From: Gammaproteobacteria bacterium
Lineage (GTDB): Bacteria; Pseudomonadota; Gammaproteobacteria; Chromatiales; Chromatiaceae
Length of the DNA: 64,000 bases
Reading direction: 5' to 3'
NCBI GenBank assembly: GCA_011390365.1
Contig: JAABSM010000002.1
Span: 1 to 64,000, forward strand
Part shown: one piece after another, positions 1 through 64,000 of the stretch
How the letters are laid out: every line of letters begins with the position of its first letter
How positions within the stretch are numbered: position 1 is the first letter of the stretch
The notes under the pieces: model-generated
The model's input: the letters and a program-made list of their open reading frames with translations, nothing else
Databases searched by the model: none
Told to the model about the DNA's origin: nothing
Program-made: the position numbers and the translations under genes

Positions 1-171
1 ACGTATGTTCGCGCTGCCCTTGTGCCACCAAAGCTTCATCAGGCGATTACCGTTGACAACGTGAGTCGGCAAGGCGTCTGTATTCATCCCCATTACGGTC
101 GGGAGGGGGCTATTTGTGTGTTTTTTTAACTTGACTCATTGGGTCATGTTTCGCTGACACAAAGAACTCTA
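1..171. repeat. Direct repeat, copy 1 (about 171 bp)
   Basis: This segment is repeated almost base for base at 477-647, a constant offset of 476, with only scattered substitutions. Similarity ends sharply after the ctcta at 167-171. The segment may begin upstream of the window. No open frame is conserved between copies, so it is best read as non-coding dispersed repeat DNA. Confidence 0.85.
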
Positions 172-203
172 CAAATTCACGCTCATATTAAATGTTATTA
201 ACT

Positions 204-418
204 TAAGCGCCACGCCAGGTTCTTGCCCTTGATGCGCCTTACTCCGGGGCACCCCGGAAATCGTCGAACCGGCATAGGATGTGCCGAATAAAAAGCCTTG
301 TCGCTCGGTCGACGGCACATCCTATGCAGAACCAAAAACGGTCGGCGCACCCACGAAATGAGGCGCATCAGTCCTGGAGAATGCCATGGTGGCTTAAGTT
401 AATGTCATTGCGCCAGAT
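204..418 (+). repeat. Dispersed repeat R1, copy A
   Basis: About 215 bp matching, in inverted orientation, the segment 16853-17064, with a degenerate part-copy at 9566-9650. It lies between the two direct repeats (1-171 and 477-647). Its core is a long hairpin (273-326). Apparent short ORFs inside it (for example from 279) resemble the ORF of the inverted copy only because the DNA is repeated. Confidence 0.8.
273..326. repeat. 14-bp inverted repeat (hairpin core of R1)
   Basis: The arms cataggatgtgccg (273-286) and cggcacatcctatg (313-326) are perfect reverse complements around a 26-base loop. The same palindrome recurs, inverted, inside 16853-17064 with one arm base changed. There is no T tract, so it is not a classical terminator. 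A mobile-repeat end or RNA hairpin is possible. Confidence 0.8.
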
Positions 419-476
419 TGGCGGAATGCCGTTGCCGGGATCACAACGATCCAGAGCGGCCATGAACGTGCATGGC

Positions 477-647
477 ACGTATGTTCGCGCTGCCCTCGTG
501 CCACCAAAGCCTCATCAGGCAACTACCGTTGACAACGTGAGTCGGCAAGGCGTCTGTATTCATCCCCATTACGGTCGGGAGGGGGCTATTTGTGTGTTTT
601 TTTAATTTGACTCATTGAGGCATGTTTCGCTGACTCAAAGAGCTCTA
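477..647. repeat. Direct repeat, copy 2
   Basis: Second copy of the segment at 1-171. Its right edge at 647 abuts an in-frame fragment that looks coding (648-731), which suggests the repeat inserted into, or recombined with, a former gene. Confidence 0.85.
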
Positions 648-731
648 GGGCGGGTGTCCGTGGTGACGCGGGACGGTCGGGTGATCGACTCGCCGGAGCT
701 ATGCGCAGGCCAGCTTGAACTGCCGCTCTAG
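648..731 (+). pseudogene. Possible orphan C-terminal gene fragment
   Basis: Immediately after the direct repeat, 27 codons are open and end in TAG (729-731). They read like the end of a real protein (VTRDGRVIDSP...GQLELPL). No start or upstream part exists on this side of the repeat. The family is not recognised. This may be chance: the stretch is short and only its composition and the sharp repeat boundary support it. The following DNA (732-947) holds nothing recognisable. Confidence 0.25.
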
Positions 732-947
732 ATGGCATTGGTCTCAAAACAATTCGAGCCTGTCCCCTTTAATTCTACCTTTAATTCTCTTGGGACACCA
801 AGGATCGCCTCTCCCTGGCAAGCCCAGCTCAACGGAATGATTCGGGTTGGATTGGGATGGAGTTCGATTCTTCCGCCAGTTCGTCTTTACACCTTTGGCC
901 AGGCCCGGCAAACTTGCCACTCTATCCTGAAAAAGCTGGAGAATATC

Positions 948-1364
948 ATGTTAAAGCAGATTGTCTTGGCCGCGTCTTGCGGCCTGCTTGCGCCGATGTG
1001 GGCGGGGGCGGCTTCCATCGCCATCAATCCGGGGATGTGGGAGACCACCATGACCCGGGATAATCCCATGACCGGGCAGACCACCACGGAAACCACCCGG
1101 GAGTGCGTGACGGAGACCGAATTCGATCCGCGCGACATGATGGAGGATGCCCAGGGCTGCACCCTCGACAAGGAGGAGTTGGTCGGCGATGAGCTGAGCT
1201 TCGTGATGTCATGCCAGATGCAGGGCGGTCAGGCGCGCATGGAGGGCGCGGTGCGCTCTGACGGCGATACCAGCAGCGGTCGCATGCGGATGAATGTCAG
1301 TGTCGGCGGCATGGACATGTCGATGAACATGAACTGGGCCGGTCGACGCCTGGGCGACTGCTGA
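948..1364 (+). CDS. DUF3617-like periplasmic protein
   Basis: A 138-residue protein with a signal peptide at about residues 1-20 (MLKQIVLAASCGLLAPMWAG, small residues before the cut). The mature part begins with a PGMWETTMT segment, then a Cys near ECVTETEFDP, then paired cysteines and a Met/Gly-rich end. This is the pattern I associate with DUF3617 proteins of proteobacteria, whose function is unknown. The open frame extends upstream to 732, but ATG 948 is chosen because it starts a clean signal peptide; the upstream residues have no family character. It stands alone between repeats and a small membrane protein gene. Confidence 0.7.
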   Translation: MLKQIVLAASCGLLAPMWAGAASIAINPGMWETTMTRDNPMTGQTTTETTRECVTETEFDPRDMMEDAQGCTLDKEELVGDELSFVMSCQMQGGQARMEGAVRSDGDTSSGRMRMNVSVGGMDMSMNMNWAGRRLGDC

Positions 1365-1477
1365 CCGCGAGGCGTTCGTTCGGGTATTGGATTTTACCCA
1401 ACGCGCACAGATCTGGGTGATATGGGTGGGGACGCAAGATTCTCCGCCCGTTTTTCCTGAAATCGGGAGGGAGAGTC

Positions 1478-1606
1478 GTGAGTTCCGCGCCTTTTATCGC
1501 TTTGTCGCTCTTGTTATTGCTCGCCGTCGCGGTCTTCGCCCTGCTATTTTCCGGGCGAGACGACAACGAACGGGTCAAGGGAGCGGACTGGGAGGATTCC
1601 GCCTGA
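1478..1606 (+). CDS. Small single-pass membrane protein, 42 residues
   Basis: The GTG start at 1478 follows a strong ribosome site (gggagggag, 1465-1473). The protein is one hydrophobic helix (residues about 5-26, rich in Leu, Ala and Val) followed by a charged tail containing RDDNERVKGADWEDSA. The stop TGA is at 1604-1606. No family is recognised. The ribosome site, the classic membrane-helix pattern and the in-frame stop argue that it is expressed. It converges on the PilZ-like gene on the other strand. Confidence 0.55.
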   Translation: MSSAPFIALSLLLLLAVAVFALLFSGRDDNERVKGADWEDSA

Positions 1607-1621
1607 GGCGGCGTCAAATCC

Positions 1622-1915
1622 TCATTCGAGGTACATGATGCCGATCTTGTGGACCTCTTCGTCCAGCTCCTTGAGCCAGCGCACCTCGCCGATCAGGGGG
1701 TCGAGCTGACCGACCTTGATCAGGCAGATGTCGCCTTCGAAGAGGGTCTTGTTGTTGACCAGCACGATACCGCAGCCATCCAGGGCCTCGTCGATGACCA
1801 GCGCGAGGATCTTCGGTTGGAATTTGCTCTTGTCGTCGTGAGCCGTCGGGTCGATCTGCGCGATGGTCCCTTCGTCCGGTTCAAAACGAATCGATTTGCG
1901 TCCGCCGTCACCCAT
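1622..1915 (-). CDS. PilZ-domain-like protein
   Basis: 97 residues. The ATG at 1915 follows gagga about 10 bases upstream on this strand; the frame extends to 1963 but lacks a ribosome site there. The body (KILALVIDEALDGCGIVL, then a segment ending EVRWLKELDEEVHKIGIMYLE) has the strand pattern of PilZ domains: a D.S/A..G..L turn, a G..c.ikvg turn, and a final V.W......kIGi.yl. The N-terminal RxxxR cyclic-di-GMP motif of canonical PilZ is not evident, so binding is uncertain. Members of this family modulate motility or surface behaviour, which would suit the pil-chp operon elsewhere in the window, but that link is inference. Confidence 0.6.
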   Translation of the reverse strand: MGDGGRKSIRFEPDEGTIAQIDPTAHDDKSKFQPKILALVIDEALDGCGIVLVNNKTLFEGDICLIKVGQLDPLIGEVRWLKELDEEVHKIGIMYLE

Positions 1916-2074
1916 GGTTCCATTTCCTCGGTTTGAATGTCCGTTGTTGCCATGAATCCCCATTGTCGCGGCTGCATGCCGATGATGCGGCCAATTGAAG
2001 CGCCAAGCGGGGACCAGGAGTTGCTACGCGATGCTTCAGGCTAATCATAACAGAAGGTTGGGAGGATTTTGCGG

Positions 2075-2446
2075 ATGAAGTTCGCGTTGGATGGAGAAGC
2101 CCGGGGATTTGCCATACACTCCTACTCCGAGGGCGAGGTCGTGATCCAGGATCGGGTGTTTCGCGGGAGTCTGGCGTTAACGCCGGAACAGCTGCTGGAT
2201 CAGGGCTTCCCGAACTCCACGGATGCCCTTGATGAGGCGCATTTCAAGCGTCTTGAGGCGCTGGGGCCGGAGGTGGTGTTGGTGGGAAGCGGCAAGCGGC
2301 AACGCTTTCCCCGCATGGAGCTCTACGCGCCACTGCTCCAGCGCGGCGTGGGGGTGGAGGTGATGTCCACCCCCGCCGCGTGCCGTACCTATAACATCCT
2401 GCTCGCCGAGGGACGTCGGGTCTGCGCGTTGTTGATTCTGGATTGA
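2075..2446 (+). CDS. Mth938-like (DUF498) domain protein
   Basis: 123 residues, starting at ATG 2075 eight bases after ggagga (2061-2066). The pattern G.A..I.SY..GEVVI.., a PEVVLVGSGKRQRFP segment and GVEVMSTPAACRTYNIL is characteristic of the Mth938/DUF498 family, related to mitochondrial NDUFAF3. These proteins have a small Rossmann-like fold. The bacterial role is not established. It stands alone, convergent with ispH. Confidence 0.8.
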   Translation: MKFALDGEARGFAIHSYSEGEVVIQDRVFRGSLALTPEQLLDQGFPNSTDALDEAHFKRLEALGPEVVLVGSGKRQRFPRMELYAPLLQRGVGVEVMSTPAACRTYNILLAEGRRVCALLILD

Positions 2447-2479
2447 GCGGTCAGTGCGGCTGTACTAATCGCGGCTGCA

Positions 2480-3424
2480 CTAGCGCCCCCTGCCGCTCAG
2501 CTCCCGGGGCAGGGAGAAGACCACGTTTTCCAACACGTCGGTCATCGCCGTGACCTCTTTCGCGCCCCACTCCCGGAGTTTATCCACCACCTCCTCCACC
2601 AGTACCTCCGGCGCCGAGGCGCCGGCGGTGACACCGATCCTGGCCGCTTCGGCCAGCCACTCCCGCCGGATGTCCGCGGCGCCGTCGATCAGTTGCGCCG
2701 GCGTGCCGCTGGCCGCCGCCAGTTCCCGCAGGCGGTTGGAGTTGGAGCTGTTGGGGGAGCCGACCACCAGCACCAGATCGCAGTCGGCGGCGAGTTTCTT
2801 GACCGCGTCCTGACGGTTCTGGGTGGCGTAACAGATGTCGTCCTTGCGCGGCCCGCGGATCTCCGGGAAGCGCGCCCGCAGCGCCTCGATCACCCGCGCG
2901 GTGTCGTCCATCGACAGGGTGGTCTGGGTGACGAAGGCGAGACGGCTGGGATTCTTGATCCGCAATTCGGCGACATCTTCCGGCGTCACCACCAGGTGGA
3001 TATTGCCCCCCTCGCCATGGCGACACTGGCCCATGGTGCCGACCACCTCGGGGTGGCCGCGATGGCCGATCAGCACCACCTCGTCGCCGGCCTTGCAGTG
3101 ACGCGCCACCTCCAGATGGACCTTGGTGACCAGCGGGCAGGTGGCGTCGAGGACCCGCAGATCCCGTCCCGATGCCTCGTCCCTGACCGCCTGGGAGACG
3201 CCGTGGGCGCTGAAGATCACGGTGTTGCCGTCGGGTACCTCGTGCAGTTCATCGACGAAGCGGGCGCCGCGGCGGCGCAGGCTCTCGACCACGAAGCGAT
3301 TATGCACCACCTCGTGGCGCACATAGATCGGGGCGCCGAAGATATCCAGGGCGCGCTCGACGATCTCGATGGCGCGATCGACGCCGGCGCAGAAACCTCG
3401 CGGGTTGGCAAGTATCACTTCCAC
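2480..3424 (-). CDS. ispH: 4-hydroxy-3-methylbut-2-enyl diphosphate reductase
   Basis: IspH (LytB) catalyses the last step of the MEP isoprenoid pathway, reducing HMBPP to IPP and DMAPP with a [4Fe-4S] cluster. The three cluster cysteines are visible: Cys12 in [10 protein letters not shown], one in DATCPLVTK near residue 96 and one in ICYATQNRQ near 197. The active-site Glu/His segments ([23 protein letters not shown]) are intact. Length 314 matches the family (about 316). The start ATG is unambiguous. fkpB lies upstream on the same strand, the classical gammaproteobacterial arrangement, but an inverted CACAGAG element (3473-3592) separates them. Confidence 0.97.
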
Positions 3425-3472
3425 AATCTTGTCCTTGGGCTGTCGGATCTCATCCTGCGTCTCTCAATTGAT

Positions 3473-3592
3473 ACCACAGAGGTACAGAGATCACAGAGGC
3501 GCGATGAAATGTCGAGTAACGCAGCGTCACCTTACAAGGTGATTCCCAATATCCTTGCAGAGCGTTGAAAACTCTTTGTGTACTCTGTGGTT
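3473..3592. repeat. CACAGAG inverted repeat element
   Basis: The left arm (3473-3498: accacagag, tacagag, tcacagag) and right arm (3571-3592: ctctttgtg, tactctgtggt) are reverse-complement arrays of a short CACAGAG-like unit enclosing about 70 bp of unrelated DNA. It lies between fkpB and ispH. Related elements occur at 6731, 13731, 25271 and 41801. Confidence 0.75.
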
Positions 3593-3609
3593 AACTGGGG
3601 GTTTTAGGT

Positions 3610-4041
3610 TCATGGCGTGCGCACGTCGAGGACTTCGATGGTCGCCACCACATCCTTGCCCGCCAGCGGGTGATTGAAATCGACGCTGACCTCGTCCCCC
3701 GCTACCTCCAGTACCACGCCCGAATGGGCGTTGCCCGCCGGGTCGTCGAATCGGATCAGCTGGCCGGGCTCGGGCGGCTTGGGGAACTGTGTTCTGGGCA
3801 GTTGCCTGATTAGCTCCGGGTTGCGTTCGCCATACATCAGGTCGGGGGCGATGGTGAGGGTCTGGCGGTCGCCGGCGCGCAGTCCGTAGAGCGCCAGTTC
3901 AAGGCCTTCGATGATTTCGTTGCGGCCCGTGGTAAAGGTGCTGGGCTGGTCTTCGAAGGTATTGATCAGCTCATGTCCGTCGCTATCCGCGAGGGCGAAA
4001 TGGAAGGTGACCTGGCTGCCGATCTGGATTTGCTGTTTCAA
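3610..4041 (-). CDS. fkpB: FKBP-type peptidyl-prolyl isomerase, SlpA/FkpB type
   Basis: A cytoplasmic SlyD/SlpA-class prolyl isomerase and chaperone. Features visible are the FKBP core V.fhFaLaDsDG, the insert-in-flap region (LMYGERNPELIRQLPRTQF), VSVDFNHPLAGKDV and the family ending VLDV. The open frame runs further upstream, but those residues overlap the preceding small gene and have no family character. No ATG is in frame near the expected N-terminus. The best start is TTG at 4041 (MKQQIQIG...), giving 143 residues against about 149 for E. coli SlpA. A CTG a little upstream is the alternative. The ribosome site is weak. ispH follows downstream. Confidence 0.88.
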   Translation of the reverse strand: MKQQIQIGSQVTFHFALADSDGHELINTFEDQPSTFTTGRNEIIEGLELALYGLRAGDRQTLTIAPDLMYGERNPELIRQLPRTQFPKPPEPGQLIRFDDPAGNAHSGVVLEVAGDEVSVDFNHPLAGKDVVATIEVLDVRTP

Positions 4042-4067
4042 TGGGATGTTCCGTGTCGCGTGGAGGC

Positions 4068-4208
4068 TCAGATCATCATCTCCTGGGTGACGAAGAGGAA
4101 GCCGAGGCCTCCGACCACCATGGCTACCGCCGCGTATTGGAGGATGATGCAGAACCCGGGGATGTCGTTGCAGGATTTGCTCAAACGACACAGCTTGCAG
4201 TTTTTCAT
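4068..4208 (-). CDS. Small Cys-rich membrane protein, 46 residues
   Basis: ATG 4208 is preceded by gagagg at good spacing. The N-terminal tail carries CKLCRLSKSCND, then a Cys (GFC) and a hydrophobic helix (residues about 20-41) ending FVTQEMMI. No family is recognised. The CxxC plus two more cysteines suggest metal or disulfide chemistry at the membrane face, which is inference. Its 3' end lies just before the start region of fkpB on the same strand, so translational coupling is possible. Confidence 0.5.
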   Translation of the reverse strand: MKNCKLCRLSKSCNDIPGFCIILQYAAVAMVVGGLGFLFVTQEMMI

Positions 4209-4242
4209 TGTGGCCCTCTCTCGGGCCGCTGGGGCCCTGGTA

Positions 4243-4467
4243 CTACCGCGAACCTCCACCCTGGGGGCGTGATTCGTCTTTGACTATCGTGCGCGTCTCT
4301 CGCAAACGGAAGCCGCGGACCAACTCCGGCAGGCGGATGGCCGGCTGAGGCGCCTCGGGCGCTTGCGGGATCTGTTCAAGTGTTTTAACGATTTCTAAAT
4401 TATCGCCCTTGCGGATCAGGTTCAAGAGTTTTTTTCGGCTCTCCTCGTCCAGGCAGCCGGATTTCAC
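4243..4467 (-). CDS. Hypothetical protein, 74 residues
   Basis: Starts at GTG 4467 with no strong ribosome site. The first half is a plausible charged amphipathic helix (DEESRKKLLNLIRKGDN), the rest is proline- and arginine-rich. It lies 34 bp upstream of the small Cys-rich membrane protein gene on the same strand, so it may lead a fkpB transcript. The family is not recognised. An overlapping 81-codon frame on the same strand looks less protein-like. The 248 bp between this gene and minE show nothing else. Confidence 0.35.
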   Translation of the reverse strand: MKSGCLDEESRKKLLNLIRKGDNLEIVKTLEQIPQAPEAPQPAIRLPELVRGFRLRETRTIVKDESRPQGGGSR

Positions 4468-4715
4468 CGCCGTTTGTCGGGGCGCGGCCTGTCAGCGGCA
4501 GTCGCGCTTGCGGTGGGGCGAGGCGTTGCGGGATGGCGACGGGGTTGGTCAGATAGGCGGCGAAACCCGCCCCGCCCGCGGGCGCCCCTTCTGCCGGGGC
4601 TGTGACCGCGCAGGAAGCTGAGCGCCCCTGGGACGAGCGGTTCATGGTGCGCCGGCTCCGGGCCGCCGCGAACGAAGGCGCGGGGCGGCAAGGCGGCGCG
4701 CCCCGGAGCGGGGGG

Positions 4716-4976
4716 TCAGCTCCGCTGTTCGGGCAGGGTGATGTTCAGTTCGAGGATCTCCTGATTACCCTCCTGCTCCAGTTGCACGCTGATCGCCTGG
4801 TCATCCACTTGCACATACTTGCGCACCACCTGCAACAGTTCGTTCTGCAAGTCGCGCAGGTAGGATGGCTTGTTGCGTTCCGCCCGTTCATGGGCGACCA
4901 GGATCTGCAACCGTTCCTTGGCCAGCGAGGCGCTGCCCTTTTTCTGCTTACTTCTGAAATAGTCCAGCAAACTCAT
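4716..4976 (-). CDS. minE: Cell division topological specificity factor MinE
   Basis: 86 residues. MinE stimulates the MinD ATPase and drives pole-to-pole oscillation, confining division to mid-cell. The N-terminal membrane and MinD-binding segment (MSLLDYFRS, then ASLAKERLQILVAHERAER) and the C-terminal dimerisation domain (YVQVDDQAISVQLEQEGNQ) are intact. ATG 4976 is preferred over the adjacent GTG 4979: ggagga (4983-4988) lies six bases upstream, inside the end of minD. This is the last gene of the minCDE operon. Confidence 0.96.
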   Translation of the reverse strand: MSLLDYFRSKQKKGSASLAKERLQILVAHERAERNKPSYLRDLQNELLQVVRKYVQVDDQAISVQLEQEGNQEILELNITLPEQRS

Positions 4977-4979
4977 CAC

Positions 4980-5789
4980 TTATCCTCCAAACAGGCGGTC
5001 GAACAGCCCCTTTTTCTGGACCTCCAGAAAGCGGTGCGGGAGATCCTCGCCGAGGTAGCGTCCTACCACGTCGGCATAGGCCTGGCCGGCCTCGCTGTTC
5101 TGGTCGAGAACCACCGGGATGCCGCTGTTGGAGGCATTGAGTACGGCGGTGGATTCCGGGATCACTCCGAGCAGATCGAGGGCCAGGATCTCCTGCACGT
5201 CGCCGACGCTGAGCATCTCCCCCGCTTCGACCCGCGCCGGGTTGTAGCGGGTCAGCAGCAGGAACTCCCGCACCGGCTCCTCGTCGTTCTCGGCGCGCTT
5301 CGATTTGCTCGACAGGATCCCCAGCATGCGGTCGGAATCGCGTACCGAGGAGACCTCGGGATTGGTGACGACAACGGCGTCGTCGGCATAGTACATCGCC
5401 ATGTAGGCGCCATGCTCGATGCCGGCGGGGGAGTCGCAGACGATGTAGTCGTAGTGTTCCGACAGTTCGTGGATGATCTGGCCGACCCCCTCCTTGGTCA
5501 GCGCCTCCTTCTCCTTGGTCTGGGAGGCGGGCAGGATGTAGAGGTCCTCGCAGCGCTTGTCCCGAATCAGGGCCTGGTTGAGGCGCGCCTCGCCGTTGAT
5601 GACGTTGACGAAGTCGTAGACCACGCGGCGCTCGCAACCCATGATCAGGTCCAGGTTGCGCAGCCCCACGTCGAAGTCGATGACCACGGTGCGGTTGCCC
5701 CGCAGGGCCAGGCCCATTCCCACGGCGGCCGCGGTGGTCGTCTTGCCCACTCCGCCCTTGCCTGATGTGATGACGATCGTTCTAGCCAA
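4980..5789 (-). CDS. minD: Septum site-determining ATPase MinD
   Basis: 269 residues. MinD is a membrane-associated deviant-Walker ATPase that recruits MinC and is displaced by MinE. The signature lysine motif SGKGGVGKTTT is at residues 9-19, the switch D in VIDFDVGLRNLDL and the DSPAGIEHGA segment follow, and the C-terminal amphipathic membrane helix is VQKKGLFDRLFGG. The stop is four bases from the minE ATG, indicating translational coupling. Confidence 0.98.
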   Translation of the reverse strand: MARTIVITSGKGGVGKTTTAAAVGMGLALRGNRTVVIDFDVGLRNLDLIMGCERRVVYDFVNVINGEARLNQALIRDKRCEDLYILPASQTKEKEALTKEGVGQIIHELSEHYDYIVCDSPAGIEHGAYMAMYYADDAVVVTNPEVSSVRDSDRMLGILSSKSKRAENDEEPVREFLLLTRYNPARVEAGEMLSVGDVQEILALDLLGVIPESTAVLNASNSGIPVVLDQNSEAGQAYADVVGRYLGEDLPHRFLEVQKKGLFDRLFGG

Positions 5790-5861
5790 GGTTTTGCTCC
5801 CTTACTCGAAATTCCATGAAGATTGCCTGGTCCCCGCGCCGCGATCTCTCTCCGTCGCGTC

Positions 5862-6602
5862 TCACAGGGACTCGATTTTAAGGTGATCCTCGGACAGGTA
5901 GACCTGCACCGATTTGCCGATCAGGGACTCTGGATAGTCCTCGCTGATCATGTATCGTCCGGTCACGGATACCAGCTCAGCGCCCAGGTTCTGGCAGAAG
6001 ATCCGCGCCTTTTCGTTGCCCTTGACCCCCGCCAGCACCCGTCCGCGCAGCGGCGCGTAGATGTGGATCGAGCCGTCCGCCATCAGCTCCGCGCCGGAGC
6101 TGACCGGGGCGAGCACGATCAGGTCGCCGCCGGCGGCATAGACCTTCTGGCCAGAGCGCACCGGGCGGGTGATGATCTTCGACTCGGCCGGCGCGGCGGC
6201 GGTTTCCCCCCGCTGTTGTTGCCTGGCCTCTTCGCTGGCATCCCCCCGCGCCGGCTTTTTCGCGGTCCTTTTCGGGTTTTCGCCACGGCTGTCGCCGAGA
6301 ATCGCCAACTCCATCAGGCGCGCCCCCTCCTGCTGTAGCGGGGTGCCGCCGCGCACGCCGATCGGCGTCATCCCCTGACCCCGGGTCATGCCTACCAGCA
6401 TCGGAAAATCGACCTCGGTGCAGGCCTGGGGCAGGCGCGACAGATCGAAGACCAGCGGGGCATGCAGAAAGAAGCCCGGGGCCTTGGCGACCTGACGCTC
6501 CAGGGACTCGTTGATGGCGTCGATATCATTGCTCAGCAGATAGAGGGTCGGGAAGCTGAAGCTGTCGGCCTTGAGTTCAAATGGTTTCTGATCGCTCGGC
6601 AT
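5862..6602 (-). CDS. minC: Septum formation inhibitor MinC
   Basis: 246 residues. MinC blocks FtsZ assembly away from mid-cell. The N-terminal FtsZ-binding domain (about 1-110, with APLVFDLSRL) is followed by a polar linker and the C-terminal beta-helix (from about residue 135: RPVRSGQKVYAAGGDLIVL, HIYAPLRGRVLAG) that binds MinD. It is first of minCDE; 72 bp separate it from minD. The upstream 246 bp hold a degenerate CACAGAG element but no clear promoter. Confidence 0.96.
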   Translation of the reverse strand: MPSDQKPFELKADSFSFPTLYLLSNDIDAINESLERQVAKAPGFFLHAPLVFDLSRLPQACTEVDFPMLVGMTRGQGMTPIGVRGGTPLQQEGARLMELAILGDSRGENPKRTAKKPARGDASEEARQQQRGETAAAPAESKIITRPVRSGQKVYAAGGDLIVLAPVSSGAELMADGSIHIYAPLRGRVLAGVKGNEKARIFCQNLGAELVSVTGRYMISEDYPESLIGKSVQVYLSEDHLKIESL

Positions 6603-6730
6603 GGATGTTGGTCTCGGATCCTCGGTCCTGAAGTTTAACCGGAAAGCGCCAAATTTACGATATCCGCGGGGGTGTTTTGGCCGCCCGATCCCGCGTTAGT
6701 ACCGCCGCGCCAACGTTTTCATAAGATCTC

Positions 6731-6788
6731 TCATTGAGGCGCAGAGATTGCGGAGGCGGATTTCTCCGTGTGCTCCGTGCCCTGTGAG
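6731..6788. repeat. Degenerate CACAGAG inverted element
   Basis: gaggcgcagagattgcggagg followed at once by ctccgtgtgctccgtgccctgtgag: two opposed arrays of a CACAGAG-like unit, here with almost no spacer. It sits upstream of minC. Confidence 0.5.
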
Positions 6789-6848
6789 AGATTTTTATCA
6801 GGTTTGATAATACACGGAAAACTTATGTGCGGCTGAGCTAGTGCAGCA

Positions 6849-7724
6849 CTAGTCGGCGGGTTCCGCCCCAACGGCGCGGCCAATCGCCTCCAGGTTGACG
6901 CGAAAGCGGGGCTCGTCGGCTTCGGCGCCCTCGATCAGCGATTGCGCATCGTCATGCAGCGCCCGCAGTTGATCCTCGTCGAAGATCTCAAGCGCCGCGT
7001 CGAGCTCCTCGGTGGCGCTGGAGAGCAGGGTCGCCGCCAGTTCGTCGGCGGCGATCGGTGATTCCGGGTAGAGCAGATCGGCGACCAGTGGGAAGGAGAC
7101 CAGTGCGAAATGGGCCTTGCGCGCGGCCTCTTCCTGGTCCAGTTCGGCCAGCGCCAGGGCGTCGTTGCCCGCCCCCTTGCGGATCGCCGCCATGATCAGG
7201 GCGACCAGCTTTTCGATCGCCGCCAGGGTTTCGCCTTGATCGTCGGCCAGGCCTCGGGCCTCCTCATAGGCGCGATCGAGCTGCTCCTTGAGCTCCAGCA
7301 GCACCTCGCTGCCCTCGTTGGGCCTGAGTTGCGAGGCCTTGAGCACCAGCTGGCGGAAGCGCGGGATGAAGTCGACGATCTCTTCATGGTCCAGGCGTTG
7401 CGCCTCGTCCAGCTGCGCGGGGGTGATCTGGCGCTGCTCCGTCGCAAACAGGGGATTATCCCGCTTGCGTAACAGGTGGCGTTCGCGGCGTCCGGGTATT
7501 TGACTGAATCTCAGTGGCATGTGCGACAACTCTACGGGTTCTGACGGATCCGTTCGCGGGATCGGGGATCCGGCTGCAAACCCGGAATGGTAACTGAAAG
7601 CGGATCGGATTTCCGCAAGCTCTTCGCGCGACTGTGGCAAATCACCCAATTTCGTCGCCTGGGGGGGGCTGGCGCGCGGCGGCGGCGCGCCCGGGGTTTG
7701 CGTGTTGAGGCCAATCCGTGTCAT
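6849..7724 (-). CDS. Unrecognised acidic helical protein, 291 residues
   Basis: I do not recognise a family. The first 75 residues are Pro/Arg/Ser-rich and probably disordered. The rest is predicted helical and acidic, with heptad-like stretches (ELKEQLDRAYEEARGLADDQGETL; EELDAALEIFDEDQLRAL). No signal peptide or membrane helix is present, so it is probably cytoplasmic. The start ATG 7724 has no good ribosome site. It is upstream of minC on the same strand but 246 bp away, so co-transcription is uncertain. Composition and codon use match the neighbours. Confidence 0.65.
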   Translation of the reverse strand: MTRIGLNTQTPGAPPPRASPPQATKLGDLPQSREELAEIRSAFSYHSGFAAGSPIPRTDPSEPVELSHMPLRFSQIPGRRERHLLRKRDNPLFATEQRQITPAQLDEAQRLDHEEIVDFIPRFRQLVLKASQLRPNEGSEVLLELKEQLDRAYEEARGLADDQGETLAAIEKLVALIMAAIRKGAGNDALALAELDQEEAARKAHFALVSFPLVADLLYPESPIAADELAATLLSSATEELDAALEIFDEDQLRALHDDAQSLIEGAEADEPRFRVNLEAIGRAVGAEPAD

Positions 7725-7826
7725 TGTTAGCGACCATACCGGGATCGCGCCCCGTGAGGCGCTCGCGATCCCGCCAGACGATCTGACCGGTCACGGCCAA
7801 GGGCCTGTGGCCGTGTGGTGCCCGCC

Positions 7827-8309
7827 ATGCCGAAGTTGACGCCGGGAATCTTGTGGAGCCTTGTCGCCGTGATAGGCGTCGCGCTGGTTGGCGCGGTGCT
7901 GGTTAAAGTGTGGCCGGAGCTTTATCCCGATATCGCCCGTAGCGCGCCGCTGGACCGGCACTGCGATTTGCGGCTTGCGCCCTGTACCTCCCGCTTTCCC
8001 GGCGGGGGCGGTGTGCGCTTCTCGATCACGCCGCGGGAGATTCCGATCCTCAAGCCCCTGTCGCTGATGGTAAACCTCGACCGGTTGTCGAGTGAGCGGG
8101 TGGAGGTGGATATCGTCGGCATCTCCATGGACATGGGCTTCAATCGCACTGCTTTGAAGGCCCGGGGCGGTGGCGTCTTCAGCGGAGAGACGACCCTGCC
8201 GGTGTGCCTGAGTGATCGCATGGACTGGGAGGCGCGGGTGCTGATACATACCGACGACGGGATCGCCGCCGCCCCCTTCCGCTTTTCCACCTTTCGAGAG
8301 GCGCAATGA
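7827..8309 (+). CDS. Membrane-anchored protein in copper/SCO operon
   Basis: 160 residues. ATG 7827 is chosen; in-frame GTGs at 7815 and 7818 are alternatives. A single N-terminal helix (about residues 7-29) anchors a periplasmic domain that opens with a conserved-looking Cys pair (HCDLRLAPC) and later has another Cys (LPVCLSD). The stop overlaps the start of sco (ATGA, 8306-8309), so the two are translationally coupled. By context it assists copper delivery or oxidase assembly. A FixH-like role is one guess, but no family is confirmed. Confidence 0.75.
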   Translation: MPKLTPGILWSLVAVIGVALVGAVLVKVWPELYPDIARSAPLDRHCDLRLAPCTSRFPGGGGVRFSITPREIPILKPLSLMVNLDRLSSERVEVDIVGISMDMGFNRTALKARGGGVFSGETTLPVCLSDRMDWEARVLIHTDDGIAAAPFRFSTFREAQ

Positions 8310-8911
8310 ACAAGAAGTTACTCTTGCCGCTGGTCCTGATACCGCTGTTGACGGTGTTGCTGGTGGCGGTGCTGTGGTGGCAACCCGAACCGCGGCAACT
8401 CTCCGGCCATACCCTGGAGGTGGAAGAGCGGCCGCAAGGCGGCCCCTTCACCCTGCACGGCAAGACGGGGACGGCGTCACTGAAGGATTTTCGCGGCCAG
8501 GTGGTCGCCCTCTACTTCGGCTACACCTGGTGTCCCGATATCTGTCCGACCGGTCTGGCGGCCCTTAGCGCGGCGTTCAACGCCCTCTCCCCGGAGCAGC
8601 AGAGGCAGGTTCAGGGGATCTTCGTCAGCGTCGATCCGGCACGGGATGACATCCCGCGCCTGGAGCAGTATACCGCGTATTTTCATCCGCGGCTGATGGG
8701 GCTTACCGGCGACCTGGCGGTGCTGCGGGAGACGGCAGGGCGCTACGGCGCCGCCTTTCGTCGCGAACAGACCGAAGACCCCAACTACGCGGTCGATCAC
8801 AGCGCCGACCTGTATCTGATCGATCGCCAGGGTGCGTTGCGCGAGACCATCGCCCATGGCGCACCCCCCGAAGAGATTCTGCGGGCCTTGCGGCGGTTGC
8901 TGGAGGAGTGA
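8306..8911 (+). CDS. SCO1/SenC copper chaperone
   Basis: 201 residues. SCO proteins are membrane-anchored thioredoxin-fold proteins that deliver copper, or act as thiol reductants, for CuA or cbb3 oxidase assembly. An N-terminal membrane helix (about 5-25) is followed by the thioredoxin fold with the copper ligands Cys76 and Cys80 in YTWCPDICPT and His165 in VDHSADLYLID. All three ligands are present. It overlaps the upstream anchored protein and precedes the PCuAC chaperone, giving a copper-supply cluster. Confidence 0.95.
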   Translation: MNKKLLLPLVLIPLLTVLLVAVLWWQPEPRQLSGHTLEVEERPQGGPFTLHGKTGTASLKDFRGQVVALYFGYTWCPDICPTGLAALSAAFNALSPEQQRQVQGIFVSVDPARDDIPRLEQYTAYFHPRLMGLTGDLAVLRETAGRYGAAFRREQTEDPNYAVDHSADLYLIDRQGALRETIAHGAPPEEILRALRRLLEE

Positions 8912-8932
8912 AAACCCGCGGGCATCGATCTG

Positions 8933-8998
8933 GCCAGGGATTGGAGTACACGCCTTGGCGTGTGAGGGGTGTCGCGCATCCCCAGGGCTCTGCTCCAG
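8933..8998 (+). repeat. Dispersed repeat R2, copy 1
   Basis: ggagtacacgccttggcgtg...ccccagggctctgctccagacg closely matches 17075-17135. It holds imperfect palindromes and lies in the untranslated gap between sco and the PCuAC gene. Confidence 0.55.
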
Positions 8999-9090
8999 AC
9001 GGCGGTCGAATCAATAATCCTTCAGGTCGCTGCGCCAAAACGCGGCCCATCATGACCCATGAATCCGTTACCCAACCCAGGAGAAGTGCC

Positions 9091-9561
9091 ATGTTACGCA
9101 AGATAGTTGTGACCACCCTGTTCACCGCATTGCTGCCGCTGGCGGCCCATGCGGAGGCGCTGTTCAGCGTCGAAGGGGCCTATGCCCGTGCCGTGCCCCC
9201 CGGCCAGCCCAACAGCGCCGCGTTCATGTCGATCACCAATCACGGCGACCGGGACCATGCCCTGGTCAGCGCCAGCAGCTCCGTCGCCGACGTCACCGAG
9301 CTGCACACCCACACCATGGAGGATGGCATGATGAAGATGCGCCAGGTGGAGAAGATCGATCTGCCGGCGGGAGCGACGGTCGTCCTCCAGCCCGGTGGTC
9401 TGCACGTGATGTTGATTGGTCTGAAAGAGGGGTTCGCGCCGGATACCCAGGCGGAGCTGACGTTGCGATTCGACAATGGTGAAGAGCTGGCGGTGGAGGC
9501 GCCGGTGAAGCGCTTGCGGATGAAGATGATGAACCACGATAACCACGGCATGTCGCACTGA
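9091..9561 (+). CDS. PCuAC (DUF461) periplasmic copper chaperone
   Basis: 156 residues with signal peptide MLRKIVVTTLFTALLPLAAHA. The copper-binding signature of the family, H-x10-M-x21-H-x-M, is exact: His72, Met83, His105 and Met107. The C-terminus adds a His/Met-rich tail (MMNHDNHGMSH) that may bind more copper. ATG 9091 follows aggagaag (9079-9086); the longer open frame upstream covers repeat DNA. With SCO upstream it would feed copper to the CuA or cbb3 oxidase. Confidence 0.95.
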   Translation: MLRKIVVTTLFTALLPLAAHAEALFSVEGAYARAVPPGQPNSAAFMSITNHGDRDHALVSASSSVADVTELHTHTMEDGMMKMRQVEKIDLPAGATVVLQPGGLHVMLIGLKEGFAPDTQAELTLRFDNGEELAVEAPVKRLRMKMMNHDNHGMSH

Positions 9562-9565
9562 ACTC

Positions 9566-9650
9566 AAAACAGTCGGTGCGCCCATGATAATGAGGCGCAT
9601 CATCTTCGCGCAACGCCACGATGGCTTTATTTTAATGACATTGAGGGCGT
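9566..9650 (+). repeat. Dispersed repeat R1, partial copy C
   Basis: Degenerate match to the second half of R1 (compare 335-415): aaaacagtcggtgcgcccat, then gaggcgcatca and atggctt...taatgacattg. The hairpin core is missing. It fills the gap between the convergent PCuAC and zapA genes. Confidence 0.6.
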
Positions 9651-9700
9651 GACGATCCGGCGATATGTGGATGGCGGGGTGATCTTGCCCCGCGAATGAT

Positions 9701-10015
9701 TCAGATGTACGGCTTGGCCTCTTCGATCGCCCCTTCGATCTTGCGCTGCATCGCCCTCAGACGCTGACTGAGGGCGTCCGATCGCCGCTCCGTCAACGCC
9801 CCCTTGTGCTTGAGAAGTTCGGTGGCCATGTGCAGGGCGACCAGTACGGCGATGCGGTCCGTGCCGATGACACTCCCTCGCTGCTTCACTTCCCGCATCT
9901 GCTCGTCGAGATAGCGGGAGGACTCCAGCAACGCATTTTCCTCGCCCCGTTTGCAGGCGATGCGGTACTCCTTGCCAAGAATATGTACCATTACCGGTAC
10001 CGTTTCATCACTCAC
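9701..10015 (-). CDS. zapA: Cell division protein ZapA
   Basis: 104 residues. ZapA cross-links FtsZ filaments at the division ring. The N-terminal head (PVMVHILGKEYRIACKRGEE, with LLESSRYLDEQMREV) and the C-terminal coiled coil are typical. The GTG start at 10015 overlaps the stop of the upstream ZapB-like gene (GTGA), so the two are coupled. The 6S RNA gene that often follows zapA was looked for downstream and not seen; that gap holds repeat R1. Confidence 0.93.
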   Translation of the reverse strand: MSDETVPVMVHILGKEYRIACKRGEENALLESSRYLDEQMREVKQRGSVIGTDRIAVLVALHMATELLKHKGALTERRSDALSQRLRAMQRKIEGAIEEAKPYI

Positions 10016-10242
10016 GATTGGATTTCCAGTGCCTTCAGTCGGTTGATCATCGCTTCGACGCGGCTCTTGGCCAGCTCCGTCTTTTCGATCAGTTCGGCGC
10101 GTTCGCTGACCAGCTTGTCCTGGCTGGCGCGCAGTGCGCGGTTCTCTTCGGTGAGCTTGGAGACCGTGCCTACCAGCTCTTCGACGCGGCTTTCGAGTTG
10201 CTCCAGGTCGTTTTCCGCGGCCTTCAGGTCTTGTGTAGTCAT
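10012..10242 (-). CDS. ZapB-like coiled-coil protein (TIGR02449-like)
   Basis: 76 residues, nearly all one coiled coil (DLEQLESRVEELVGTVSKL, then ENRALRASQDKLVSERAELIEK). Short coiled-coil proteins of this kind are encoded immediately upstream of zapA in many gammaproteobacteria and are thought to act at the division ring like ZapB. The overlap with zapA supports joint function. The gene starts at ATG 10242, facing ygfB across a 323-bp divergent region. Confidence 0.8.
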   Translation of the reverse strand: MTTQDLKAAENDLEQLESRVEELVGTVSKLTEENRALRASQDKLVSERAELIEKTELAKSRVEAMINRLKALEIQS

Positions 10243-10565
10243 ATCGGGTAGTTCCGTGCTAGTTTAAAAGCCTGGCGGACTCGGGCGCTGTAGGTTCGGG
10301 GCGACCATGGGCACGCGATCCGCGCATTACGCAAGTATACTTTGATTTTACCGGATAAAAGCGAAGTTGGTCACGTTTTTCCGTGGCCCCTGACGCGCGC
10401 TAACGCCGTATCGAGCGCCGAATTGCCACTATGGTATTATTTCGCGGCTCGAAAGAGAATCATTAAACGACATTTCCCCTTGTTCCGGTTTGAATAGAGT
10501 GCCGTCACGCCACCTTGGCTGAGCGCGGAAATTCCGGCAAGTGTCACTCCGAATCAGGATCCTTC
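10243..10565. other. Divergent intergenic region
   Basis: 323 bp between the zapB-like/zapA and ygfB-pepP-ubiH transcripts. It must hold promoters for both directions. It is more AT-rich than its surroundings, with -10-like hexamers (tatact near 10335, tattat near 10434), but no convincing -35 partners at 16-18 bp. No gene or repeat was seen. Confidence 0.4.
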
Positions 10566-11159
10566 ATGCAGTATAGCCACACCTTCAACGAGATGCAGCA
10601 GGATCTGGAGAGCCTCCAGATCCACTACGGGGCCGCCGAGGCGCACGGGATTCTGTGTGGTATGCTCACCCATCACCGCGACCACGGCGAACAGGCCTGG
10701 ATCGGCGAGCTCGCCGAGCGCTCCGCCAAGCCCCGGGACGCGCTCTACGAGATCGACGCCCTGGAACACCTGGCGCGGGAGACCCGCGCGGCTCTGCTGG
10801 ACAAGGGGGATCTCTTCATGCCCCTGCTGCCGGACGAAGAGGAGGCGCTCCAGGCCCGCGCCCGCGCGGTACGGGACTGGTGCGCCGGGTTTCTGTTTGG
10901 GCTCGGCTTGAACCGGGATGCCGGGGATGCCACCCTTTCACCCGAGGCCCAGGAGGCACTGCGGGACTTCGCCGAGATCGCGCGCATGGATGTGGACGCC
11001 CTGGAGGAGGAGTTCGCCGAAGGGGACGATGAAGAGGAGAGCGATCAGCAACTGGGCGACATCGTCGAGTATGTGCGGGTCGCCGCGGCGATGATCGTGG
11101 ATGAGCTGCTGATTGCTGCTGAAGCTACCGGGGAGTCGATGGAGGAGTGGGATGAATAG
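10566..11159 (+). CDS. ygfB: UPF0149 family protein YgfB
   Basis: 197 residues, starting at ATG 10566 after aggat; the longer frame from 10515 lacks family similarity. The UPF0149/YecA-YgfB pattern is clear: a helix with EAHGILCGMLTH, W..GFLFGLGL, then EAL.DF.EIA and a DIVEYVRVAAAMI segment near the end. YgfB influences beta-lactam resistance regulation in Pseudomonas; its basic role is unsettled. Its end overlaps pepP by eight bases, the same order (ygfB-pepP-ubiH) as in E. coli. Confidence 0.92.
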   Translation: MQYSHTFNEMQQDLESLQIHYGAAEAHGILCGMLTHHRDHGEQAWIGELAERSAKPRDALYEIDALEHLARETRAALLDKGDLFMPLLPDEEEALQARARAVRDWCAGFLFGLGLNRDAGDATLSPEAQEALRDFAEIARMDVDALEEEFAEGDDEEESDQQLGDIVEYVRVAAAMIVDELLIAAEATGESMEEWDE

Positions 11160-12477
11160 TGCGGAGTTCAAGCGCCGTCGCAAGAAACTGATGCGCATCA
11201 TGGGCAAGGGCAGCATCGCGATTCTGCCCGCCGCGCCGGTGGCGGTGCGCAACCGGGACGTGGAGTATCCCTACCGCCCTGACAGTGACTTCCACTACCT
11301 CACCGGCTTCGATGAACCCGACTCGGTGGCGGTGCTGATCCCCGGTCGCAAACAGGCCGAATATGTCCTCTTCTGCCGCGAACGGGATGAGGAGAAGGAG
11401 CGCTGGGTGGGCGCCCGCGCCGGCCAAGAGGGGGCGGTGGCGGACTATGGCGCCGATGACTCCTTTCCCATCGACGATCTCGACGACATCCTGCCCAACA
11501 TGCTGGAGCAGTGCGAGCGGGTCTACTACGCCATGGGGTGCGATCCGGAGCTCGATCGCAGCATGTCGGAGTGGATCAGCGCCATTCGCCGCAACTCCCG
11601 CAGCGGCGTGGTGGGGCCGGTGGAGTTTATCGCCCTCGACCACATCCTCCACGACATGCGCCTGTTCAAGAGCCGCGGCGAACTCGCCGTGATGCGCAAG
11701 GCCGCGCGCATCTCCGCCCGCGCCCATCGCCGGCTGATGCGTGAGGCGCGCCCGGGCATGACCGAATATCAACTGGAGGCGGAGTTCGTTCACGAATGCA
11801 CCCGCCAGGGGGCGAGATTCCAGGCCTATCCGGCCATCGTCGGCGGCGGCGACAACGCCTGCGTGCTCCACTACATCGACAACCGGGACGAGTTGCGCGA
11901 CGGCGAGCTGGTGCTGGTGGACGCCGGCTGCGAACTGGACTACTACGCCTCGGACATCACCCGCACCTTTCCCGTCAACGGCAAGTTCAGCGAGCCCCAG
12001 CGCCAGCTTTATGAGTTGGTGCTGAAGGCCCAGCGCGCGGCGCTGGCCAGGGTCAGGCCCGGCGCCCACTGGGACGAATACCATCAGGCGGCGGTGGGTG
12101 TCGTCACCAAGGGGCTGGTGGAGCTGGGCATCCTCAAGGGCAAGGTGGCGAAGCTGATCAAGGACGAGGCCTACAAGGCCTACTACGTCCACCGCACCGG
12201 CCACTGGCTGGGCATGGATGTCCACGACGTCGGCGACTACAAGATCGACAACCAGTGGCGGGAGCTGGAGCCGGGCATGGTGCTGACGGTGGAGCCCGGT
12301 CTCTACATCCCCCATGGAACCAAGGAGGTCGCCAAACAGTGGTGGGGTATCGGCATTCGCGTCGAGGATGACGTGGTGGTCACCAGGGATGGCCACGAGA
12401 TCCTCAGTGGCGACGTGCCCAAGGAGATCGATGAGATCGAGCGCCTGATGGCCGCCCATCGCAAGAGGGCGGCATAG
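11152..12477 (+). CDS. pepP: Xaa-Pro aminopeptidase P
   Basis: 441 residues, exactly the E. coli PepP length with ATG 11152; the frame from 11113 overlaps ygfB and is not used. PepP removes N-terminal residues preceding proline. The creatinase N-domain (PDSDFHYLTGFDEPD) precedes the pita-bread domain with dinuclear Mn ligands visible in VDAGCELDYYASDITRTF (two Asp), HRTGHWLGMDVHD (His), TVEPGLY (Glu) and GIRVEDDVVVT (Glu). Two bases separate it from ubiH. Confidence 0.97.
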   Translation: MNSAEFKRRRKKLMRIMGKGSIAILPAAPVAVRNRDVEYPYRPDSDFHYLTGFDEPDSVAVLIPGRKQAEYVLFCRERDEEKERWVGARAGQEGAVADYGADDSFPIDDLDDILPNMLEQCERVYYAMGCDPELDRSMSEWISAIRRNSRSGVVGPVEFIALDHILHDMRLFKSRGELAVMRKAARISARAHRRLMREARPGMTEYQLEAEFVHECTRQGARFQAYPAIVGGGDNACVLHYIDNRDELRDGELVLVDAGCELDYYASDITRTFPVNGKFSEPQRQLYELVLKAQRAALARVRPGAHWDEYHQAAVGVVTKGLVELGILKGKVAKLIKDEAYKAYYVHRTGHWLGMDVHDVGDYKIDNQWRELEPGMVLTVEPGLYIPHGTKEVAKQWWGIGIRVEDDVVVTRDGHEILSGDVPKEIDEIERLMAAHRKRAA

Positions 12478-12479
12478 CC

Positions 12480-13763
12480 ATGGCCCAGGCGACCCGTTTC
12501 GATCTGGCCATCGTCGGCGGCGGCATGGTCGGGGCGAGTCTGGCCCGGGCCGCCTCCCGCATCGGCCTGCGCACGCTGGTGATCGAGGCCAGCGAGGGGG
12601 CGGAGAACGCCGCCGCCTATGACGACCGCGCCATTGCACTGGCCCGGGGCAGTGAGCAGATCCTCCAATCCCTCGGCGTCTGGGGAGAACTGGAAAAGGA
12701 GAGCGCGCCGATCCGCCAGGTGCATGTCTCGGACCGGGGCCGATTCGGTTTCGTGCGCATCAGCGCCGCCGAGTATGGTCTCAACGCCCTTGGCCACGTC
12801 GCCAGCGGTCGCGCCCTGGGGCGCGCCCTGTTCGGCGGCCTGGAGCGGCTGCCCGGGGTGACCCTGCTGCGCCCGGCGCGGCTGGTGCGCTTCATTGACC
12901 GCCCCGACGCGGTAGAGTTGGTCGTCATGCAACAGCGCCAGGAGCGGATTCTCCAATGCGCCTTGCTCGCCGCCGCCGACGGCGCCCGTTCGCCGGTGCG
13001 CCAGCAACTGGGTATAGCGGCCACCGACTGGGCCTATGGCCAGCACGCCCTGATCGCCAACCTCACCGTCTCCGCCCCCGCCCGCGGCGTCGCCTACGAA
13101 CGTTTCACCGACAGTGGCCCGATGGCCATGCTGCCGATGGTCGATGGCCGCTACGCCATGGTCTGGACCCTCGATGACGCCGCGGTAGAGGCGGCCATGG
13201 CGTTATCGGATGGCGACTTTCTGGCGCGGGTGCAGCGGCGTTTCGGCATGCGCCTGGGCCGCTTTACCGCCGCCGCGCCGCGATCCCTCTACCCCCTCAA
13301 GCTGGTTCGCGCCAAGCGCCAGGGGCGGGGGCGGGTGCTGCTGATCGGCAACGCCGCCCACGCCGTCCATCCCATCACCGGCCAGGGCTTCAACCTGGGG
13401 ATCCGCGACGTCGCGGTGCTGGCGGACCTGCTCTTCGAGGCGCGGCGGGACGACAAGGACCCCGGCAACGCCGAACTCTGCCGGGCCTACGCCCAGGCGA
13501 GGGAGCGGGACCAGCGGGAACTGGCGCTGATCACCGACGGCCTGGTCAGACTCTTCACCAGCCCCCTCTTGCCGGTGCGCGCCGCCCGCGACATCGGCCT
13601 CACCGCGCTGGACAACCTGCCCTGGGCCAAGGCGCTCGTCGCCCAGCGCTTCATGGGCTTCGGCGGGCGCCAGCCGCGACCGGCGCGGGGGATCCCCTTT
13701 CCACCGACGCCAGTCGCCAGAACAGTTAAAACCACAGAGCACACAGAGAACACAGAGAGGTGA
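12480..13763 (+). CDS. ubiH: 2-octaprenyl-6-methoxyphenol hydroxylase UbiH
   Basis: 427 residues. A flavin monooxygenase of ubiquinone biosynthesis. FAD motifs are IVGGGMVGASLA near the N-terminus, a DGARS segment in the middle, and GNAAHAVHPITGQGFNLGIRD. Position after pepP favours UbiH over UbiI or UbiF. It is longer than E. coli UbiH (about 392): the last roughly 11 residues (KTTEHTENTER) are translated directly from a CACAGAG repeat arm that begins at 13731, so the natural C-terminus has been replaced or extended by repeat DNA. Confidence 0.93.
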   Translation: MAQATRFDLAIVGGGMVGASLARAASRIGLRTLVIEASEGAENAAAYDDRAIALARGSEQILQSLGVWGELEKESAPIRQVHVSDRGRFGFVRISAAEYGLNALGHVASGRALGRALFGGLERLPGVTLLRPARLVRFIDRPDAVELVVMQQRQERILQCALLAAADGARSPVRQQLGIAATDWAYGQHALIANLTVSAPARGVAYERFTDSGPMAMLPMVDGRYAMVWTLDDAAVEAAMALSDGDFLARVQRRFGMRLGRFTAAAPRSLYPLKLVRAKRQGRGRVLLIGNAAHAVHPITGQGFNLGIRDVAVLADLLFEARRDDKDPGNAELCRAYAQARERDQRELALITDGLVRLFTSPLLPVRAARDIGLTALDNLPWAKALVAQRFMGFGGRQPRPARGIPFPPTPVARTVKTTEHTENTER

Positions 13764-13990
13764 TGGGAGAGCAAGCCTATGCCAACCATGATGCTTTGTC
13801 GTTCAAGTCGATGTGTTTGCCATCCCTGGCGCTGGCTGCCGCACTTCCATGTGCGGCATGACGTGCTTTTCGGAGTCTGGATGGCGAGAAGCAACGTTGG
13901 CAGCGCTCTCCACAACGCCTTGAATCCCGCTTTCCGGTATGCCCGTCGGCGCGACTCTGAACTCTCTGTGCACTCTGTGATCTCTGTGGT
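13731..13990. repeat. CACAGAG inverted element overlapping ubiH 3' end
   Basis: The left arm 13731-13760 (accacagag, cacacagag, aacacagag) and right arm 13962-13990 (ctctctgtg, cactctgtg, atctctgtggt) enclose about 200 bp. An 86-codon frame from 13779 inside it has no protein character. The left arm is coding for ubiH; the right arm lies just before dnaQ. Confidence 0.75.
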
Positions 13991-14035
13991 GTTTTCTTTT
14001 GGGATTAATGTCAGGGCACTGGAGGCGAGACAGCA

Positions 14036-14761
14036 GTGAGTGAATTCGAACGCCAGATCGTACTGGATACCGAGACCACCGGTCTGGAGCCGGAGCAGGG
14101 CCATCGCATCATCGAGATCGGCTGCGTCGAGATGATCAATCGCCGCCCCACCGGCAACAATTTTCACCAGTACCTGCAACCGGACCGGGAGATCGACGTC
14201 GGGGCGATCGAGGTGCACGGCATCACCAACGAAATGCTTGCCGACAAGCCCCGTTTCGGCGATATTGTCGCCGCCTTCATCGACTATGTGCGGGATGCGG
14301 AGCTGATCATCCACAACGCCCCCTTCGACGTCGGCTTTCTCAACCACGAGTTGCGGCTGCTCGACGCCGGTTACGAGGCGCTGGACCACTACTGCGCCAT
14401 CACTGATACCCTGACGATGGCGCGCAAGATGCATCCGGGCCAGCGCAACAGCCTGGATGCCCTGTGCAAACGCTACGACGTGGACAACGCCCATCGCGAA
14501 CTGCACGGCGCGCTGCTCGACTCCGAGATCCTCGCCGATGTCTATCTGGCCATGACCGGCGGCCAGGGCGTGCTCTTCGCCGAAGAGGAGGAGAGCGGCG
14601 AATCCGGCGAGGGAGAGACCACCGGCATTCGCCGTCTGCCCGCCGGACGCCCGCCGCTGCGCGTGGTGCGGGCCAGCGCCGAGGAGCTGGCGTTGCACCA
14701 ACAGCGCCTGGACGCCATCGACAAGCAGACGGGGGGCGGCTGTGTCTGGCGCAAGGAGTGA
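14036..14761 (+). CDS. dnaQ: DNA polymerase III epsilon subunit
   Basis: 241 residues. The 3'-5' proofreading exonuclease. Exo motifs are intact: DTETTGL (Asp11, Glu13), EVHGIT, HNAPFDVGFLNHEL and the final HRELHGALLDSEILADVYLAMTGG. The C-terminal tail (residues about 185-241) would bind the alpha subunit. It starts at GTG 14036 after ggagg. RNase H, the usual neighbour, is not adjacent; a CACAGAG element precedes it instead. Confidence 0.96.
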   Translation: MSEFERQIVLDTETTGLEPEQGHRIIEIGCVEMINRRPTGNNFHQYLQPDREIDVGAIEVHGITNEMLADKPRFGDIVAAFIDYVRDAELIIHNAPFDVGFLNHELRLLDAGYEALDHYCAITDTLTMARKMHPGQRNSLDALCKRYDVDNAHRELHGALLDSEILADVYLAMTGGQGVLFAEEEESGESGEGETTGIRRLPAGRPPLRVVRASAEELALHQQRLDAIDKQTGGGCVWRKE

Positions 14762-15101
14762 TGGGCCGGCGAGCGCCGAAAGATATTTAGGGTTGTAACG
14801 GTTTTTCTGCTTAACGCTTGTGTTAAGTCTTGATGATAAAAGTTGATTAGTTTTTAGGTTAAATAGCCTAGCTAATTGTTTTTACGGTAAAAATAGATAT
14901 TATCTACTGTTTGATGGGTTGCGCTAGCCGGCTACTCGGGAAAAATCCGCTTTTCGGTTTATTCGAACCTTTGTGATAGAATGCCCGATCCTTTACAGTT
15001 CGGCAGTCATGGATCATGGCGCTACAGCGCCTCCAGGCGTCGGCCTAGCGAGCGGACCGGAGACCCCGGTGCGCGAGCGATCAGACAAGAGGATCAGTAC
15101 C
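14762..15101. other. AT-rich leader before the aminomutase gene
   Basis: 340 bp. The stretch 14790-14910 is strikingly AT-rich compared with all neighbouring DNA. A possible -10 (tagaat, 14977-14982) lies about 120 bp before the start codon, but its -35 is poor. No ORF or hairpin of note was found. It probably carries the promoter of the following gene. Confidence 0.35.
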
Positions 15102-16490
15102 ATGTCCCAAGTTTCCACTCTCCGCGGTCCCGTCGAAAAGGCGGTGGACAATACCCGTTTTCGCGTCTTTACCCAAAGAGACCTGGAAAGGATTCCTCAG
15201 CTCGCGCAACTGGAGAGCGAGCAACGGCTGGCGATGAAGGTGGTCTCCAGCGTTCTTCCGTTTCGGGTAAATGACTACGTGATCGACCATCTGATCGACT
15301 GGTCCAAGGTCCCGGATGACCCGATCTTCCAGCTGACCTTCCCGCAAAAGGAGATGCTGCTGCCGGAGCATTTCGAACGCATGGCCGAGCTCTACAAGCG
15401 GGACGCGGCGCGGGATGAGATCCAGGCGATGGCGAGCGAGATCCGGCGTGAACTCAACCCCCACCCGGCCGGGCAGATGCAGCTCAACACGCCACTCGGG
15501 CGCGATGGCCTGCCCATCGAAGGTTTGCAGCACAAGTATCGCGAGACCGTGCTCTTCTTCCCCTCCCAGGGGCAGACCTGCCACGCCTACTGCTCCTTCT
15601 GCTTTCGCTGGCCCCAGTTCGTCGGTGACAAGAGCCTCAAGATCGCCACCACCGAGGCGAGCCGACTGCACGGATACCTGCGCGATCACAAGACCGTCAG
15701 CGACCTGCTGATTACCGGCGGCGATCCCATGGTGATGAAGACCAAGCACCTCAAGCAGTACCTGGAGCCCCTCAAGAACCCCGGGCTGGAGCACGTCCAG
15801 ACCCTGCGCATCGGCACCAAGGCGCTCAGCTTCTGGCCCCAGCGCTTCGTCACCGACGCCGACGCCGACGAACTCCTCTATCTGCTTGAAGACCTGGTCG
15901 AAGCCGGCAAGCACGTCGCCCTCATGGCGCACTACAACCACTGGCGGGAGCTGGATACGGATATCGCCGAGCGGGCGATCAAGCGCATCCAGGAGACCGG
16001 CGCGGTGATCCGCAGTCAGGGGCCGCTGTTGGCCCACATCAACGACGACGCCGACGACTGGCTGCACATGTGGAACCGCCAGATCGGCCTGCACATCGTC
16101 CCCTACTACATGTTCGTGGAGCGGGATACCGGCGCCCGCCACTACTTCGAGGTCCCCCTCCACCGCGCCTGGGAGATCTACCGCGACGCCATGCGCCGCG
16201 TCTCCGGCCTCGGCCGCACCGCGCGCGGGCCGAGCATGAGCGCCGGTCCGGGCAAGATCGAGATCCAGGGCGTCACTGAGGTTCAGGGCGAAAAGGTCTT
16301 CGTGCTGCGCTTCATCCAGGGCCGCAACTCCGAATGGGTGCAACGCCCCTTTTTCGCCAAGTACGACGAAAAGGCGACCTGGCTCAACCACCTCAAACCC
16401 GCCTTTGGCGAAGAGAAGTTCTTCTTCGAAGACGAATACGAGGAGATCTGCTCCCTGCGCGGCGCCATCCAGCAGGCCGGCGGCGCCTGA
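15102..16490 (+). CDS. KamA-family radical SAM aminomutase
   Basis: 462 residues from ATG 15102 (gagga upstream); the longer frame from 14973 is not supported. It belongs to the lysine-2,3-aminomutase family: radical-SAM cluster Cys160, Cys164 and Cys167 in CHAYCSFCFRW, a LLITGGDPMVMKTKHL segment, and the PLP-lysine region SAGPGKIEIQG. At 462 residues it is longer than EpmB (about 340), which modifies EF-P, and its motif differs from the usual CSMYCRHCTRRR. It may make beta-lysine (an osmolyte precursor) or act on another amino acid. No acetyltransferase partner (ablB) is adjacent. Confidence 0.85.
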   Translation: MSQVSTLRGPVEKAVDNTRFRVFTQRDLERIPQLAQLESEQRLAMKVVSSVLPFRVNDYVIDHLIDWSKVPDDPIFQLTFPQKEMLLPEHFERMAELYKRDAARDEIQAMASEIRRELNPHPAGQMQLNTPLGRDGLPIEGLQHKYRETVLFFPSQGQTCHAYCSFCFRWPQFVGDKSLKIATTEASRLHGYLRDHKTVSDLLITGGDPMVMKTKHLKQYLEPLKNPGLEHVQTLRIGTKALSFWPQRFVTDADADELLYLLEDLVEAGKHVALMAHYNHWRELDTDIAERAIKRIQETGAVIRSQGPLLAHINDDADDWLHMWNRQIGLHIVPYYMFVERDTGARHYFEVPLHRAWEIYRDAMRRVSGLGRTARGPSMSAGPGKIEIQGVTEVQGEKVFVLRFIQGRNSEWVQRPFFAKYDEKATWLNHLKPAFGEEKFFFEDEYEEICSLRGAIQQAGGA

Positions 16491-16509
16491 GCGGCTACAG
16501 GCCTGGCTA

Positions 16510-16570
16510 ACGATCATGGCATTGCGCCACCCCGGATGATGAAACATAGGTGGCGCAACGCCGTGATCGT
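16510..16570. repeat. 22-bp imperfect inverted repeat
   Basis: The arms 16510-16531 and 16549-16570 pair at 20 of 22 positions around a 17-base loop; the arm core is ttgcgccacc. There is no T tract. It follows the aminomutase gene and could still slow transcription, or be an end of a small mobile repeat. Confidence 0.7.
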
Positions 16571-16573
16571 TCC

Positions 16574-16605
16574 CTCACCCCGGCCCTCTCCCAGAGGGAG
16601 AGGGG
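16574..16605. repeat. Small palindromic intergenic repeat
   Basis: ccctcaccccgg followed by a hairpin with arms ccctctccc (16584-16592) and gggagaggg (16596-16604). This type of sequence is scattered through many proteobacterial genomes. A related fragment occurs near 58110-58135. Confidence 0.6.
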
Positions 16606-16852
16606 GAATAAGGAATCGCTGCGCGATGTTTCACAGTAAAGCGTCAACCTCCAGCGGCACGGGGTGTCGGAGGGTGAGGCTTTAGCCGGTCACTGGGATG
16701 CCCCAGCGTTATCTTGCCAGCTGAACCCCGCGAAACTCTTGACAAGACAGGCGAATTCGGCATGATAAACAGCATAATGCGTTTTCGCGCGGGTGCCAAC
16801 GAGACCACATTGGGCGGTCTGGTTATCGACCCGGTTCGGGGATGGAGTACAC

Positions 16853-17064
16853 GCTTTCAATGCCATTAAGATGAGCCATCGTGGCATTTTCCCGGAGTGA
16901 TGCGCCTCATTTCGTGGATACGCCGACCGTTTTCGGTTCCGCATAGGATGTGCCGTCGAGCGAGCGACAAGGCTTTTTATTCGCCACATCCTATGCCGGT
17001 CCGACGGTTTCCGGCCTGCTCCGGAGTCAGGCGCATCAAGGGCGGGAACCTGGCGTGGCGCTAA
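16853..17064 (-). repeat. Dispersed repeat R1, copy B (inverted)
   Basis: Inverted copy of 204-418, with the same tataggatgtg-type hairpin core and flanks. Many point differences show the copies are not recent duplicates. The rest of the 913-bp gap between the aminomutase and MazG-like genes (16606-16852 and 17136-17403) holds no supported gene. Confidence 0.8.
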
Positions 17065-17074
17065 CGGAATGACA

Positions 17075-17135
17075 CTGTATACGCCTTGGCGCGTGAAGGG
17101 CTATCGTACAGCCCCAGGGCTGTACTCCAAACAGA
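17075..17135 (+). repeat. Dispersed repeat R2, copy 2
   Basis: tatacgccttggcgcgtgaa...agccccagggctgtactcca matches 8933-8998. It directly follows the inverted R1 copy. The remaining DNA to 17403 is unremarkable. Confidence 0.5.
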
Positions 17136-17403
17136 TGCTGCATCAACAAACAGATGCTGCATCAATAAGAGAGGATTTGGCAAACAGGAAGGCGCGGTCA
17201 AGCAAATCGATCTCACTGTAAAAAATGCGCGCTCAAGCGTCACCCGCGCCCGCCAACGGCGGGCAAGCCTGGATGCGGCGACTTGGAGGGCCAATATCTT
17301 AACACTATATTGTGTGTGATTTTGCTGCGATGGTGGATTGCGGGATTCTGGTGGTGCAAACATTCAGCTCCCGCATCGAGTCGGCAGTGATTGCATGCAG
17401 TTC

Positions 17404-17766
17404 TCAGCAATCACTCCCCCGTACTGCTTTCCCTTTCACCTTCTCCACCGGAAACCGCTCTTCGTTACGGTCCATCTTGTCATTGGCCGCCTGAATCAGG
17501 TCGATATCCAGCCGTTCGGCGCAGCGCAGGGTGAAGATGAAGATGTCCGCCAGCTCCAGCCGCACCTCCTCCAGCTTCTCCGGCGGCAGGTTGCGGCTCT
17601 GTTCCTGGGTTAGCCACTGGAAATGCTCCACCAGCTCCGCCGCCTCAGCGATCAGCGCCATGGAGAGATTCTTGGGGGAGTGGAACTGCTCCCAGTCCCG
17701 CGTTACGGCGAAGGCCTTCAGGCGCGCCTGAAGTCGGTCGATGCTGTGTTGGGTCGAATCGGTCAT
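17404..17766 (-). CDS. MazG-like nucleotide pyrophosphohydrolase
   Basis: 120 residues. All-alpha NTP pyrophosphatase of the RS21-C6/MazG-like type, which hydrolyses (d)NTPs, often dCTP analogues, to monophosphates. The metal motif E..E...H then E..LELAD is visible: LIAEAAELVEHFQWL and EEVRLELADIFIFTL. The length fits the dCTPase-like subgroup. It starts at ATG 17766. It is a lone gene flanked by repeats on both sides. Confidence 0.88.
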   Translation of the reverse strand: MTDSTQHSIDRLQARLKAFAVTRDWEQFHSPKNLSMALIAEAAELVEHFQWLTQEQSRNLPPEKLEEVRLELADIFIFTLRCAERLDIDLIQAANDKMDRNEERFPVEKVKGKAVRGSDC

Positions 17767-17801
17767 GGATTGCCTCGCTGGGTTTCGGATGGTTGTTTAT
17801 T

Positions 17802-17909
17802 GGATAGGATTTACAGGATTAACAGGATTGCCTTGATTGCCGGCAGTGCAGGTCGGGTTGGCACGACGTAACGGTCTTGCAAATCCTGTAAATCCTGTTA
17901 ATCCTGTCT
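17802..17909. repeat. ACAGGATTTA inverted repeat element
   Basis: The left arm (17802-17829: ggatagg, atttacagg, attaacagg, att) and right arm (17881-17909: aaatcctgtaa, atcctgttaa, tcctgtct) are opposed arrays of an ACAGGATTTA-like unit around about 50 bp. It lies in the divergent region between the MazG-like gene and the mutarotase gene. Confidence 0.75.
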
Positions 17910-17995
17910 AAAAATTTTCCCTTGATAGACAATAATGCGCGAAACGGCTCGGACGCGCTATCATCCCCGCTTTACCCAGCCAAGAGAGGTACGCC

Positions 17996-18898
17996 ATGTG
18001 TAATCCCGCCATTTTGAACGAAAAATTCGGCATCCCCGGTCTCGTCGAGTTCGCCGACAATCACAGCGGCGCCGCTGTCGCCCGGGTCACCACCCGCCAC
18101 GGCCAGATGGAGGTCGCCCGTCAGGGCGGGCAACTGCTGTTCTGGACGCCTCAGGGCCATGCCCCGGTGGTGTGGCTTTCGCCGCAAGCCGTTTTCAAGC
18201 CCGGCAAGTCCCTGCGCGGCGGCGCGCCGGTGTGCTGGCCATGGTTCGGTCCCCATCCCAGTGATGCCAGCCTGCCAGGTCACGGCTTCGCCCGCAACCT
18301 CGACTGGCGCATGCTCGAGACCGCCCGCCTCAAGGACGCCACCCGTATCGCCATGATCTTTGAACCCGGCGAGGAGCAGCGCAAGCTCTGGCCCCACCGC
18401 GCCCAACTGGAACTGGCCATCACCCTCGCCGAGCAACTGCGCATTGACCTCACCACCCGCAATATCGGCGACGCACCTTTCACCATCACCCAGGCGGTAC
18501 ACACCTACTTCCACGTCGGCGACATCGCCAAGGTACGGGTCGAAGGATTGGAGGGCAAGGAGTACCTCGACAAGGTCGATGGCGGCGTGCGCAAGAGCCA
18601 GGAAGGGCCAATCACCATCGATGGCGAGGTCGACCGCATCTACCTCGACTGCCCCGAAGAGGCCCTGATTATTGACGAATCCCTGGGGCGGCGCATTCGC
18701 ATCGCCAAGCAGAACAGCCATAGCACCGTCGTCTGGAATCCCTGGGCGGAAAAGGGCGCGGCATTCGGCGACATGGGCGAAGCGGGCTACCGCCAGATGC
18801 TCTGCGTCGAAACCACCAACGCCGCCGATGATGCGGTTACCATCGAGCCGGGTGAGAGCTTCACCCAGACCAGTGTTTACTCGGTGGAGGGTTTGTAG
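17996..18898 (+). CDS. D-hexose-6-phosphate mutarotase (YeaD family)
   Basis: 300 residues. Aldose-1-epimerase-fold enzyme equilibrating alpha and beta glucose-6-phosphate. Family features are the substrate-binding RGGAPVCWPWFGPH, the His in LPGHGFAR, the catalytic His in QAVHTYFHVGD, WNPWAEK, and the catalytic Glu in CVETTNA. The length suits the family. It starts at ATG 17996 after agagagg. A monocistronic gene between repeat elements. Confidence 0.92.
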   Translation: MCNPAILNEKFGIPGLVEFADNHSGAAVARVTTRHGQMEVARQGGQLLFWTPQGHAPVVWLSPQAVFKPGKSLRGGAPVCWPWFGPHPSDASLPGHGFARNLDWRMLETARLKDATRIAMIFEPGEEQRKLWPHRAQLELAITLAEQLRIDLTTRNIGDAPFTITQAVHTYFHVGDIAKVRVEGLEGKEYLDKVDGGVRKSQEGPITIDGEVDRIYLDCPEEALIIDESLGRRIRIAKQNSHSTVVWNPWAEKGAAFGDMGEAGYRQMLCVETTNAADDAVTIEPGESFTQTSVYSVEGL

Positions 18899-18948
18899 TC
18901 GACCGATTAGAGGATGTTCTTTCACGGAATCGATGGGGGCCACCAAAA

Positions 18949-19010
18949 GGCGGAGCGCGCGGCTTGACGCGCCACTGCCGGCACGGGCGCGTCAAGCCGC
19001 GCGCTCCGCC
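18949..19010. repeat. Perfect 25-bp inverted repeat
   Basis: The arms 18949-18973 (ggcggagcgcgcggcttgac...) and 18986-19010 are perfect reverse complements with a 12-base loop. This would be an extremely stable hairpin 50 bases after the mutarotase gene. There is no T tract. It may act as a transcription barrier or be a dispersed palindrome. Confidence 0.85.
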
Positions 19011-19110
19011 ATGCGCTGGGAGTACTCGGCTGGGCGGGGCTTGCAGCCCCGTTCGGTCCTAAGCTGGAGCTTGGAAGTCGGCGTGAATTAAGTTTTAGTT
19101 TTATCATGTA

Positions 19111-19216
19111 TATCCTGCGAAATCCTGTTAATCCTGTCGATTCTTCTTTTTCGGCGCCTTTACCCATTATTGGCGGCAAATCCTGTAAAATCCCTTCAAT
19201 CCGTTTAATCCTGTCC
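19111..19216. repeat. ACAGGATTTA-type repeat arrays before mnmG
   Basis: Two tandem arrays in the same orientation: tatcctgcgaaatcctgtta with atcctgtcg (19111-19140), and aaatcctgtaaaatccc, then tttaatcctgtcc (19179-19216). The second ends eight bases before the mnmG start, so it forms the gene's leader. The rest of 18899-19223 contains the 25-bp palindrome and no gene. Confidence 0.65.
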
Positions 19217-19223
19217 ATTTAAG

Positions 19224-21107
19224 ATGTTCCATAACGAAACCTACGATGTCATCGTGATCGGCGGCGGTCATGCCGGGACCGAGGCGGCGCTGGCGGCGGC
19301 GCGCATGGGTGCGCGGACGCTGCTGCTGACCCACAATATCGATACCCTGGGGCAGATGAGCTGCAATCCGGCCATCGGCGGCATCGGCAAGGGGCATCTG
19401 GTAAAAGAGGTGGATGCCCTGGGCGGGGTGATGGGGCGGGCGACGGATCGGGGCGGGATTCAGTTTCGGATCTTGAATTCGAGCAAGGGGCCGGCGGTGC
19501 GGGCGACCCGCGCCCAGGCGGATCGCCAGTTGTACAAGGCGGCGGTGCGCTTCGCGCTGGAGAGTCAACCCAATCTCGATCTCTTCCAGCAGGCGGTGGA
19601 TGATCTGGTGGTGGAGGGGGAGCGGGTGACCGGGGTGGTGACCCAGATGGGACTGGCCTTTCACGGCAAGACCGTGGTGCTGACGGCGGGGACCTTTCTT
19701 GGCGGGCGCATCCATATTGGACTCAATAATTACCAGGGTGGGCGCGCCGGCGATCCTCCCGCCAATGCCCTGGCGACGAGGCTGCGGGAATTGTCTTTCA
19801 ACGTGCAACGGTTGAAGACCGGCACGCCGCCGCGCATCGATCGCCGCAGCGTCGATTTCTCGGTGCTCAAGGAGCAGCCGGGGGACGATCCGGCGCCGGT
19901 CTTTTCGTTTCTCGGCTCCCGAGAGGAACACCCCGAGCAGGTAAGCTGCTTCATCGCCCACACCAACGCGCGTACCCACGAGATCATCCGCGGCGGCATG
20001 TCCCGCTCGCCGATGTACACCGGGGTGATCGAGGGGGTTGGACCACGCTACTGCCCCTCCATCGAGGACAAGGTGGTGCGCTTCGCCGATCGCGACGCCC
20101 ACCAGATCTTCATCGAGCCGGAGGGGCTGACCAGCAACGAACTCTATCCCAACGGCATCTCCACCTCGCTGCCCTTTGACGTGCAGATCGGGCTGGTGCG
20201 CTCCATGCAGGGTTTCGAGGAGGCGCGCATCGTTCGCCCCGGTTACGCCATCGAGTACGATTTCTTCGATCCCCGTGATCTGCGTCCGACGCTGGAGACC
20301 CAATTCATCCAGGGGCTCTACTTCGCCGGTCAGATCAACGGTACCACCGGGTATGAGGAGGCGGCGGCCCAGGGGCTGCTGGCGGGCCTCAACGCCGCCT
20401 TGGCGAGCCAGGAAAAGGAAGGGTGGTATCCGCGTCGCGACGAGGCCTACCTGGGGGTGCTGGTGGATGACCTGATCACCCAGGGCACCAACGAGCCCTA
20501 CCGCATGTTCACCAGCCGCGCCGAGTATCGGCTGCTGCTGCGGGAGGACAACGCCGATCTGCGCCTCACCGAACAGGGCCGGGCGCTGGGGCTGGTGGAC
20601 GACGAGCACTGGCGGGTCTTCGAGGAGAAGCGGGAGACCCTCGAACGGGAGCGCCAGCGGCTGCACGACATCTGGATCCAGCCCGGCAGCGAGGCGGCCC
20701 GGGCTGCCAAGGAATCGATGGGGTCGTCCATCTCCAAGGAGGTGCGGGCGCTGGATCTGCTTGCGCGACCGGAGACCAGCTACGCTGGCATTTGCGAACT
20801 GCCCGGCGTCGGCCCGGCGGTAGAGCATGTCCAGGCCTCGGAACAACTGGAGATCCAGGCCCGCTACGCCGGCTACATCGACCGCCAGCAGGCGGAGATC
20901 GAACGCAACCGCGCCAACGAGGCGACCAAACTGCCCGACGACTTCGACTACGTCCGCGTCAAGGGGCTCTCCGCCGAGGTCAGCGAAAAGCTCCAGCGCA
21001 TCCGGCCTGCCACCATAGGCCAGGCCGGGCGTATCTCCGGGGTTACGCCGGCGGCGGTCTCTTTGCTGCTGATTCACCTCAAGCGGGCGAGCTTTGGACG
21101 GGATTAA
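19224..21107 (+). CDS. mnmG: tRNA uridine 5-carboxymethylaminomethyl modification enzyme MnmG
   Basis: 627 residues. With MnmE it installs cmnm5 at wobble U34. Visible features: FAD-binding [17 protein letters not shown], the family segment [32 protein letters not shown]-like ...[35 protein letters not shown] and the C-terminal helical MnmE-binding domain ([17 protein letters not shown]). Its last codons and TAA (GGACGGGATTAA) are themselves a unit of the ACAGGATTTA repeat family, so the stop is supplied by repeat DNA. rsmG lies downstream. Confidence 0.97.
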
Positions 21108-21255
21108 CGGGATTTGCAGGATGGATGGGATGCTTGGGACGGGTTTAATGGACAGGATTTGTCAGGATTGACGGGATTTTATTTGGATAACCTTGGCAAC
21201 GTAGCAATAAAATATCTTGTAGATCCTGAAAATCCCGATAATCCTGTCGATTCTT
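21096..21255. repeat. ACAGGATTTA inverted element at mnmG 3' end
   Basis: Left arrays ggacgggattaacgggattt (21096-) and ggacaggatttgtcaggatt (21149-) face the right array gatcctgaaaatcccgataa with tcctgtcg (21224-21250). The left array includes the mnmG stop codon. Confidence 0.7.
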
Positions 21256-21281
21256 CTTCATCCCCCTGGGGGTGGCTTCGC

Positions 21282-21358
21282 CTGTGGGAGCGGATTGCAT
21301 CCGCGATCAGCTGGCTTTGATCGGGCTCCGTTGTCGCGGTTTCAAACCGCTCCCACAG
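21282..21358. repeat. REP-like inverted repeat
   Basis: The arms ctgtgggagcgg (21282-21293) and ccgctcccacag (21347-21358) are perfect 12-bp complements with a 53-base interior containing further complementary pieces (gcggatt, gcggttt). This resembles REP palindromes of pseudomonads and relatives. No REP-associated transposase is present in the window. Confidence 0.65.
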
Positions 21359-21416
21359 CGTGGCGTTGATGGGGTTTTGCGGTAATGGAAAGACATTTCG
21401 AAGCAAACAATCAAAA

Positions 21417-21526
21417 ATCCTGAGAAATTCTGTTAATCCTGTCTATTCTTTAACCATCCTACCCCAAAGCGATCAACCATGAATCCCGACCATCCTGAAA
21501 ATCCCGTTAATCCCCTCTATTCTTCT
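21417..21526. repeat. ACAGGATTTA-type arrays before rsmG
   Basis: atcctgagaaattctgttaa with tcctgtctattctt (21417-21450) and catcctgaaaatcccgttaa with tcccctctattcttcttc (21491-21526). The tail ttcttcttcatccccctggg duplicates 21251-21270, showing that a larger unit around the element was copied. Confidence 0.65.
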
Positions 21527-21549
21527 TCATCCCCCTGGGGAGCGGTCGA

Positions 21550-22194
21550 ATGAGCAACCACCGCCAACTCTGGTCGGATCAGCTCGCCCGCGGCGCGGCG
21601 GAGATGGGGCTGGAGATCAGCGATGCCCAGGCGACGAAATTGCTGGATTACCTGGCGCTGATGGAGAAGTGGAACAAGGTCTTCAATCTGACGGCGGTGC
21701 GTGATCCGAAAGAGATGGCGCCCAGGCATCTGCTGGATAGCTTGTCGATCCTGCCCTGGGTGACGGCGGGCAGGCTACTGGACGTGGGCACCGGGGCGGG
21801 GTTGCCGGGAATACCGCTGGCGATCATGCGCCCGAGCCTTGAATGCGCGTTGCTCGATGCCAACGGCAAAAAGATACGTTTCGTGCGTCAGGCGGTGATG
21901 GAGCTGGAACTCTCCAACGTGAATCCTGCCCAACGGAGGATAGAGGCCTTTGAATCGCCACGGCCATTTACCCAGATCACCGCGCGGGCGTTCAGCTCTC
22001 TCCGGGAGCTGGTCGACCTCAGTCGCCGCCTGCTTGCGCGGGACGGCGTCTGGTTGGCGATGAAGGGGGTCGAGCCGAAAGAGGAGATTGCACGTCTGCG
22101 CGCCCAGGGGCTGGATGTGGAGGTGTCGCCGCTGAAGGTGGCGCAAACGACGGGGGAGCGATGCTTGGTATTGATGCGGCAAGGGGAGCGGTGA
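21550..22194 (+). CDS. rsmG: 16S rRNA m7G527 methyltransferase RsmG
   Basis: 214 residues. SAM-dependent methylation of G527 in 16S rRNA. The family opening (LLDYLALMEKWNKVFNLTAV), the DSLSILP segment, the SAM loop DVGTGAGLPGIPLAI and TARAFSSL are present. It follows mnmG as in most bacteria, but a 442-bp repeat cluster now separates them. The parA/parB genes usually next are not here. Confidence 0.96.
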   Translation: MSNHRQLWSDQLARGAAEMGLEISDAQATKLLDYLALMEKWNKVFNLTAVRDPKEMAPRHLLDSLSILPWVTAGRLLDVGTGAGLPGIPLAIMRPSLECALLDANGKKIRFVRQAVMELELSNVNPAQRRIEAFESPRPFTQITARAFSSLRELVDLSRRLLARDGVWLAMKGVEPKEEIARLRAQGLDVEVSPLKVAQTTGERCLVLMRQGER

Positions 22195-23006
22195 TGCCGC
22201 TGATCTGGATCCTGTTCTGGCTTGGCGGCCTTTTTGCGACCGCGGTCATCGCGGATACGGCGGTGCCGGCGGATGGTGCGCCGCCCGACCAGATCAGTCT
22301 CGATTATGAGGTGCGCGCCCGCGGCGTGCCGGTGGGGGATGCCCAGTGGCTGATCGAGCCGCTGAAGGATGGGCGGCGCCGTTTTCGCGTCGAGATCAAG
22401 AGCAAGGGCTTCGTCGATTTTTTCTACCCGGTGAACACGGTGAGCGAGAGCATCTGGCGTTACCAGCCCGAGCGGGGTATCGTCCCCCTGACGTATCGCT
22501 ACACCCATAGCAGACGCGAGAAACGTAATCTCCAGGTGGACTTCGACTGGTCCAGGGATGTCGCGGAGGTGGTGTTTCGCGGCAACAAGAGGCAAGAGCC
22601 GCTGAGCGAAGATACCTTTGACAATCAGCTGTTCCTGCTGGAGTTGGGGCGGCGCGCAGCGGCGGGAGAGGATCCCATTCGTTTCAAGACCATCAGCAAC
22701 AAGGATCTCAAGGAGCGGGAGGCGGAGGTGGTGGGGCGGCAAACCCTGGAGGGTGCCACCGGCAAGATCGACACCCTGCGCCTGATCTACGCGGACGACG
22801 ATAAACGGGTGACGGTGTGGTACTCTCCAAGCCATTACTATCTGCCATTGATGATCGAGTATTATGATCTCGCGGGGGGAGAGCGGCTGTTGCTTACCGG
22901 GATCTCCCTGAAGGCGGCAGGGCAGCCGCGTCGTGAACTGGCGATTCAGCCCCTGGATGGCGGGGATGAGAACAATATCAAGGCACATGCGGCGAAGACG
23001 CCGTGA
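22194..23006 (+). CDS. DUF3108 periplasmic protein
   Basis: 270 residues. ATG 22194 overlaps the rsmG stop by one base and follows aggggag; the in-frame ATG 22161 lies inside rsmG and is rejected. It has a signal peptide (about residues 1-22), then a beta-rich domain with DYEVRARGVPVGDAQW, YRYTHSRREKR, DNQLFLLELGRRAA and YSPSHYYLPLMIEY, the pattern of DUF3108 proteins. The function is unknown; likely soluble periplasmic. It is followed 17 bp later by an outer-membrane-like gene, probably the same transcript. Confidence 0.85.
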   Translation: MPLIWILFWLGGLFATAVIADTAVPADGAPPDQISLDYEVRARGVPVGDAQWLIEPLKDGRRRFRVEIKSKGFVDFFYPVNTVSESIWRYQPERGIVPLTYRYTHSRREKRNLQVDFDWSRDVAEVVFRGNKRQEPLSEDTFDNQLFLLELGRRAAAGEDPIRFKTISNKDLKEREAEVVGRQTLEGATGKIDTLRLIYADDDKRVTVWYSPSHYYLPLMIEYYDLAGGERLLLTGISLKAAGQPRRELAIQPLDGGDENNIKAHAAKTP

Positions 23007-23023
23007 ACAAGGCGAGGTAAAGG

Positions 23024-24049
23024 GTGAAAGCCAAACGCATATCCGTAGCGATCCGCCAGCTCCTTTTCCGCGGGGCGCTGGCGGCCATGGTTCCGTCCAG
23101 CGGATTCGCCGGGGAGGTGGCGTCGAAACCCGGCCCGGATCCTGCTTCCGGTCAGGATCCGGATTCCGAGGTGCTGATGTGGGCGGATGACAAGGTGGAC
23201 CAGGTCTCGGATTACCTGGGTTACGGGGTCAACTGGTTCGACGGCTTTTTCGACAACGATCGCTATACCGACGAGACCCAGGCCAAGGCCCATGTGCGTT
23301 GGCGCAACGACTTCTCCTATGTGCAGGGCGAGGACGGATTCGACTACAAGCCGCGGGTGAGCGCGCGGGTGGATCTGCCGCGCTTCCATGACCGGGTCAA
23401 GCTGCTGATCTTCGCCGATGATGATGACGAGCTGGCGGACATGGAGAGTCGGGGCATGGTGACGCCCCTGGAAGATCAGGAGGAGCGCAATGAGGTGGGT
23501 GTCAGCTATACCTTGCTGGATGGGCTCGCCGAACATCTGTCGCTGCGCGGAAGCATGCGCATCAATCCGGCGGAATTCATCGTCAAGTTACGCCATCGCG
23601 CCTCCTGGAATGTCAGCGATGATCTCTACAGTCGCCTGACCACCACCGCTTTCTACAATACTCGGGAAGGCTTTGGTCTCAAGATGAAGTCCGACCTGGA
23701 GTGGCCGCTGAGTGATCTGGCGCTATTGCGCTGGAGCAATTACGGGATCTGGGATGAGGAGCATCATCACGAAGGGGTCAACTGGTCGAGCGTGGTGACC
23801 CGCTATCGCAAGCTCTCCGAGCGTCGCGCCATCAGCTATTCGGCGGGCGTGGTAGGGCACTCCCGGCCGGACCTGGAGGCCGACAGCTACTTCATCCGCG
23901 CCCGCTATCGCCAGAACTTCCTGCGTCCCTGGTTGTTCGTGGAGTTCGTGCCGGAGGTCTTCTGGCCCCAGGACTACCGCAAGGAGGATTGCTCCACCTG
24001 TTTCGCGCTACTGACCCGGGTCGAGGTGGTGTTCCGCGAGTGGGAGTGA
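23024..24049 (+). CDS. Putative outer-membrane beta-barrel protein
   Basis: 341 residues from GTG 23024, with gaggt upstream. The N-terminus is a Tat-less basic plus hydrophobic signal-like stretch ending GFAGE. The body alternates polar and aromatic residues as in beta-strands (KAHVRWRNDFSY, KPRVSARVDLP, RVKLLIFADD, RGSMRINP, RHRASWNVSDDLYSRLT, YFIRARYRQNFLRPWLFVEFVPE) and ends VEVVFREWE, an aromatic-bearing barrel terminus. I do not recognise the family. It may be co-transcribed with the DUF3108 gene, and a strong terminator follows. Confidence 0.75.
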   Translation: MKAKRISVAIRQLLFRGALAAMVPSSGFAGEVASKPGPDPASGQDPDSEVLMWADDKVDQVSDYLGYGVNWFDGFFDNDRYTDETQAKAHVRWRNDFSYVQGEDGFDYKPRVSARVDLPRFHDRVKLLIFADDDDELADMESRGMVTPLEDQEERNEVGVSYTLLDGLAEHLSLRGSMRINPAEFIVKLRHRASWNVSDDLYSRLTTTAFYNTREGFGLKMKSDLEWPLSDLALLRWSNYGIWDEEHHHEGVNWSSVVTRYRKLSERRAISYSAGVVGHSRPDLEADSYFIRARYRQNFLRPWLFVEFVPEVFWPQDYRKEDCSTCFALLTRVEVVFREWE

Positions 24050-24059
24050 AGCGGGCATG

Positions 24060-24097
24060 AAAAAACCCGGTCTCGACTGAGTCGAGCCGGGTTTTTT
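24060..24097. terminator. Bidirectional rho-independent terminator
   Basis: The stem aaaaaacccgg-ctcgac pairs with gtcgag-ccgggtttttt, with a single bulged T and a tiny loop, flanked by A6 and T6. It serves both the barrel gene (+) and the OmpA-family gene (-), which converge here. Confidence 0.93.
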
Positions 24098-24113
24098 CAG
24101 GTTCCGCCAAAGA

Positions 24114-24734
24114 TTACTGGCAGGAGACCTCGGTGCGGCGGTTCTTGGCGCGACCGTCGCTGGAGGCGTTGGAGGCGACCGGGTTGGACTCGCCTTCGCC
24201 GGTGACGGAGTGGGCGCTCACGCCCTTGCCGGCCAGGTAGTCGGCGACGGCCTTGGCGCGACGGTTGGAGAGGCCCATGTTGTAGCTTTCGGTGCCGACG
24301 CTGTCGGTGTGACCGACGATCATGACCTTTTCGTCAGCGGTGCTGGATTTGACCTTGCTGGCCATCTCATCAAGCATGCGCTTCATGTCGGCCTTGAGCG
24401 CGGAACGGTCGAAGTCGAAGTGGACGGTGGTGTCGCAGTTGACGGCGCCCGGCGCGGGTTCCGGCTTCTTGGCGGCGGATGGCGCCATCTTGGGCGCTGG
24501 CTTCGGCGCGGGAGCGGCCTTCATTGGCTTTTCGGCCACCTCTTCGCCGCAAGCCTCGTCGGCGTCGCCTTTGCTCTTCAGGCATTCGCCCGAGACCATC
24601 CAGCGCTCGCCAGCAGAGGTCGTGACGTTGCTCATTGGTCCTGCGTAGGATAGGGGCGCCATTGCCAGGCCCGCGGTGAGACCCAGGGCGGCGAGCAGCA
24701 GCCGAGGGGTGGAGCGTTTGTTGTTCTCCGGCAT
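24114..24734 (-). CDS. OmpA-family peptidoglycan-binding protein
   Basis: 206 residues. Signal peptide at about 1-31 (ending LSYAG), then an N-terminal part with two Cys (GECLKSKGDADEACGEE), an Ala/Pro/Lys-rich linker (about 70-95) and a C-terminal OmpA domain: HFDFDRSALK, GHTDSVGTESYNMGLSNRRA, GEGESNPVASN, GRAKNRRTEV. The Asp and Arg that bind diaminopimelate (in TDSVG and NRRTEV) are present. There is no barrel or lipobox, so it is periplasmic and tethers to the wall. Monocistronic. Confidence 0.93.
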   Translation of the reverse strand: MPENNKRSTPRLLLAALGLTAGLAMAPLSYAGPMSNVTTSAGERWMVSGECLKSKGDADEACGEEVAEKPMKAAPAPKPAPKMAPSAAKKPEPAPGAVNCDTTVHFDFDRSALKADMKRMLDEMASKVKSSTADEKVMIVGHTDSVGTESYNMGLSNRRAKAVADYLAGKGVSAHSVTGEGESNPVASNASSDGRAKNRRTEVSCQ

Positions 24735-24979
24735 TGTGGATTCCTCCGGTGTTGGTTGGATAGAGAATTTGGGTACCGTCTAGTATAGCGATTTATCGCA
24801 AGAAGGATAGCGCAAATCGCAAAAAAGTGTATCATTTTTGCAGAAGGTCCCCTTCGCGGCGCGGGATCGATCGACTTTATCTCCGTGATCTTGCTCTTCC
24901 CATCGAAATAATAATGACGCAAACCCGCTTGCAGAGCACCCCTTATCCTCCGTTGTCGCCGGGAACCCTCTGAACCGCC

Positions 24980-25260
24980 ATTGTTAACCAAACGAGGGGC
25001 GCGATTCAAGAGGGCGTGCTGCATCGTATCGAAACCGAGCAGGTGCGCATCAAGGACGGCGGTGTCGATTTTTTCGTGCGCTCCGTCTCAAGCCCGCGGC
25101 GCAAGCGGAGAGAGGAGGAGGGTGTCGCTAAAACGCAACATGAGGGGAGGCGTTCGATCCGTTTCTGCCTCCGGAACCCTCATTGACACTGGGCGAGCTT
25201 TCGCCGCCCCATCTTGCGGTACTCAACAAGTTTTCCTCGCATTATCAAACCCGCAAAGTT
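24980..25260 (+). pseudogene. Remnant of an ATP adenylyltransferase (Ap4A phosphorylase) gene
   Basis: Reading GGC-GCG-ATT from 24998 gives GVLHRIETEQVRIKDGGVDF followed by FVRSVSS, then a stop at 25184. Shifting frame at about 25153 gives FDPFLPPEPSLTLGELSPPH and LAVLNKFSSH. Together these match, in order, the G.L.PI.T....ED.GV.F.VR and NPFLP.E..L.V...S..H..LLNKF stretches of bacterial ATP adenylyltransferases. There is no start, one frameshift, and the catalytic HxHxH part is gone: the sequence breaks into a CACAGAG repeat at 25271. Upstream, 24735-24979 holds only the OmpA-gene promoter region. Confidence 0.7.
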
Positions 25261-25270
25261 CTCAACCGAG

Positions 25271-25322
25271 GCAAGGAGCACACCGAGAACCCTTCCCTCG
25301 TGATCTCTGTGTCTCCGTGAAA
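25271..25322. repeat. CACAGAG inverted element
   Basis: gcaaggagcacaccgag (25271-25287) faces gatctctgtgtctccgtga (25302-25320). It sits exactly where the ATP adenylyltransferase remnant loses similarity. Confidence 0.5.
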
Positions 25323-25360
25323 TATCTTGGAAAACTTTGGCGCGGCTGTCCGAGCCGCCT

Positions 25361-25900
25361 TCAGGGCAGCATCGGATTCATGATCCCCATCGGACGGGAC
25401 ATCTGGCGCACGTTCTGGCGCATCACGCCGACTCCGCCGGTGATGTGGCCGAAGCGCTGATCGACGTTATGCATGCCTGCGCTCATGAGTTGCATGTCCT
25501 GCTCGATGCCGTTCACCTCCAGGCCGATGCTGTGCATCGCCGCGCTGATCTCCGGCATGGTAGAGGCGAGGCGGCTGGTATGCCGGTTGATGCGATCCAT
25601 GTTCTCCATGTGGTCATCGATCAGCTCGACGCGGCCGGTGATCGATTCCATCTTGGTCTTGACCACCTTCAGCCGGGAGTGCATCGACTCCATGTTGCCA
25701 ACGATACCGCTCATGTCCTTATAGAGGACGTGAATGTAGTAGACGTTGAACACCGCCAGTACGATAAGCAGGATCGACATCACACCCAGTATGACGTTGG
25801 TGATGTGAAAGTGACGGTGGCGTTCGTCGAGATGCAGTTGGGTCTCGCGGCCGAGCCGACCGACCACTTCGATGAACAGGCGCTTGGGATCATCCGCCAT
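25361..25900 (-). CDS. Met-rich coiled-coil membrane protein A
   Basis: 179 residues. A short cytoplasmic N-terminus, one membrane helix (about residues 34-56), then about 120 residues of heptad-patterned helix exceptionally rich in methionine (MESMHSRL, KMESITGRVELIDDHMENMD, MQLMSAGMHNV) ending RQMSRPMGIMNPMLP. It is clearly paralogous to the adjacent protein B. Proteins of this look are sometimes mislabelled as translation initiation factor; nothing here supports that. Role unknown; the Met side chains could bind Cu(I) or simply pack a coiled coil. Second gene of a two-gene operon, divergent from the M50-HlyD gene. Confidence 0.75.
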   Translation of the reverse strand: MADDPKRLFIEVVGRLGRETQLHLDERHRHFHITNVILGVMSILLIVLAVFNVYYIHVLYKDMSGIVGNMESMHSRLKVVKTKMESITGRVELIDDHMENMDRINRHTSRLASTMPEISAAMHSIGLEVNGIEQDMQLMSAGMHNVDQRFGHITGGVGVMRQNVRQMSRPMGIMNPMLP

Positions 25901-25929
25901 GTTGAGCTCCAGGATTCGGCCGCATGCCG

Positions 25930-26511
25930 TCAGGGAAAGGGAAACATCTTGTTCATGGTACGCGCGGGCTCGCCCATGCGATGCATGTCATGGCCCATCA
26001 TCTGCACATTCTGGTTCATGTGGTCTATGGCGGCCGAGATGTTGGTGATGTTACCGCGCACCTGGGTCACGCTGTGACGGATGCCGGCGATATCGCCGCT
26101 CATCGGCTGCAAGTCGGCGAGGATGTTATCCATCTCCTGGGTCATGATCGCGGTTTGCTGTTCGATGCCGCCCATCAGCGCCACCCGCCGCTCCATATTG
26201 GCCATGTAACCGTCAATCAGCTCCATCTGACTGGAAACCGAGGAAAAATGCAGATTCATGTCGCTGACCACGCCGGAGATGCGATTGATCTGCGCCGACA
26301 GGGTGAGCAGTAGCACCAGGATCGAGATGGCGATAATGGCGAGAATGGTGATGCCGGCGCGGATGCTCCAGTTGAGGCGGTCCGAGAGCTGGTTCTTGAG
26401 TTCGATCTGGCTCAGCATGATCGCCTCGAAGGAGCTCACCGCGCGCTGGAACTGCTGCTCTACGATGACATCTTCAAGGCTGCTATCGGTATCGTCTTGG
26501 GTTTGGGCCAT
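25930..26511 (-). CDS. Met-rich coiled-coil membrane protein B
   Basis: 193 residues from ATG 26511; the frame extends to 26583, but those residues are Pro/Gly-rich and lack a ribosome site. Cytoplasmic N-domain (about 1-45, VEQQFQRAVSSFEAIMLSQI), membrane helix (about 50-72), then a long coiled coil (IDGYMANMERRVALMGGIEQ, MTQEMDNILADLQPM, HMNQNVQMMGHDMHRMGEP) ending MNKMFPFP. Same architecture and C-terminal signature as protein A, 29 bp downstream. They probably pair as a membrane complex. The family name is not known to me. Confidence 0.75.
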   Translation of the reverse strand: MAQTQDDTDSSLEDVIVEQQFQRAVSSFEAIMLSQIELKNQLSDRLNWSIRAGITILAIIAISILVLLLTLSAQINRISGVVSDMNLHFSSVSSQMELIDGYMANMERRVALMGGIEQQTAIMTQEMDNILADLQPMSGDIAGIRHSVTQVRGNITNISAAIDHMNQNVQMMGHDMHRMGEPARTMNKMFPFP

Positions 26512-26683
26512 GCGTCCGTCCGGCGGTGGGTGCGTTGCGAGGGGCGTTGCTCCGCCGCGCCCTGGGGGCCGGGCGGAGGTCAATAAACCTTAAGCCGTCA
26601 ATATAGCCTAGTTTTGGCCGCATTAGAAGATTAGGGATCCCTGGAATAGTCGGGTTTGGAGGCGGTGGTGGTAGACTGAGGGG

Positions 26684-28810
26684 ATGGAATTGGCCCCGTC
26701 AAAGATCGTGTTGCCCCCGCTCAGGGAGGATATCCGCCTGATTCCCGGCGAGTCCGAGCGGGACGGGGCGCCGGCGTGGGTGCTTCAGGATCCCGCCAGA
26801 AACCGCTTTTTTCGCATAGGATGGGCGGAGTTCGAGTTGCTGCGGCGTTGGCGGCTAGGCGATGGCGACGCGGTGATCGCCGAGGTCAACCGCCATACCC
26901 CGTTGCATGTTGAGGAGGGGCAACTGCGGGCGTTGCTGGAGTTCCTCGCCAGAAACCAGTTGCTGCTCGGCCGCGGTCGCGGCTATCGCGACCGATTGCG
27001 GGCCATGGCCCAGGCCGGCCGCCCCTCACCCGGGCAGTGGCTGCTCCACCGCTACCTCTTCTTCCGGATTCCTCTGGTGCGCCCCCACGCCTTTTTGCAG
27101 GCCAGCTGGCCCTGGGTCAGGCCACTCTTCAGCCGCGCTTTCCTGCGTCTGCTGCTGGCGTGCGTGCTGCTGGGGATACTGCTGGCGGCCCAGCGCTGGG
27201 AGAGCTTCAGCGCCACCTTTCTCCACTTTCAGACCCTCGAAGGTTGGCTGCTGTTCGCCATCGCCCTCTCGTTCGCCAAGATCATCCACGAACTGGGGCA
27301 CGCCTACATGGCGACCCGCTTCGGCCTGCGGGTACCCACCATGGGGGTGGCGTTTCTGGTGCTGTGGCCGGTGCTCTACACCGAGAACAGCGAGGCATGG
27401 AAGCTGCCCGAGCGACGCAAGCGGCTGCTGATCGGCGCCGCCGGCATGCTCGCCGAGTTGTCGCTGGCGGTCTTTGCCCTGCTGCTGTGGAGCTTCGTGG
27501 AAGACGGCCCCCTGCGCTCCGCGTTGTTCATGCTCGCCACCTCGACCTGGCTGATGACGCTGCTGGTCAACCTCAACCCCTTCATGCGCTTCGATGGATA
27601 CTATCTGCTCTCCGATCTGCTCGGCTTCGCCAACTTGCAGGATCGCGCCTTCGCCCTGGCGCGCTGGCGCCTGCGGGAGTGGCTGTTCGGACTCGGGCGT
27701 CCGCCGCCGGAACGCCACCCGCCCCGATTGGCGCGTTTTCTGGTGTGGTATGCCTGGGGGACCTGGATCTACCGCTTTTTTCTCTTTCTCGGCATCGCCC
27801 TGCTGGTCTACCATCTCTTCTTCAAGGCCCTGGGGCTGTTTCTGATGCTGGTCGAGATCGGCTGGTTCATCGGGCGTCCGCTGCTGCGGGAGATGGGGGA
27901 GTGGCTGAAATCGGGGGAGGAGATGCGCTGGAATCGTCGTTCGATCAGGACCCTGTCGCTTGTTGCCGGATTGATCGGCCTGGCGTTTCTCCCCTGGGAT
28001 CACCACAGCGACGTGCCCGGGCTGGTGGTGCATCCGCGCCAGAATCGCATCTTCGCCGCCGAGGCCGGGCGGGTGGCGGAGCTGCACGTCGCCCGCGGCC
28101 AGCCGGTAACGGCCGGCGAGCCGTTGCTGCGTATCGAGTCGCCGGATCTCGACCAACGCATCGAGCAGGCGCGCCAGGAGCTGCGCATCGTGGCGCTGGA
28201 GATGGAACGCAAGGCGATCGACGAGGTCTCACTCGAATACCGCGGTATCCTCGAACAGCGCCGGGCGGAGGCCCGTTCCAGCCTTGACGGCCTGCTGGAG
28301 CGAAAAGAGCGGTTGCGGGTAAATGCGACGCTGGATGGGGAGATCGCCTATCTTGACTCCAGTCTGGTGGTCGGACGCTGGATCGATACCCGAACCCCCT
28401 TGCTGCGCATCGTCGATGACCGGACCCTTGAGGTTCATGGTTACCTGGATGGCGAACAGCGCCGCCGCCTGGGGGTGAACGCGGCCGCCCGCTTCTACGC
28501 CGACGACCCGGATCTGACGCCCCTTGCCATGCGGTTGACGCATATCGAGGAGGGCAGCCTGCGGCAACTGGCCACCCCCTATCTTGCCTCGACCTTCGGC
28601 GGTCCGCTGGCGGTGCGCAAGGACGGGTCTGGCGGATTGATCAGCGAGACCCCCCTGTTTCGCGCCGTCTTCCGCCCCGTGGGCGATGTTGAAGGGGGCT
28701 TCGAGCAGGTCGTGCGCGGCGAGCTGCGGGTCGCGGCCGAGGCGCGCAGCCCGCTGTTGCACTTTTTGCGGCGCGCGGCTTCGATTCTCGTACGCGAGTC
28801 CGGGTTCTGA
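26684..28810 (+). CDS. M50 metallopeptidase / HlyD-like fusion membrane protein
   Basis: 708 residues. An N-terminal soluble domain (1-135, with RFFRIGWAEFELLRRW), then a multi-helix membrane part with the site-2-protease zinc motif H202ELGH206 and the third-ligand motif NLNPFMRFDGYY (Asp304), then a final helix near 425 and a barrel-sandwich/HlyD adaptor region (about 440-600: FAAEAGRVAELHVARGQPVT, a coiled-coil hairpin, LRVNATLDGEIAYL). HlyD-type adaptors link inner-membrane exporters to TolC. The peptidase-adaptor fusion plus an adjacent TolC gene indicate a secretion or export device. No ABC or RND pump is encoded nearby. Confidence 0.88.
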   Translation: MELAPSKIVLPPLREDIRLIPGESERDGAPAWVLQDPARNRFFRIGWAEFELLRRWRLGDGDAVIAEVNRHTPLHVEEGQLRALLEFLARNQLLLGRGRGYRDRLRAMAQAGRPSPGQWLLHRYLFFRIPLVRPHAFLQASWPWVRPLFSRAFLRLLLACVLLGILLAAQRWESFSATFLHFQTLEGWLLFAIALSFAKIIHELGHAYMATRFGLRVPTMGVAFLVLWPVLYTENSEAWKLPERRKRLLIGAAGMLAELSLAVFALLLWSFVEDGPLRSALFMLATSTWLMTLLVNLNPFMRFDGYYLLSDLLGFANLQDRAFALARWRLREWLFGLGRPPPERHPPRLARFLVWYAWGTWIYRFFLFLGIALLVYHLFFKALGLFLMLVEIGWFIGRPLLREMGEWLKSGEEMRWNRRSIRTLSLVAGLIGLAFLPWDHHSDVPGLVVHPRQNRIFAAEAGRVAELHVARGQPVTAGEPLLRIESPDLDQRIEQARQELRIVALEMERKAIDEVSLEYRGILEQRRAEARSSLDGLLERKERLRVNATLDGEIAYLDSSLVVGRWIDTRTPLLRIVDDRTLEVHGYLDGEQRRRLGVNAAARFYADDPDLTPLAMRLTHIEEGSLRQLATPYLASTFGGPLAVRKDGSGGLISETPLFRAVFRPVGDVEGGFEQVVRGELRVAAEARSPLLHFLRRAASILVRESGF

Positions 28811-28894
28811 CGCCGCGGTAGTGTAGAATGGTCCCAACGGCGGAGAGCGACTCCTCCTCTCCGCGCAATCTAATGCGCAGGAAAGGAATTCATC

Positions 28895-30187
28895 ATGAAG
28901 AAGACGACTTTATCCCTGGCCCTGGCGGGGGCGCTGACCCTCAACGGCGGCGTGATGGCGGAGGACCTGATGGAGGTCTACGGCATCGCCCTGGAGAACG
29001 ACGCCCAGCTGAGCGCCGCCCGCGCCGCCCGTGACGCCCAGAAACTGGCCGAACCCCTCGCCCGCACCACCTTTCGCCCGATGGTCTCGCTAAGCGGCGG
29101 CGCGTCCGCCAACCGCGGCGACGATACCACCACCATGAACTACAGCGCCGCCAATATCGGCGTCAACCTCTCCCAGACCCTCTACGACAAACAGGCGGAC
29201 CTGCGCCTCTCACAGGCCGGGGATCAGGCGCTGCAGGCGGATACCCAGTACAGCGGCGAAGAGCAGGCGCTGATCGTGCGGGTCGCCAGGGCCTATTTCG
29301 ACATCCTCGCCGCCCAGGACAACCTCACCTTCGTGCAGGCCCAGAACGCCGCCATCGATCGCCAACTCGATCAGGCCAAGCAGCGTTTCGACGTCGGCCT
29401 GATCGCCATTACCGCGGTCCACGAGGCCCAGGCGGTCTCCGACCAGGCGCGCGCCGATCTGATCCTGGCGGAGAACGAACTCGACAACACCAGGGAAGGG
29501 CTGCGGGAGATCCTCGCCAGTGATGTGGCGCGCATCAGCCCGCTGGTCGCCGCGATCCCTCTGGAGCCGCCGACCCCCGCTGATATCGGACACTGGGGCG
29601 AGATCGCGCTGGAGAACAATCTGGGCATCCTCGCCGCCCGCCAGGGGCTGGAGATGGCGCGCAAGGAGATCGAGGTACAGCGCGCCGCACGCTCCCCTCA
29701 GGTCGACCTGGTGGGTAGCCACACCTACAGCCGCAGCGACGGTGACTACGATAGCGACGCCCATGACACCCGCATCGGCGTACAACTGAGCATGCCGCTG
29801 TGGCTTGGCGGCAGCGTCCCCCTCTCCACCGACCAATCCCGGCTGCGTTTCGAACAGGCCCGGGAGGCCCTGGAGCAGCAACGGCGCAGTGTCGCGCGCC
29901 AGGTGCGCGACGCCTATCGCGGCGTGCTCTCCGGCATCAGCACGGTGCGCGCCCTGGAGGCCGGCGTGGTCTCGGCCCAGAGCGCGCTGGAGGCGACCAA
30001 GGCCGGTTTCGAGGTGGGCACCCGCACCATGGTCGACGTGCTCAACGCCGAACGCGACCTCTACAGCGTCAAGAGCAAGCACGCCGCCGCCCGCTATCAG
30101 TACGTGGTCGCCGGCCTGCAACTGAGGCAGGCCGCCGGCACCCTTGGCCCGCAAGACCTGGCCAAGGTCAACGGCTGGCTGGAATAG
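28895..30187 (+). CDS. TolC-family outer-membrane channel
   Basis: 430 residues with signal peptide MKKTTLSLALAGALTLNGGVMA and RBS aaaggaa. The TolC fold is visible as two repeats of long helices: LMEVYGIALENDAQLSAAR starts the first; VNLSQTLYDKQADLRLSQA and VRVARAYFDILAAQDNL follow; the second repeat has AARQGLEMARKEIEVQRAAR, PLWLGGSVPL and TRTMVDVLNAERDLYSVKSK. Its partner is most likely the M50-HlyD fusion 84 bp upstream. The gap between them shows a GC-rich hairpin-like stretch but no T tract. Confidence 0.95.
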   Translation: MKKTTLSLALAGALTLNGGVMAEDLMEVYGIALENDAQLSAARAARDAQKLAEPLARTTFRPMVSLSGGASANRGDDTTTMNYSAANIGVNLSQTLYDKQADLRLSQAGDQALQADTQYSGEEQALIVRVARAYFDILAAQDNLTFVQAQNAAIDRQLDQAKQRFDVGLIAITAVHEAQAVSDQARADLILAENELDNTREGLREILASDVARISPLVAAIPLEPPTPADIGHWGEIALENNLGILAARQGLEMARKEIEVQRAARSPQVDLVGSHTYSRSDGDYDSDAHDTRIGVQLSMPLWLGGSVPLSTDQSRLRFEQAREALEQQRRSVARQVRDAYRGVLSGISTVRALEAGVVSAQSALEATKAGFEVGTRTMVDVLNAERDLYSVKSKHAAARYQYVVAGLQLRQAAGTLGPQDLAKVNGWLE

Positions 30188-30200
30188 GAGGGCCCCGACG

Positions 30201-30875
30201 ATGATGCTGCACCTGCCCAAGGTCCTCAACGGGGCGCAACTGGAGCGCCTCGACGAAATCATCGGATCGGCCCGGTTTCAGGACGGCAAGCTCACCGCCG
30301 GCATGGCGGCGCGCCAGGTCAAGAACAACCTGGAGATGAAGGCCGAGCGCGAGCCCATGGAGAGCCTGATACGGGTCGTCATGGGCGCGCTGGCCAACAA
30401 CCTCACCTTCAACGCCGCCGTGCTCCCCTACCGCATGGCCGACCCCATCGTCGCCCGCTACCACCCCGACATGACCTACGGAGACCACGTCGACGACCCC
30501 ATCATGGGCCTGCACGGACCGCGCTTTCGCAGCGACGTCTCCATGACCCTCTTTCTGCGCGAGCCGGAAAGCTACGAAGGCGGCGAACTGGTGGTGCGCA
30601 CCACCTTCGGCGAAAAGAAGGTCAAACTCGCCGCCGGCGACGCCGTCATCTACCCCTCCAGCAGCCTCCACCGGGTCGACCCCGTCACCCGCGGCGAACG
30701 CCTGGTCGTCCTGTTGTGGATCCAGAGCCACGTCAAGGACCCCGCCCGCCGCGAACTCCTCTACGAACTCAACACCGCCCGCGAGGCCCTGCTCAAGGCC
30801 AACGCCGAAGACGAAAACGCCAAGCTGGTGGACAAGTCCTACGCCAATCTGGTTCGCATGTGGGCGGATGTGTAA
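30201..30875 (+). CDS. PKHD-type Fe(II)/2-oxoglutarate dioxygenase (PiuC family)
   Basis: 224 residues. ATG 30201 follows aggaggg. The Fe(II) facial triad is visible: His96 and Asp98 in YGDHVDDP, His157 in SSSLHRVDPVTRGER, with Arg167 as the 2-oxoglutarate anchor. PiuC/YbiX proteins often accompany TonB siderophore receptors; none is here. Instead the gene is 13 bp after tolC and 30 bp before the ATPase gene, so it may be part of either unit. Substrate unknown. Confidence 0.93.
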   Translation: MMLHLPKVLNGAQLERLDEIIGSARFQDGKLTAGMAARQVKNNLEMKAEREPMESLIRVVMGALANNLTFNAAVLPYRMADPIVARYHPDMTYGDHVDDPIMGLHGPRFRSDVSMTLFLREPESYEGGELVVRTTFGEKKVKLAAGDAVIYPSSSLHRVDPVTRGERLVVLLWIQSHVKDPARRELLYELNTAREALLKANAEDENAKLVDKSYANLVRMWADV

Positions 30876-30905
30876 CAATCGGGAACTGACGAGAGACGAC
30901 TAACC

Positions 30906-32201
30906 ATGGCCAACCCCGCCCGCGACTTCTATCGCGCCTTGAATACCGAGATTCGTTTACTGGAGGATGATCCGAATGACCCCCGCTATGTCGAAATCCT
31001 CCAGCGCATGCCCAAGAGCAAGGACCCGATCGAGCGCTTGAGGCGAAAAATCCTCTTCGAGGAGTCCGAGAGCGTCAACCTGCTGACCGGCTTTCGCGGC
31101 AATGGCAAGAGCACCGAGCTTCGTCGCCTCAAGTGGCGATTGGAAGAGCAGGGCTGTGTAGTGGTATTGGTCGACATGGCCAACTACATGCTTTTCACCA
31201 AACCGGTAGAGCTCTCCGATTTTGTTCTTTCACTGATGATGGGCTTGACCGAGGCCACCAAGAAGGAGCACGATCTTGATGCCGCGGCACGCGGATACTT
31301 CACGCGCCTGACTGACTTCTTCAAGAGAGAGGTCGAGTTCGAGTTCGCGGCCGAAGTGGCTGATGCGACTCTCGGGGCCAGCCTGAAAAGCGACCCCACC
31401 TTCAAGGAGAGCCTGCAAAAGGCCTTGAGAGGTCATTACAAGCGAATAACGGATCAGGCGCGAGAGTATGTGGGAGAGATCGTTGCCGCGTTACGCGAAA
31501 AACGCAAGGATCCAGGGCTTCAGCTGGTATTGCTGGTCGATTCGGTTGAACAGATCCGGGGCATCGGCATAAGCGAGGAGTCACGACAAGTCCACGATAG
31601 CATGGTGGAGCTCTTCTATGGCCAGGCCAGCAACCTCCGCTTTCCTTTGTTGCATGTGGTCTATACCATCCCTCCCTTTCTTCGCCCGCTGATGCCCGGC
31701 GTCGCCAAGGTCTATGGCAGTACCGTGGTCTCCTGGCCGAACGTGCATGTGCGCAAACGGGATGGAAGCGATGATCCAGGTGGGCTTGCGCTACTGGAGG
31801 AGATTGTCCAACGTCGTTACCCAGCGTGGCGGGACTTTTTCGACGGCGACCAACTGAAGCGCCTGGGCAGGGCTACCGGCGGTGATTTGAGGGATTTCTT
31901 TAGGGTGTTGCGCGAGGCGTTGATCGATGCCAGCACGATTGAAGAGAGGGTGAATGACGACATTGTCGTGCAGGTAGAAAGCCGCCTTCGCCGTGAACAT
32001 TTGCCGATCGCCGCGAAGGATGCCCGCTGGCTTGCCAAGGTTCATGAGGAGAAGGGCGTCGCGCTGGAGGATACCGAGGCGCTATCCGACCTTGCCCGCT
32101 TCTTCGACAACAACCTGATCATGAACTACCTCAACGGTGAGGATTGGTACGATGTTCATCCCCTGCTGCTCGACGAGGTCCGCAAGCATCGTGGGGATTG
32201 A
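30906..32201 (+). CDS. Unrecognised P-loop ATPase (STAND/AAA-like)
   Basis: 431 residues, soluble. Walker A G62FRGNGKST70, Walker B in LQLVLLVDSVEQIRG (Asp212), a sensor-like segment LLHVVYTIPPFL, and a winged-helix-like C-terminus with GRATGGDLRDFFRVLREAL and WYDVHPLLLDEVRKH. A charged helical insert (about 110-185) separates Walker A from B. Similar stand-alone ATPases occur in cyanobacteria and proteobacteria beside TPR proteins, and some STAND ATPases are immune receptors. Here the presumed partner is the TPR gene downstream. No family name can be given; its role as a sensor or switch is inference. Confidence 0.8.
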   Translation: MANPARDFYRALNTEIRLLEDDPNDPRYVEILQRMPKSKDPIERLRRKILFEESESVNLLTGFRGNGKSTELRRLKWRLEEQGCVVVLVDMANYMLFTKPVELSDFVLSLMMGLTEATKKEHDLDAAARGYFTRLTDFFKREVEFEFAAEVADATLGASLKSDPTFKESLQKALRGHYKRITDQAREYVGEIVAALREKRKDPGLQLVLLVDSVEQIRGIGISEESRQVHDSMVELFYGQASNLRFPLLHVVYTIPPFLRPLMPGVAKVYGSTVVSWPNVHVRKRDGSDDPGGLALLEEIVQRRYPAWRDFFDGDQLKRLGRATGGDLRDFFRVLREALIDASTIEERVNDDIVVQVESRLRREHLPIAAKDARWLAKVHEEKGVALEDTEALSDLARFFDNNLIMNYLNGEDWYDVHPLLLDEVRKHRGD

Positions 32202-32239
32202 AGGTCGGTTGGTGGTTGAAAGGGAGAAGGGCGAAACAG

Positions 32240-32278
32240 TCCCCCCCTTTCGCAAAGGGGGGTTAGGGGGGATTTCCC
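32240..32278. repeat. Dispersed hairpin repeat between ATPase and TPR genes
   Basis: ccccccttt (32242-32250) pairs with aaagggggg (32254-32262), followed by ttaggggggattt. This short element is widely scattered in bacterial intergenic DNA. It occupies much of the 151-bp gap separating the two genes. Confidence 0.6.
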
Positions 32279-32352
32279 GAACATTACGCCAGGCATCGGA
32301 CATAGGCCCTGATTCTCCATTGCCCTGCCGGCCTTTCCCAAAGGGCTGAACC

Positions 32353-33465
32353 ATGGATGCCCTGGATATTCGCGGCGAAGAGGAGTGGCGGCGGCTCAAG
32401 ACCCACCTGGAGTGGAGCGAGGGTTTTGTCTTGGGTTTCATCTTCAGCGAGCATCCGCGGGTGGTAGATATCTTTCGCGAGCGCTTGGCCGATCTCTATC
32501 GCGCCCGGGTCACCCGCCTGCAAGAGTGGCGGGTAGAAGAGCCCCAGCAGCTGCAAACCTGCATTTCTCGTCTGTCGCGCCCTACTCAACGCGAACAGGC
32601 CCTGAAGGATGCCCCCATCTGGCTCGACCTCTCCCGTCTCGACCGCAAGGATGAAAGCCGCTGGCGTGACGCCCGCGGCCACTTTCTCAGTCGTCTCAAC
32701 GAAAACCGGGAGCCCCTGCGTCAACGCCAGAACCGGCCCGTGGTGCTGATCCTGCCCGCCGGCGAACGCTCTCAGGCCAAGGCCCTTGCGCCGGACCTGT
32801 GGGCGATCCGCACCTTCTGTCTGGATACTCAGAATTGGATCGGCTCGCTACCCGCCCACCCTGTTGTCGAGCCTACCCCAAACCTCGGGGCCTTTCCACT
32901 CTCTGCCTACGAACGGCAACTGGTGAAGGAGTGGGAGCGGTTATTGGCTCGCCATCGGCAGCAGACCGCCCAGGGCGACCCCCGCCCTAAACACATCCTT
33001 AATGCCGGCTTCAATGCCTTCAACGCCCTGTATGGCAAACGCCATCTGCAAGCGGCGCAAGGGGTTGCCGAGCGTTGCCTGCAACTGGCTCGCGAAACCC
33101 CCGAGGCCTTGCGCGACATCTCCGTCTCTTTGAACAACGTGGGCAAAACCGCCCAGGCCCTCGGCCGCTGGGAGGACGCCCGCGCCGCCTTCGACGAATC
33201 CTTGGCGATGAGCCGCCAAATCCTCCAACGCGTCGGCGAAACCCCCGAGGCCTTGCGCGACCTTTGTGTTTCCCTCAATAATCTGGCTGAGGCTGCGCGG
33301 GCGCAAGGGTATGAGATAGCGGCCCGCGAGCTATGGGGGGAGGCGCTGGAGATCGGCGAGCGTCTCGCCATCGCCCTGCCGGAACACGAAGATTACAGGG
33401 GCTTGGACGACTATTTTCGCCAGCAATTGTCGGGCCTGGACGGGGGTAAGGGTGAGGGTTCTTGA
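32353..33465 (+). CDS. TPR protein, presumed partner of the ATPase
   Basis: 370 residues, soluble. The N-terminal region (1-175: WRRLKTHLEWSEGFVLGFIF, then RVTRLQEWR and LWAIRTFCLDTQNW) is an unrecognised globular domain. The C-terminal part carries two and a half TPR-like repeats (VSLNNVGKTAQALGRWEDA, LCVSLNNLAEAARAQ). The module GETPEALRD.[SC]VSLNN is repeated with an exact 26-bp DNA match 144 bp apart (33092-33117 and 33236-33261). Such arrays in STAND-linked proteins expand and contract; here it looks short. The ribosome site before ATG 32353 is weak. Confidence 0.75.
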   Translation: MDALDIRGEEEWRRLKTHLEWSEGFVLGFIFSEHPRVVDIFRERLADLYRARVTRLQEWRVEEPQQLQTCISRLSRPTQREQALKDAPIWLDLSRLDRKDESRWRDARGHFLSRLNENREPLRQRQNRPVVLILPAGERSQAKALAPDLWAIRTFCLDTQNWIGSLPAHPVVEPTPNLGAFPLSAYERQLVKEWERLLARHRQQTAQGDPRPKHILNAGFNAFNALYGKRHLQAAQGVAERCLQLARETPEALRDISVSLNNVGKTAQALGRWEDARAAFDESLAMSRQILQRVGETPEALRDLCVSLNNLAEAARAQGYEIAARELWGEALEIGERLAIALPEHEDYRGLDDYFRQQLSGLDGGKGEGS

Positions 33466-33604
33466 TCCTGAAACTGGTGGCGCAGGGTGTTTTGACCGCA
33501 TGCGGTTGTTTTGGGGCGTGTCGCCCTGGCTTGGGCGATAACCCCCGCGCCCCGAAGGGGGCGGGGGGCCGCTGAAGGTGGCCTGATAGGCCGAGTGGGT
33601 GGGG

Positions 33605-36094
33605 TTACTGGCTGAAGTCGCGGATGCGAACGAAGCGGGTCTCGCCCACGGCATCGTCCAGGCCGTCGTTGTCGGTGACAAGGTAGAGGGCGCCATCGTG
33701 GCCGATGGTCATGCCTTCCACCTTGTCCGGGACCCAGGCGGTGCCGGCGGCGAGGTCGGGCAGCACGTCGCGGACCAGGGTCTTGTTGAACACCGGATAG
33801 GCGGTGCCGGGGTAGCTCAGGCTATCCAGGGAGACATAGTAGACCCGCTTGACCGCGGCCTTGGGGCCTTGCTGATTGTCTCGCTCCAGCACCAGGAAGT
33901 CACGATCGGAGAGGGCGACGATCTCCGAAAGGCCCACCCAGCCGGTATCGGTGGCATCCAGCGGATAGTAGATGAAGTCCCACATTCCGGTGGCCGGGGT
34001 GTACTCGCCGATCTTGACGTAACCGTCGGGATCGTTGTTCCACTCCCGCTGCACCGCCACGTAGACCTTCTCCATGTCACCAGCGCCGACCGAGGCGACC
34101 CCTTCGAAGCCGAAGCGCACCCGGTGGGCCTGGATCGCGGCGGGCAGGGTGATCTCTTCCAGCACGTTGCCGCTCTGATCGGCGCGAATCAGCAGGTTGG
34201 GGGAGTCGTCGCCATTACCCTCGGAGACCAGCCAGAAGCCGCCTTCGGCGCGGGTGGAGATCCCTTCCAGGTCATAGTTGACGGTAGCGCCGCCCTTCAT
34301 CAGCAGGGTCTGGCCGGTGATTACCGCCGGTTCGTCCGAGACATCCACGGTGTAGATCCGCGACTGCTCGTAGAAGCTGTCATGGATGGTGTAGAGGGTG
34401 TCGCTCTGGAACGGATCGGTGGCGAGGCCGGAGAGGGCGCCCCAGCCGATGATGCCGCCGTCGTCGGAGCGGGAGGTGATCTGGGGGTAGTCGGCCTTGT
34501 CGTAGCCATATTCGAAGATGCTGACGATCGAGCGAAAGCCGTCATCGGCGGAATCCTTTTCCGCGGCGACCACCAGCAGGTTGCGCGCGGGGATCGGCAG
34601 GATCCCTTCGGGGCCGACGCCGGTGGCCAGGAATTGATAGTATTCCGGAACCGTGTTGAGTTCACCCTGGAAGACGCCGATGAAGTTGCCCCGCTCGGAG
34701 CCGACGAACAGGAACTCGTTGCCTTGGTAGTTGCCGGCGGCTACCCCTTCCGGCTCGGTGCCCTTGTTGTCTGCTCGGCCCTCCGGATAGTGGCCGTTGA
34801 TGTAGGCGATGTCTTCGATCTGGGTATCGGAGTTGTGGACCAGATTGCCGTTGATGTCGTGGATGGCGTAGCCGCGGCTGCCGCCCTTGTAGTCGCCTTC
34901 GTTGGCGGTCACGATCCAGTTGTCGTAGAGCCAGGTGACCGCATCCGGCTCGGCCGGGACCTGGCTCAGGCTGTCGACCGGGTTGAGCAGGTTGTCGTCG
35001 TCCACATTGACCATGTCGAGGTCGAACTTGCCTGCCGAGAAGTGGCTGACCAGCTGGTTGCTGGCGAGGTCGACCACCGCGATGTGGTTGTTCTCCTGCA
35101 AGGTCACCACCGCCATGTCGTTGCCGTTGATGGCAACGTACTCGGGTTCGGGGTCGCTGGGGCCTTCCTCGGCGATGCCGGTGAGGTCGACCTGAGTGAC
35201 GCTCCAGGATTGGGGGTCTCCATTCAGGGCGATGACCGCGAGATAGCCCGCCGGGCTCTGGGGCAGGGCGCCCATCTTGCCGCCGGCGGTCTCGCAGGCG
35301 TCTTCGTTGTCTTCACCGTGATATTCGTCAAGCTGGTTGCCGTTCTCCAGCACGCAAGCCTCTTCGTCGCGCTCGTTTTCGATCGCCACGGCGGCGTAGC
35401 GACCGCTGGGGGCGACCGCGACCGCGTCCGGCTGACCGCCGAGGTCGATGGCGCGTACCTGGACCGGGTCGTCGACGTCGCTGATGTCGATCACCGCGAG
35501 GGAACCCGCGGGGGCGGAGTAGTTGCCATCTTCGACCACGCCGACCAGCAGGTACTGACCGATGACGCTGACCGAGGTGGGCTCGCCATCCACCGCGAAA
35601 GAGCCCTTCGGCTCGGGAAAACGGGGATCGCTGATATCGATGAACTCGATCCGCTCCATCGGGCTGTTGGAGTAGATCAGGGTGTCGCCGCTATGGTTGA
35701 CGGTTATGATCTCGGCGGAGGTCTGGCTATCCATCTCTTCGTCCGCCGCGAGGTTTCGGTAGACCTTGAAGTCGCTCAGCAGGTTGAAGTAGCGCAGCGG
35801 CTGGGCGGGTTCACCCTGGCCCCCTTGGTCATCATTACCGCCTTGGTCATCATTACCGCCTTGGTCATCATTACCGCCTTGGTCGTCCTGGCCGCCGGTG
35901 TTGTCCTGGCCGCCGGTGTTGTCCTGGCCGCCGGTGTTGTCCTGGCCGCCGGTGTTGTCCTGCGGTTCATCCATGGCTGCCTTGATGGTGTCTACGAGGA
36001 GATCCCCCAGTCCGGCCTGGGCGGGCGCCGCCACGGCGCTCAGGGCGGCGATGGCGGTCGCGAGAAGGGTGCGGTTGAAAGGCTTGGCAAGCAT
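33605..36094 (-). CDS. Secreted phytase/esterase-like beta-propeller protein
   Basis: 829 residues. Signal peptide at about 1-28 (ending APAQAG), then a low-complexity linker (about 43-95) of four DNTGGQ and four DQGGN units, then a beta-propeller of the choice-of-anchor-I kind (YSNSPMERIEFIDISDPRFP, VAPSGRYAAVAIENERDEE, TANEGDYKGGSRGYAI) and a C-terminal phytase-like esterase domain (YDLEGISTRAEGGFWLVSEG, RFGFEGVASVG, VPDKVEGMTIGHDGALYLVTDNDG). It likely hydrolyses phosphate esters outside the inner membrane. RBS aggag. It lies 17 bp after the barrel-protein gene on this strand, so they form an operon. Confidence 0.88.
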   Translation of the reverse strand: MLAKPFNRTLLATAIAALSAVAAPAQAGLGDLLVDTIKAAMDEPQDNTGGQDNTGGQDNTGGQDNTGGQDDQGGNDDQGGNDDQGGNDDQGGQGEPAQPLRYFNLLSDFKVYRNLAADEEMDSQTSAEIITVNHSGDTLIYSNSPMERIEFIDISDPRFPEPKGSFAVDGEPTSVSVIGQYLLVGVVEDGNYSAPAGSLAVIDISDVDDPVQVRAIDLGGQPDAVAVAPSGRYAAVAIENERDEEACVLENGNQLDEYHGEDNEDACETAGGKMGALPQSPAGYLAVIALNGDPQSWSVTQVDLTGIAEEGPSDPEPEYVAINGNDMAVVTLQENNHIAVVDLASNQLVSHFSAGKFDLDMVNVDDDNLLNPVDSLSQVPAEPDAVTWLYDNWIVTANEGDYKGGSRGYAIHDINGNLVHNSDTQIEDIAYINGHYPEGRADNKGTEPEGVAAGNYQGNEFLFVGSERGNFIGVFQGELNTVPEYYQFLATGVGPEGILPIPARNLLVVAAEKDSADDGFRSIVSIFEYGYDKADYPQITSRSDDGGIIGWGALSGLATDPFQSDTLYTIHDSFYEQSRIYTVDVSDEPAVITGQTLLMKGGATVNYDLEGISTRAEGGFWLVSEGNGDDSPNLLIRADQSGNVLEEITLPAAIQAHRVRFGFEGVASVGAGDMEKVYVAVQREWNNDPDGYVKIGEYTPATGMWDFIYYPLDATDTGWVGLSEIVALSDRDFLVLERDNQQGPKAAVKRVYYVSLDSLSYPGTAYPVFNKTLVRDVLPDLAAGTAWVPDKVEGMTIGHDGALYLVTDNDGLDDAVGETRFVRIRDFSQ
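35825..35962. repeat. 18-bp tandem repeats encoding the protein linker
   Basis: Three units ttggtcatcattaccgcc, one hybrid unit, then units ggtgttgtcctggccgcc, all with an 18-bp period and nearly identical within each type. They encode DDQGGN and DNTGGQ hexapeptides. Copy number is likely variable between strains, always in frame. Confidence 0.9.
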
Positions 36095-36111
36095 GCTAGA
36101 ATTCTCCTGGT

Positions 36112-36747
36112 TTAGAAGTAGTAGTTGAGGCCGATGGAGATCAGGTCATGGCTGACTTCATAGTCGCCTTTGATCTCGTAGCGATCCCAATCCAGGCGGA
36201 CGCTGAGATTGTCATTGAACTGGTAGCTCGCGCCGAGGCCGTAGCTGAAGTCGGCGCCGTCGTCGTCGGTGCTGGCCGAGGCGCTGCCGCCGCTGGCCAG
36301 ATCGACGCGCACGTCGGCCTCGCTGTCCCACATGAACAGCCCGGCCTTGGCGTAGACCCGGAAGCCATCGCCGACCGGTGCTCCCGCGACCAGGCCGAGG
36401 TTGAAGCCCCGGCTCTCGATCTCGGTGCTGGCGCGGCCGACGGGGCTTGTGAGGGTGGTATCGGCGGAGACGTCGGCGAGAGAGACGTAGCTCAATTCGG
36501 CGGAGAGATAGTCATTGAGGGCGTAGCCCGCGAAGACCCGCCAACCGAGCCCATTGTCGTCGCTGCTGGTGCTGCCGGCATAACCTTCCGCCGCCAGACT
36601 GGTGTCGATTTCGCCGCTGTCCAGATCCCCCATGCTGCTACCGACGCTTGCCCCGGCATAAGGTCCCTGGGCCTGGACACCCGCGATCGGCGCGGACAGG
36701 ACCAGCGCGGCCATGGATATCCTCAATATATTTCTTGACCTTTGCAT
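36112..36747 (-). CDS. Outer-membrane beta-barrel (OmpA-like) protein
   Basis: 211 residues. Signal peptide ending GVQAQ, then an eight-strand-like barrel: GPYAGASVGSSMGDLD, NGLGWRVFAGYALNDYLSAELSYV, SRGFNLGLVAGAPVGDGFRVYAKAG, FSYGLGASYQFNDNLSVRLDWDRYEI, ending in the classic aromatic LISIGLNYYF. It matches the OmpA-like transmembrane-domain family. ATG 36747 follows aaggag. First gene of an operon with the phytase-like gene; it would supply outer-membrane passage or an adhesin role. Confidence 0.9.
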   Translation of the reverse strand: MQRSRNILRISMAALVLSAPIAGVQAQGPYAGASVGSSMGDLDSGEIDTSLAAEGYAGSTSSDDNGLGWRVFAGYALNDYLSAELSYVSLADVSADTTLTSPVGRASTEIESRGFNLGLVAGAPVGDGFRVYAKAGLFMWDSEADVRVDLASGGSASASTDDDGADFSYGLGASYQFNDNLSVRLDWDRYEIKGDYEVSHDLISIGLNYYF

Positions 36748-36904
36748 AAATGAACTCCTTAAAACTCGATGAAAGCTGACAAGGCGCGGGGCGTGCTGGC
36801 CCGGCGACCGGGGGAAGACGCGGATTCGGGGACTCTAGGGGCGGGGAGTGACAAAACTGTTACAACCAGGCGAATTTTTCTTTACATCTTGCTTGTCGCC
36901 TGGG

Positions 36905-36922
36905 GTGTCATATTCGGATCAT
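36905..36922 (+). promoter_or_regulatory. Weak PHO-box-like site upstream of phoX
   Basis: gtgtcat-attc-ggatcat has two seven-base halves four bases apart, the PhoB half-site layout; the first half fits CTGTCAT at six of seven, the second at four. A minus-strand candidate (36854-36871, ttgtaac-agtt-ttgtcac) points at the barrel operon. Both are below normal confidence and are offered because PhoX genes are commonly PhoB-regulated. The 321-bp divergent region holds no gene. Confidence 0.2.
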
Positions 36923-37068
36923 TGAATTGCAACTTAACTGACAAGATTGGCTGTTATGGTTCTGGCCAGCTTTTCGGTCGCACGCCCGAACTCGCCATGT
37001 TTTCAATGGCAAACGGGGGTGCGGTATTGGTTTGATCATCTCTTTGTCACCTTATCTGGAGTTCTGAA

Positions 37069-38937
37069 ATGAAGAAGTCGATTCTTGCGCTAGCGGTTGC
37101 CGCGATCGCGGGGGCGTCCAATGCCCACGCCATCTCACTGGAGGAGTTGTTGGGGGAGCTGCGTGCCGGCCAGAATGCCGAGCAGCAGGCAGGCCCGGTG
37201 ATCGCGGGCGCGGAAGGCACCATTGAATTCACCGGCGTGGTGGCCCCCGCGACGGATGCCGAAAAGCGGGTGATCCTGAGTTCGCAGTACGCCTTCGTGG
37301 ATGGCAAGCAGACCGAGATCGGTTTTCATACCATCCTGACTGGCGGCGAGCAGCGCGGTGACTGGAAATTTGGTCAGCTGATCGATAGTCAGGGCAACAG
37401 ACTGGTCGATGACGAGGGCAACGACCGGATCTCGGTCTCCAACGACTTCTCCTCCCTGCTCGGCGGTGCCGACAAGAGCGACAACAAGCTGTTCATGGTC
37501 TCCAACTTCGAGAGTCGCCCCGCCGCGATGTACCTGACCGAGCTGCGCCAGGCCGCCAACGGCGAGTTGAGCGCCATTCGCACCCGTCCGCTGGACTTCT
37601 CCCATGTCGCCGGGGGCTGGGTACACTGCGCCGGCAGCGTCACCCCTTGGGATACCCACCTGGGTTCGGAGGAGTATGAGCCGGATCAGCGTCAACGTGA
37701 TCCCGCCACCGGCAGCATCAACAGCTACTACGACGCCATGGGGGATTACTATGGCGGCGATCTGCTGGCCCTGAACCCCTACGACTACGGCTTCAACGTC
37801 GAGGTCGCGGTGGATGACTTCCACAATGCTACCGTCACCAAGCACTACGCCATGGGTCGCGTCGCCATTGAGCTGTCCTACGTGATGCCGAATGAGAAGA
37901 CCGCCTATATCACCGATGACGGCACCAACGTTGGCCTGTTCCGCTTCGAGGCCGACAACCCCGGCGACCTCAGCTCGGGCCGCCTCTATGCCGCGGTCTA
38001 TCAGGAGACCAGCACCGAAGGGATGGGCAGCGCCAATCTCGACTGGGTCGACATGGGTCATGCCACCAATGCCCAGGTCAAGGCGTTGATCGACTCGGGG
38101 ACTACTTTCAATGACATCTTCGATCGTCAGGAGCCCGCCGAGGGCGGTGGTTGCGCCGCCGGTTACACCGAGGTCAACCACACCTACGGTCACGAGTGCC
38201 TGATGCTCAAGCCCGGCATGGAGGTTGCAGCCTCCCGTCTTGAGACCCGCCGTTACGCCGCCATGCTCGGCGGTACCACCGAGTGGCGCAAGATGGAGGG
38301 CATCACCTTTGATCCGGATCACAACCGCCTCTATCTCGCTATGTCCGAGATCGCCCGCGGCATGGAAAACAACATGAAGAACGGCTCGCCCAACGCTAGC
38401 TATGACGTCGGCGGGCACAATCACATCAACGTGCGCTACAACAATTGCGGCGGCGTCTACGCCATGGATGTGGATGCCAACTACAAGGCGACCAATATCT
38501 ACGGCCTGATCGCCGGTATCCCGACCCAGGCCTACGATGCCGAAAGCAGCGTTCCCGCCTATGATGAGAATGGCCCCTACGCCGCCAACAAATGCCACCT
38601 CGACGGTCTGGCGAACCCGGATAACATTACCTATATGCCGGGTTACAACACCGTCATCATCGGTGAGGATACCGGTTCGGGTCACCAGAATGACATCATC
38701 TGGTCCTACAACCTTGATACCCAGGCCCTGACCCGCATTCAGACCACCCCCTACGGGTCCGAGACCACCTCGCCCTACTTCTATCCCAACATCAATGGCT
38801 ACGCCTATCTGATATCGGTGGTGCAGCATCCGTATGGCGAGTCCGATTCCGACAAGGCCGGCGAAATGGCGGATCCGGTTGGTGCGGCCATGGGCGTGAC
38901 CGGCTATATCGGCCCGTTTCCCGCGATGGGGGAGTGA
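37069..38937 (+). CDS. PhoX-family alkaline phosphatase (DUF839)
   Basis: 622 residues with a Sec-type signal peptide (MKKSILALAVAAIAGASNAHA). PhoX enzymes are Ca/Fe-dependent beta-propeller phosphomonoesterases used under phosphate starvation. Family segments: HVAGGWVHCAGSVTPWDTHLGSEEYEPD (split here as GGWVHCAGSVTPW and HLGSEEYEPD), KHYAMGRVAIE, AYITDDGTNVGLFRFEAD, RRYAAMLGGTTEWRKMEG and NPDNITYMPGYNTVIIGED. Canonical PhoX is exported by Tat with a twin-arginine signal because its cofactors load in the cytoplasm; no RR motif is visible, so this belongs to a divergent, possibly Sec-exported, branch. Confidence 0.88.
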   Translation: MKKSILALAVAAIAGASNAHAISLEELLGELRAGQNAEQQAGPVIAGAEGTIEFTGVVAPATDAEKRVILSSQYAFVDGKQTEIGFHTILTGGEQRGDWKFGQLIDSQGNRLVDDEGNDRISVSNDFSSLLGGADKSDNKLFMVSNFESRPAAMYLTELRQAANGELSAIRTRPLDFSHVAGGWVHCAGSVTPWDTHLGSEEYEPDQRQRDPATGSINSYYDAMGDYYGGDLLALNPYDYGFNVEVAVDDFHNATVTKHYAMGRVAIELSYVMPNEKTAYITDDGTNVGLFRFEADNPGDLSSGRLYAAVYQETSTEGMGSANLDWVDMGHATNAQVKALIDSGTTFNDIFDRQEPAEGGGCAAGYTEVNHTYGHECLMLKPGMEVAASRLETRRYAAMLGGTTEWRKMEGITFDPDHNRLYLAMSEIARGMENNMKNGSPNASYDVGGHNHINVRYNNCGGVYAMDVDANYKATNIYGLIAGIPTQAYDAESSVPAYDENGPYAANKCHLDGLANPDNITYMPGYNTVIIGEDTGSGHQNDIIWSYNLDTQALTRIQTTPYGSETTSPYFYPNINGYAYLISVVQHPYGESDSDKAGEMADPVGAAMGVTGYIGPFPAMGE

Positions 38938-38955
38938 TCGAGAGCGGTCCGTCGT

Positions 38956-38985
38956 CCGCCGCCGCCTTCCTTCAGGCGGCGGCGG
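38956..38985. repeat. GC hairpin after phoX
   Basis: ccgccgccgcct (38956-38967) pairs perfectly with aggcggcggcgg (38974-38985) around tccttc. There is no T tract; it may stabilise the mRNA end ahead of the terminator. Confidence 0.6.
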
Positions 38986-39034
38986 GGTCTCCTTGCCGAG
39001 AAGCGGGGGGATGACCGGCCCCCATGGTTTATTT

Positions 39035-39080
39035 GGCCCCCTCTCCGCCTGGCCCCCCTCGGTGGAGAGGGGGCCTTTTT
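39035..39080 (+). terminator. Rho-independent terminator after phoX
   Basis: The arms ggccccctctcc (39035-39046) and ggagagggggcc (39064-39075) are followed by T5. It ends phoX about 100 bp downstream of its stop and lies just before the di-heme protein gene. Confidence 0.75.
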
Positions 39081-39117
39081 CCCTTGCCATTGCAATCGCC
39101 AACTGTAATTCGTGCAA

Positions 39118-40890
39118 ATGAAAATCACCACCAAAATCACTACTCTTGCCTTGTTACTCTGTTTTAGTCCCGTCATCAGCGGCGGCGTGCTGTTGGGGCC
39201 TGACCCAACCCAGAGCGAGCCGCGCGAGCCAACCCGATACTCCGCGTTCGGCGGGAGTTATACCCTCACCGAGATCCTCTTCAAGGACTTCTTGTCCGAA
39301 ACGCAAGACCTTAAAACCAAGACCCTCTCCAATGAGGCGGCCTACATCCCTCCCCAGTGCTACACCGAGACCATTGATGAACAAGGGGCGGTACACAACC
39401 CCTGTTTCAGTTGCCACACCCAGGCCCGCCGGCCCAACTATTTCAACGACGAGGACCTGCAACACTCCTACAGCTTTCCGTTTTACGCCGAGACCAATCG
39501 CTGGACCAATCTGTTCGTGGACCGGCGCGACCAGGTCGCCGCCATCGGCGACGCAGAGATCCTCGACTATATCCGCCGAGACAACTATTTGAACGAAGAG
39601 GGGGAGATCATCCTGGCGAAAAGGCTCGCCGAGGTCCCGGCCGCCTGGGATTACGATGAAGACGGACGCTGGGATGGATATGTTCCGGACGCCTGGTTCA
39701 GTTTTGACGAACAGGGGTTCGATCGCGGCCCTGGCGGCGACTACTCCGGCTGGGTAGCCTTCGCCTACTACCCCTTTCTCGGGACCTTCTGGCCCACCAA
39801 CGGTTCGACCGATGATGTCCTGATTCGCCTGCCCGAGGCGTTTCGTCAGGATGCCGCCGGCGCCTTTGATGCGCGGATCTACAAAATCAATCTCGCGATT
39901 ATCGAGTCCCTGATCAAGGAGCAGGACATAGGGATCGAGCCGATCGAAGAATCCCTGCTGGGCGGGGTCGACATCGACAAGAACGGAGAGATCGGTAGCG
40001 CGGAGCGGGTTGCCTATGCCTGGAATCCCGCCCAGGGCGAGTACATGTGGGCGGTGGGCAAGGCGAATGCGGAGCAACAGGCGGGCCGGATCGTGCTCTC
40101 CGCCGGACTCTATCCCAGGGGTACGGAGTTTCTGCACTCGGTACGCTATATCGATCTCAATGACGCTGGCGACAACCTCCTCGCGCCGCGCATGAAGGAG
40201 TTGCGCTATGCCCGCAAGACCCACCAACTCAAGTATTACGAACTGCAAATCGCGGCGGACCGGGAGTTCAAGGAGAATCATGACTTTCCCGACCGGCTGC
40301 GCCAGATACGCGGTGACATGGAGAAGGGGGTGGACAATGGTCTGGGCTGGAATTACGCCGCCTTCATCGAGGACCCCGCCGGCGATTTGCGACCCCAGAC
40401 CTACGAAGAGCTGACCTTCTGCGTCGGCTGCCACGGCGGCATGGGAGCAACCCGGGACACCATCTTCAGCTTTCATCGCAAATTCGATCACAACGCCCAC
40501 GCCCAGGGCTGGTATCACTGGAGCCAGAAGGGGCTGAAAGGGGTTCCCGAGCGGATCCGCTCCGATGGCGAGCCGGAATACAGCTACTACCTTCGGCACA
40601 ACGGCGCGGGCGACGAGTTTCGCGGTAACCGAGAGGTATGGCAACGCTTCTACGATGACGAGGGCGGACTAAAGGCGGAGATGATCAATGCCCTCCGCGA
40701 TGACATCAGCACCCTCCTTTTTGCATCCCGGGAAAGGGCGCTGAAGCTCAACAAGGCCTACCGCGTCATCGTCATGGAGCAGAGTTTCGCCCAGGGGCGG
40801 GATGCCACGGTCGAACCCGTCGCCAATGTCCACCGCCAGGTGGATGGAAGGGTGGAGACCGGTGTGGAAGAGTCATTGCTCGGCTATTGA
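39118..40890 (+). CDS. Periplasmic di-heme c-type cytochrome-like protein
   Basis: 590 residues. ATG 39118 is preferred over GTG 39112; the ribosome site is poor. Signal peptide at about 1-22 (LALLLCFSPVISGG). Two c-heme motifs, CFSCH (in NPCFSCHTQ, near residue 98) and CVGCH (in FCVGCHGGMG, near 442), are far apart. Between them is a large domain with an EF-hand-like DIDKNGEIGSAER and a DYDEDGRWDGYVPD, both possible Ca sites. I know of uncharacterised proteins of this form but no assigned function. It may be an electron-transfer partner or oxidoreductase; context (after PhoX) does not decide. Confidence 0.8.
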   Translation: MKITTKITTLALLLCFSPVISGGVLLGPDPTQSEPREPTRYSAFGGSYTLTEILFKDFLSETQDLKTKTLSNEAAYIPPQCYTETIDEQGAVHNPCFSCHTQARRPNYFNDEDLQHSYSFPFYAETNRWTNLFVDRRDQVAAIGDAEILDYIRRDNYLNEEGEIILAKRLAEVPAAWDYDEDGRWDGYVPDAWFSFDEQGFDRGPGGDYSGWVAFAYYPFLGTFWPTNGSTDDVLIRLPEAFRQDAAGAFDARIYKINLAIIESLIKEQDIGIEPIEESLLGGVDIDKNGEIGSAERVAYAWNPAQGEYMWAVGKANAEQQAGRIVLSAGLYPRGTEFLHSVRYIDLNDAGDNLLAPRMKELRYARKTHQLKYYELQIAADREFKENHDFPDRLRQIRGDMEKGVDNGLGWNYAAFIEDPAGDLRPQTYEELTFCVGCHGGMGATRDTIFSFHRKFDHNAHAQGWYHWSQKGLKGVPERIRSDGEPEYSYYLRHNGAGDEFRGNREVWQRFYDDEGGLKAEMINALRDDISTLLFASRERALKLNKAYRVIVMEQSFAQGRDATVEPVANVHRQVDGRVETGVEESLLGY

Positions 40891-40931
40891 GGGCGCCGCT
40901 GGCGCCTTGAAATTGGCCCCTGATCCGGGGC

Positions 40932-41786
40932 TCAGTCGTATCCTTGCAGTGTCTGATCGTAATCCTCGAAGCCGACGATGCCCCGCAGTTCGGCGAAGTC
41001 GAGCATGCGCGGCGGCGTCTCGCCCCGTTTCAGGGCCTCCAGGCCGTCGAGCATGGCGCGCATGGCGCTGCTCAGCAGGGTCAGGGGATAGGCGGCGATC
41101 TTGAAGCCGATGGCTTCCAGCTCCGCGGGCGGCAGCAGGGGCGTGTCGCCCTGTTCGAGCATGTTGGCCATCTTGGGGCCGGGCAGGGCGGCGCAGAGTT
41201 GCTCCATCTCCCGGCGGCTGCGCGGCGCTTCCGGAAAGAGGATATCCGCCCCCAGGTCGGCGAAGATCCGACAGCGCTCGATGGTTTCGTCGATGCCGTG
41301 GCCGTGCAGGGCGTCGCTGCGCGCCATGATCAGGATATCACTGCCCGCCTCCCGTTCATCTACGGCGGCGCGGATGCGGCGTATCGCCTCCCGTCGATCC
41401 ACTACACGCTTGCCCCGGGTATGACCGCAACGCTTGGGGCTCTCCTGATCCTCGATCATGATGCAGGCGAAGCCGGCGGCGGCGTAGCCGGCCACGGTGC
41501 GGCGCACGTTGAGGGGGTTGCCATAGCCGGTGTCGCCGTCGCCGAGCACCGGGATCTTCACCGCCTGCCGGATGTTGCGCCCCTGGTCGAGCATCTCGCC
41601 GTAGGAGATCAGACCGGTATCGGGCAGCCCCAGGCGGGCGGCGGAGACGGCGAAGCCGCTCATGAAGGTGAGGGGAAAGCCCGCCTGCTCGATAAGGCGG
41701 GCGCTGAGGGCGTCGAAGCAGCAGGGCATGGTGAGGATCCCTGGCTGCTCCAGCAGTTGGCGCAATTGTTGGGCGGGGGAGCTCAC
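40932..41786 (-). CDS. Isocitrate lyase/PEP mutase family protein (oxaloacetate decarboxylase-like)
   Basis: 284 residues from GTG 41786. A TIM-barrel enzyme of the ICL/PEPM superfamily: FDALSARLIEQAGFPLTFMSGFAVSA, the metal-binding DGDTGYGNPLNV, GFACIMIEDQESPKRCGHTRGK, and IMARSDA. The length and C-terminus fit the PA4872-like oxaloacetate decarboxylase or carboxyphosphonoenolpyruvate mutase-like subgroups rather than methylisocitrate lyase (no prp genes nearby). It has its own promoter region, occupied by a CACAGAG element; it converges with the di-heme gene. Confidence 0.88.
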   Translation of the reverse strand: MSSPAQQLRQLLEQPGILTMPCCFDALSARLIEQAGFPLTFMSGFAVSAARLGLPDTGLISYGEMLDQGRNIRQAVKIPVLGDGDTGYGNPLNVRRTVAGYAAAGFACIMIEDQESPKRCGHTRGKRVVDRREAIRRIRAAVDEREAGSDILIMARSDALHGHGIDETIERCRIFADLGADILFPEAPRSRREMEQLCAALPGPKMANMLEQGDTPLLPPAELEAIGFKIAAYPLTLLSSAMRAMLDGLEALKRGETPPRMLDFAELRGIVGFEDYDQTLQGYD

Positions 41787-41800
41787 ACTGGGAAAGAGTC

Positions 41801-41931
41801 AGCCACGGAGACACAGGGCGCACGGAGTCCATGCAATGGGCTATAGCCATATCTCTGGCAACCATAAGGCTGGCTTGAGGGGGCTGAGTCACTCACTGTC
41901 GGTCTCTGTGATCTCTGTGCCTCTGTGGCTT
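41801..41931. repeat. CACAGAG inverted element
   Basis: The left arm (41801-41827: agccacggag, acacaggg, cgcacggag) faces the right arm (41902-41931: gtctctgtg, atctctgtg, cctctgtggct) with about 75 bp between. It separates cysZ (ends 41951) from the start of the PEP-mutase-family gene. Confidence 0.75.
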
Positions 41932-41950
41932 TAATCGCCGAATTCAGGAT

Positions 41951-42721
41951 TTACCGCTTTGTTTGCAGCGCCGCCTGGTTGAGGGCGTCGCGCTGTTCGC
42001 ACCACATGATGGTCGCGCCGATCACCGCCGCCGGCATCGCCATGAAGTTGAGGATTGGCACCGCCATCATTGCCGTGACGCCGCCGCCGAAGCCCAGATT
42101 GGTAAGGCGGAGGCGCTTCATCAATGTGTGCTCTTCCTTGAACTTGTATCCGCTGTTGCCCATCGGGAAGTCGGCGTACTCCAGGGCCAGGAACCAGGCG
42201 CTGAAGGCGAACCACAGAAAGGGGGCGGCGATATTGACCACCGGAATCACGAACAGGACAAGCAGGAAGGCGGCGCGCAGCAGAAAGTAGCCGAGTTTGC
42301 GCAGTTCCGAGAGGATTGAGGGGACCAGGTCCTTGATGATGCCGCCGCCGGGGGCGGAGGGGGGCTGGCCGGTGAGCAGCTCCTCCGCCTTCTCCGCCAG
42401 CAGGCCGTTGAAGGGGGCGGCGATGAGGTTGGCGACCACGGTGAAGGTGTAGAAGGTAATCAGCAGGCCGGTGATGGCGAACAGCGGCCATAGTAGCCAG
42501 CGCAGAAAGCTGTACCAGCTATCCTCGGAAATAAAGCGATTGAGTAGGTCTGAGAAGAACTCGTAACCCGCCCAACCGATCAGGGAGAAGACGACGATGT
42601 TGATCAGCAGCGGCACGATGACGAACGGGCGCAGCTCCGGTCGGGTGACCATGCCGAGGCCCCGCACCAGGTAGTTGAAGCCCGTCACCGGGTTGTTTTT
42701 CAGTCGTGTAGCGGCGTTCAT
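41951..42721 (-). CDS. cysZ: Sulfate transporter CysZ
   Basis: 256 residues (E. coli 253). An inner-membrane sulfate importer for cysteine synthesis, EI24/CysZ family. Visible are an N-terminal GFNYLVRGLGMVTRPELRPFVIVPLLIN, hydrophobic hairpins, and NGLLAEKAEELLTGQPP, LRKLGYFLLRAAFLL and WFLALEYADFPMGN. ATG 42721 is chosen; the open frame upstream to 43291 is antiparallel coding noise over uppP. It lies 26 bp after uppP, in the same operon. Confidence 0.93.
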   Translation of the reverse strand: MNAATRLKNNPVTGFNYLVRGLGMVTRPELRPFVIVPLLINIVVFSLIGWAGYEFFSDLLNRFISEDSWYSFLRWLLWPLFAITGLLITFYTFTVVANLIAAPFNGLLAEKAEELLTGQPPSAPGGGIIKDLVPSILSELRKLGYFLLRAAFLLVLFVIPVVNIAAPFLWFAFSAWFLALEYADFPMGNSGYKFKEEHTLMKRLRLTNLGFGGGVTAMMAVPILNFMAMPAAVIGATIMWCEQRDALNQAALQTKR

Positions 42722-42747
42722 GGCTTCATGGTAGCGGTTTTGCGGAC

Positions 42748-43551
42748 TCAGATAAACACCAACAGCAGGATCAGGACGCCCAGCAGCAGTCGATAAAGCA
42801 CGAACGGGAACATGCCGATGCGTTCGATCACTTTGAGAAACAGGGCTATGCAGGCCCAGGCGGCGAGAAAGGAGAGGATTGCGCCGAGCAGCAGGGCGTT
42901 CCAGTCCACCGGTTCCGCCGCCTTGACCAGATCGGCGGTGACCAGCACCCCGGACATGGCGATGGTCGGGATCGAGAGCAGGAAGGAGTAGCGGGAGGCC
43001 GCCTCGCGGGTCAGCCCCAGCATCAGCCCCGCCGCCATGGTGATGCCGGAGCGGGAGGTGCCGGGGATGATGGCGATCGCCTGCATCAGGCCGATGATCA
43101 GCGCGTCTCTCCAGCGGATGCTGTATTCGTCCCGCCGGCGCGCGCCTTTCACATCGAACCACCACAGGTAGAGGCCGAACAGAATGGTGGTGGCGGCGAT
43201 CACCAGCGGCGCGCGCAGGTCGGTCTCCACCAGCCCTTTCATCAGCAGGCCGAAGATCACCACGGGAACGGTGGAGAGGACGATCATCCACGCCAGCCGT
43301 CCATCGGCGGTGACCTCGGATTCAGGCGTCATGGCGCGAAAGAAGTCGACGCTCATCGCCGCCACCTCGCGCCGGAAATACCACATGACCGCGCTTAGGG
43401 AGCCCAGGTGGACGGCGACGTCGAAGGCCAGCCCCTGATCCCGCCAGCCGAATACCACCGGCGTCAGGATCAGATGGGCGGAGCTGGAGATGGGCAGGAA
43501 TTCGGTGAGCCCCTGGACCAGGGCGAGGATGACGATTTGCAGGGTTTCCAT
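42748..43551 (-). CDS. uppP: Undecaprenyl-diphosphatase UppP (BacA)
   Basis: 267 residues (E. coli 273). Recycles undecaprenyl diphosphate for peptidoglycan synthesis; confers bacitracin tolerance when abundant. Both catalytic loops are intact: QGLTEFLPISSSAHLIL near residue 17 and PGTSRSGITMAAGL near 170. About eight membrane helices. ATG 43551 (METLQIVILALVQG) matches the family start; upstream codons to 43602 are not used. Confidence 0.95.
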   Translation of the reverse strand: METLQIVILALVQGLTEFLPISSSAHLILTPVVFGWRDQGLAFDVAVHLGSLSAVMWYFRREVAAMSVDFFRAMTPESEVTADGRLAWMIVLSTVPVVIFGLLMKGLVETDLRAPLVIAATTILFGLYLWWFDVKGARRRDEYSIRWRDALIIGLMQAIAIIPGTSRSGITMAAGLMLGLTREAASRYSFLLSIPTIAMSGVLVTADLVKAAEPVDWNALLLGAILSFLAAWACIALFLKVIERIGMFPFVLYRLLLGVLILLLVFI

Positions 43552-44154
43552 CTTATATCCGCTTGATGTTGCGCAGGGTAGCCCGGGCGAGGCAGATGGC
43601 ATCGGCCACCCCTTGCAGGGAGCTCCCCATCCGCGCGATATCGGCGATGGAGAGGCGGGTCTCCCGCGATTGCTCCCTGCCGCTCATCGGCGGATGGGGC
43701 AGGTTAGCGGTGTGGCGGGGTAACCACCCTTGATCGCCGCGCGGAAATTGCCCGCGCAGCCCATGCATTTCATGTGCTCGATTCTGAATTTCATGTGGCG
43801 CAACCCGTTGCGTCTGGTGCTGTTCCGGTTTGGTAGTCTTTAGAAGGGACGAGAGACCCTCCCGCATCCGCACCACCCGACATCTTTACGAGCGGGGAAG
43901 TTTGCCACACTCTGAATATTGGTGCGACCCGTTTTGCGCCGATGCCCTGCCGCCGACACGGATGGCCAACACCTTTTCCCATGAGTGGTTTGTTTCGCAA
44001 AAAGAGGTTAGAATAGTCCAACATCCCAAGTTTGCCGTCGGACATGGAAGACAGAAACATGAGATACCCGCGGGTGCGTGCCGCGCATGGACCGGGTCGA
44101 GCAGGAGCAGAAGGGGCGCGTTTGCTGATTGGGCCGCTTACCGACAATGGCAGC
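43552..44154. other. 603-bp intergenic region
   Basis: Divergent region between uppP and the transglycosylase gene. A minus-strand frame from 43876 (107 codons) and its internal ATG 43687 (44 codons) lack ribosome sites and protein character. A -10-like tagaat at 44009-44014 has a poor -35. No repeat family of the window is present. I see no supported gene. Confidence 0.4.
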
Positions 44155-44775
44155 ATGACCCGTGTACGTCATCTCACTCTCCTGTTGCTGCTGTTGCCGA
44201 TCATTTTGAGCGGCTGCGCCACGCAGCCTCCCAAAAAGATCGGCGACATCTGTGAAATATTCAGGGAAAAGGATGATTGGTTTGACAAGGCGCGCAAGGC
44301 GGAGACGCAATGGCGGGTTCCGATCCACCTGCAGATGGCCTTCCTGCGTCATGAGTCAGGGTATCGGGATGATGCCAGGCCGCCGCGCCGGTTTCTGCTT
44401 GGCTTCATCCCCTGGACACGTCCTTCGTCCGCTTATGGTTATGCCCAGGCCCTCGACGGAACCTGGGACTGGTACCTGCGGGATACCGGCAAAAACTGGG
44501 CTGACCGAGATGATTTTGGTGATGCCGCGGATTTCGTCTCCTGGTATGTGGCCAAGACCCGGGCCAGATTCGGCATACCGGAGAGCGACGTCTACCGTCA
44601 CTACCTGGCCTACCACGAGGGGCAGGGCGGGTATGCCCGGGGCAGCCATCGGGCCAAGCCGACCGTGCTCGCCTACGCCCGCAAGGTGGAGGGTACCGCC
44701 AGACGTTATCAGGCCCAGCTGAGCGGTTGCTCGGGGCAACTGGCCAAACGGGGTGGTTGGTGGCCGTTTTGGTAG
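44155..44775 (+). CDS. Lytic transglycosylase (SLT-like) lipoprotein
   Basis: 206 residues. Lipoprotein signal LLLLLLPIILSGC gives an acylated Cys near residue 20. The catalytic domain shows the SLT pattern: MAFLRHESGYRDDARPP (Glu in HES), SSAYGYAQALDGTWDWYL, DDFGDAADFVSWYV and YLAYHEGQGGYARGSH. It cleaves peptidoglycan glycan strands, releasing anhydro-muropeptides. ATG 44155 starts the lipoprotein signal; the longer frame from 44032 is rejected. Monocistronic. Confidence 0.88.
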   Translation: MTRVRHLTLLLLLLPIILSGCATQPPKKIGDICEIFREKDDWFDKARKAETQWRVPIHLQMAFLRHESGYRDDARPPRRFLLGFIPWTRPSSAYGYAQALDGTWDWYLRDTGKNWADRDDFGDAADFVSWYVAKTRARFGIPESDVYRHYLAYHEGQGGYARGSHRAKPTVLAYARKVEGTARRYQAQLSGCSGQLAKRGGWWPFW

Positions 44776-45058
44776 GTGCGGCGGAGCATGAACTTGGGGC
44801 AGCTACCACAGTAATTCGAGTTTATTGTGAGGAAAGTGGTAAGACTCCATGATTCTTCGCGGAAATTTATTCTCTCGGTTGCGCTCTTTTTTATTGCAGT
44901 CGAGGCCGTCGCTTGCTAAGGTTGAGGAGTATGGTGTCCGTACATGGGGGCCGAGGGAAAATAACCGCCATTAAAATACTTGAATTAAAAGTACAAACGG
45001 CAAGAGGGCTGGTTATAGGGTTTTGTCAGGATAAATTTGATGAAAGGGGGGGTGGATC

Positions 45059-45451
45059 ATGGGGTTCGCAAGGTCGACGCGTGGACCATCGGGTGAAAGG
45101 CGCCCGTACCTGAAGAAGATCGGAGGGATCTTGCTGGTGGTCATTTCGACCGCGGCAATGGCTGGAGATCCTTACCTTGATGCACTGGAGGCGGAAGCGG
45201 CGAAGATTGGCCATGTTGAAGTCGACGATCAGCAGGGGCCTTCCACTGGCGAGGTGGGCGCGGGCTTCGCGCCGAATTTGTCGAGGGATCAGTTCGTAAG
45301 TCACATGCGAAGCGATCACCCCGGAGGGAATGTGTTGTTTGTTCAGCTTTCTCCGCAAGAGCGTGATAAGATCTATCTCGATTACTACCTCAAGGGGGCT
45401 TCCTATCAGCAGGTGCTGACTGTGATGGATACCTGGTTACAGAGTCGATAG
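45059..45451 (+). CDS. Hypothetical exported protein
   Basis: 130 residues from ATG 45059, after a run aaaggggggg. A basic N-terminus leads to a hydrophobic stretch (about 21-35) ending AMAGDP, a likely signal peptide. The mature part is acidic, then SRDQFVSHMRSDHPGGNVLFV, LSPQERDKIYLDYYLKGASY and VMDTWLQSR. No family recognised. It begins a same-strand series, 30 bp before the rhodanese gene and upstream of pilG-chpA. The 283 bp before it (44776-45058) are AT-rich and hold a possible 30-codon hydrophobic frame (44827) that I could not support. Confidence 0.7.
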   Translation: MGFARSTRGPSGERRPYLKKIGGILLVVISTAAMAGDPYLDALEAEAAKIGHVEVDDQQGPSTGEVGAGFAPNLSRDQFVSHMRSDHPGGNVLFVQLSPQERDKIYLDYYLKGASYQQVLTVMDTWLQSR

Positions 45452-45481
45452 TCACGGCAATCCGGATGTGGCGTGGAGTGA

Positions 45482-46216
45482 ATGATGAATAAGATTATTG
45501 TATTGTGTGGTATGGCCTTGCTGTTCGGGGGAGGGGCTGTTCATGCCCAGGAAGAAGAGGTCGCGGTTGAAGAGTCGGGGTTTTTCATTCCCCTCTCCGA
45601 AGACAAGCCCTACATCCACGTGCTTCATGAAGGGAAGTCGGTCAAGATCCAGCGCGTCCAGGATCCCGAGTATGAACTGCGCGGTTATTTCGCGCGTACC
45701 GGGCGCAAATGTCCGCCCTTCTGTCTGCGTCCGATGGAGGCGCATCCGGAGGTGGAGACCGTCGGCGAAGTGGAGATCTTCTCCTTCATGGAAAACGAGT
45801 TGCGTGACGAAACCGGATTGCTGATCGACGCGCGCACGCCGGCATGGTTTCAGAAGGGTACGATCCCGGGTTCCATCAACGTGCCGTTTACGGTTCTCAG
45901 CAAACCGCCCGCCGACCCGGAGATGATCGCGGTACTGAAGTCTTTTGGCGCCAAGCCTCGCGGCGAGGTCGGTACCGTCACACGACTGATGGAAGAGTGG
46001 GGCCTGACGGACACCAGTCTGGTCACCAAGGATTGGGATTTTAGCGACGCGAAGAAGTTGCTGCTTTGGTGCAATGGACCTTTCTGCGGGCAGTCGCCGC
46101 GCGCGGTTGAAGGGTTGATGGAGGCGGGCTATCCGCCGGAGAAGCTTCTCTACTACCGGGGCGGAATGCAGGTATGGCAGCTTTTCGGGTTGACGACCAT
46201 CATTCCCGGCACTTGA
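45482..46216 (+). CDS. Exported rhodanese-like domain protein
   Basis: 244 residues with signal peptide (MALLFGGGAVHAQ). The N-terminal part carries a CPPFC pair (GRKCPPFCLRPM). The rhodanese domain (about 95-244) has LLIDARTPAWFQKGTIPGSINVP and the active-site loop LWCNGPFCGQSPRA, followed by YYRGGMQVWQLFGLT. The catalytic Cys is in WCNGP; a second Cys in the loop is unusual. It may handle sulfane sulfur or periplasmic thiols. It precedes pilG by 92 bp, which may be chance or a shared transcript. Confidence 0.88.
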   Translation: MMNKIIVLCGMALLFGGGAVHAQEEEVAVEESGFFIPLSEDKPYIHVLHEGKSVKIQRVQDPEYELRGYFARTGRKCPPFCLRPMEAHPEVETVGEVEIFSFMENELRDETGLLIDARTPAWFQKGTIPGSINVPFTVLSKPPADPEMIAVLKSFGAKPRGEVGTVTRLMEEWGLTDTSLVTKDWDFSDAKKLLLWCNGPFCGQSPRAVEGLMEAGYPPEKLLYYRGGMQVWQLFGLTTIIPGT

Positions 46217-46308
46217 ATCTCACGGAAGAATCGACTTGAACTTACTGTGCCAACTGATGTAAAAAAGGATGGTTTTTCGTATGCTGATCTGGGAGAGGAT
46301 GGACGGCG

Positions 46309-46704
46309 ATGAGTGACGATCCCAACGCGGATATCTCGGGGGTCAAGGTCATGGTGATCGACGACAGCAAGACGATCCGTCGAACAGCCGAAAACCTTCT
46401 GAGCAAGGCGGGGTGCGAGGTGATCACCGCCACCGATGGTTTTGAAGCGCTGGCGATGATCGCGGATAGTCGTCCCGATGTGATATTCGTCGACATCATG
46501 ATGCCCAGGCTCGATGGCTATCAGACCTGCGCCTTGATCAAGAACAATGACGAGTTCAAGAACACGCCGGTGATCATGCTCTCCAGCAAGGATGGACTCT
46601 TCGACAGGGCCAGAGGGCGCATTGTCGGCTCCGAGCAGTACCTGACCAAGCCATTTACCCGTGACGAGCTGTTGTCGGCGATCCGTGATCACGTCGCCAG
46701 ATAA
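46309..46704 (+). CDS. pilG: Twitching motility response regulator PilG
   Basis: 131 residues, a single CheY-like receiver: acidic pocket IDDSKTIRR, phospho-acceptor Asp62 in FVDIMMPRLDGYQTC, Lys113 in YLTKPFTRDEL. PilG takes phosphate from ChpA and promotes type IV pilus extension. Gene order pilG-pilH-pilI-pilJ-chpA matches Pseudomonas. A small N-terminal extension of about 12 residues precedes the domain. Confidence 0.93.
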   Translation: MSDDPNADISGVKVMVIDDSKTIRRTAENLLSKAGCEVITATDGFEALAMIADSRPDVIFVDIMMPRLDGYQTCALIKNNDEFKNTPVIMLSSKDGLFDRARGRIVGSEQYLTKPFTRDELLSAIRDHVAR

Positions 46705-46766
46705 TTCGTGAACCAAGATTCAGCTGCCAGCGAATTGAACACCAAAACGAGAGAGAGATAGAAACA

Positions 46767-47135
46767 ATGGGACATACGATACTGATCGTGGATGACTCTC
46801 CCACCGAAATCCATGTGTTGAAGGGAATCCTGTCGAAACAGGGATACAGTGTCCTTGTCGCGGAAAACGGTGAGGCGGGCGTCGAGGAGGCGCGCGCCTC
46901 CAAGCCTGATCTGATCCTCATGGATGTGGTGATGCCAGGGCTCAACGGCTTTCAGGCGACCCGCCAACTGAACCGGGATCCGGATACCAGCGAGATTCCG
47001 GTCATTCTCGTTACCACCAAGGACCAGGAGACCGACCGCGCCTGGGGGCTGCGACAGGGCGCCAGAGAGTACGTGGTGAAACCGGTCAATGCCGACGAGC
47101 TGGTGGCCAAGATCAAGACGCTGCTGGGCGCCTGA
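46767..47135 (+). CDS. pilH: Twitching motility response regulator PilH
   Basis: 122 residues, stand-alone receiver with Asp10-region VDDSPTE, acceptor Asp53 in LMDVVMPGLNGFQATR and Lys105 in YVVKPVNADEL. PilH acts as phosphate sink or retraction regulator in the Pil-Chp system. RBS gagagagata upstream. It sits between pilG and pilI. Confidence 0.93.
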   Translation: MGHTILIVDDSPTEIHVLKGILSKQGYSVLVAENGEAGVEEARASKPDLILMDVVMPGLNGFQATRQLNRDPDTSEIPVILVTTKDQETDRAWGLRQGAREYVVKPVNADELVAKIKTLLGA

Positions 47136-47163
47136 ACGGTCGGCGCAAGTTCGCAAAGCAAAG

Positions 47164-47709
47164 ATGGCCGGTGTAGATCCTCAACAGCTGATCCTGCAAC
47201 TCCAGCGGATCGAAGAGCGGTGTCAGCAGTATGCCGCGGGTTTGCCGCAGAAGGAAGAGGTAACCCGTTTCTGGGAAGGGATGCTGTTCGAGGTGGCCGG
47301 CGTACATGTCGTTACCGCGCTCGGAGAGGTGAAGGAGATTCTCAACTATCCGCCGGTTGTTACGCCGGTCCCCGGAACCCGTGCGTGGATGATGGGAGTG
47401 GCGAATATTCGCGGCAATCTCATGCCCATCGTGGATTTGCAGGTTTTTCTGGGCGGCGGTCCCATTTCGGTCCATTCCCGGACCCGAGTGCTGGTGATCG
47501 ATCAGCATGGGATCTACGCGGGACTGATGGTGGAAGAGGTACTGGGTATCCGCTATTTTCCGGAAGAGCTACGCGCGAAATCCGGGAGTATGGCGGGGCG
47601 CATGGGAAGATTCATCGAAGGGGCATTCGTCCAGGAAGGAAAAAGCTGGCCGGTGTTCAGCATGCGCCAGCTGGCGGAAGATGAGGATTTTCAGACCGCC
47701 GCGGCCTGA
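47164..47709 (+). CDS. pilI: CheW-like adaptor PilI
   Basis: 181 residues. The CheW domain (about 35-170) shows FEVAGVHVVTALGEVKEIL, TPVPGTRAWMMGVANIRGNLMPIVDLQ and GLMVEEVLGIRYF, typical of PilI, which couples PilJ to ChpA. ATG 47164 is used; the longer frame from 47089 overlaps pilH and has no family character. Confidence 0.92.
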   Translation: MAGVDPQQLILQLQRIEERCQQYAAGLPQKEEVTRFWEGMLFEVAGVHVVTALGEVKEILNYPPVVTPVPGTRAWMMGVANIRGNLMPIVDLQVFLGGGPISVHSRTRVLVIDQHGIYAGLMVEEVLGIRYFPEELRAKSGSMAGRMGRFIEGAFVQEGKSWPVFSMRQLAEDEDFQTAAA

Positions 47710-47868
47710 TATCGGGCGGATGCTCGAGCACAGGCGAAACGAAATGCAACGCGACTGTCGCCGAACCAGGGCTCTGATTTCGCGAAAGTCCGGGGTGTTG
47801 TTTTTATCTAGTCGAACCGGAGTCGATTGGACAATGGAAAGAGTTTGCACGCTGTCGGGAGTTGAGAG

Positions 47869-49917
47869 ATGAGAACGAGCACTGGGAAAGGTGGCGGACG
47901 GAAATCTGTGGTATTTCTCGGAGTCGGACTGGTCGTCTCGATTGCCCTCTCTATCGTGATATTCGTCCACGTATCGCAGTGGATTGGTTATGAAGAGGAG
48001 TACCGCTTTCGCGTCGCGGAGCAGCGAGTGACGTCGGAGCGAATCGCGAAAAACTCGCTGGCCGCGGCAAGCGGTGTGGAAGAGGCGTTCAATGGGCTGC
48101 GAGAGGCCAGGGATGAGTTCGAGAAACTCATGGGTGAGTTGAAGAGCGGCATCCCTGGCGAACTGCCGCCCTCTCCCGCGGGCAAGCCGCCGGAACTCGC
48201 GGCCAAAACCCAATTGCGGCGGCTCGAAAACGCGTGGCTGGAACTACGCCAGAACGCCGACGACATCCTCGGCAGCGAGGAGTCGATCGTTTCGGTGCGC
48301 GGTTACGTCAACGGCGTGACGGAGTCCATCCCTGACCTTCTCGCCCTCTCCCAGCAGTTAGTCGCCAATCTGGTCAACAAGGGCGGCACGCCCGAGCAGA
48401 TGACCTTCGCCGCCGAACTGCCCATGCTCACCCAGCGTATCGACAAGAACGTGGGGCGGGTATTGGACGGTGGTCGTCTGACCGCGGCGGCCATCGACCG
48501 TTTCAGCCGTGACGCGGATCGCTTCGGCAGGGTGCTGGTCGGTATGCTCGAGGGCAGTGACATCCTCGGCCTGGAGCCGGTGACCAACCCCACCGCGGTC
48601 GAGGAGCTGCAGACGATGGCGGAGATCTTCCGCGGCATCAACGAGCGTGCCGAGCAGATCATTGAGACCACCCCTGAACTGTTGCCGGCCCTCGAGGCCG
48701 CCAGCAAGGTAACGGAGGTTTCCGACCGGGTGGGCAAGGAGGCCCGCGAGATGATCGATGTCTACCGCGACCAGCCAGGGCGCTGGGAGTTGGCGGGAAT
48801 CAAGGCGGGACCGCTGGTGATCGCCGTATTCGGTATCCTGGCGGCGATCTTCTTCGTGCTCCTCTCGGTGATCCTGCTGCGCTCGGCGCGTGCCGGGGAA
48901 GAGGAGTCCAAGGAGCAGAACGAACGTAACCAGCGCGCCATTCTGCGACTGCTCGATGAGATGGGCGACCTCGCCGACGGCGACCTTACCGTGACCGCTA
49001 CGGTAACCGAGGACGTGACCGGGGCCATCGCCGACTCCATCAACTACGCCATCGAGGCGCTGCGCTCTCTGGTAACCACCATCAACGAAACCGCGGACAT
49101 GGTCTCCTCCTCGACCCAGGAGTCGCGCACCACCGCGATGCATCTCGCCGAGGCCTCCGAGCATCAGGCGCAACAGATCACCTCGGCCACCGAGGCCATC
49201 AAGAAGATGACCAAGGAGATCGACAAGATGGCCCAGGATGCGGTGGACTCGGCGGACATCGCCCAGCGCTCGATGGAGATCGCCGGGCGCGGCGCCGAGG
49301 CGGTACGCAGAACCATCGGCGGCATGGATAACATCCGCGAGCAGATCCAGGAGACCTCCAAGCGAATCAAACGACTGGGTGAGTCCTCCCAGGAGATTGG
49401 CGACATCGTGGAGATCATCGACGACATCGCCGACCAGACCAACATTCTCGCCTTGAACGCGGCCATGCAGGCGGCCATGGCGGGTGAAGCGGGTCGCGGC
49501 TTCGCGGTGGTTGCGGACGAGGTGCAGCGCCTCGCGGAACGTTCCTCCAACGCCACCAAGCAGATCGATGCGCTGGTCAAGACCATTCAGGCGGATACCA
49601 ACGAGGCGGTGAGCTCGATGGAGACCACCACCGCGGAGGTGGTGGCGGGCGCCAAGCTCGCCGAGGATGCCGGCGAATCGCTGTCCGAGATTGAAAGCGT
49701 GTCGACGCGCATCGCCGAGGTGACCATCAAGATCGCCGATTCGGCGAAGACGCAGTCGGCGGAGGCGATCCGCATCGATGAAACGGTGTCGGTGATTCAA
49801 GAGATCACCGCCCAGACCCTGGAAGGTACCAACCAGACCGCAACCTCCATCGGAAGACTGGCCGACCTGGCCGAAGACTTGCAGAAGTCGGTGGCCGGCT
49901 TCCGCCTGCCGGGTTGA
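47869..49917 (+). CDS. pilJ: Twitching motility methyl-accepting chemoreceptor PilJ
   Basis: 682 residues. Membrane helix 1 at about 13-35, periplasmic helical PilJ sensor domain to about 312, membrane helix 2 at about 314-336, HAMP, then a cytoplasmic coiled coil whose hairpin tip (about 512-565: [38 protein letters not shown]) binds PilI and ChpA. The tip is the PilJ variant, not the enteric one. No CheR homologue (pilK) gene is encoded after it, unlike Pseudomonas. RBS gggagttgag. Confidence 0.95.
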
Positions 49918-49966
49918 TCCCAGGGATTTCGGAGTAGCGTGATTGTCCGTGACGAGGGATGAATGA

Positions 49967-52900
49967 ATGACCGAGGCCCATGATTACAGTGCCCTGAAGT
50001 GGCTTGATCGGGAATTGGGCGATACCATCGGTCAGGCGCGCAATGCACTACAGGAATTCGTCGAAGGGGCGGGTTCCAAGTCGCTGATGGAAGAGTGTGC
50101 CAGCCACGTGCATCAGGTGCACGGCATCCTGCAGATGGTTCAGGTGCATGGCGCCATGCTGCTCGCGCGCGAGATCGAAGAGTCGGCGCGCAGGCTCACC
50201 GAAGGGGATATCGAGGGCGACGAAGAGGAGTTCGCCGAGACCCTGATGATGGGGTTGATCCGCTTGCCCGATTATCTGGAGCAGGTGCAAACGGATAATC
50301 TCGACAATCCGCTGCTGCTCATGGACACCCTCAACGAACTGCGCGATTGGCGCAAGGCGAAACCGCTGGAGCAGTTTCAGCTGTTCGCGCCGGCGTTCAA
50401 GGGCAAGTTGCTGGCGGATACCGGCGAGGGAAAACCCAATCCCCAGCTACCGGGCTTGGCGAAGGCGGTGCGTCCGCGCATGCAGCGCGGACTGCTCGCC
50501 TGGATCAAGGGAACGGATGTCGCCGACGGGCTCGATAATCTGCAAAAGGTCATGCAGGTGCTCGAGCGCAGCGCCGGCACGGATCAGGTCAGGCGCGTCT
50601 TTCACATCGTCAGGGCGGCGCTGGTGCTGCCCCTCAAGGACGCCGAGGGAAGCGGGGCATCCGTCAAGAAGCTGTTCGCGCGGGTCGATCAGTTCATTCG
50701 CCGCATCGTCGAGGGCGGTGAGCAGGGGATCGTCCAGGACTTCCCCCTTGAGCTCGGCCAACGTCTTCTCTATGAAGTTGGCTCGGCGACCGTAGAGGAT
50801 GATCTGCTCAAGGAGGTCAGGGATCACTATGGCCTGGCCTGGATTGCCCGTTGCAAACTGGCGGCGGGCCTCGGCCGCGGCATGCGTTCCGCGAATCGGG
50901 AGATGCTCTCCTCCTTCAAGGAGGCGCTGGGCGAAGACCTTACCGGAATCAAGGACAAGCTGGATCTCTTCATCCGCACCGGCAGCAGCGACCCACAGCA
51001 GCTGGCCTTCCTGGAGGCGCCCCTGCGCACCGTGGCCGGGACGCTGGGGATGGTCGGTCAGGACAACCTCCGTCAGCGTCTGCTCAAGCAGGCCGAGCTG
51101 CTGAAGAGTACCGCCGGCCAGGGCGAGATGCCCGGTGAGTCCGAACTCATGAGCATGGCTGGCGATATCCTGTTCGTCGAGACATCGCTTGAAAACCTCT
51201 CCAGCACCAGCGCCGAGAAGCGGGCCGGCGAAGAGGTCACGGGTGCGGAGGGGGCGGGCGCCCTGGAAATGCCGTCCGGCGAATACGAAAAGCTGGTCGG
51301 AACCGTCATCCAGCAGGCCGCGATCGACATGCACAAGTGCAAGGATGCCATCCTTGCCTATCTCAAGACCCCAGAAGAGATCTCCCTGCTGTCCCAGGTG
51401 CCGGTACGCTTCAGCACGATCTCCGGCGCCTTCGAGATCCTCAAGCTCGGCGAGGCCTCGGCACTGGTCAAGAAACTCGCCGGCTTCGTGTCCGAACAGA
51501 TCATTCGGCGTCGCGTCGAACTGGACAAGGATCGAATGAACCTGTTCGCGGACTCGGTAACCAGTATCGAGTACTTCATGGAGTCCATGGCCGAAGGTCG
51601 GGGCGCACAGAGGGATATCCTCACCTTTGCGGACCAGTCCCTCAACAACCTGATCGAGGTGGTGGGTGACGAGGATCGCTCGGCGGAGTACGTCCAGGAC
51701 CGCCCGCCCGAGCCCGAAGTGACCCTGGAAATGGGCGATCTCGAAACCCTCACCATGACCGCGGACGGCGTCCAGGCGGCGGACCTGGCCGCCTCTTCCG
51801 GGGAAGGGGCAGACGCCGGCGCCGAGGAGGAGAAGATCCTCGACGAGGTCGACCCCGAGATCCTCGAGATCTTCATCGAAGAGGCGCGGGAAGAGCTCAG
51901 CGTGATACGGGAGTTCTTCCCGCGCTGGAAGAACGATCGCAATGACCGGGACGCCCTGATCACCTTCCGCCGTTCCTTCCATACCCTCAAGGGAAGCGGA
52001 AGGCTGGTTGGCGCCGCGACCATCGGCGAGCTGGCCTGGTCCATCGAGAACCTGCTCAACCGCATCATCGACCAGACGGTGCCGGTTACCAACGACGCGC
52101 TGGCGGTTATCGACGAAGCGGTAGGGGCCTTGCCCGCCCTGGTCGAATGTCTGGAAAAGGGGCGCGAGCCGAAATTCAACGTGCAGTTGATGATCGACAA
52201 GGCCCTCGCCCTCGCCGATCCGGAGAAGCGGGACAATCATGAAGAGGATCACACCTCCGATGAGGTTCCGGAAATTCCCCCGGATGAACAGCAAGAAGAT
52301 TCGGCGGCGCAATCGAAGAGGCCTGGCAAGGGCGAGCCGGCGCGGGATGACGGCGGCACGGCGGCGTCCGATGCGAGCAAGGGCGGCGCGGCTTCGACGG
52401 TAGAAGCAGAGACGGCTAAGGCGGGGGCGACGGTCCTTGAGGATGTGGATCCGGAGATCCTTGATATCTTCATCGAGGAGGCCAAGGAGGAGCTGGAAAC
52501 CATCGGCAAGTACTATCCCGTATGGCGTGAAAACCACAGCGACAAGGACTCCCTGACGGTATTTCGCCGCTCCTTCCACACCCTCAAGGGCAGCGGTCGC
52601 ATGGTGGGCGCCATGACCATCGGCGAACTGGCCTGGTCGGTGGAGAACCTGCTCAACCGAATCATCGAGGAAGCCGTAAAGGTTACGCCGCCGGTACTGG
52701 AGATGATCGATGAGACCATCGCTCACCTGCCCCACCTGATCGACTGTCAGGAGCACGCCAAGGCTCCCACCATCAATGTCCAACCCCTGATAGATCGAGG
52801 GACTCTTCTCGCCAAGCCGGGCGGGGCGGAACAGGTCGAGAAGGAGGGGACCCCCTTGAAGGCATTGATCGCCGGCGCATCGGCCGCTGGCGGCCAGGCA

Positions 52901-55900
52901 TCGGCGGCGACCGACGAAGAGGCGGATGCGAGTGCGGTGCAGGAAGTGTCCACCACGGAAGAGGGAATGGAGAGCGATCTCGATCTCGGCGCATTGCCGG
53001 AAACCGACTGGGATGACGTGCCCACGGAGCCGATCGAGCCCACCGAACCCATTGAAGATATCGATGAGGGCGACGACTTCTCAAGCCTGGAAGAGGGCGA
53101 CGAAGGCGAGATCGAGCTGAAAGGCCTGTGGGAAGAGGGCGACGAGCCGAGCGCCGATTCCGATACGGCGCTGGAAGGTCTGGGGGATTTCGGCGACCTG
53201 GAAGGCCTGGGCGAAGACGACGAGCTGGCGACCCTCGATGACGGTGAGATCGAGCTTGAAGGCCTGTCGGAAGAGGGCGACGAGCCGAGCGCCGATTCCG
53301 ATACGGCGCTGGAAGGTCTGGGGGATTTCGGCGACCTGGAAGGCCTGGGCGAAGACGACGAGCTGGCGATCGGCGATGAGGGCGAGATCGAGCTTGAGGG
53401 GCTTTCCGAAGAAGGGGCGGTCTCCGACGATGACATCAATTTTTTCGCGGGCCTTGAGGATGACCTGACCCAGGGACAGGAAGGGGCATCGGAAGAAGGC
53501 TCGCGGCAAGACGCTGAAAAAAAAAATGAGCAGGAAGGCGATGAAATAGGGGACTTTGGGGAGACTTCATCGTTCGGTGATTTCGCCGATTTGATGCTTG
53601 ACGAAACCGTCGCCACCACACAGCGCTTCGACGACGAAGTGGCGGATGATGACTTGCAAGCCGAGCACGGTGGGGTCGAGGTGGAGGAAGGAGGGGAGGT
53701 TTCCGGGCCTCCGGATGCCGGCGAGGAGCCGCGCACCGTCGAAGATGCCACGTTGGATGAACTGGATGATGACTTCTTCGACGGTGAGCAGGCCATGTTT
53801 GCTGGTGATGACCCCGATCAAGAGCTGACCGATGATGACGTGAAAGGCGATGCGCCTTCCATCTCCGAGCAGGGCGAAGGATTGAATGGCCCGCGGGAGG
53901 CCGATGATTGGGAGTCGATCGCTTCGGGGTTCGGCCATCTTGAAGACGATTTCGAGCAGGAATTGACCGGCCTGATCTCTACCCAGTTCAATGAATTCGA
54001 TGACGAGCTGGGTTCTGAAGAAGAGGAGGAAGCCGCTTCCGCTCCTGTCGCCATTGATGATGGGGGCGAGTCGATGGAAGCGGACGTCGCCGAAGCGCCG
54101 ATCCAGATCGACGACACCCTGTTGGAGATCTTTTCCGGAGAGAGCCGCACCCACCTCGCCACCCTTCGGGAGTTCCTCGACCGCTGCGAGGCGAGCGATG
54201 CCGATATCGTGCCCGATGAGTCGGTTACTCGCGCCCTGCACACCCTCCGCGGCAGCGCCCATATGGCGGAGGTCACGCCGATCTCGGCGGTGGGAGGGGC
54301 GCTTGAGGGATACGCCAAGACGTTGCTCAATCATGGAATTCCCGTCGATCAGCGCTTCTGCGACCTCCTCGCGAACGGAGTGGTGGCGATCGAGCAGGTG
54401 CTGGGGGCCATCAACCGCCCGGGGGCCGAACTTCCGGAATGGCGGGCGTTGGCGGATGAGGCGAACGAATTGCGGCAGGCCGTCCTTGCCGAGGATCGTG
54501 AGGCGGGTACCAAGGAGTCCGCAGCGAAAGAGACGCCGGATCAGCAACCGCAAGAGACGGGGAGTCAGGCCCGGAGCGAGCCGCCGACGGGAGTTCCGGA
54601 AGGGGGGCCGGACGGGACTGAGGGCGCTTCTCCAGACAACCCATTCCCCAGTGCCGACGAGCCGCCGGTGCGGGTGTCGGCGGATGAGGAGCTCATCGAG
54701 ATCTTCATAGAAGAGGCGGAAGAGCTGCTGGACAGCCTCGATAACACGCTGACGGGATGGTCCACCGAGGGTGAGGACCGTGAGTCCATGTCGGAATTGC
54801 AGCGTACCCTGCATACCCTCAAGGGTAGCTCACGCCTCGCGGGCATCAGCGCCATTGGTGACTTGAGTCACTCTTTCGAATCATTGCTGATCGGCATTCG
54901 TCAGGAGAAGCTTGCGCATACCAGCGAAATCCATGAGCTGTGTCTGAAGGTGGCGGATCGTCTGGTGCGACAGGTGGAGGAGGTGAGAGACTCCCGACGG
55001 GTCACGCCCGCCACCGTACTGGTGGCGGTGCTGGATGGGCTGATCGATGGCTCCGTGGGGACCGATCGGCTGGATGACTTCCTGGTCGAAAGCGAGGACT
55101 CGGCGAGAGAAGAGACGCCGCTGGCGACCGCGGCCCCGGTCAAGGCTGCCGATGAGGAGGCGGTCGCGGAGGAGGTGGTTGCGGTCGATGCGGATCCGGA
55201 ACTGGCCGAGATCTTCCTGGAAGAGGCGCGAGACCTGCTCGACTCCCTGGATCAGACGGTCCACGAATGGGGGGGAAGTATCGAAAACCTGGAGCCCATC
55301 GCGGAACTCCAGCGGGTCCTTCACACCCTCAAGGGCAGCTCCCGCCTGGCGGGCATAGCCCCGATCGGCGACTTGAGTCACGCCTTCGAATCCCTGCTGG
55401 TGGCGCTGAAGCAGGAGAACATCGCGATGAAACCGGAGTTCTTCAGGCTCGCGCAAAGCGCTACCGACCGCCTGGCCGAGCAGATCGGAGAGGTCAAGGA
55501 GAACGGCAAGGTCGCTACCTCCAACTGGCTGGTCAGGTTGCTGGAGGCGGCGCAGCGCGGAGAATACATCGAGCTGGAAGAGACCGGCATTCATGACACC
55601 ACCCGGATCGCCCAGTCCGCGGCGCAGAAGGTGCGGGATGAGCAGAAGAAAAAGCAGGAACAGGAGCAGCAGCCCGGCCAGGACGGCGGGGCGCAGAAAA
55701 AGGGCGGGCGCGAACAGGTCCGGGTGAGACCGGAACTGCTGGATCGACTGGTCAACTACGCCGGTGAGATCAGTATCTACCGCGCGCGCCTTGAGGAGCA
55801 GAACAGCACCCTTGGCTTCAACCTTCAGGAAATGATCCAGACGGTCGGGCGCCTGCGCGCCCAGCTGCGCAATATGGAGATCGAGACCGAGGCCCAGATC

Positions 55901-57565
55901 CTCTCCCGCTACGAAAAGGAGTTGGAAGAGAGCGGCATGGAGCAGGACAAAAACTTCGATCCGCTGGAGATGGACCAGTTTTCCAACATGCAGCAGCTCT
56001 CTCGCGCGCTGGTGGAGACGGTTAGCGACCTGACCAGCATCAACGACGCGCTGGATGGGTTGCAGCGGGACACGGATACCCTGTTGCTACAGCAATCCCG
56101 GGTCTCGGTGGACCTCCAGGACGGGCTGATGCGCACGCGCATGGTGCCCTTCTCCCAGACCATTCCGCGCTTGCGACGTCTGATTCGCCAGACCTGCTCG
56201 TCTCAGCGGAAACGGGCGGAGCTCGCGGTGGTCGGCGGTGAAGCGGAAATCGACCGCAACATCCTCGATCGCGTCATCGGTCCCATTGAGCACCTGCTTA
56301 GAAACTCCGTCTCCCACGGCATTGAGACCCCGGACGAAAGGGTCGGCAAGGGCAAGAGTGATGTGGGCAGGATTACCTTCACCCTATCGCGCGAGGGCAA
56401 CGATGTCGTCATCATGATCTCCGACGATGGCGCGGGGCTCAATCTGGACAGGATTCGCGCCAAGGCGATCGACCGCGGACTGCTCGCGGAGGGGGCCAAG
56501 GTCTCCGACGAGGATCTGATGCAGTTCATCCTGGAGCATGGATTCTCCACCGCCTCGAAGGTCGATCAGGTCGCGGGGCGAGGCGTCGGCATGGACGTGG
56601 TGGTTAGCGAGATCAAGCAGATGGGCGGCTCGCTGAAGATTCGTTCGGAATGGGGCAAGGGCGCGGATTTCATTCTCATCCTGCCGCTCACCCTGGCAGT
56701 AACCGACTCCCTGCTGATGAAGCTGGGCGAGGATGTCTATGCGGTTCCCCATACCGGCATGGAAGGTGTGGTGCGGATCTCCCGGGAAGATCTGGTGGCC
56801 TGCTACGAAGGCCGCAAGGAGGGGTTCGAGTATGCGGGCAATACCTACCTGCTGCGATACCTGGGCGGATTGCTGGGCACAGCCGCCATGCAACTTCCGG
56901 AACAGCAGCGCTGGTTTCCGGTGCTGCTGGTGAAAGCCGGTGAACACCGGGTCGGGCTCCAGGTGGATGAGCTGCTGGGTAACCGTGAGGTGGTGGTGAA
57001 ACCCCTCGGCCAGCAGCTCAACGGGTTGCGTTGGCTATCCGGCGGCACCATCCTTGCCGATGGCCAGGTGGCGCTGATCCTGGATGCCCCGGCGGTGGTG
57101 CGCATGGATGCGGCGAAGACCGTGGTGACCACGGAGGAGGCGGCCCCCGCGCAGCCGGTGGAAGAGAAGAAGCCGGCGCGCCAGAAGCTGCTGGTGATGG
57201 TGGTGGATGACTCCATTACCGTTCGCAAGGTAACGACCCGTTTCCTCACCCGTCATAACATGGAGGTGGTTACCGCCAAGGATGGTGTCGACGCGGTCGC
57301 CCAATTGCAGGAGATCCGCCCCGATATCATGCTGCTGGATATCGAGATGCCGCGCATGGACGGTTACGAGCTGGCCCGTCATATCAAGCACTCGCATGAG
57401 CTCAAGGATATCCCGTTGATCATGATCACCTCCCGCACCGGCGAGAAACACCGTAACGTGGCCAAGGAGCTGGGCGTCGAGCGTTATCTCGGCAAGCCCT
57501 ACCAGGAGACGGAGCTGCTGGAGACCATTCAGGAGCTGACCGCCGATGTGGAGGTTCAGGCGTGA
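49967..57565 (+). CDS. chpA: ChpA-type hybrid chemotaxis histidine kinase
   Basis: 2,532 residues. Domains: N-terminal helical FimL/PilL-like region (1-600); five phosphotransfer domains with phospho-His at 672, 871, 1425, 1616 and 1786 (FHTLKGSGR, LHTLRGSAH or LHTLKGSSR contexts); acidic spacer (about 1020-1380) with 46-residue tandem repeats; dimerisation helices (about 1915-2075); HATPase with N-box HLLRNSVSHGIETPD (His2109), DDGAGLNL (Asp2153) and GRGVGMDVV; CheW domain (about 2230-2380); C-terminal receiver with acceptor Asp2458 in LLDIEMPRMDGYE. It feeds phosphate to PilG and PilH. An A9 run at 53518-53526 lies in the spacer. pilJ ends 50 bp upstream; the next CheW gene overlaps its stop. 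Confidence 0.95.
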   Translation: MTEAHDYSALKWLDRELGDTIGQARNALQEFVEGAGSKSLMEECASHVHQVHGILQMVQVHGAMLLAREIEESARRLTEGDIEGDEEEFAETLMMGLIRLPDYLEQVQTDNLDNPLLLMDTLNELRDWRKAKPLEQFQLFAPAFKGKLLADTGEGKPNPQLPGLAKAVRPRMQRGLLAWIKGTDVADGLDNLQKVMQVLERSAGTDQVRRVFHIVRAALVLPLKDAEGSGASVKKLFARVDQFIRRIVEGGEQGIVQDFPLELGQRLLYEVGSATVEDDLLKEVRDHYGLAWIARCKLAAGLGRGMRSANREMLSSFKEALGEDLTGIKDKLDLFIRTGSSDPQQLAFLEAPLRTVAGTLGMVGQDNLRQRLLKQAELLKSTAGQGEMPGESELMSMAGDILFVETSLENLSSTSAEKRAGEEVTGAEGAGALEMPSGEYEKLVGTVIQQAAIDMHKCKDAILAYLKTPEEISLLSQVPVRFSTISGAFEILKLGEASALVKKLAGFVSEQIIRRRVELDKDRMNLFADSVTSIEYFMESMAEGRGAQRDILTFADQSLNNLIEVVGDEDRSAEYVQDRPPEPEVTLEMGDLETLTMTADGVQAADLAASSGEGADAGAEEEKILDEVDPEILEIFIEEAREELSVIREFFPRWKNDRNDRDALITFRRSFHTLKGSGRLVGAATIGELAWSIENLLNRIIDQTVPVTNDALAVIDEAVGALPALVECLEKGREPKFNVQLMIDKALALADPEKRDNHEEDHTSDEVPEIPPDEQQEDSAAQSKRPGKGEPARDDGGTAASDASKGGAASTVEAETAKAGATVLEDVDPEILDIFIEEAKEELETIGKYYPVWRENHSDKDSLTVFRRSFHTLKGSGRMVGAMTIGELAWSVENLLNRIIEEAVKVTPPVLEMIDETIAHLPHLIDCQEHAKAPTINVQPLIDRGTLLAKPGGAEQVEKEGTPLKALIAGASAAGGQASAATDEEADASAVQEVSTTEEGMESDLDLGALPETDWDDVPTEPIEPTEPIEDIDEGDDFSSLEEGDEGEIELKGLWEEGDEPSADSDTALEGLGDFGDLEGLGEDDELATLDDGEIELEGLSEEGDEPSADSDTALEGLGDFGDLEGLGEDDELAIGDEGEIELEGLSEEGAVSDDDINFFAGLEDDLTQGQEGASEEGSRQDAEKKNEQEGDEIGDFGETSSFGDFADLMLDETVATTQRFDDEVADDDLQAEHGGVEVEEGGEVSGPPDAGEEPRTVEDATLDELDDDFFDGEQAMFAGDDPDQELTDDDVKGDAPSISEQGEGLNGPREADDWESIASGFGHLEDDFEQELTGLISTQFNEFDDELGSEEEEEAASAPVAIDDGGESMEADVAEAPIQIDDTLLEIFSGESRTHLATLREFLDRCEASDADIVPDESVTRALHTLRGSAHMAEVTPISAVGGALEGYAKTLLNHGIPVDQRFCDLLANGVVAIEQVLGAINRPGAELPEWRALADEANELRQAVLAEDREAGTKESAAKETPDQQPQETGSQARSEPPTGVPEGGPDGTEGASPDNPFPSADEPPVRVSADEELIEIFIEEAEELLDSLDNTLTGWSTEGEDRESMSELQRTLHTLKGSSRLAGISAIGDLSHSFESLLIGIRQEKLAHTSEIHELCLKVADRLVRQVEEVRDSRRVTPATVLVAVLDGLIDGSVGTDRLDDFLVESEDSAREETPLATAAPVKAADEEAVAEEVVAVDADPELAEIFLEEARDLLDSLDQTVHEWGGSIENLEPIAELQRVLHTLKGSSRLAGIAPIGDLSHAFESLLVALKQENIAMKPEFFRLAQSATDRLAEQIGEVKENGKVATSNWLVRLLEAAQRGEYIELEETGIHDTTRIAQSAAQKVRDEQKKKQEQEQQPGQDGGAQKKGGREQVRVRPELLDRLVNYAGEISIYRARLEEQNSTLGFNLQEMIQTVGRLRAQLRNMEIETEAQILSRYEKELEESGMEQDKNFDPLEMDQFSNMQQLSRALVETVSDLTSINDALDGLQRDTDTLLLQQSRVSVDLQDGLMRTRMVPFSQTIPRLRRLIRQTCSSQRKRAELAVVGGEAEIDRNILDRVIGPIEHLLRNSVSHGIETPDERVGKGKSDVGRITFTLSREGNDVVIMISDDGAGLNLDRIRAKAIDRGLLAEGAKVSDEDLMQFILEHGFSTASKVDQVAGRGVGMDVVVSEIKQMGGSLKIRSEWGKGADFILILPLTLAVTDSLLMKLGEDVYAVPHTGMEGVVRISREDLVACYEGRKEGFEYAGNTYLLRYLGGLLGTAAMQLPEQQRWFPVLLVKAGEHRVGLQVDELLGNREVVVKPLGQQLNGLRWLSGGTILADGQVALILDAPAVVRMDAAKTVVTTEEAAPAQPVEEKKPARQKLLVMVVDDSITVRKVTTRFLTRHNMEVVTAKDGVDAVAQLQEIRPDIMLLDIEMPRMDGYELARHIKHSHELKDIPLIMITSRTGEKHRNVAKELGVERYLGKPYQETELLETIQELTADVEVQA
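53108..53383 (+). repeat. 138-bp tandem repeat inside chpA
   Basis: Two full units of 138 bp (starts 53108 and 53246) and a partial third from 53384, nearly identical over most of their length, encode a 46-residue acidic module (EIELEGLSEEGDEPSADSD, then ALEGLGDFGDLEGLGEDDE). Repeats are in frame, so copy changes only lengthen or shorten the spacer. Confidence 0.9.
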
Positions 57566-58044
57566 GCGGTAATCGACCCGATGTACAGCATATTGTCGTA
57601 CGCAGCGTATTGATGCCGTTGCAGGGGATGACCTTGATGCTGCCTAACGCCGCGGTCTCCGAGGTCGTCGCCTACGACGAGAACTCGGAGAAGGTTCCCG
57701 GCGCCGACAACAGCTGGCTTCTGGGTACCCAGATCTGGCGTCAGCAGATCATCCCCCTCATTGCCTTCGAACGGATGCTCGGCAAGCGCTTCAGCGGCGA
57801 GGGTAAACGTTTGATGGTGGCGGTGTGCAATACCCTCAACGGTAACCCCAAGCGCCCCTATCTGGGGATTGTCCTCAGTGATATCCCGCATCTGATTCGA
57901 GCCCACCACAGTATGATAGAACCCGTGCGGGAGAGTGGCGAGTCGGACAAGCGCATCCTGGGGCGGATGCGCCTCAATGGCGAGGAGGTCATACTGCCGG
58001 ATCTTGACGCCATCGAAGAGATGGTGAATCAGGAGTTGCCCTGA
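57562..58044 (+). CDS. CheW-domain protein (ChpC-like)
   Basis: 160 residues. GTG 57562 overlaps the chpA stop (GTGA), so translation is coupled. The CheW fold is visible: LMPLQGMTLMLPNAAVSEVV, SWLLGTQIWRQQIIPLIAFERM, YLGIVLSDIPHLIR. The position matches ChpC of Pseudomonas, a second adaptor that links additional inputs to ChpA. The downstream chpB methylesterase is absent; rsmE on the other strand follows. Confidence 0.9.
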   Translation: MSGNRPDVQHIVVRSVLMPLQGMTLMLPNAAVSEVVAYDENSEKVPGADNSWLLGTQIWRQQIIPLIAFERMLGKRFSGEGKRLMVAVCNTLNGNPKRPYLGIVLSDIPHLIRAHHSMIEPVRESGESDKRILGRMRLNGEEVILPDLDAIEEMVNQELP

Positions 58045-58067
58045 TCTGACCGCTCATACCCCCTCCG

Positions 58068-58092
58068 AAAAACGCCCTTCCATCATGGGCGT
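58068..58092 (-). terminator. Probable terminator for rsmE
   Basis: acgccc (58072-58077) pairs with gggcgt (58087-58092); on the minus strand the hairpin is followed by T5. It lies about 95 bases beyond the rsmE stop. The surrounding 58045-58186 also carries a gagaggggcggggtgaggg fragment of a dispersed repeat. Confidence 0.4.
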
Positions 58093-58186
58093 GTGATGAC
58101 ACGGCCATCCACCGGGAGAGGGGCGGGGTGAGGGCTGAGAACGGGCGGAGTATCAACGGTTACGGCCTGATTCATCTTGCTGAGAT

Positions 58187-58918
58187 CTACCCCATGTCTC
58201 CCCACAGGGTCTGAAGTGCCGCGATTACCGCCAGCGGGGCGGTCTCGGTGCGCAGCACCCGGCCGCCAAGCCGCACCGCCGTGAACCCCGCCGCCAGCGC
58301 ATCCTGTTTCTCGCCATCACCGAGCCCCCCTTCCGGCCCGGTCAACAGGATAATCCGATTACAGGGCGCAAGCGCCTTGAGGCCCATCGTCGCGAGGGGG
58401 TCCGGCAGCAGTTTGAGGCGATCCTCCCAGGCCGTCCCGCTCCAGTCGGCGAGCGCGCGCGGAGGCTTCACCGCGGGAACCATGGCGCGACCGCACTGTT
58501 CGCAGGCGGAGATGGCAACCCCTTGCCAATGCTCCCGTTTGCGCGCCATGGAATCCGGGTTCAGGCGCACGACGCTGCGCTCGCAGAAGAGGGGGGTTAT
58601 GCGGGTAACGCCGAGTTCGATCGCCTTCTGAATCGCCTGGTCCATGCGCGAACCCTTGGAGATCCCCAGCCCGAGATGGATCTCCAGCGGTCCTTCGGCG
58701 TGGTTCTCCCGCTCCTCTTCCACCCTGACCCAAGCCGTGCGGCGGGCGAGGCGAACAATCTGGCAGCGATAGTCCCGGCCATCGCCGTTGAACAGTATCA
58801 GCGGGGCCTGCTCTTTCAGGCGCAACACCCGAATGGCATGGGTGAAGGCGTCATCCGCAAGCGTCAACTCCCGTCCCTGAGCGAGGGGACCGGCGTGGTA
58901 GAGGCGTGGCAAGCGCAC
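58187..58918 (-). CDS. rsmE: 16S rRNA m3U1498 methyltransferase RsmE
   Basis: 243 residues from GTG 58918. SPOUT-fold enzyme methylating U1498. The N-terminal PUA-like domain (HAIRVLRLKEQAPLILFNGDGRDY) and C-terminal knot (LGLGISKGSRMDQAIQKAIELGV, ITPLFCERSVV, LLTGPEGGLGDGE, LGGRVLRTETAPLAVIAALQ) are complete. It is downstream of the pentapeptide gene on the same strand, 108 bp apart. Confidence 0.96.
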   Translation of the reverse strand: MRLPRLYHAGPLAQGRELTLADDAFTHAIRVLRLKEQAPLILFNGDGRDYRCQIVRLARRTAWVRVEEERENHAEGPLEIHLGLGISKGSRMDQAIQKAIELGVTRITPLFCERSVVRLNPDSMARKREHWQGVAISACEQCGRAMVPAVKPPRALADWSGTAWEDRLKLLPDPLATMGLKALAPCNRIILLTGPEGGLGDGEKQDALAAGFTAVRLGGRVLRTETAPLAVIAALQTLWGDMG

Positions 58919-59026
58919 GGGGTTCCCCGCTACTACAGCTGCGCCAAAGGAACGGAAACATCGGAGGTCGAGCCTGCGGGCGGATTGCGCCTGCGGGGGT
59001 GTTTCCGATATTTGCGCGCGGTCGTA

Positions 59027-59845
59027 CTACTTGCAGGGTCCGATGGAGCCATCGTGCATCCTGGCGTTGCAGAAATTGGTGTGCAGTTTGAGGACGCTGC
59101 TGACGGAAGCGTCGCTGAGGTCGGCGTTGGTCAGATCCGCGCCGCGCAGGTCCGCGCCATTGATGATCGCCCCGGTTAGGTTGGCGCCGCGCAGGTTGGT
59201 GTTGCGCAGGTTGGTGTAGCTGATGTTGGCGTGGCTCAAGTTGGCCCCTTCCAGGTTGGCATTGGAGAGGTTGGTCATCATCAGGCTCGCCTCCCGCAGA
59301 TCGGCCCCTACCAGCTTGGCCCCCGACAGATCGGCGCTGCGCAGATCCGCTTCGGTCAGCTTGGCGTTGGTCATGTCGCTGCTGCGCATATTGGCGAAAC
59401 TGGCGAAGACCTTGGGGAGCTGGGCGTTGGTCAGGTTGGCGGTGGTGAGGCGGGCATAACTCAGTTCCGCGGCCTCGAGGTTGGAGTTGGTCAGGTTGCA
59501 GGCATGCATGGAAGCGCCCCGAAGGGTGGCGGCGTAGAGATTGGCCTCGGCGATATTGGTCTTGTCCAGGTTGGCGTCGGTCAGGTCGGCGCGGGCGAAA
59601 TCGACGAAGATCAGTACCGCGCTCTCGAAGTCGGCGCCATTGAGGCGGGCGCGTTTGAAGTCGGAGTCGAACAGATAGGCCCCGCTGAAATCGGCGCTGT
59701 AGAGGTTCCGTCCCTCAAAGCTCTGATAGCGCAGGTTGCACATCGGGCATTCATAGCGCTCCTCCTCCGCTTGGGTCGCATGGAACGGGGCGACAAGGAG
59801 AAGCAGATATGCCGCAAGCGAAAGATGACGAAGATCCGGATTCAT
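59027..59845 (-). CDS. Exported pentapeptide-repeat protein
   Basis: 272 residues from ATG 59845 with signal peptide (LSLAAYLLLLVAPFHATQA); the longer frame to 59935 is not used. After a CPMCNLRYQSF segment comes an almost unbroken right-handed beta-helix of A(D/N)LXX units (DLTDANLDKTN, NLSNANLEGANLSHANISYT) to about residue 255, ending with two Cys (NFCNARMHDGSIGPC). Most such proteins are cytoplasmic; the signal peptide and Cys pairs make this a periplasmic form. Function unknown. It is directly downstream (26 bp) of the TPR-secretin gene, so likely functions with it. Confidence 0.88.
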   Translation of the reverse strand: MNPDLRHLSLAAYLLLLVAPFHATQAEEERYECPMCNLRYQSFEGRNLYSADFSGAYLFDSDFKRARLNGADFESAVLIFVDFARADLTDANLDKTNIAEANLYAATLRGASMHACNLTNSNLEAAELSYARLTTANLTNAQLPKVFASFANMRSSDMTNAKLTEADLRSADLSGAKLVGADLREASLMMTNLSNANLEGANLSHANISYTNLRNTNLRGANLTGAIINGADLRGADLTNADLSDASVSSVLKLHTNFCNARMHDGSIGPCK

Positions 59846-59871
59846 TTTCAGTGGCTCGGTTGCTCTGGCTC

Positions 59872-61752
59872 TCAGAAGTAGATGAAATCGAGGATGGAAT
59901 TCAAGCGGTTGCGCAGATGTCCCTGGCTCTCCCAACGCTCCAGGGTAACATCACCGGTGCGGAATTCCCGGTACAGGACATTGGATTGCAGGTGATGGAA
60001 GACCGAAGCCCAGTTGGGGTAGGGTTTGAACCAGTCCGAGAAGCGCGCCTGGAGTTCACTGAGGACCTGGGAACGGCGCTCCGGCGGCAGGCTGGCGGTA
60101 TCCTGGTAGACATAGGCCGGTTTGCGCGGCGTTAGCAGGATCAACACCGACTTCTGGAAATCGAGGGTACTCTTTTCGGCGAAAAGATACTGCACGATGG
60201 GGATATCTTGCAGGCCGGGGACGCCGTCGCGGATGTTTTCCGTCTCCTTCTCGCTCAGGCCGCTCAGGATCAGGGTCTCACCAAAGCGCATCTGGACGTT
60301 GGCCTCCACGTCCGTCTTGGAGGTCTCGATGCGATACTGAAAGTCCACGTCGTCACTCGGGGTGCGCAGGAAGGTCCGGGACGCGGTGACGAAGATCTGT
60401 ACCCGCTCGTCGTCGACCACCTTGGGGGTCACCTCCAGGGTCACGCCGATATCGTCCTGAATCGATAGCGAGCTCTTGCTGTCGCCGTCGCCGACCGCGG
60501 CGGCGCGGATGTTGATGCCGGAGAAGAAGCGGGACTTCAGTCCGTCCTGGGCCACCAGGGTCGGTCGCGCCAGCACCTCGTTACGCTCATTGGTGGAGTT
60601 GGCGATGTTCAACGAGTAGGTCAACGCGGGAAGGTTGATGGCGCGGGTGATGGTGGTGCCTACCGCGTCATCATCGACGCTGTAGGTGCGTTGCCAGCCA
60701 GGTTGCAGGGTATCCTTGTCACTGCTGTTTCTGGCGCCGAATTGAACGGAGAGGCCGTTCAGCAGGTTGACGCCCTTGCGGGTGCGGGTTTTCTCTTCAC
60801 TGCGGACTATGACCACATCGACGATCACCATGTCGGACGCTTCCCCGGTCGCCGAATCGTCGCTTGCCTTGGTATCGGCACGGGCGGCGACATCATCCTT
60901 GTCGTCGTCCTTTTTCTTGGCTTCCTTGTTGTTGGCAACCTGGATCAGGCGGCCAGGGCTGGCGGAGTCGGCACGGGCGGACTGGTTGGCCTGGTGATAT
61001 CCGTCCCAATCGCGCAGGCGACGGTATAGCGCGGCGATACTCTCCCGATCCTGCTCCAGGTCGCTGTAACGGTTGTAATACTGGATCGCGTCGCCCTCCC
61101 TGCCGAGGGCCGCGGCGACCATCGCCCCCGCGCGCAAGGTGCGCGGGGAATCGGGTTCAAGGCGCTCCAGCTGCCCCAGGGTCGCGGCGGCGGTGGCCGG
61201 GTCATGGTTGTAGTAGGAGGCGCAAACCATGTTGTAGAGAAGTTCGGGGCTGTCGGAACGGTAGAGCAGGGATTCGGCGAAACGCTCCTGGGCCGAGGCG
61301 AACTGCTTTCGATCCATGTACAGCAGGCCGAGCTGGTAGTGGGCGATCCAGTTGGAGGGGTCGAACTGAATCGCAAGCTTGTAGCCCTCCTCGGCGAGAT
61401 CGAGCTTCGAGCTGTCGTCTCGTACGCCCTGGATGTGATAGGTCAGGCCATTGAGCAGCTGAATGTTGGCGTCCGAGGGGCTCAGCTTCAGGGCGCGGTT
61501 GAAGAACAGGGAAGCGCTGTCCAGATCACCCTCGCCAAGCCGCTTGATGCCCTCCGCCGCAACCCGGCGCGGCAGGTTGGAGATCTTGTCCTTCGGGATC
61601 TCCTGTTCGAGGCCTTGCAGGGTATCGTAGCGGGTGAGCATTTGCTCCTGCTCGATCTGGCCCATGGACGGCGCGTTTTCGGAGAGATTGGAGCATCCTC
61701 CAATGACGCCGGCGGCGATCGCGCTCAGGGCGACACGCCGAATCGCCGACAT
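59872..61752 (-). CDS. TPR-secretin lipoprotein (type II/III secretion-like)
   Basis: 626 residues. Lipobox VIGGC close to the N-terminus of the ATG 61752 form; ATG 61797 is an alternative start, neither with a good ribosome site. TPR helices (about 60-260: DSASLFFNRALKLSPSDANI, YKLAIQFDPSNWIAHYQLGLLY) are followed by a charged linker and a secretin domain (about 300-560) with VIVDVVIVRSEEKTR, GVTLEVTPKVVDDERVQIFV, FGETLILSGLSEKE and GVPGLQDIPIVQYLF...ILLTPRKP. It would form or assist an outer-membrane ring. No other secretion or pilus genes are adjacent. Such TPR-secretin proteins are uncharacterised. Confidence 0.88.
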   Translation of the reverse strand: MSAIRRVALSAIAAGVIGGCSNLSENAPSMGQIEQEQMLTRYDTLQGLEQEIPKDKISNLPRRVAAEGIKRLGEGDLDSASLFFNRALKLSPSDANIQLLNGLTYHIQGVRDDSSKLDLAEEGYKLAIQFDPSNWIAHYQLGLLYMDRKQFASAQERFAESLLYRSDSPELLYNMVCASYYNHDPATAAATLGQLERLEPDSPRTLRAGAMVAAALGREGDAIQYYNRYSDLEQDRESIAALYRRLRDWDGYHQANQSARADSASPGRLIQVANNKEAKKKDDDKDDVAARADTKASDDSATGEASDMVIVDVVIVRSEEKTRTRKGVNLLNGLSVQFGARNSSDKDTLQPGWQRTYSVDDDAVGTTITRAINLPALTYSLNIANSTNERNEVLARPTLVAQDGLKSRFFSGINIRAAAVGDGDSKSSLSIQDDIGVTLEVTPKVVDDERVQIFVTASRTFLRTPSDDVDFQYRIETSKTDVEANVQMRFGETLILSGLSEKETENIRDGVPGLQDIPIVQYLFAEKSTLDFQKSVLILLTPRKPAYVYQDTASLPPERRSQVLSELQARFSDWFKPYPNWASVFHHLQSNVLYREFRTGDVTLERWESQGHLRNRLNSILDFIYF

Positions 61753-61838
61753 GGGTCGGTGACGGCGCGGGGGATTGATGGTGAATCTTGTGGGCATGCT
61801 CGGTTAACTGGTGTTCACGGTAAGACGACGAAATGGGA

Positions 61839-62834
61839 TCAGGGATTCTCGGTCGGTGTCGCCAGGCCGCGGCTCTGAAGGAACTTGACCACGCCGGGGT
61901 GGTGAGGGAGGCTTTTACCCGCCTGGTGGACGTTTTTAATGCCAACATTGGTCAATGCGGGGTGGGACGCGCGAAAGGTCTCGATGTGGTCGAACAGGGA
62001 GGTCAACAACTGCTCGATCACGTTGTCGTTGGTGTCCGTGGAACTCACCAGCAGGGTATTGATCTGAATGGTCGGCACGTCCTCGGGGTTGGCGGCGTAG
62101 ATGCCGCCGGGTATGACCCCTTCTTCGAAGGCCGGAGCCTGACGGATGGTTTCCTTGATGACATCATCGGGTACCGGGATGAAGACCGCGTCGCAGTCGC
62201 TGGTCAGGCGGTCGTAGAAGGCGGCGGGAACGGCGAATGCGCCGATGATGATGTCCAGCCGCCCTTCGCAGAATTCATTTTCCATGTCTGTTGTCTGGTA
62301 CTCGTGAACGGCCCTGAAGCGATCCTTGGTCCAGCCCATGATCTCGAACATCCTGGTGGCGATGTCGCGGCGACCGGATCCGAGGTTGCCGATATTGATG
62401 CTCTTGCCGGGAAAGTCATTGAACGATTTGATGCCGGAATCCTTGTGGACCAGTATGCCGACGGGCATGTTGTAGAGAGAGATGACCGAGCGCAGCTTGC
62501 GCCCTTCGGGCAGGCCGGCGAAACTGTCGAATGTGGTGTAGGCGTCCCAGGCGAGATCGATGCGGGTGATCGCCACATCCATGTCCCCCGAGGCGACGGC
62601 GTAGAGGTTGTATACCGATCCGCCGGTTTCGAAGGCCACGCAGCGCACCCCATGTTCCAGACGTCCGACATTGACCAGACGGCAGACCTCCTTGCCGACG
62701 GGATAGTAGACCCCGGATTTGGACGCCGTACCAAGGGCGATGAAGCGCTGTTCGGAAAACGTCGCATCCAGCGGCAGTAGCACGAGGCACAGCATCAGCA
62801 GCAGCTGTCCGGGGAGTGGCGTGCGATAGGTCAT
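61839..62834 (-). CDS. TAXI-family TRAP transporter solute-binding protein
   Basis: 331 residues with signal peptide (LLLMLCLVLLPLDATFS). TAXI family pattern: IALGTASKSGVYYPVGKEVCRLVN, CVAFETGGSVYNLYAVASGDMDVAI, PVGILVHKDSGIKSFNDFPGKSINIGNLGSGRR. These receptors deliver small acids to TRAP membrane subunits, but no TRAP permease gene follows; the next gene downstream is the TPR-secretin. It may serve a distant permease or act as a sensor. Three Cys in the mature part are unusual. Confidence 0.92.
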   Translation of the reverse strand: MTYRTPLPGQLLLMLCLVLLPLDATFSEQRFIALGTASKSGVYYPVGKEVCRLVNVGRLEHGVRCVAFETGGSVYNLYAVASGDMDVAITRIDLAWDAYTTFDSFAGLPEGRKLRSVISLYNMPVGILVHKDSGIKSFNDFPGKSINIGNLGSGRRDIATRMFEIMGWTKDRFRAVHEYQTTDMENEFCEGRLDIIIGAFAVPAAFYDRLTSDCDAVFIPVPDDVIKETIRQAPAFEEGVIPGGIYAANPEDVPTIQINTLLVSSTDTNDNVIEQLLTSLFDHIETFRASHPALTNVGIKNVHQAGKSLPHHPGVVKFLQSRGLATPTENP

Positions 62835-62995
62835 GGCTAAATTACCGGGTAGAATGGGAGTTCCCGGGTAGATTCGCTACCCATGTATCATGCCCAAAGA
62901 TACAAGTTTTGACGAAAAGAAGCCAGCGCTTCCTTTGGAGCTTGGTATAATCCGCCCCCCATCCGGGACAACAGCCGAGAAGGGTATGGAGTTGC

Positions 62996-64000
62996 ATGGA
63001 CGTTGAGTGTTTTCACTGTGGTCTGAAGGTCGAGGAGGACGGCGAGGTCCGTGCCGAGGTCGATGGCGCCGAGCGGACCTTCTGCTGCATCGGCTGTCGC
63101 TCGGTGTGCGAGGCGATCCACGCCGCCGGTCTCGAGGGGTTCTACCAGCGCACCCCGGACGGAACCCTGCTCGCCCCACCGCCGGACCTGCCGAGCGGCC
63201 TCGAACTCTACGACATGGACGAAGTCCAGGAAGAGTTCGTCGCCAGTCTCGGCGACGAGCGCGAGGTCCACCTGCTGGTGGAGGGGATCCACTGCGCCGC
63301 CTGCGTATGGTTGATCGAGAACGCCCTGCGCGGGCTGCCGGGGGTCATCGAGGCGCGGGTCAATCTGACCGGCAAGAAACTATTGGTCAAGTGGGATAAC
63401 GGGCGGGTCTCGCTGTCGCGGATCATCGCCCGGGTCGGCTCGGTGGGTTACAAGGCGGTGCCGTTCGATCCGGAGTCGGCGGAGGGGGTGATGCAGCGGG
63501 CCAACCGGGAGCTGCTCTACCGCATGGGCTTCGCCGCCTTCGCCATGATGAACCTGCTGTGGATCTCCATCGCCCTCTATACCGGCGCCAATGAGGGCGA
63601 ATATCGCAACCTGTTTCACTGGATCGGCTTCGCCCTGGCGACGCCGACCCTGATCTACTCCGGCGCGCCCTTCTACCGCGGGGCCTGGTCGGGGCTGCGC
63701 AACATGCGCCCAGGCATGGATCTGCCCATCGCCATCGGCGCCTCCATAACCTATTTGTACTCCCTGTACGTCACCGTCACCGGCGTCGGGGAGGTCTACT
63801 GGGATACGGTGGTCAACTTTCTCTTCGTGATCCTGGTCGGGCGCTATCTGGAGGCGATCTCCAAGCGCCAGGCGGTCGCCTCCACCCAGCGCCTGCTCGA
63901 TCTTCAGCCCAAGGTGGCGACCCGGGTCGAGGGCGATACCGAAAAGGTGGCGCCGATACGCTCGATCAAGAAGGGCGAGCAGGTGCTGGTAAGGCCCGGC
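62996..64000 (+). CDS. Copper-type P-type ATPase, CcoI/FixI family (5' part)
   Basis: The first 335 residues run open to the window edge. The N-terminal metal-binding region has CFHCGL and FCCIGCRSVC (the ATPase-associated Cys-rich domain of FixI/CcoI), followed by an HMA domain with HCAAC (GIHCAACVWLIENAL), then the first membrane helices (from about 180), and the start of the actuator domain. CcoI pumps copper for cbb3 oxidase assembly, consistent with SCO and PCuAC in the window. ATG 62996 follows ggag closely. The phosphorylation DKTG and CPC motifs lie beyond the edge. Confidence 0.9.
   Translation, partial: MDVECFHCGLKVEEDGEVRAEVDGAERTFCCIGCRSVCEAIHAAGLEGFYQRTPDGTLLAPPPDLPSGLELYDMDEVQEEFVASLGDEREVHLLVEGIHCAACVWLIENALRGLPGVIEARVNLTGKKLLVKWDNGRVSLSRIIARVGSVGYKAVPFDPESAEGVMQRANRELLYRMGFAAFAMMNLLWISIALYTGANEGEYRNLFHWIGFALATPTLIYSGAPFYRGAWSGLRNMRPGMDLPIAIGASITYLYSLYVTVTGVGEVYWDTVVNFLFVILVGRYLEAISKRQAVASTQRLLDLQPKVATRVEGDTEKVAPIRSIKKGEQVLVRPG

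Follow-up and report, generated by a model that had tools for sequence, protein, structure and literature searches.

An ATPase gene and its partner with exchangeable C-terminal modules as a candidate two-gene conflict switch

Organization of the locus

Within the window, as we term the whole stretch of 64,000 nucleotides that was analysed, two adjacent plus-strand genes encode an ATPase and a partner protein that ends in a TPR array. The features of this locus are as follows:

30906..32201, plus strand: ATPase gene (431 aa), an open reading frame modelled as ORC/Cdc6-TnsC-like AAA+, with a putative winged-helix-like C-terminal part
31089..31115, plus strand: Walker A motif GFRGNGKST, residues 62-70; G62, G65, G67, K68 and T70 invariant in 13 aligned rows
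31539..31550, plus strand: end of Walker B, DSVE, residues 212-215; D212 and E215 invariant and S213 nearly so in 13 aligned rows
31878..31892, plus strand: GG-D-L-R, residues 325-329; G325, G326 and R329 invariant in 13 aligned rows, D327 not
32133..32165, plus strand: signature NGEDWYDVHPL, residues 410-420; N410, G411 and D413-L420 invariant and E412 nearly so in 13 rows
32242..32262, no strand: intergenic palindrome CCCCCCTTTCGCAAAGGGGGG, after the ATPase gene and before the partner gene
32353..33465, plus strand: partner gene (370 aa), constant N-terminal domain followed by a TPR array
32353..32847, plus strand: constant N-terminal domain, residues 1-165; a five-stranded alpha/beta domain in the structure model
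32893..33447, plus strand: TPR region, residues 181-365
33109..33252, plus strand: TPR unit 1 (48 residues), with silent-site identity to a homologue in another genus
33253..33396, plus strand: TPR unit 2 (48 residues), a divergent terminal unit

The original prediction, made from the letters of this locus, had described a pair of open reading frames for an ATPase and a TPR protein, a Walker A motif (G62-F-R-G-N-G-K-S-T70) with Asp212 in Walker B, an unrecognised N-terminal domain of 175 residues and a repeat duplication in the TPR array. All of these were borne out: both frames lie at these coordinates on this strand, the key residues of the two motifs are invariant in 13 aligned rows, no Pfam family matches the N-terminal 175 residues of the partner at E <= 1, and two TPR units stand 144 nt (48 codons) apart. 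In the genome of the window, each of the two genes has one match at E <= 0.01.

The ATPase and partner genes are separated by 151 nt on the same strand, and the palindrome CCCCCCTTTCGCAAAGGGGGG in this gap is the sole site within 3 mismatches in the window, with 0 occurrences in 100 shuffles. The gap showed no significant RNA structure (z -0.61). In many relatives the two genes abut or overlap, in contrast to the palindrome-bearing gap in the window.

A PKHD-type hydroxylase gene lies 30 nt upstream of the pair, itself preceded by a TolC-like gene (28895-30187) and an adjoining gene whose product joins an M50-type peptidase to an HlyD-like adaptor (26684-28810). The latter protein scored 154 bits against the NCBIfam daptide HExxH model, below the cut-off of 300, and the M50/HlyD-like and TolC-like genes resemble an export or peptide-maturation unit. 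Downstream of the pair, a gene encodes a phytase-like/choice-of-anchor protein that bears, close to the N-terminus, a short tandem repeat of GGQDNT/GGNDDQ (33605-36094); a homologue was present in 8 of 56 genomes. Elsewhere in the window, a PilJ/MCP-type gene (47869-49917) lies upstream of a gene for a chemotaxis-type kinase of 2532 aa that contains repeated Hpt domains, a CheW-like domain and a receiver (49967-57565).

The ATPase and the constant domain of its partner

With P-loop and Walker B residues that are invariant in 13 rows, the first protein carries the motifs of an ASCE ATPase. Pfam searches returned matches to AAA_22, AAA_16, ATPase_2 and nSTAND_NTPase5, all below their cut-offs; no Pfam STAND model exceeded its cut-off (nSTAND_NTPase5, 18.4 bits vs 34), and KAP gave no match at E <= 1. 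None of the PADLOC models matched significantly (best E 0.024 for the ATPase and 0.037 for the partner), and across PADLOC and NCBIfam both proteins had sub-threshold or weak matches only. Using Foldseek and VIA, we found that the structure model of the ATPase (pLDDT 86.1, pTM 0.88) matches Cdc6/ORC, TnsC, SSO1545 and CED-4. The best matches were Cdc6/ORC and TnsC, whose overall fold the model shares, and the protein models as an ORC/Cdc6-TnsC-like AAA+ ATPase. Residues 370-427 form helices, two strands and a helix in the model, and the VIA ranges, which give the first and last aligned residue only, reach residue 431 with ORC2 and CED-4. The NGEDWYDVHPL signature folds as strand-strand-helix in the model, and cyanobacterial copies have a different sequence at its position.

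STAND proteins are recognised by a sensor-1 arginine and a GxP motif. Neither was found in this ATPase, whose conserved positions read Y-T-V-P-P-Y and GG-D-L-R, the latter presumably resembling the sensor-2 GDxR of ORC/Cdc6. Moreover, the effector, NTPase and sensor that a STAND protein joins in one chain are distributed between two genes in the window, as in most relatives, the exception being an ATPase-TIR fusion from Calothrix. With this textbook signature absent and the best structural matches being Cdc6/ORC and TnsC, the plain STAND protein that had been proposed is not supported.

In the partner, the N-terminal domain (hereafter N-domain) is marked by residues F25, W90, W104, N116, R119, P147, D148, W150 and R153, invariant in 14 aligned rows. 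A sequence search against solved structures found no relative of it at E below 1, and fold searches with the whole partner (model pLDDT 83.4, pTM 0.52) returned match lists filled by TPRs. The order of strands and helices in the model is compatible with a P-loop-less alpha/beta domain; the idea that the N-domain is a recognisable relative of the ATPase received no profile support (hhalign probability 0.6). Cyanobacterial and proteobacterial N-domains are related to each other (hhalign probability 94.6, E 7e-8).

Pairing, module exchange and distribution

To the window we added 42 loci seeded with the ATPase: 13 from genome contigs, which are near relatives because they were picked by peptide patterns from the window protein, 4 new ones among relatives, 8 from the class, 8 from plasmid records and 9 new ones from the family of Candidatus Accumulibacter adjunctus (genome G791, which carries locus L015). 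Based on profiles of both parts, an N-domain gene lies directly downstream on the same strand in 41 of the 42, the remaining locus being unreadable. The N-domain match starts at most 280 nt from the nearest ATPase stop in all 41, within 60 nt in 33, and several of the genes overlap. A further 38 loci were seeded with the N-domain (5 + 5 + 20 + 8), and 32 of them have an ATPase immediately upstream, in two pieces in one case and cut by a contig end in another. A whole ATPase is absent from the other six, which comprise one contig end, one short N-domain fragment, one locus with an ATPase fragment only (L162) and three where nothing matched the ATPase (L092, L142 and L161). Broken ATPases are found at L014 and L143, where the gene is in pieces, and as the fragment at L162. 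Coupling between ATPase and N-domain is strong but not absolute, and its conservation shows that the two form a near-obligate core.

What follows the N-domain varies. The commonest tail is a TPR array, assigned with Pfam in five partners, that of the window among them, and by eye in the rest, several of which are cut by contig ends; in most partners seen, again including that of the window, the tail consists of TPRs alone and no effector is recognised. Other partners carry TIR_2 (L008, 1.9e-12), SIR2_2 (1.1e-19) with NACHT and FGE (L011), or DUF4062 (3.3e-18) with NACHT and FGE (L155), and one has no Pfam match (L014). At seven cyanobacterial plasmid loci the partner measures about 1290-2060 aa; in the four cyanobacterial partners scanned, the matches listed include nSTAND1 in L040 and L041 (8e-32 and 4e-31) and WD40 in L040, L042 and L046. 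On the Calothrix plasmid (L041, 7980-15487) two ATPases lie in tandem, the second fused to TIR_2 (1.5e-33), and a partner with two N-domains follows both. The exchange is seen at close range in L007 and L008, whose ATPases are 80% identical (357/447) and whose N-domains share 88 of 160 residues; one partner has a TPR tail and the other a TIR tail. This exchange of tails is the module-swapping of conflict systems, whose typical domains (TIR, SIR2, NACHT and nSTAND1) occur in the family. The N-domain had been proposed as the effector, a role that its constancy across the family does not support: it is the ATPase-linked part, and the variable part is what comes after. That tail modules swap behind it makes the N-domain a putative constant adaptor.

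The TPR array itself also varies. The partner passes the Pfam cut-off for TPR_10 (41.4 bits vs 27.5), and proteins read to their end have 2 (window), 3 (L003), 11 (L076) and 12 (L098) units of 48 aa, counted by a regular expression for one repeat type that can miss diverged units. Variation in TPR copy number, which the original prediction had called for, is thus present. The unit measures 48 aa in this branch, where spacings are multiples of 48 aa in all proteins with at least two units found, except L080. In the window, unit 2 is 33% identical to unit 1 over 48 aa, and their first 65 nt are 74% identical.

At the DNA level, unit 1 shares 93-94% identity with two units of L003 (9462-10715), and it uses the same codons at 39 of 43 and 41 of 44 identical residues, compared with 164 of 306 in the ATPase and 63 of 114 in the N-domain of the same genome pair. 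Fisher P values (1.6e-6 and 1.1e-7 when the ATPase is the reference; 2.4e-5 when the first unit is compared with the N-domain) are too small, because codons within one tract are not independent, and the raised silent identity concerns one genome pair. Silent identity is ordinary between unit 1 and L004 (20/36) and is not raised in the terminal TPR unit (13/29). Beyond the partner gene of two of 56 genomes the unit was not found elsewhere (14 of 87 candidate places scored in the window's own genome and 14 of 119 in G003), and no donor was found in plasmids. Since near-identity at silent sites is seen in one TPR unit but not in other parts of the pair, the simplest reading is an exchange or recent transfer of a repeat cassette between the two genera; codon-level constraint may also account for the silent-site identity.

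The pair is patchily distributed. With the window's own genome included, hits were obtained in 5 of 56 relatives, in 8 of 369 class members and, searching by the N-domain, in 6 of 398 genomes of the phylum; further hits came from 8 of 150 genomes in the G791 family, 20 of 301 in the order to which the L008 genome belongs and 8 of 347 in the phylum of the L011 genome. These fractions, 1.5-9% of genomes per sampled group, are rough lower bounds because the groups were centred on a positive genome and first-look candidates were often partly scored. A plasmid search gave 10 places in 8 records, 8 of which were inspected, and neither the phage records nor, in a pattern scan, the viral contigs yielded a relative.

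To characterize the surroundings we compared mechanically picked neighbour ORFs, leaving out 3 of 30 loci (10 of 148 ORFs). Among the 138 neighbour ORFs of the remaining 27 loci, no Pfam family occurs near the pair in more than 3 loci (25 commonest of 202 families listed) and PADLOC families reach 2 loci at most (25 commonest of 45 listed), which does not support the proposed nearness to defence genes. The neighbours are largely ordinary genes, and each locus has a different set. Strong matches to PADLOC models do occur for single neighbours (PD-T4-4_A, 3e-105; PDC-M47A, 9e-87), as raw values uncorrected for a background rate. CHAT, NB-ARC or NACHT genes are annotated within 8 kb in 4 of 8 plasmid records: CHAT in L039, CHAT/NB-ARC/TIR in L040, a CHAT-TPR gene in L042 and NACHT with HicA/HicB in L046. 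None of these is annotated within that distance in the records L041, L043, L044 and L045. No operon or defence neighbourhood appears to be conserved around the pair, since no family recurs among the 138 ORFs of 27 loci. The outcomes named beforehand as speaking against the original prediction, homologues in housekeeping operons and genes that do not co-occur, were both absent: neighbours differ between loci, and the two genes co-occur in 41 of 42 ATPase-seeded loci, 1 being unreadable.

Functional interpretation and comparison with known systems

We favour, with a probability of roughly 0.55, the reading that the pair is a two-gene NTP-dependent conflict switch (immune or self-destruct), NLR-like and split over two proteins, because the tail can be a repeat array or an enzyme domain of the cell-suicide type and because the gene pair is patchy. 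Counting against this reading are the unconserved neighbourhood on chromosomes, the lack of relatives in phage records and, by the pattern scan, among viral contigs, the prevalence of TPR-only partners, and the six N-domain-seeded loci in which a whole ATPase is absent. The original idea of a split NTPase/TPR conflict system is kept in part: the recurring unit, the varying TPR number and the conflict domains stand, and the N-domain effector, the plain STAND assignment and the defence neighbourhood find no support. In such a switch the ATPase and the partner N-domain would form the core, the two genes being co-transcribed, as we infer from their spacing. The ATPase, to judge by its fold, would probably form an ATP-dependent oligomer that binds the partner via the N-domain, and the exchangeable C-terminal module would sense, execute or do both, with TPR, WD40 or FGE regions as candidate ligand-binding surfaces and TIR or SIR2 as predicted NAD+-consuming effectors. 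Because its partner has a short TPR array only, the window copy is most likely a sensor or scaffold form with no effector in cis; that an effector acts in trans, or that the assembly itself is the effector, would be an unsupported conjecture.

A more far-reaching form of this proposal, which we put forward tentatively and think somewhat doubtful as a whole, is a class of split NLR-like switches in which an ORC/TnsC-type AAA+ protein works with a constant adaptor domain that docks interchangeable sensor or killer modules; the TPR form would be a recognition array inside the cell, kept fresh as whole 48-codon cassettes pass between lineages. If right, the pair would provide a portable ATPase-adaptor core for TPR, WD40, TIR, SIR2 or NACHT modules, and a natural experiment on the wiring of NLR-like switches. 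TPR and WD40 proteins annotated by their repeats alone could be assigned to the N-domain family, since the constant domain has no Pfam match, and natural pairs of the L007/L008 type would make the sensor-versus-effector question directly testable.

Other readings fare less well. The pair could serve signalling or gene regulation, the ATPase, with its putative winged-helix-like end, binding DNA and the TPR partner acting as a peptide or protein receptor like TPR regulators of the Rap/PlcR type, which we consider unlikely: TIR, SIR2, NACHT and WD40 replace the TPRs in relatives, the patchy presence is unlike that of a core regulator, and the structural matches of the TPRs are generic. Less probable again is decay from an ancestor with an effector, which would have left TPR-only copies as remnants, or as decoys that persist by chance. 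Loci whose ATPase is broken or absent (L014, L143, L162, L092, L142 and L161) fit this history, but in the window the P-loop is intact and the partner frame uninterrupted, TPR-bearing copies are more frequent than any other form seen, and the invariant residues of both core parts are kept in the aligned rows. That the two genes serve transposition or target selection, the ATPase being a TnsC/TniB-like regulator, is very improbable.

Among the titles and abstract openings surveyed, we found no description of the ATPase/N-domain pair, though the supplementary files of the Kaur papers may contain one. At the level of fold, the ATPase is like the AAA+ proteins ORC/Cdc6, TnsC, archaeal SSO1545/PABY2304 and CED-4 over most of its chain, but differs from them in its low identity (10-18% among the VIA matches listed), its own signature and its own partner. 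As to KAP-family P-loop NTPases, the cyanobacterial L040 protein passes the KAP_NTPase cut-off (24.4 vs 20 bits) and also that of NPHP3_N (26.5 vs 24.8 bits), whereas the window protein has no KAP match.

The closest published logic that we found is the two-gene nSTAND2 system, followed by the iSTAND ternary systems and then by DGR-linked STAND systems (PMC8195603, PMC7159879, PMC10907252). In the nSTAND2 counter-invader system, both constant cores are STAND modules, and GT4 or HEPN is the usual effector (Kaur et al., 2021, PMC8195603). Like it, the pair consists of two adjacent genes with one active NTPase and a constant non-catalytic module joined to variable predicted effectors; unlike it, the partner core here matches no Pfam family and does not resemble the ATPase in profile comparison (hhalign probability 0.6), and the variable part seen is TPR, TIR, SIR2, DUF4062, NACHT-FGE, nSTAND1 or WD40. 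With the MoxR-vWA ternary systems containing iSTAND, the pair shares an ATPase switch, a constant adaptor and variable sensor or effector domains, but it has two genes, not three, and neither a MoxR nor a vWA protein (Kaur et al., 2020, PMC7159879). Finally, several partners are themselves, behind the N-domain, NACHT- or nSTAND1-based NLR-like proteins with FGE of the kind described in PMC10907252, from which the pair differs in having a second, separate ATPase and a constant N-domain.
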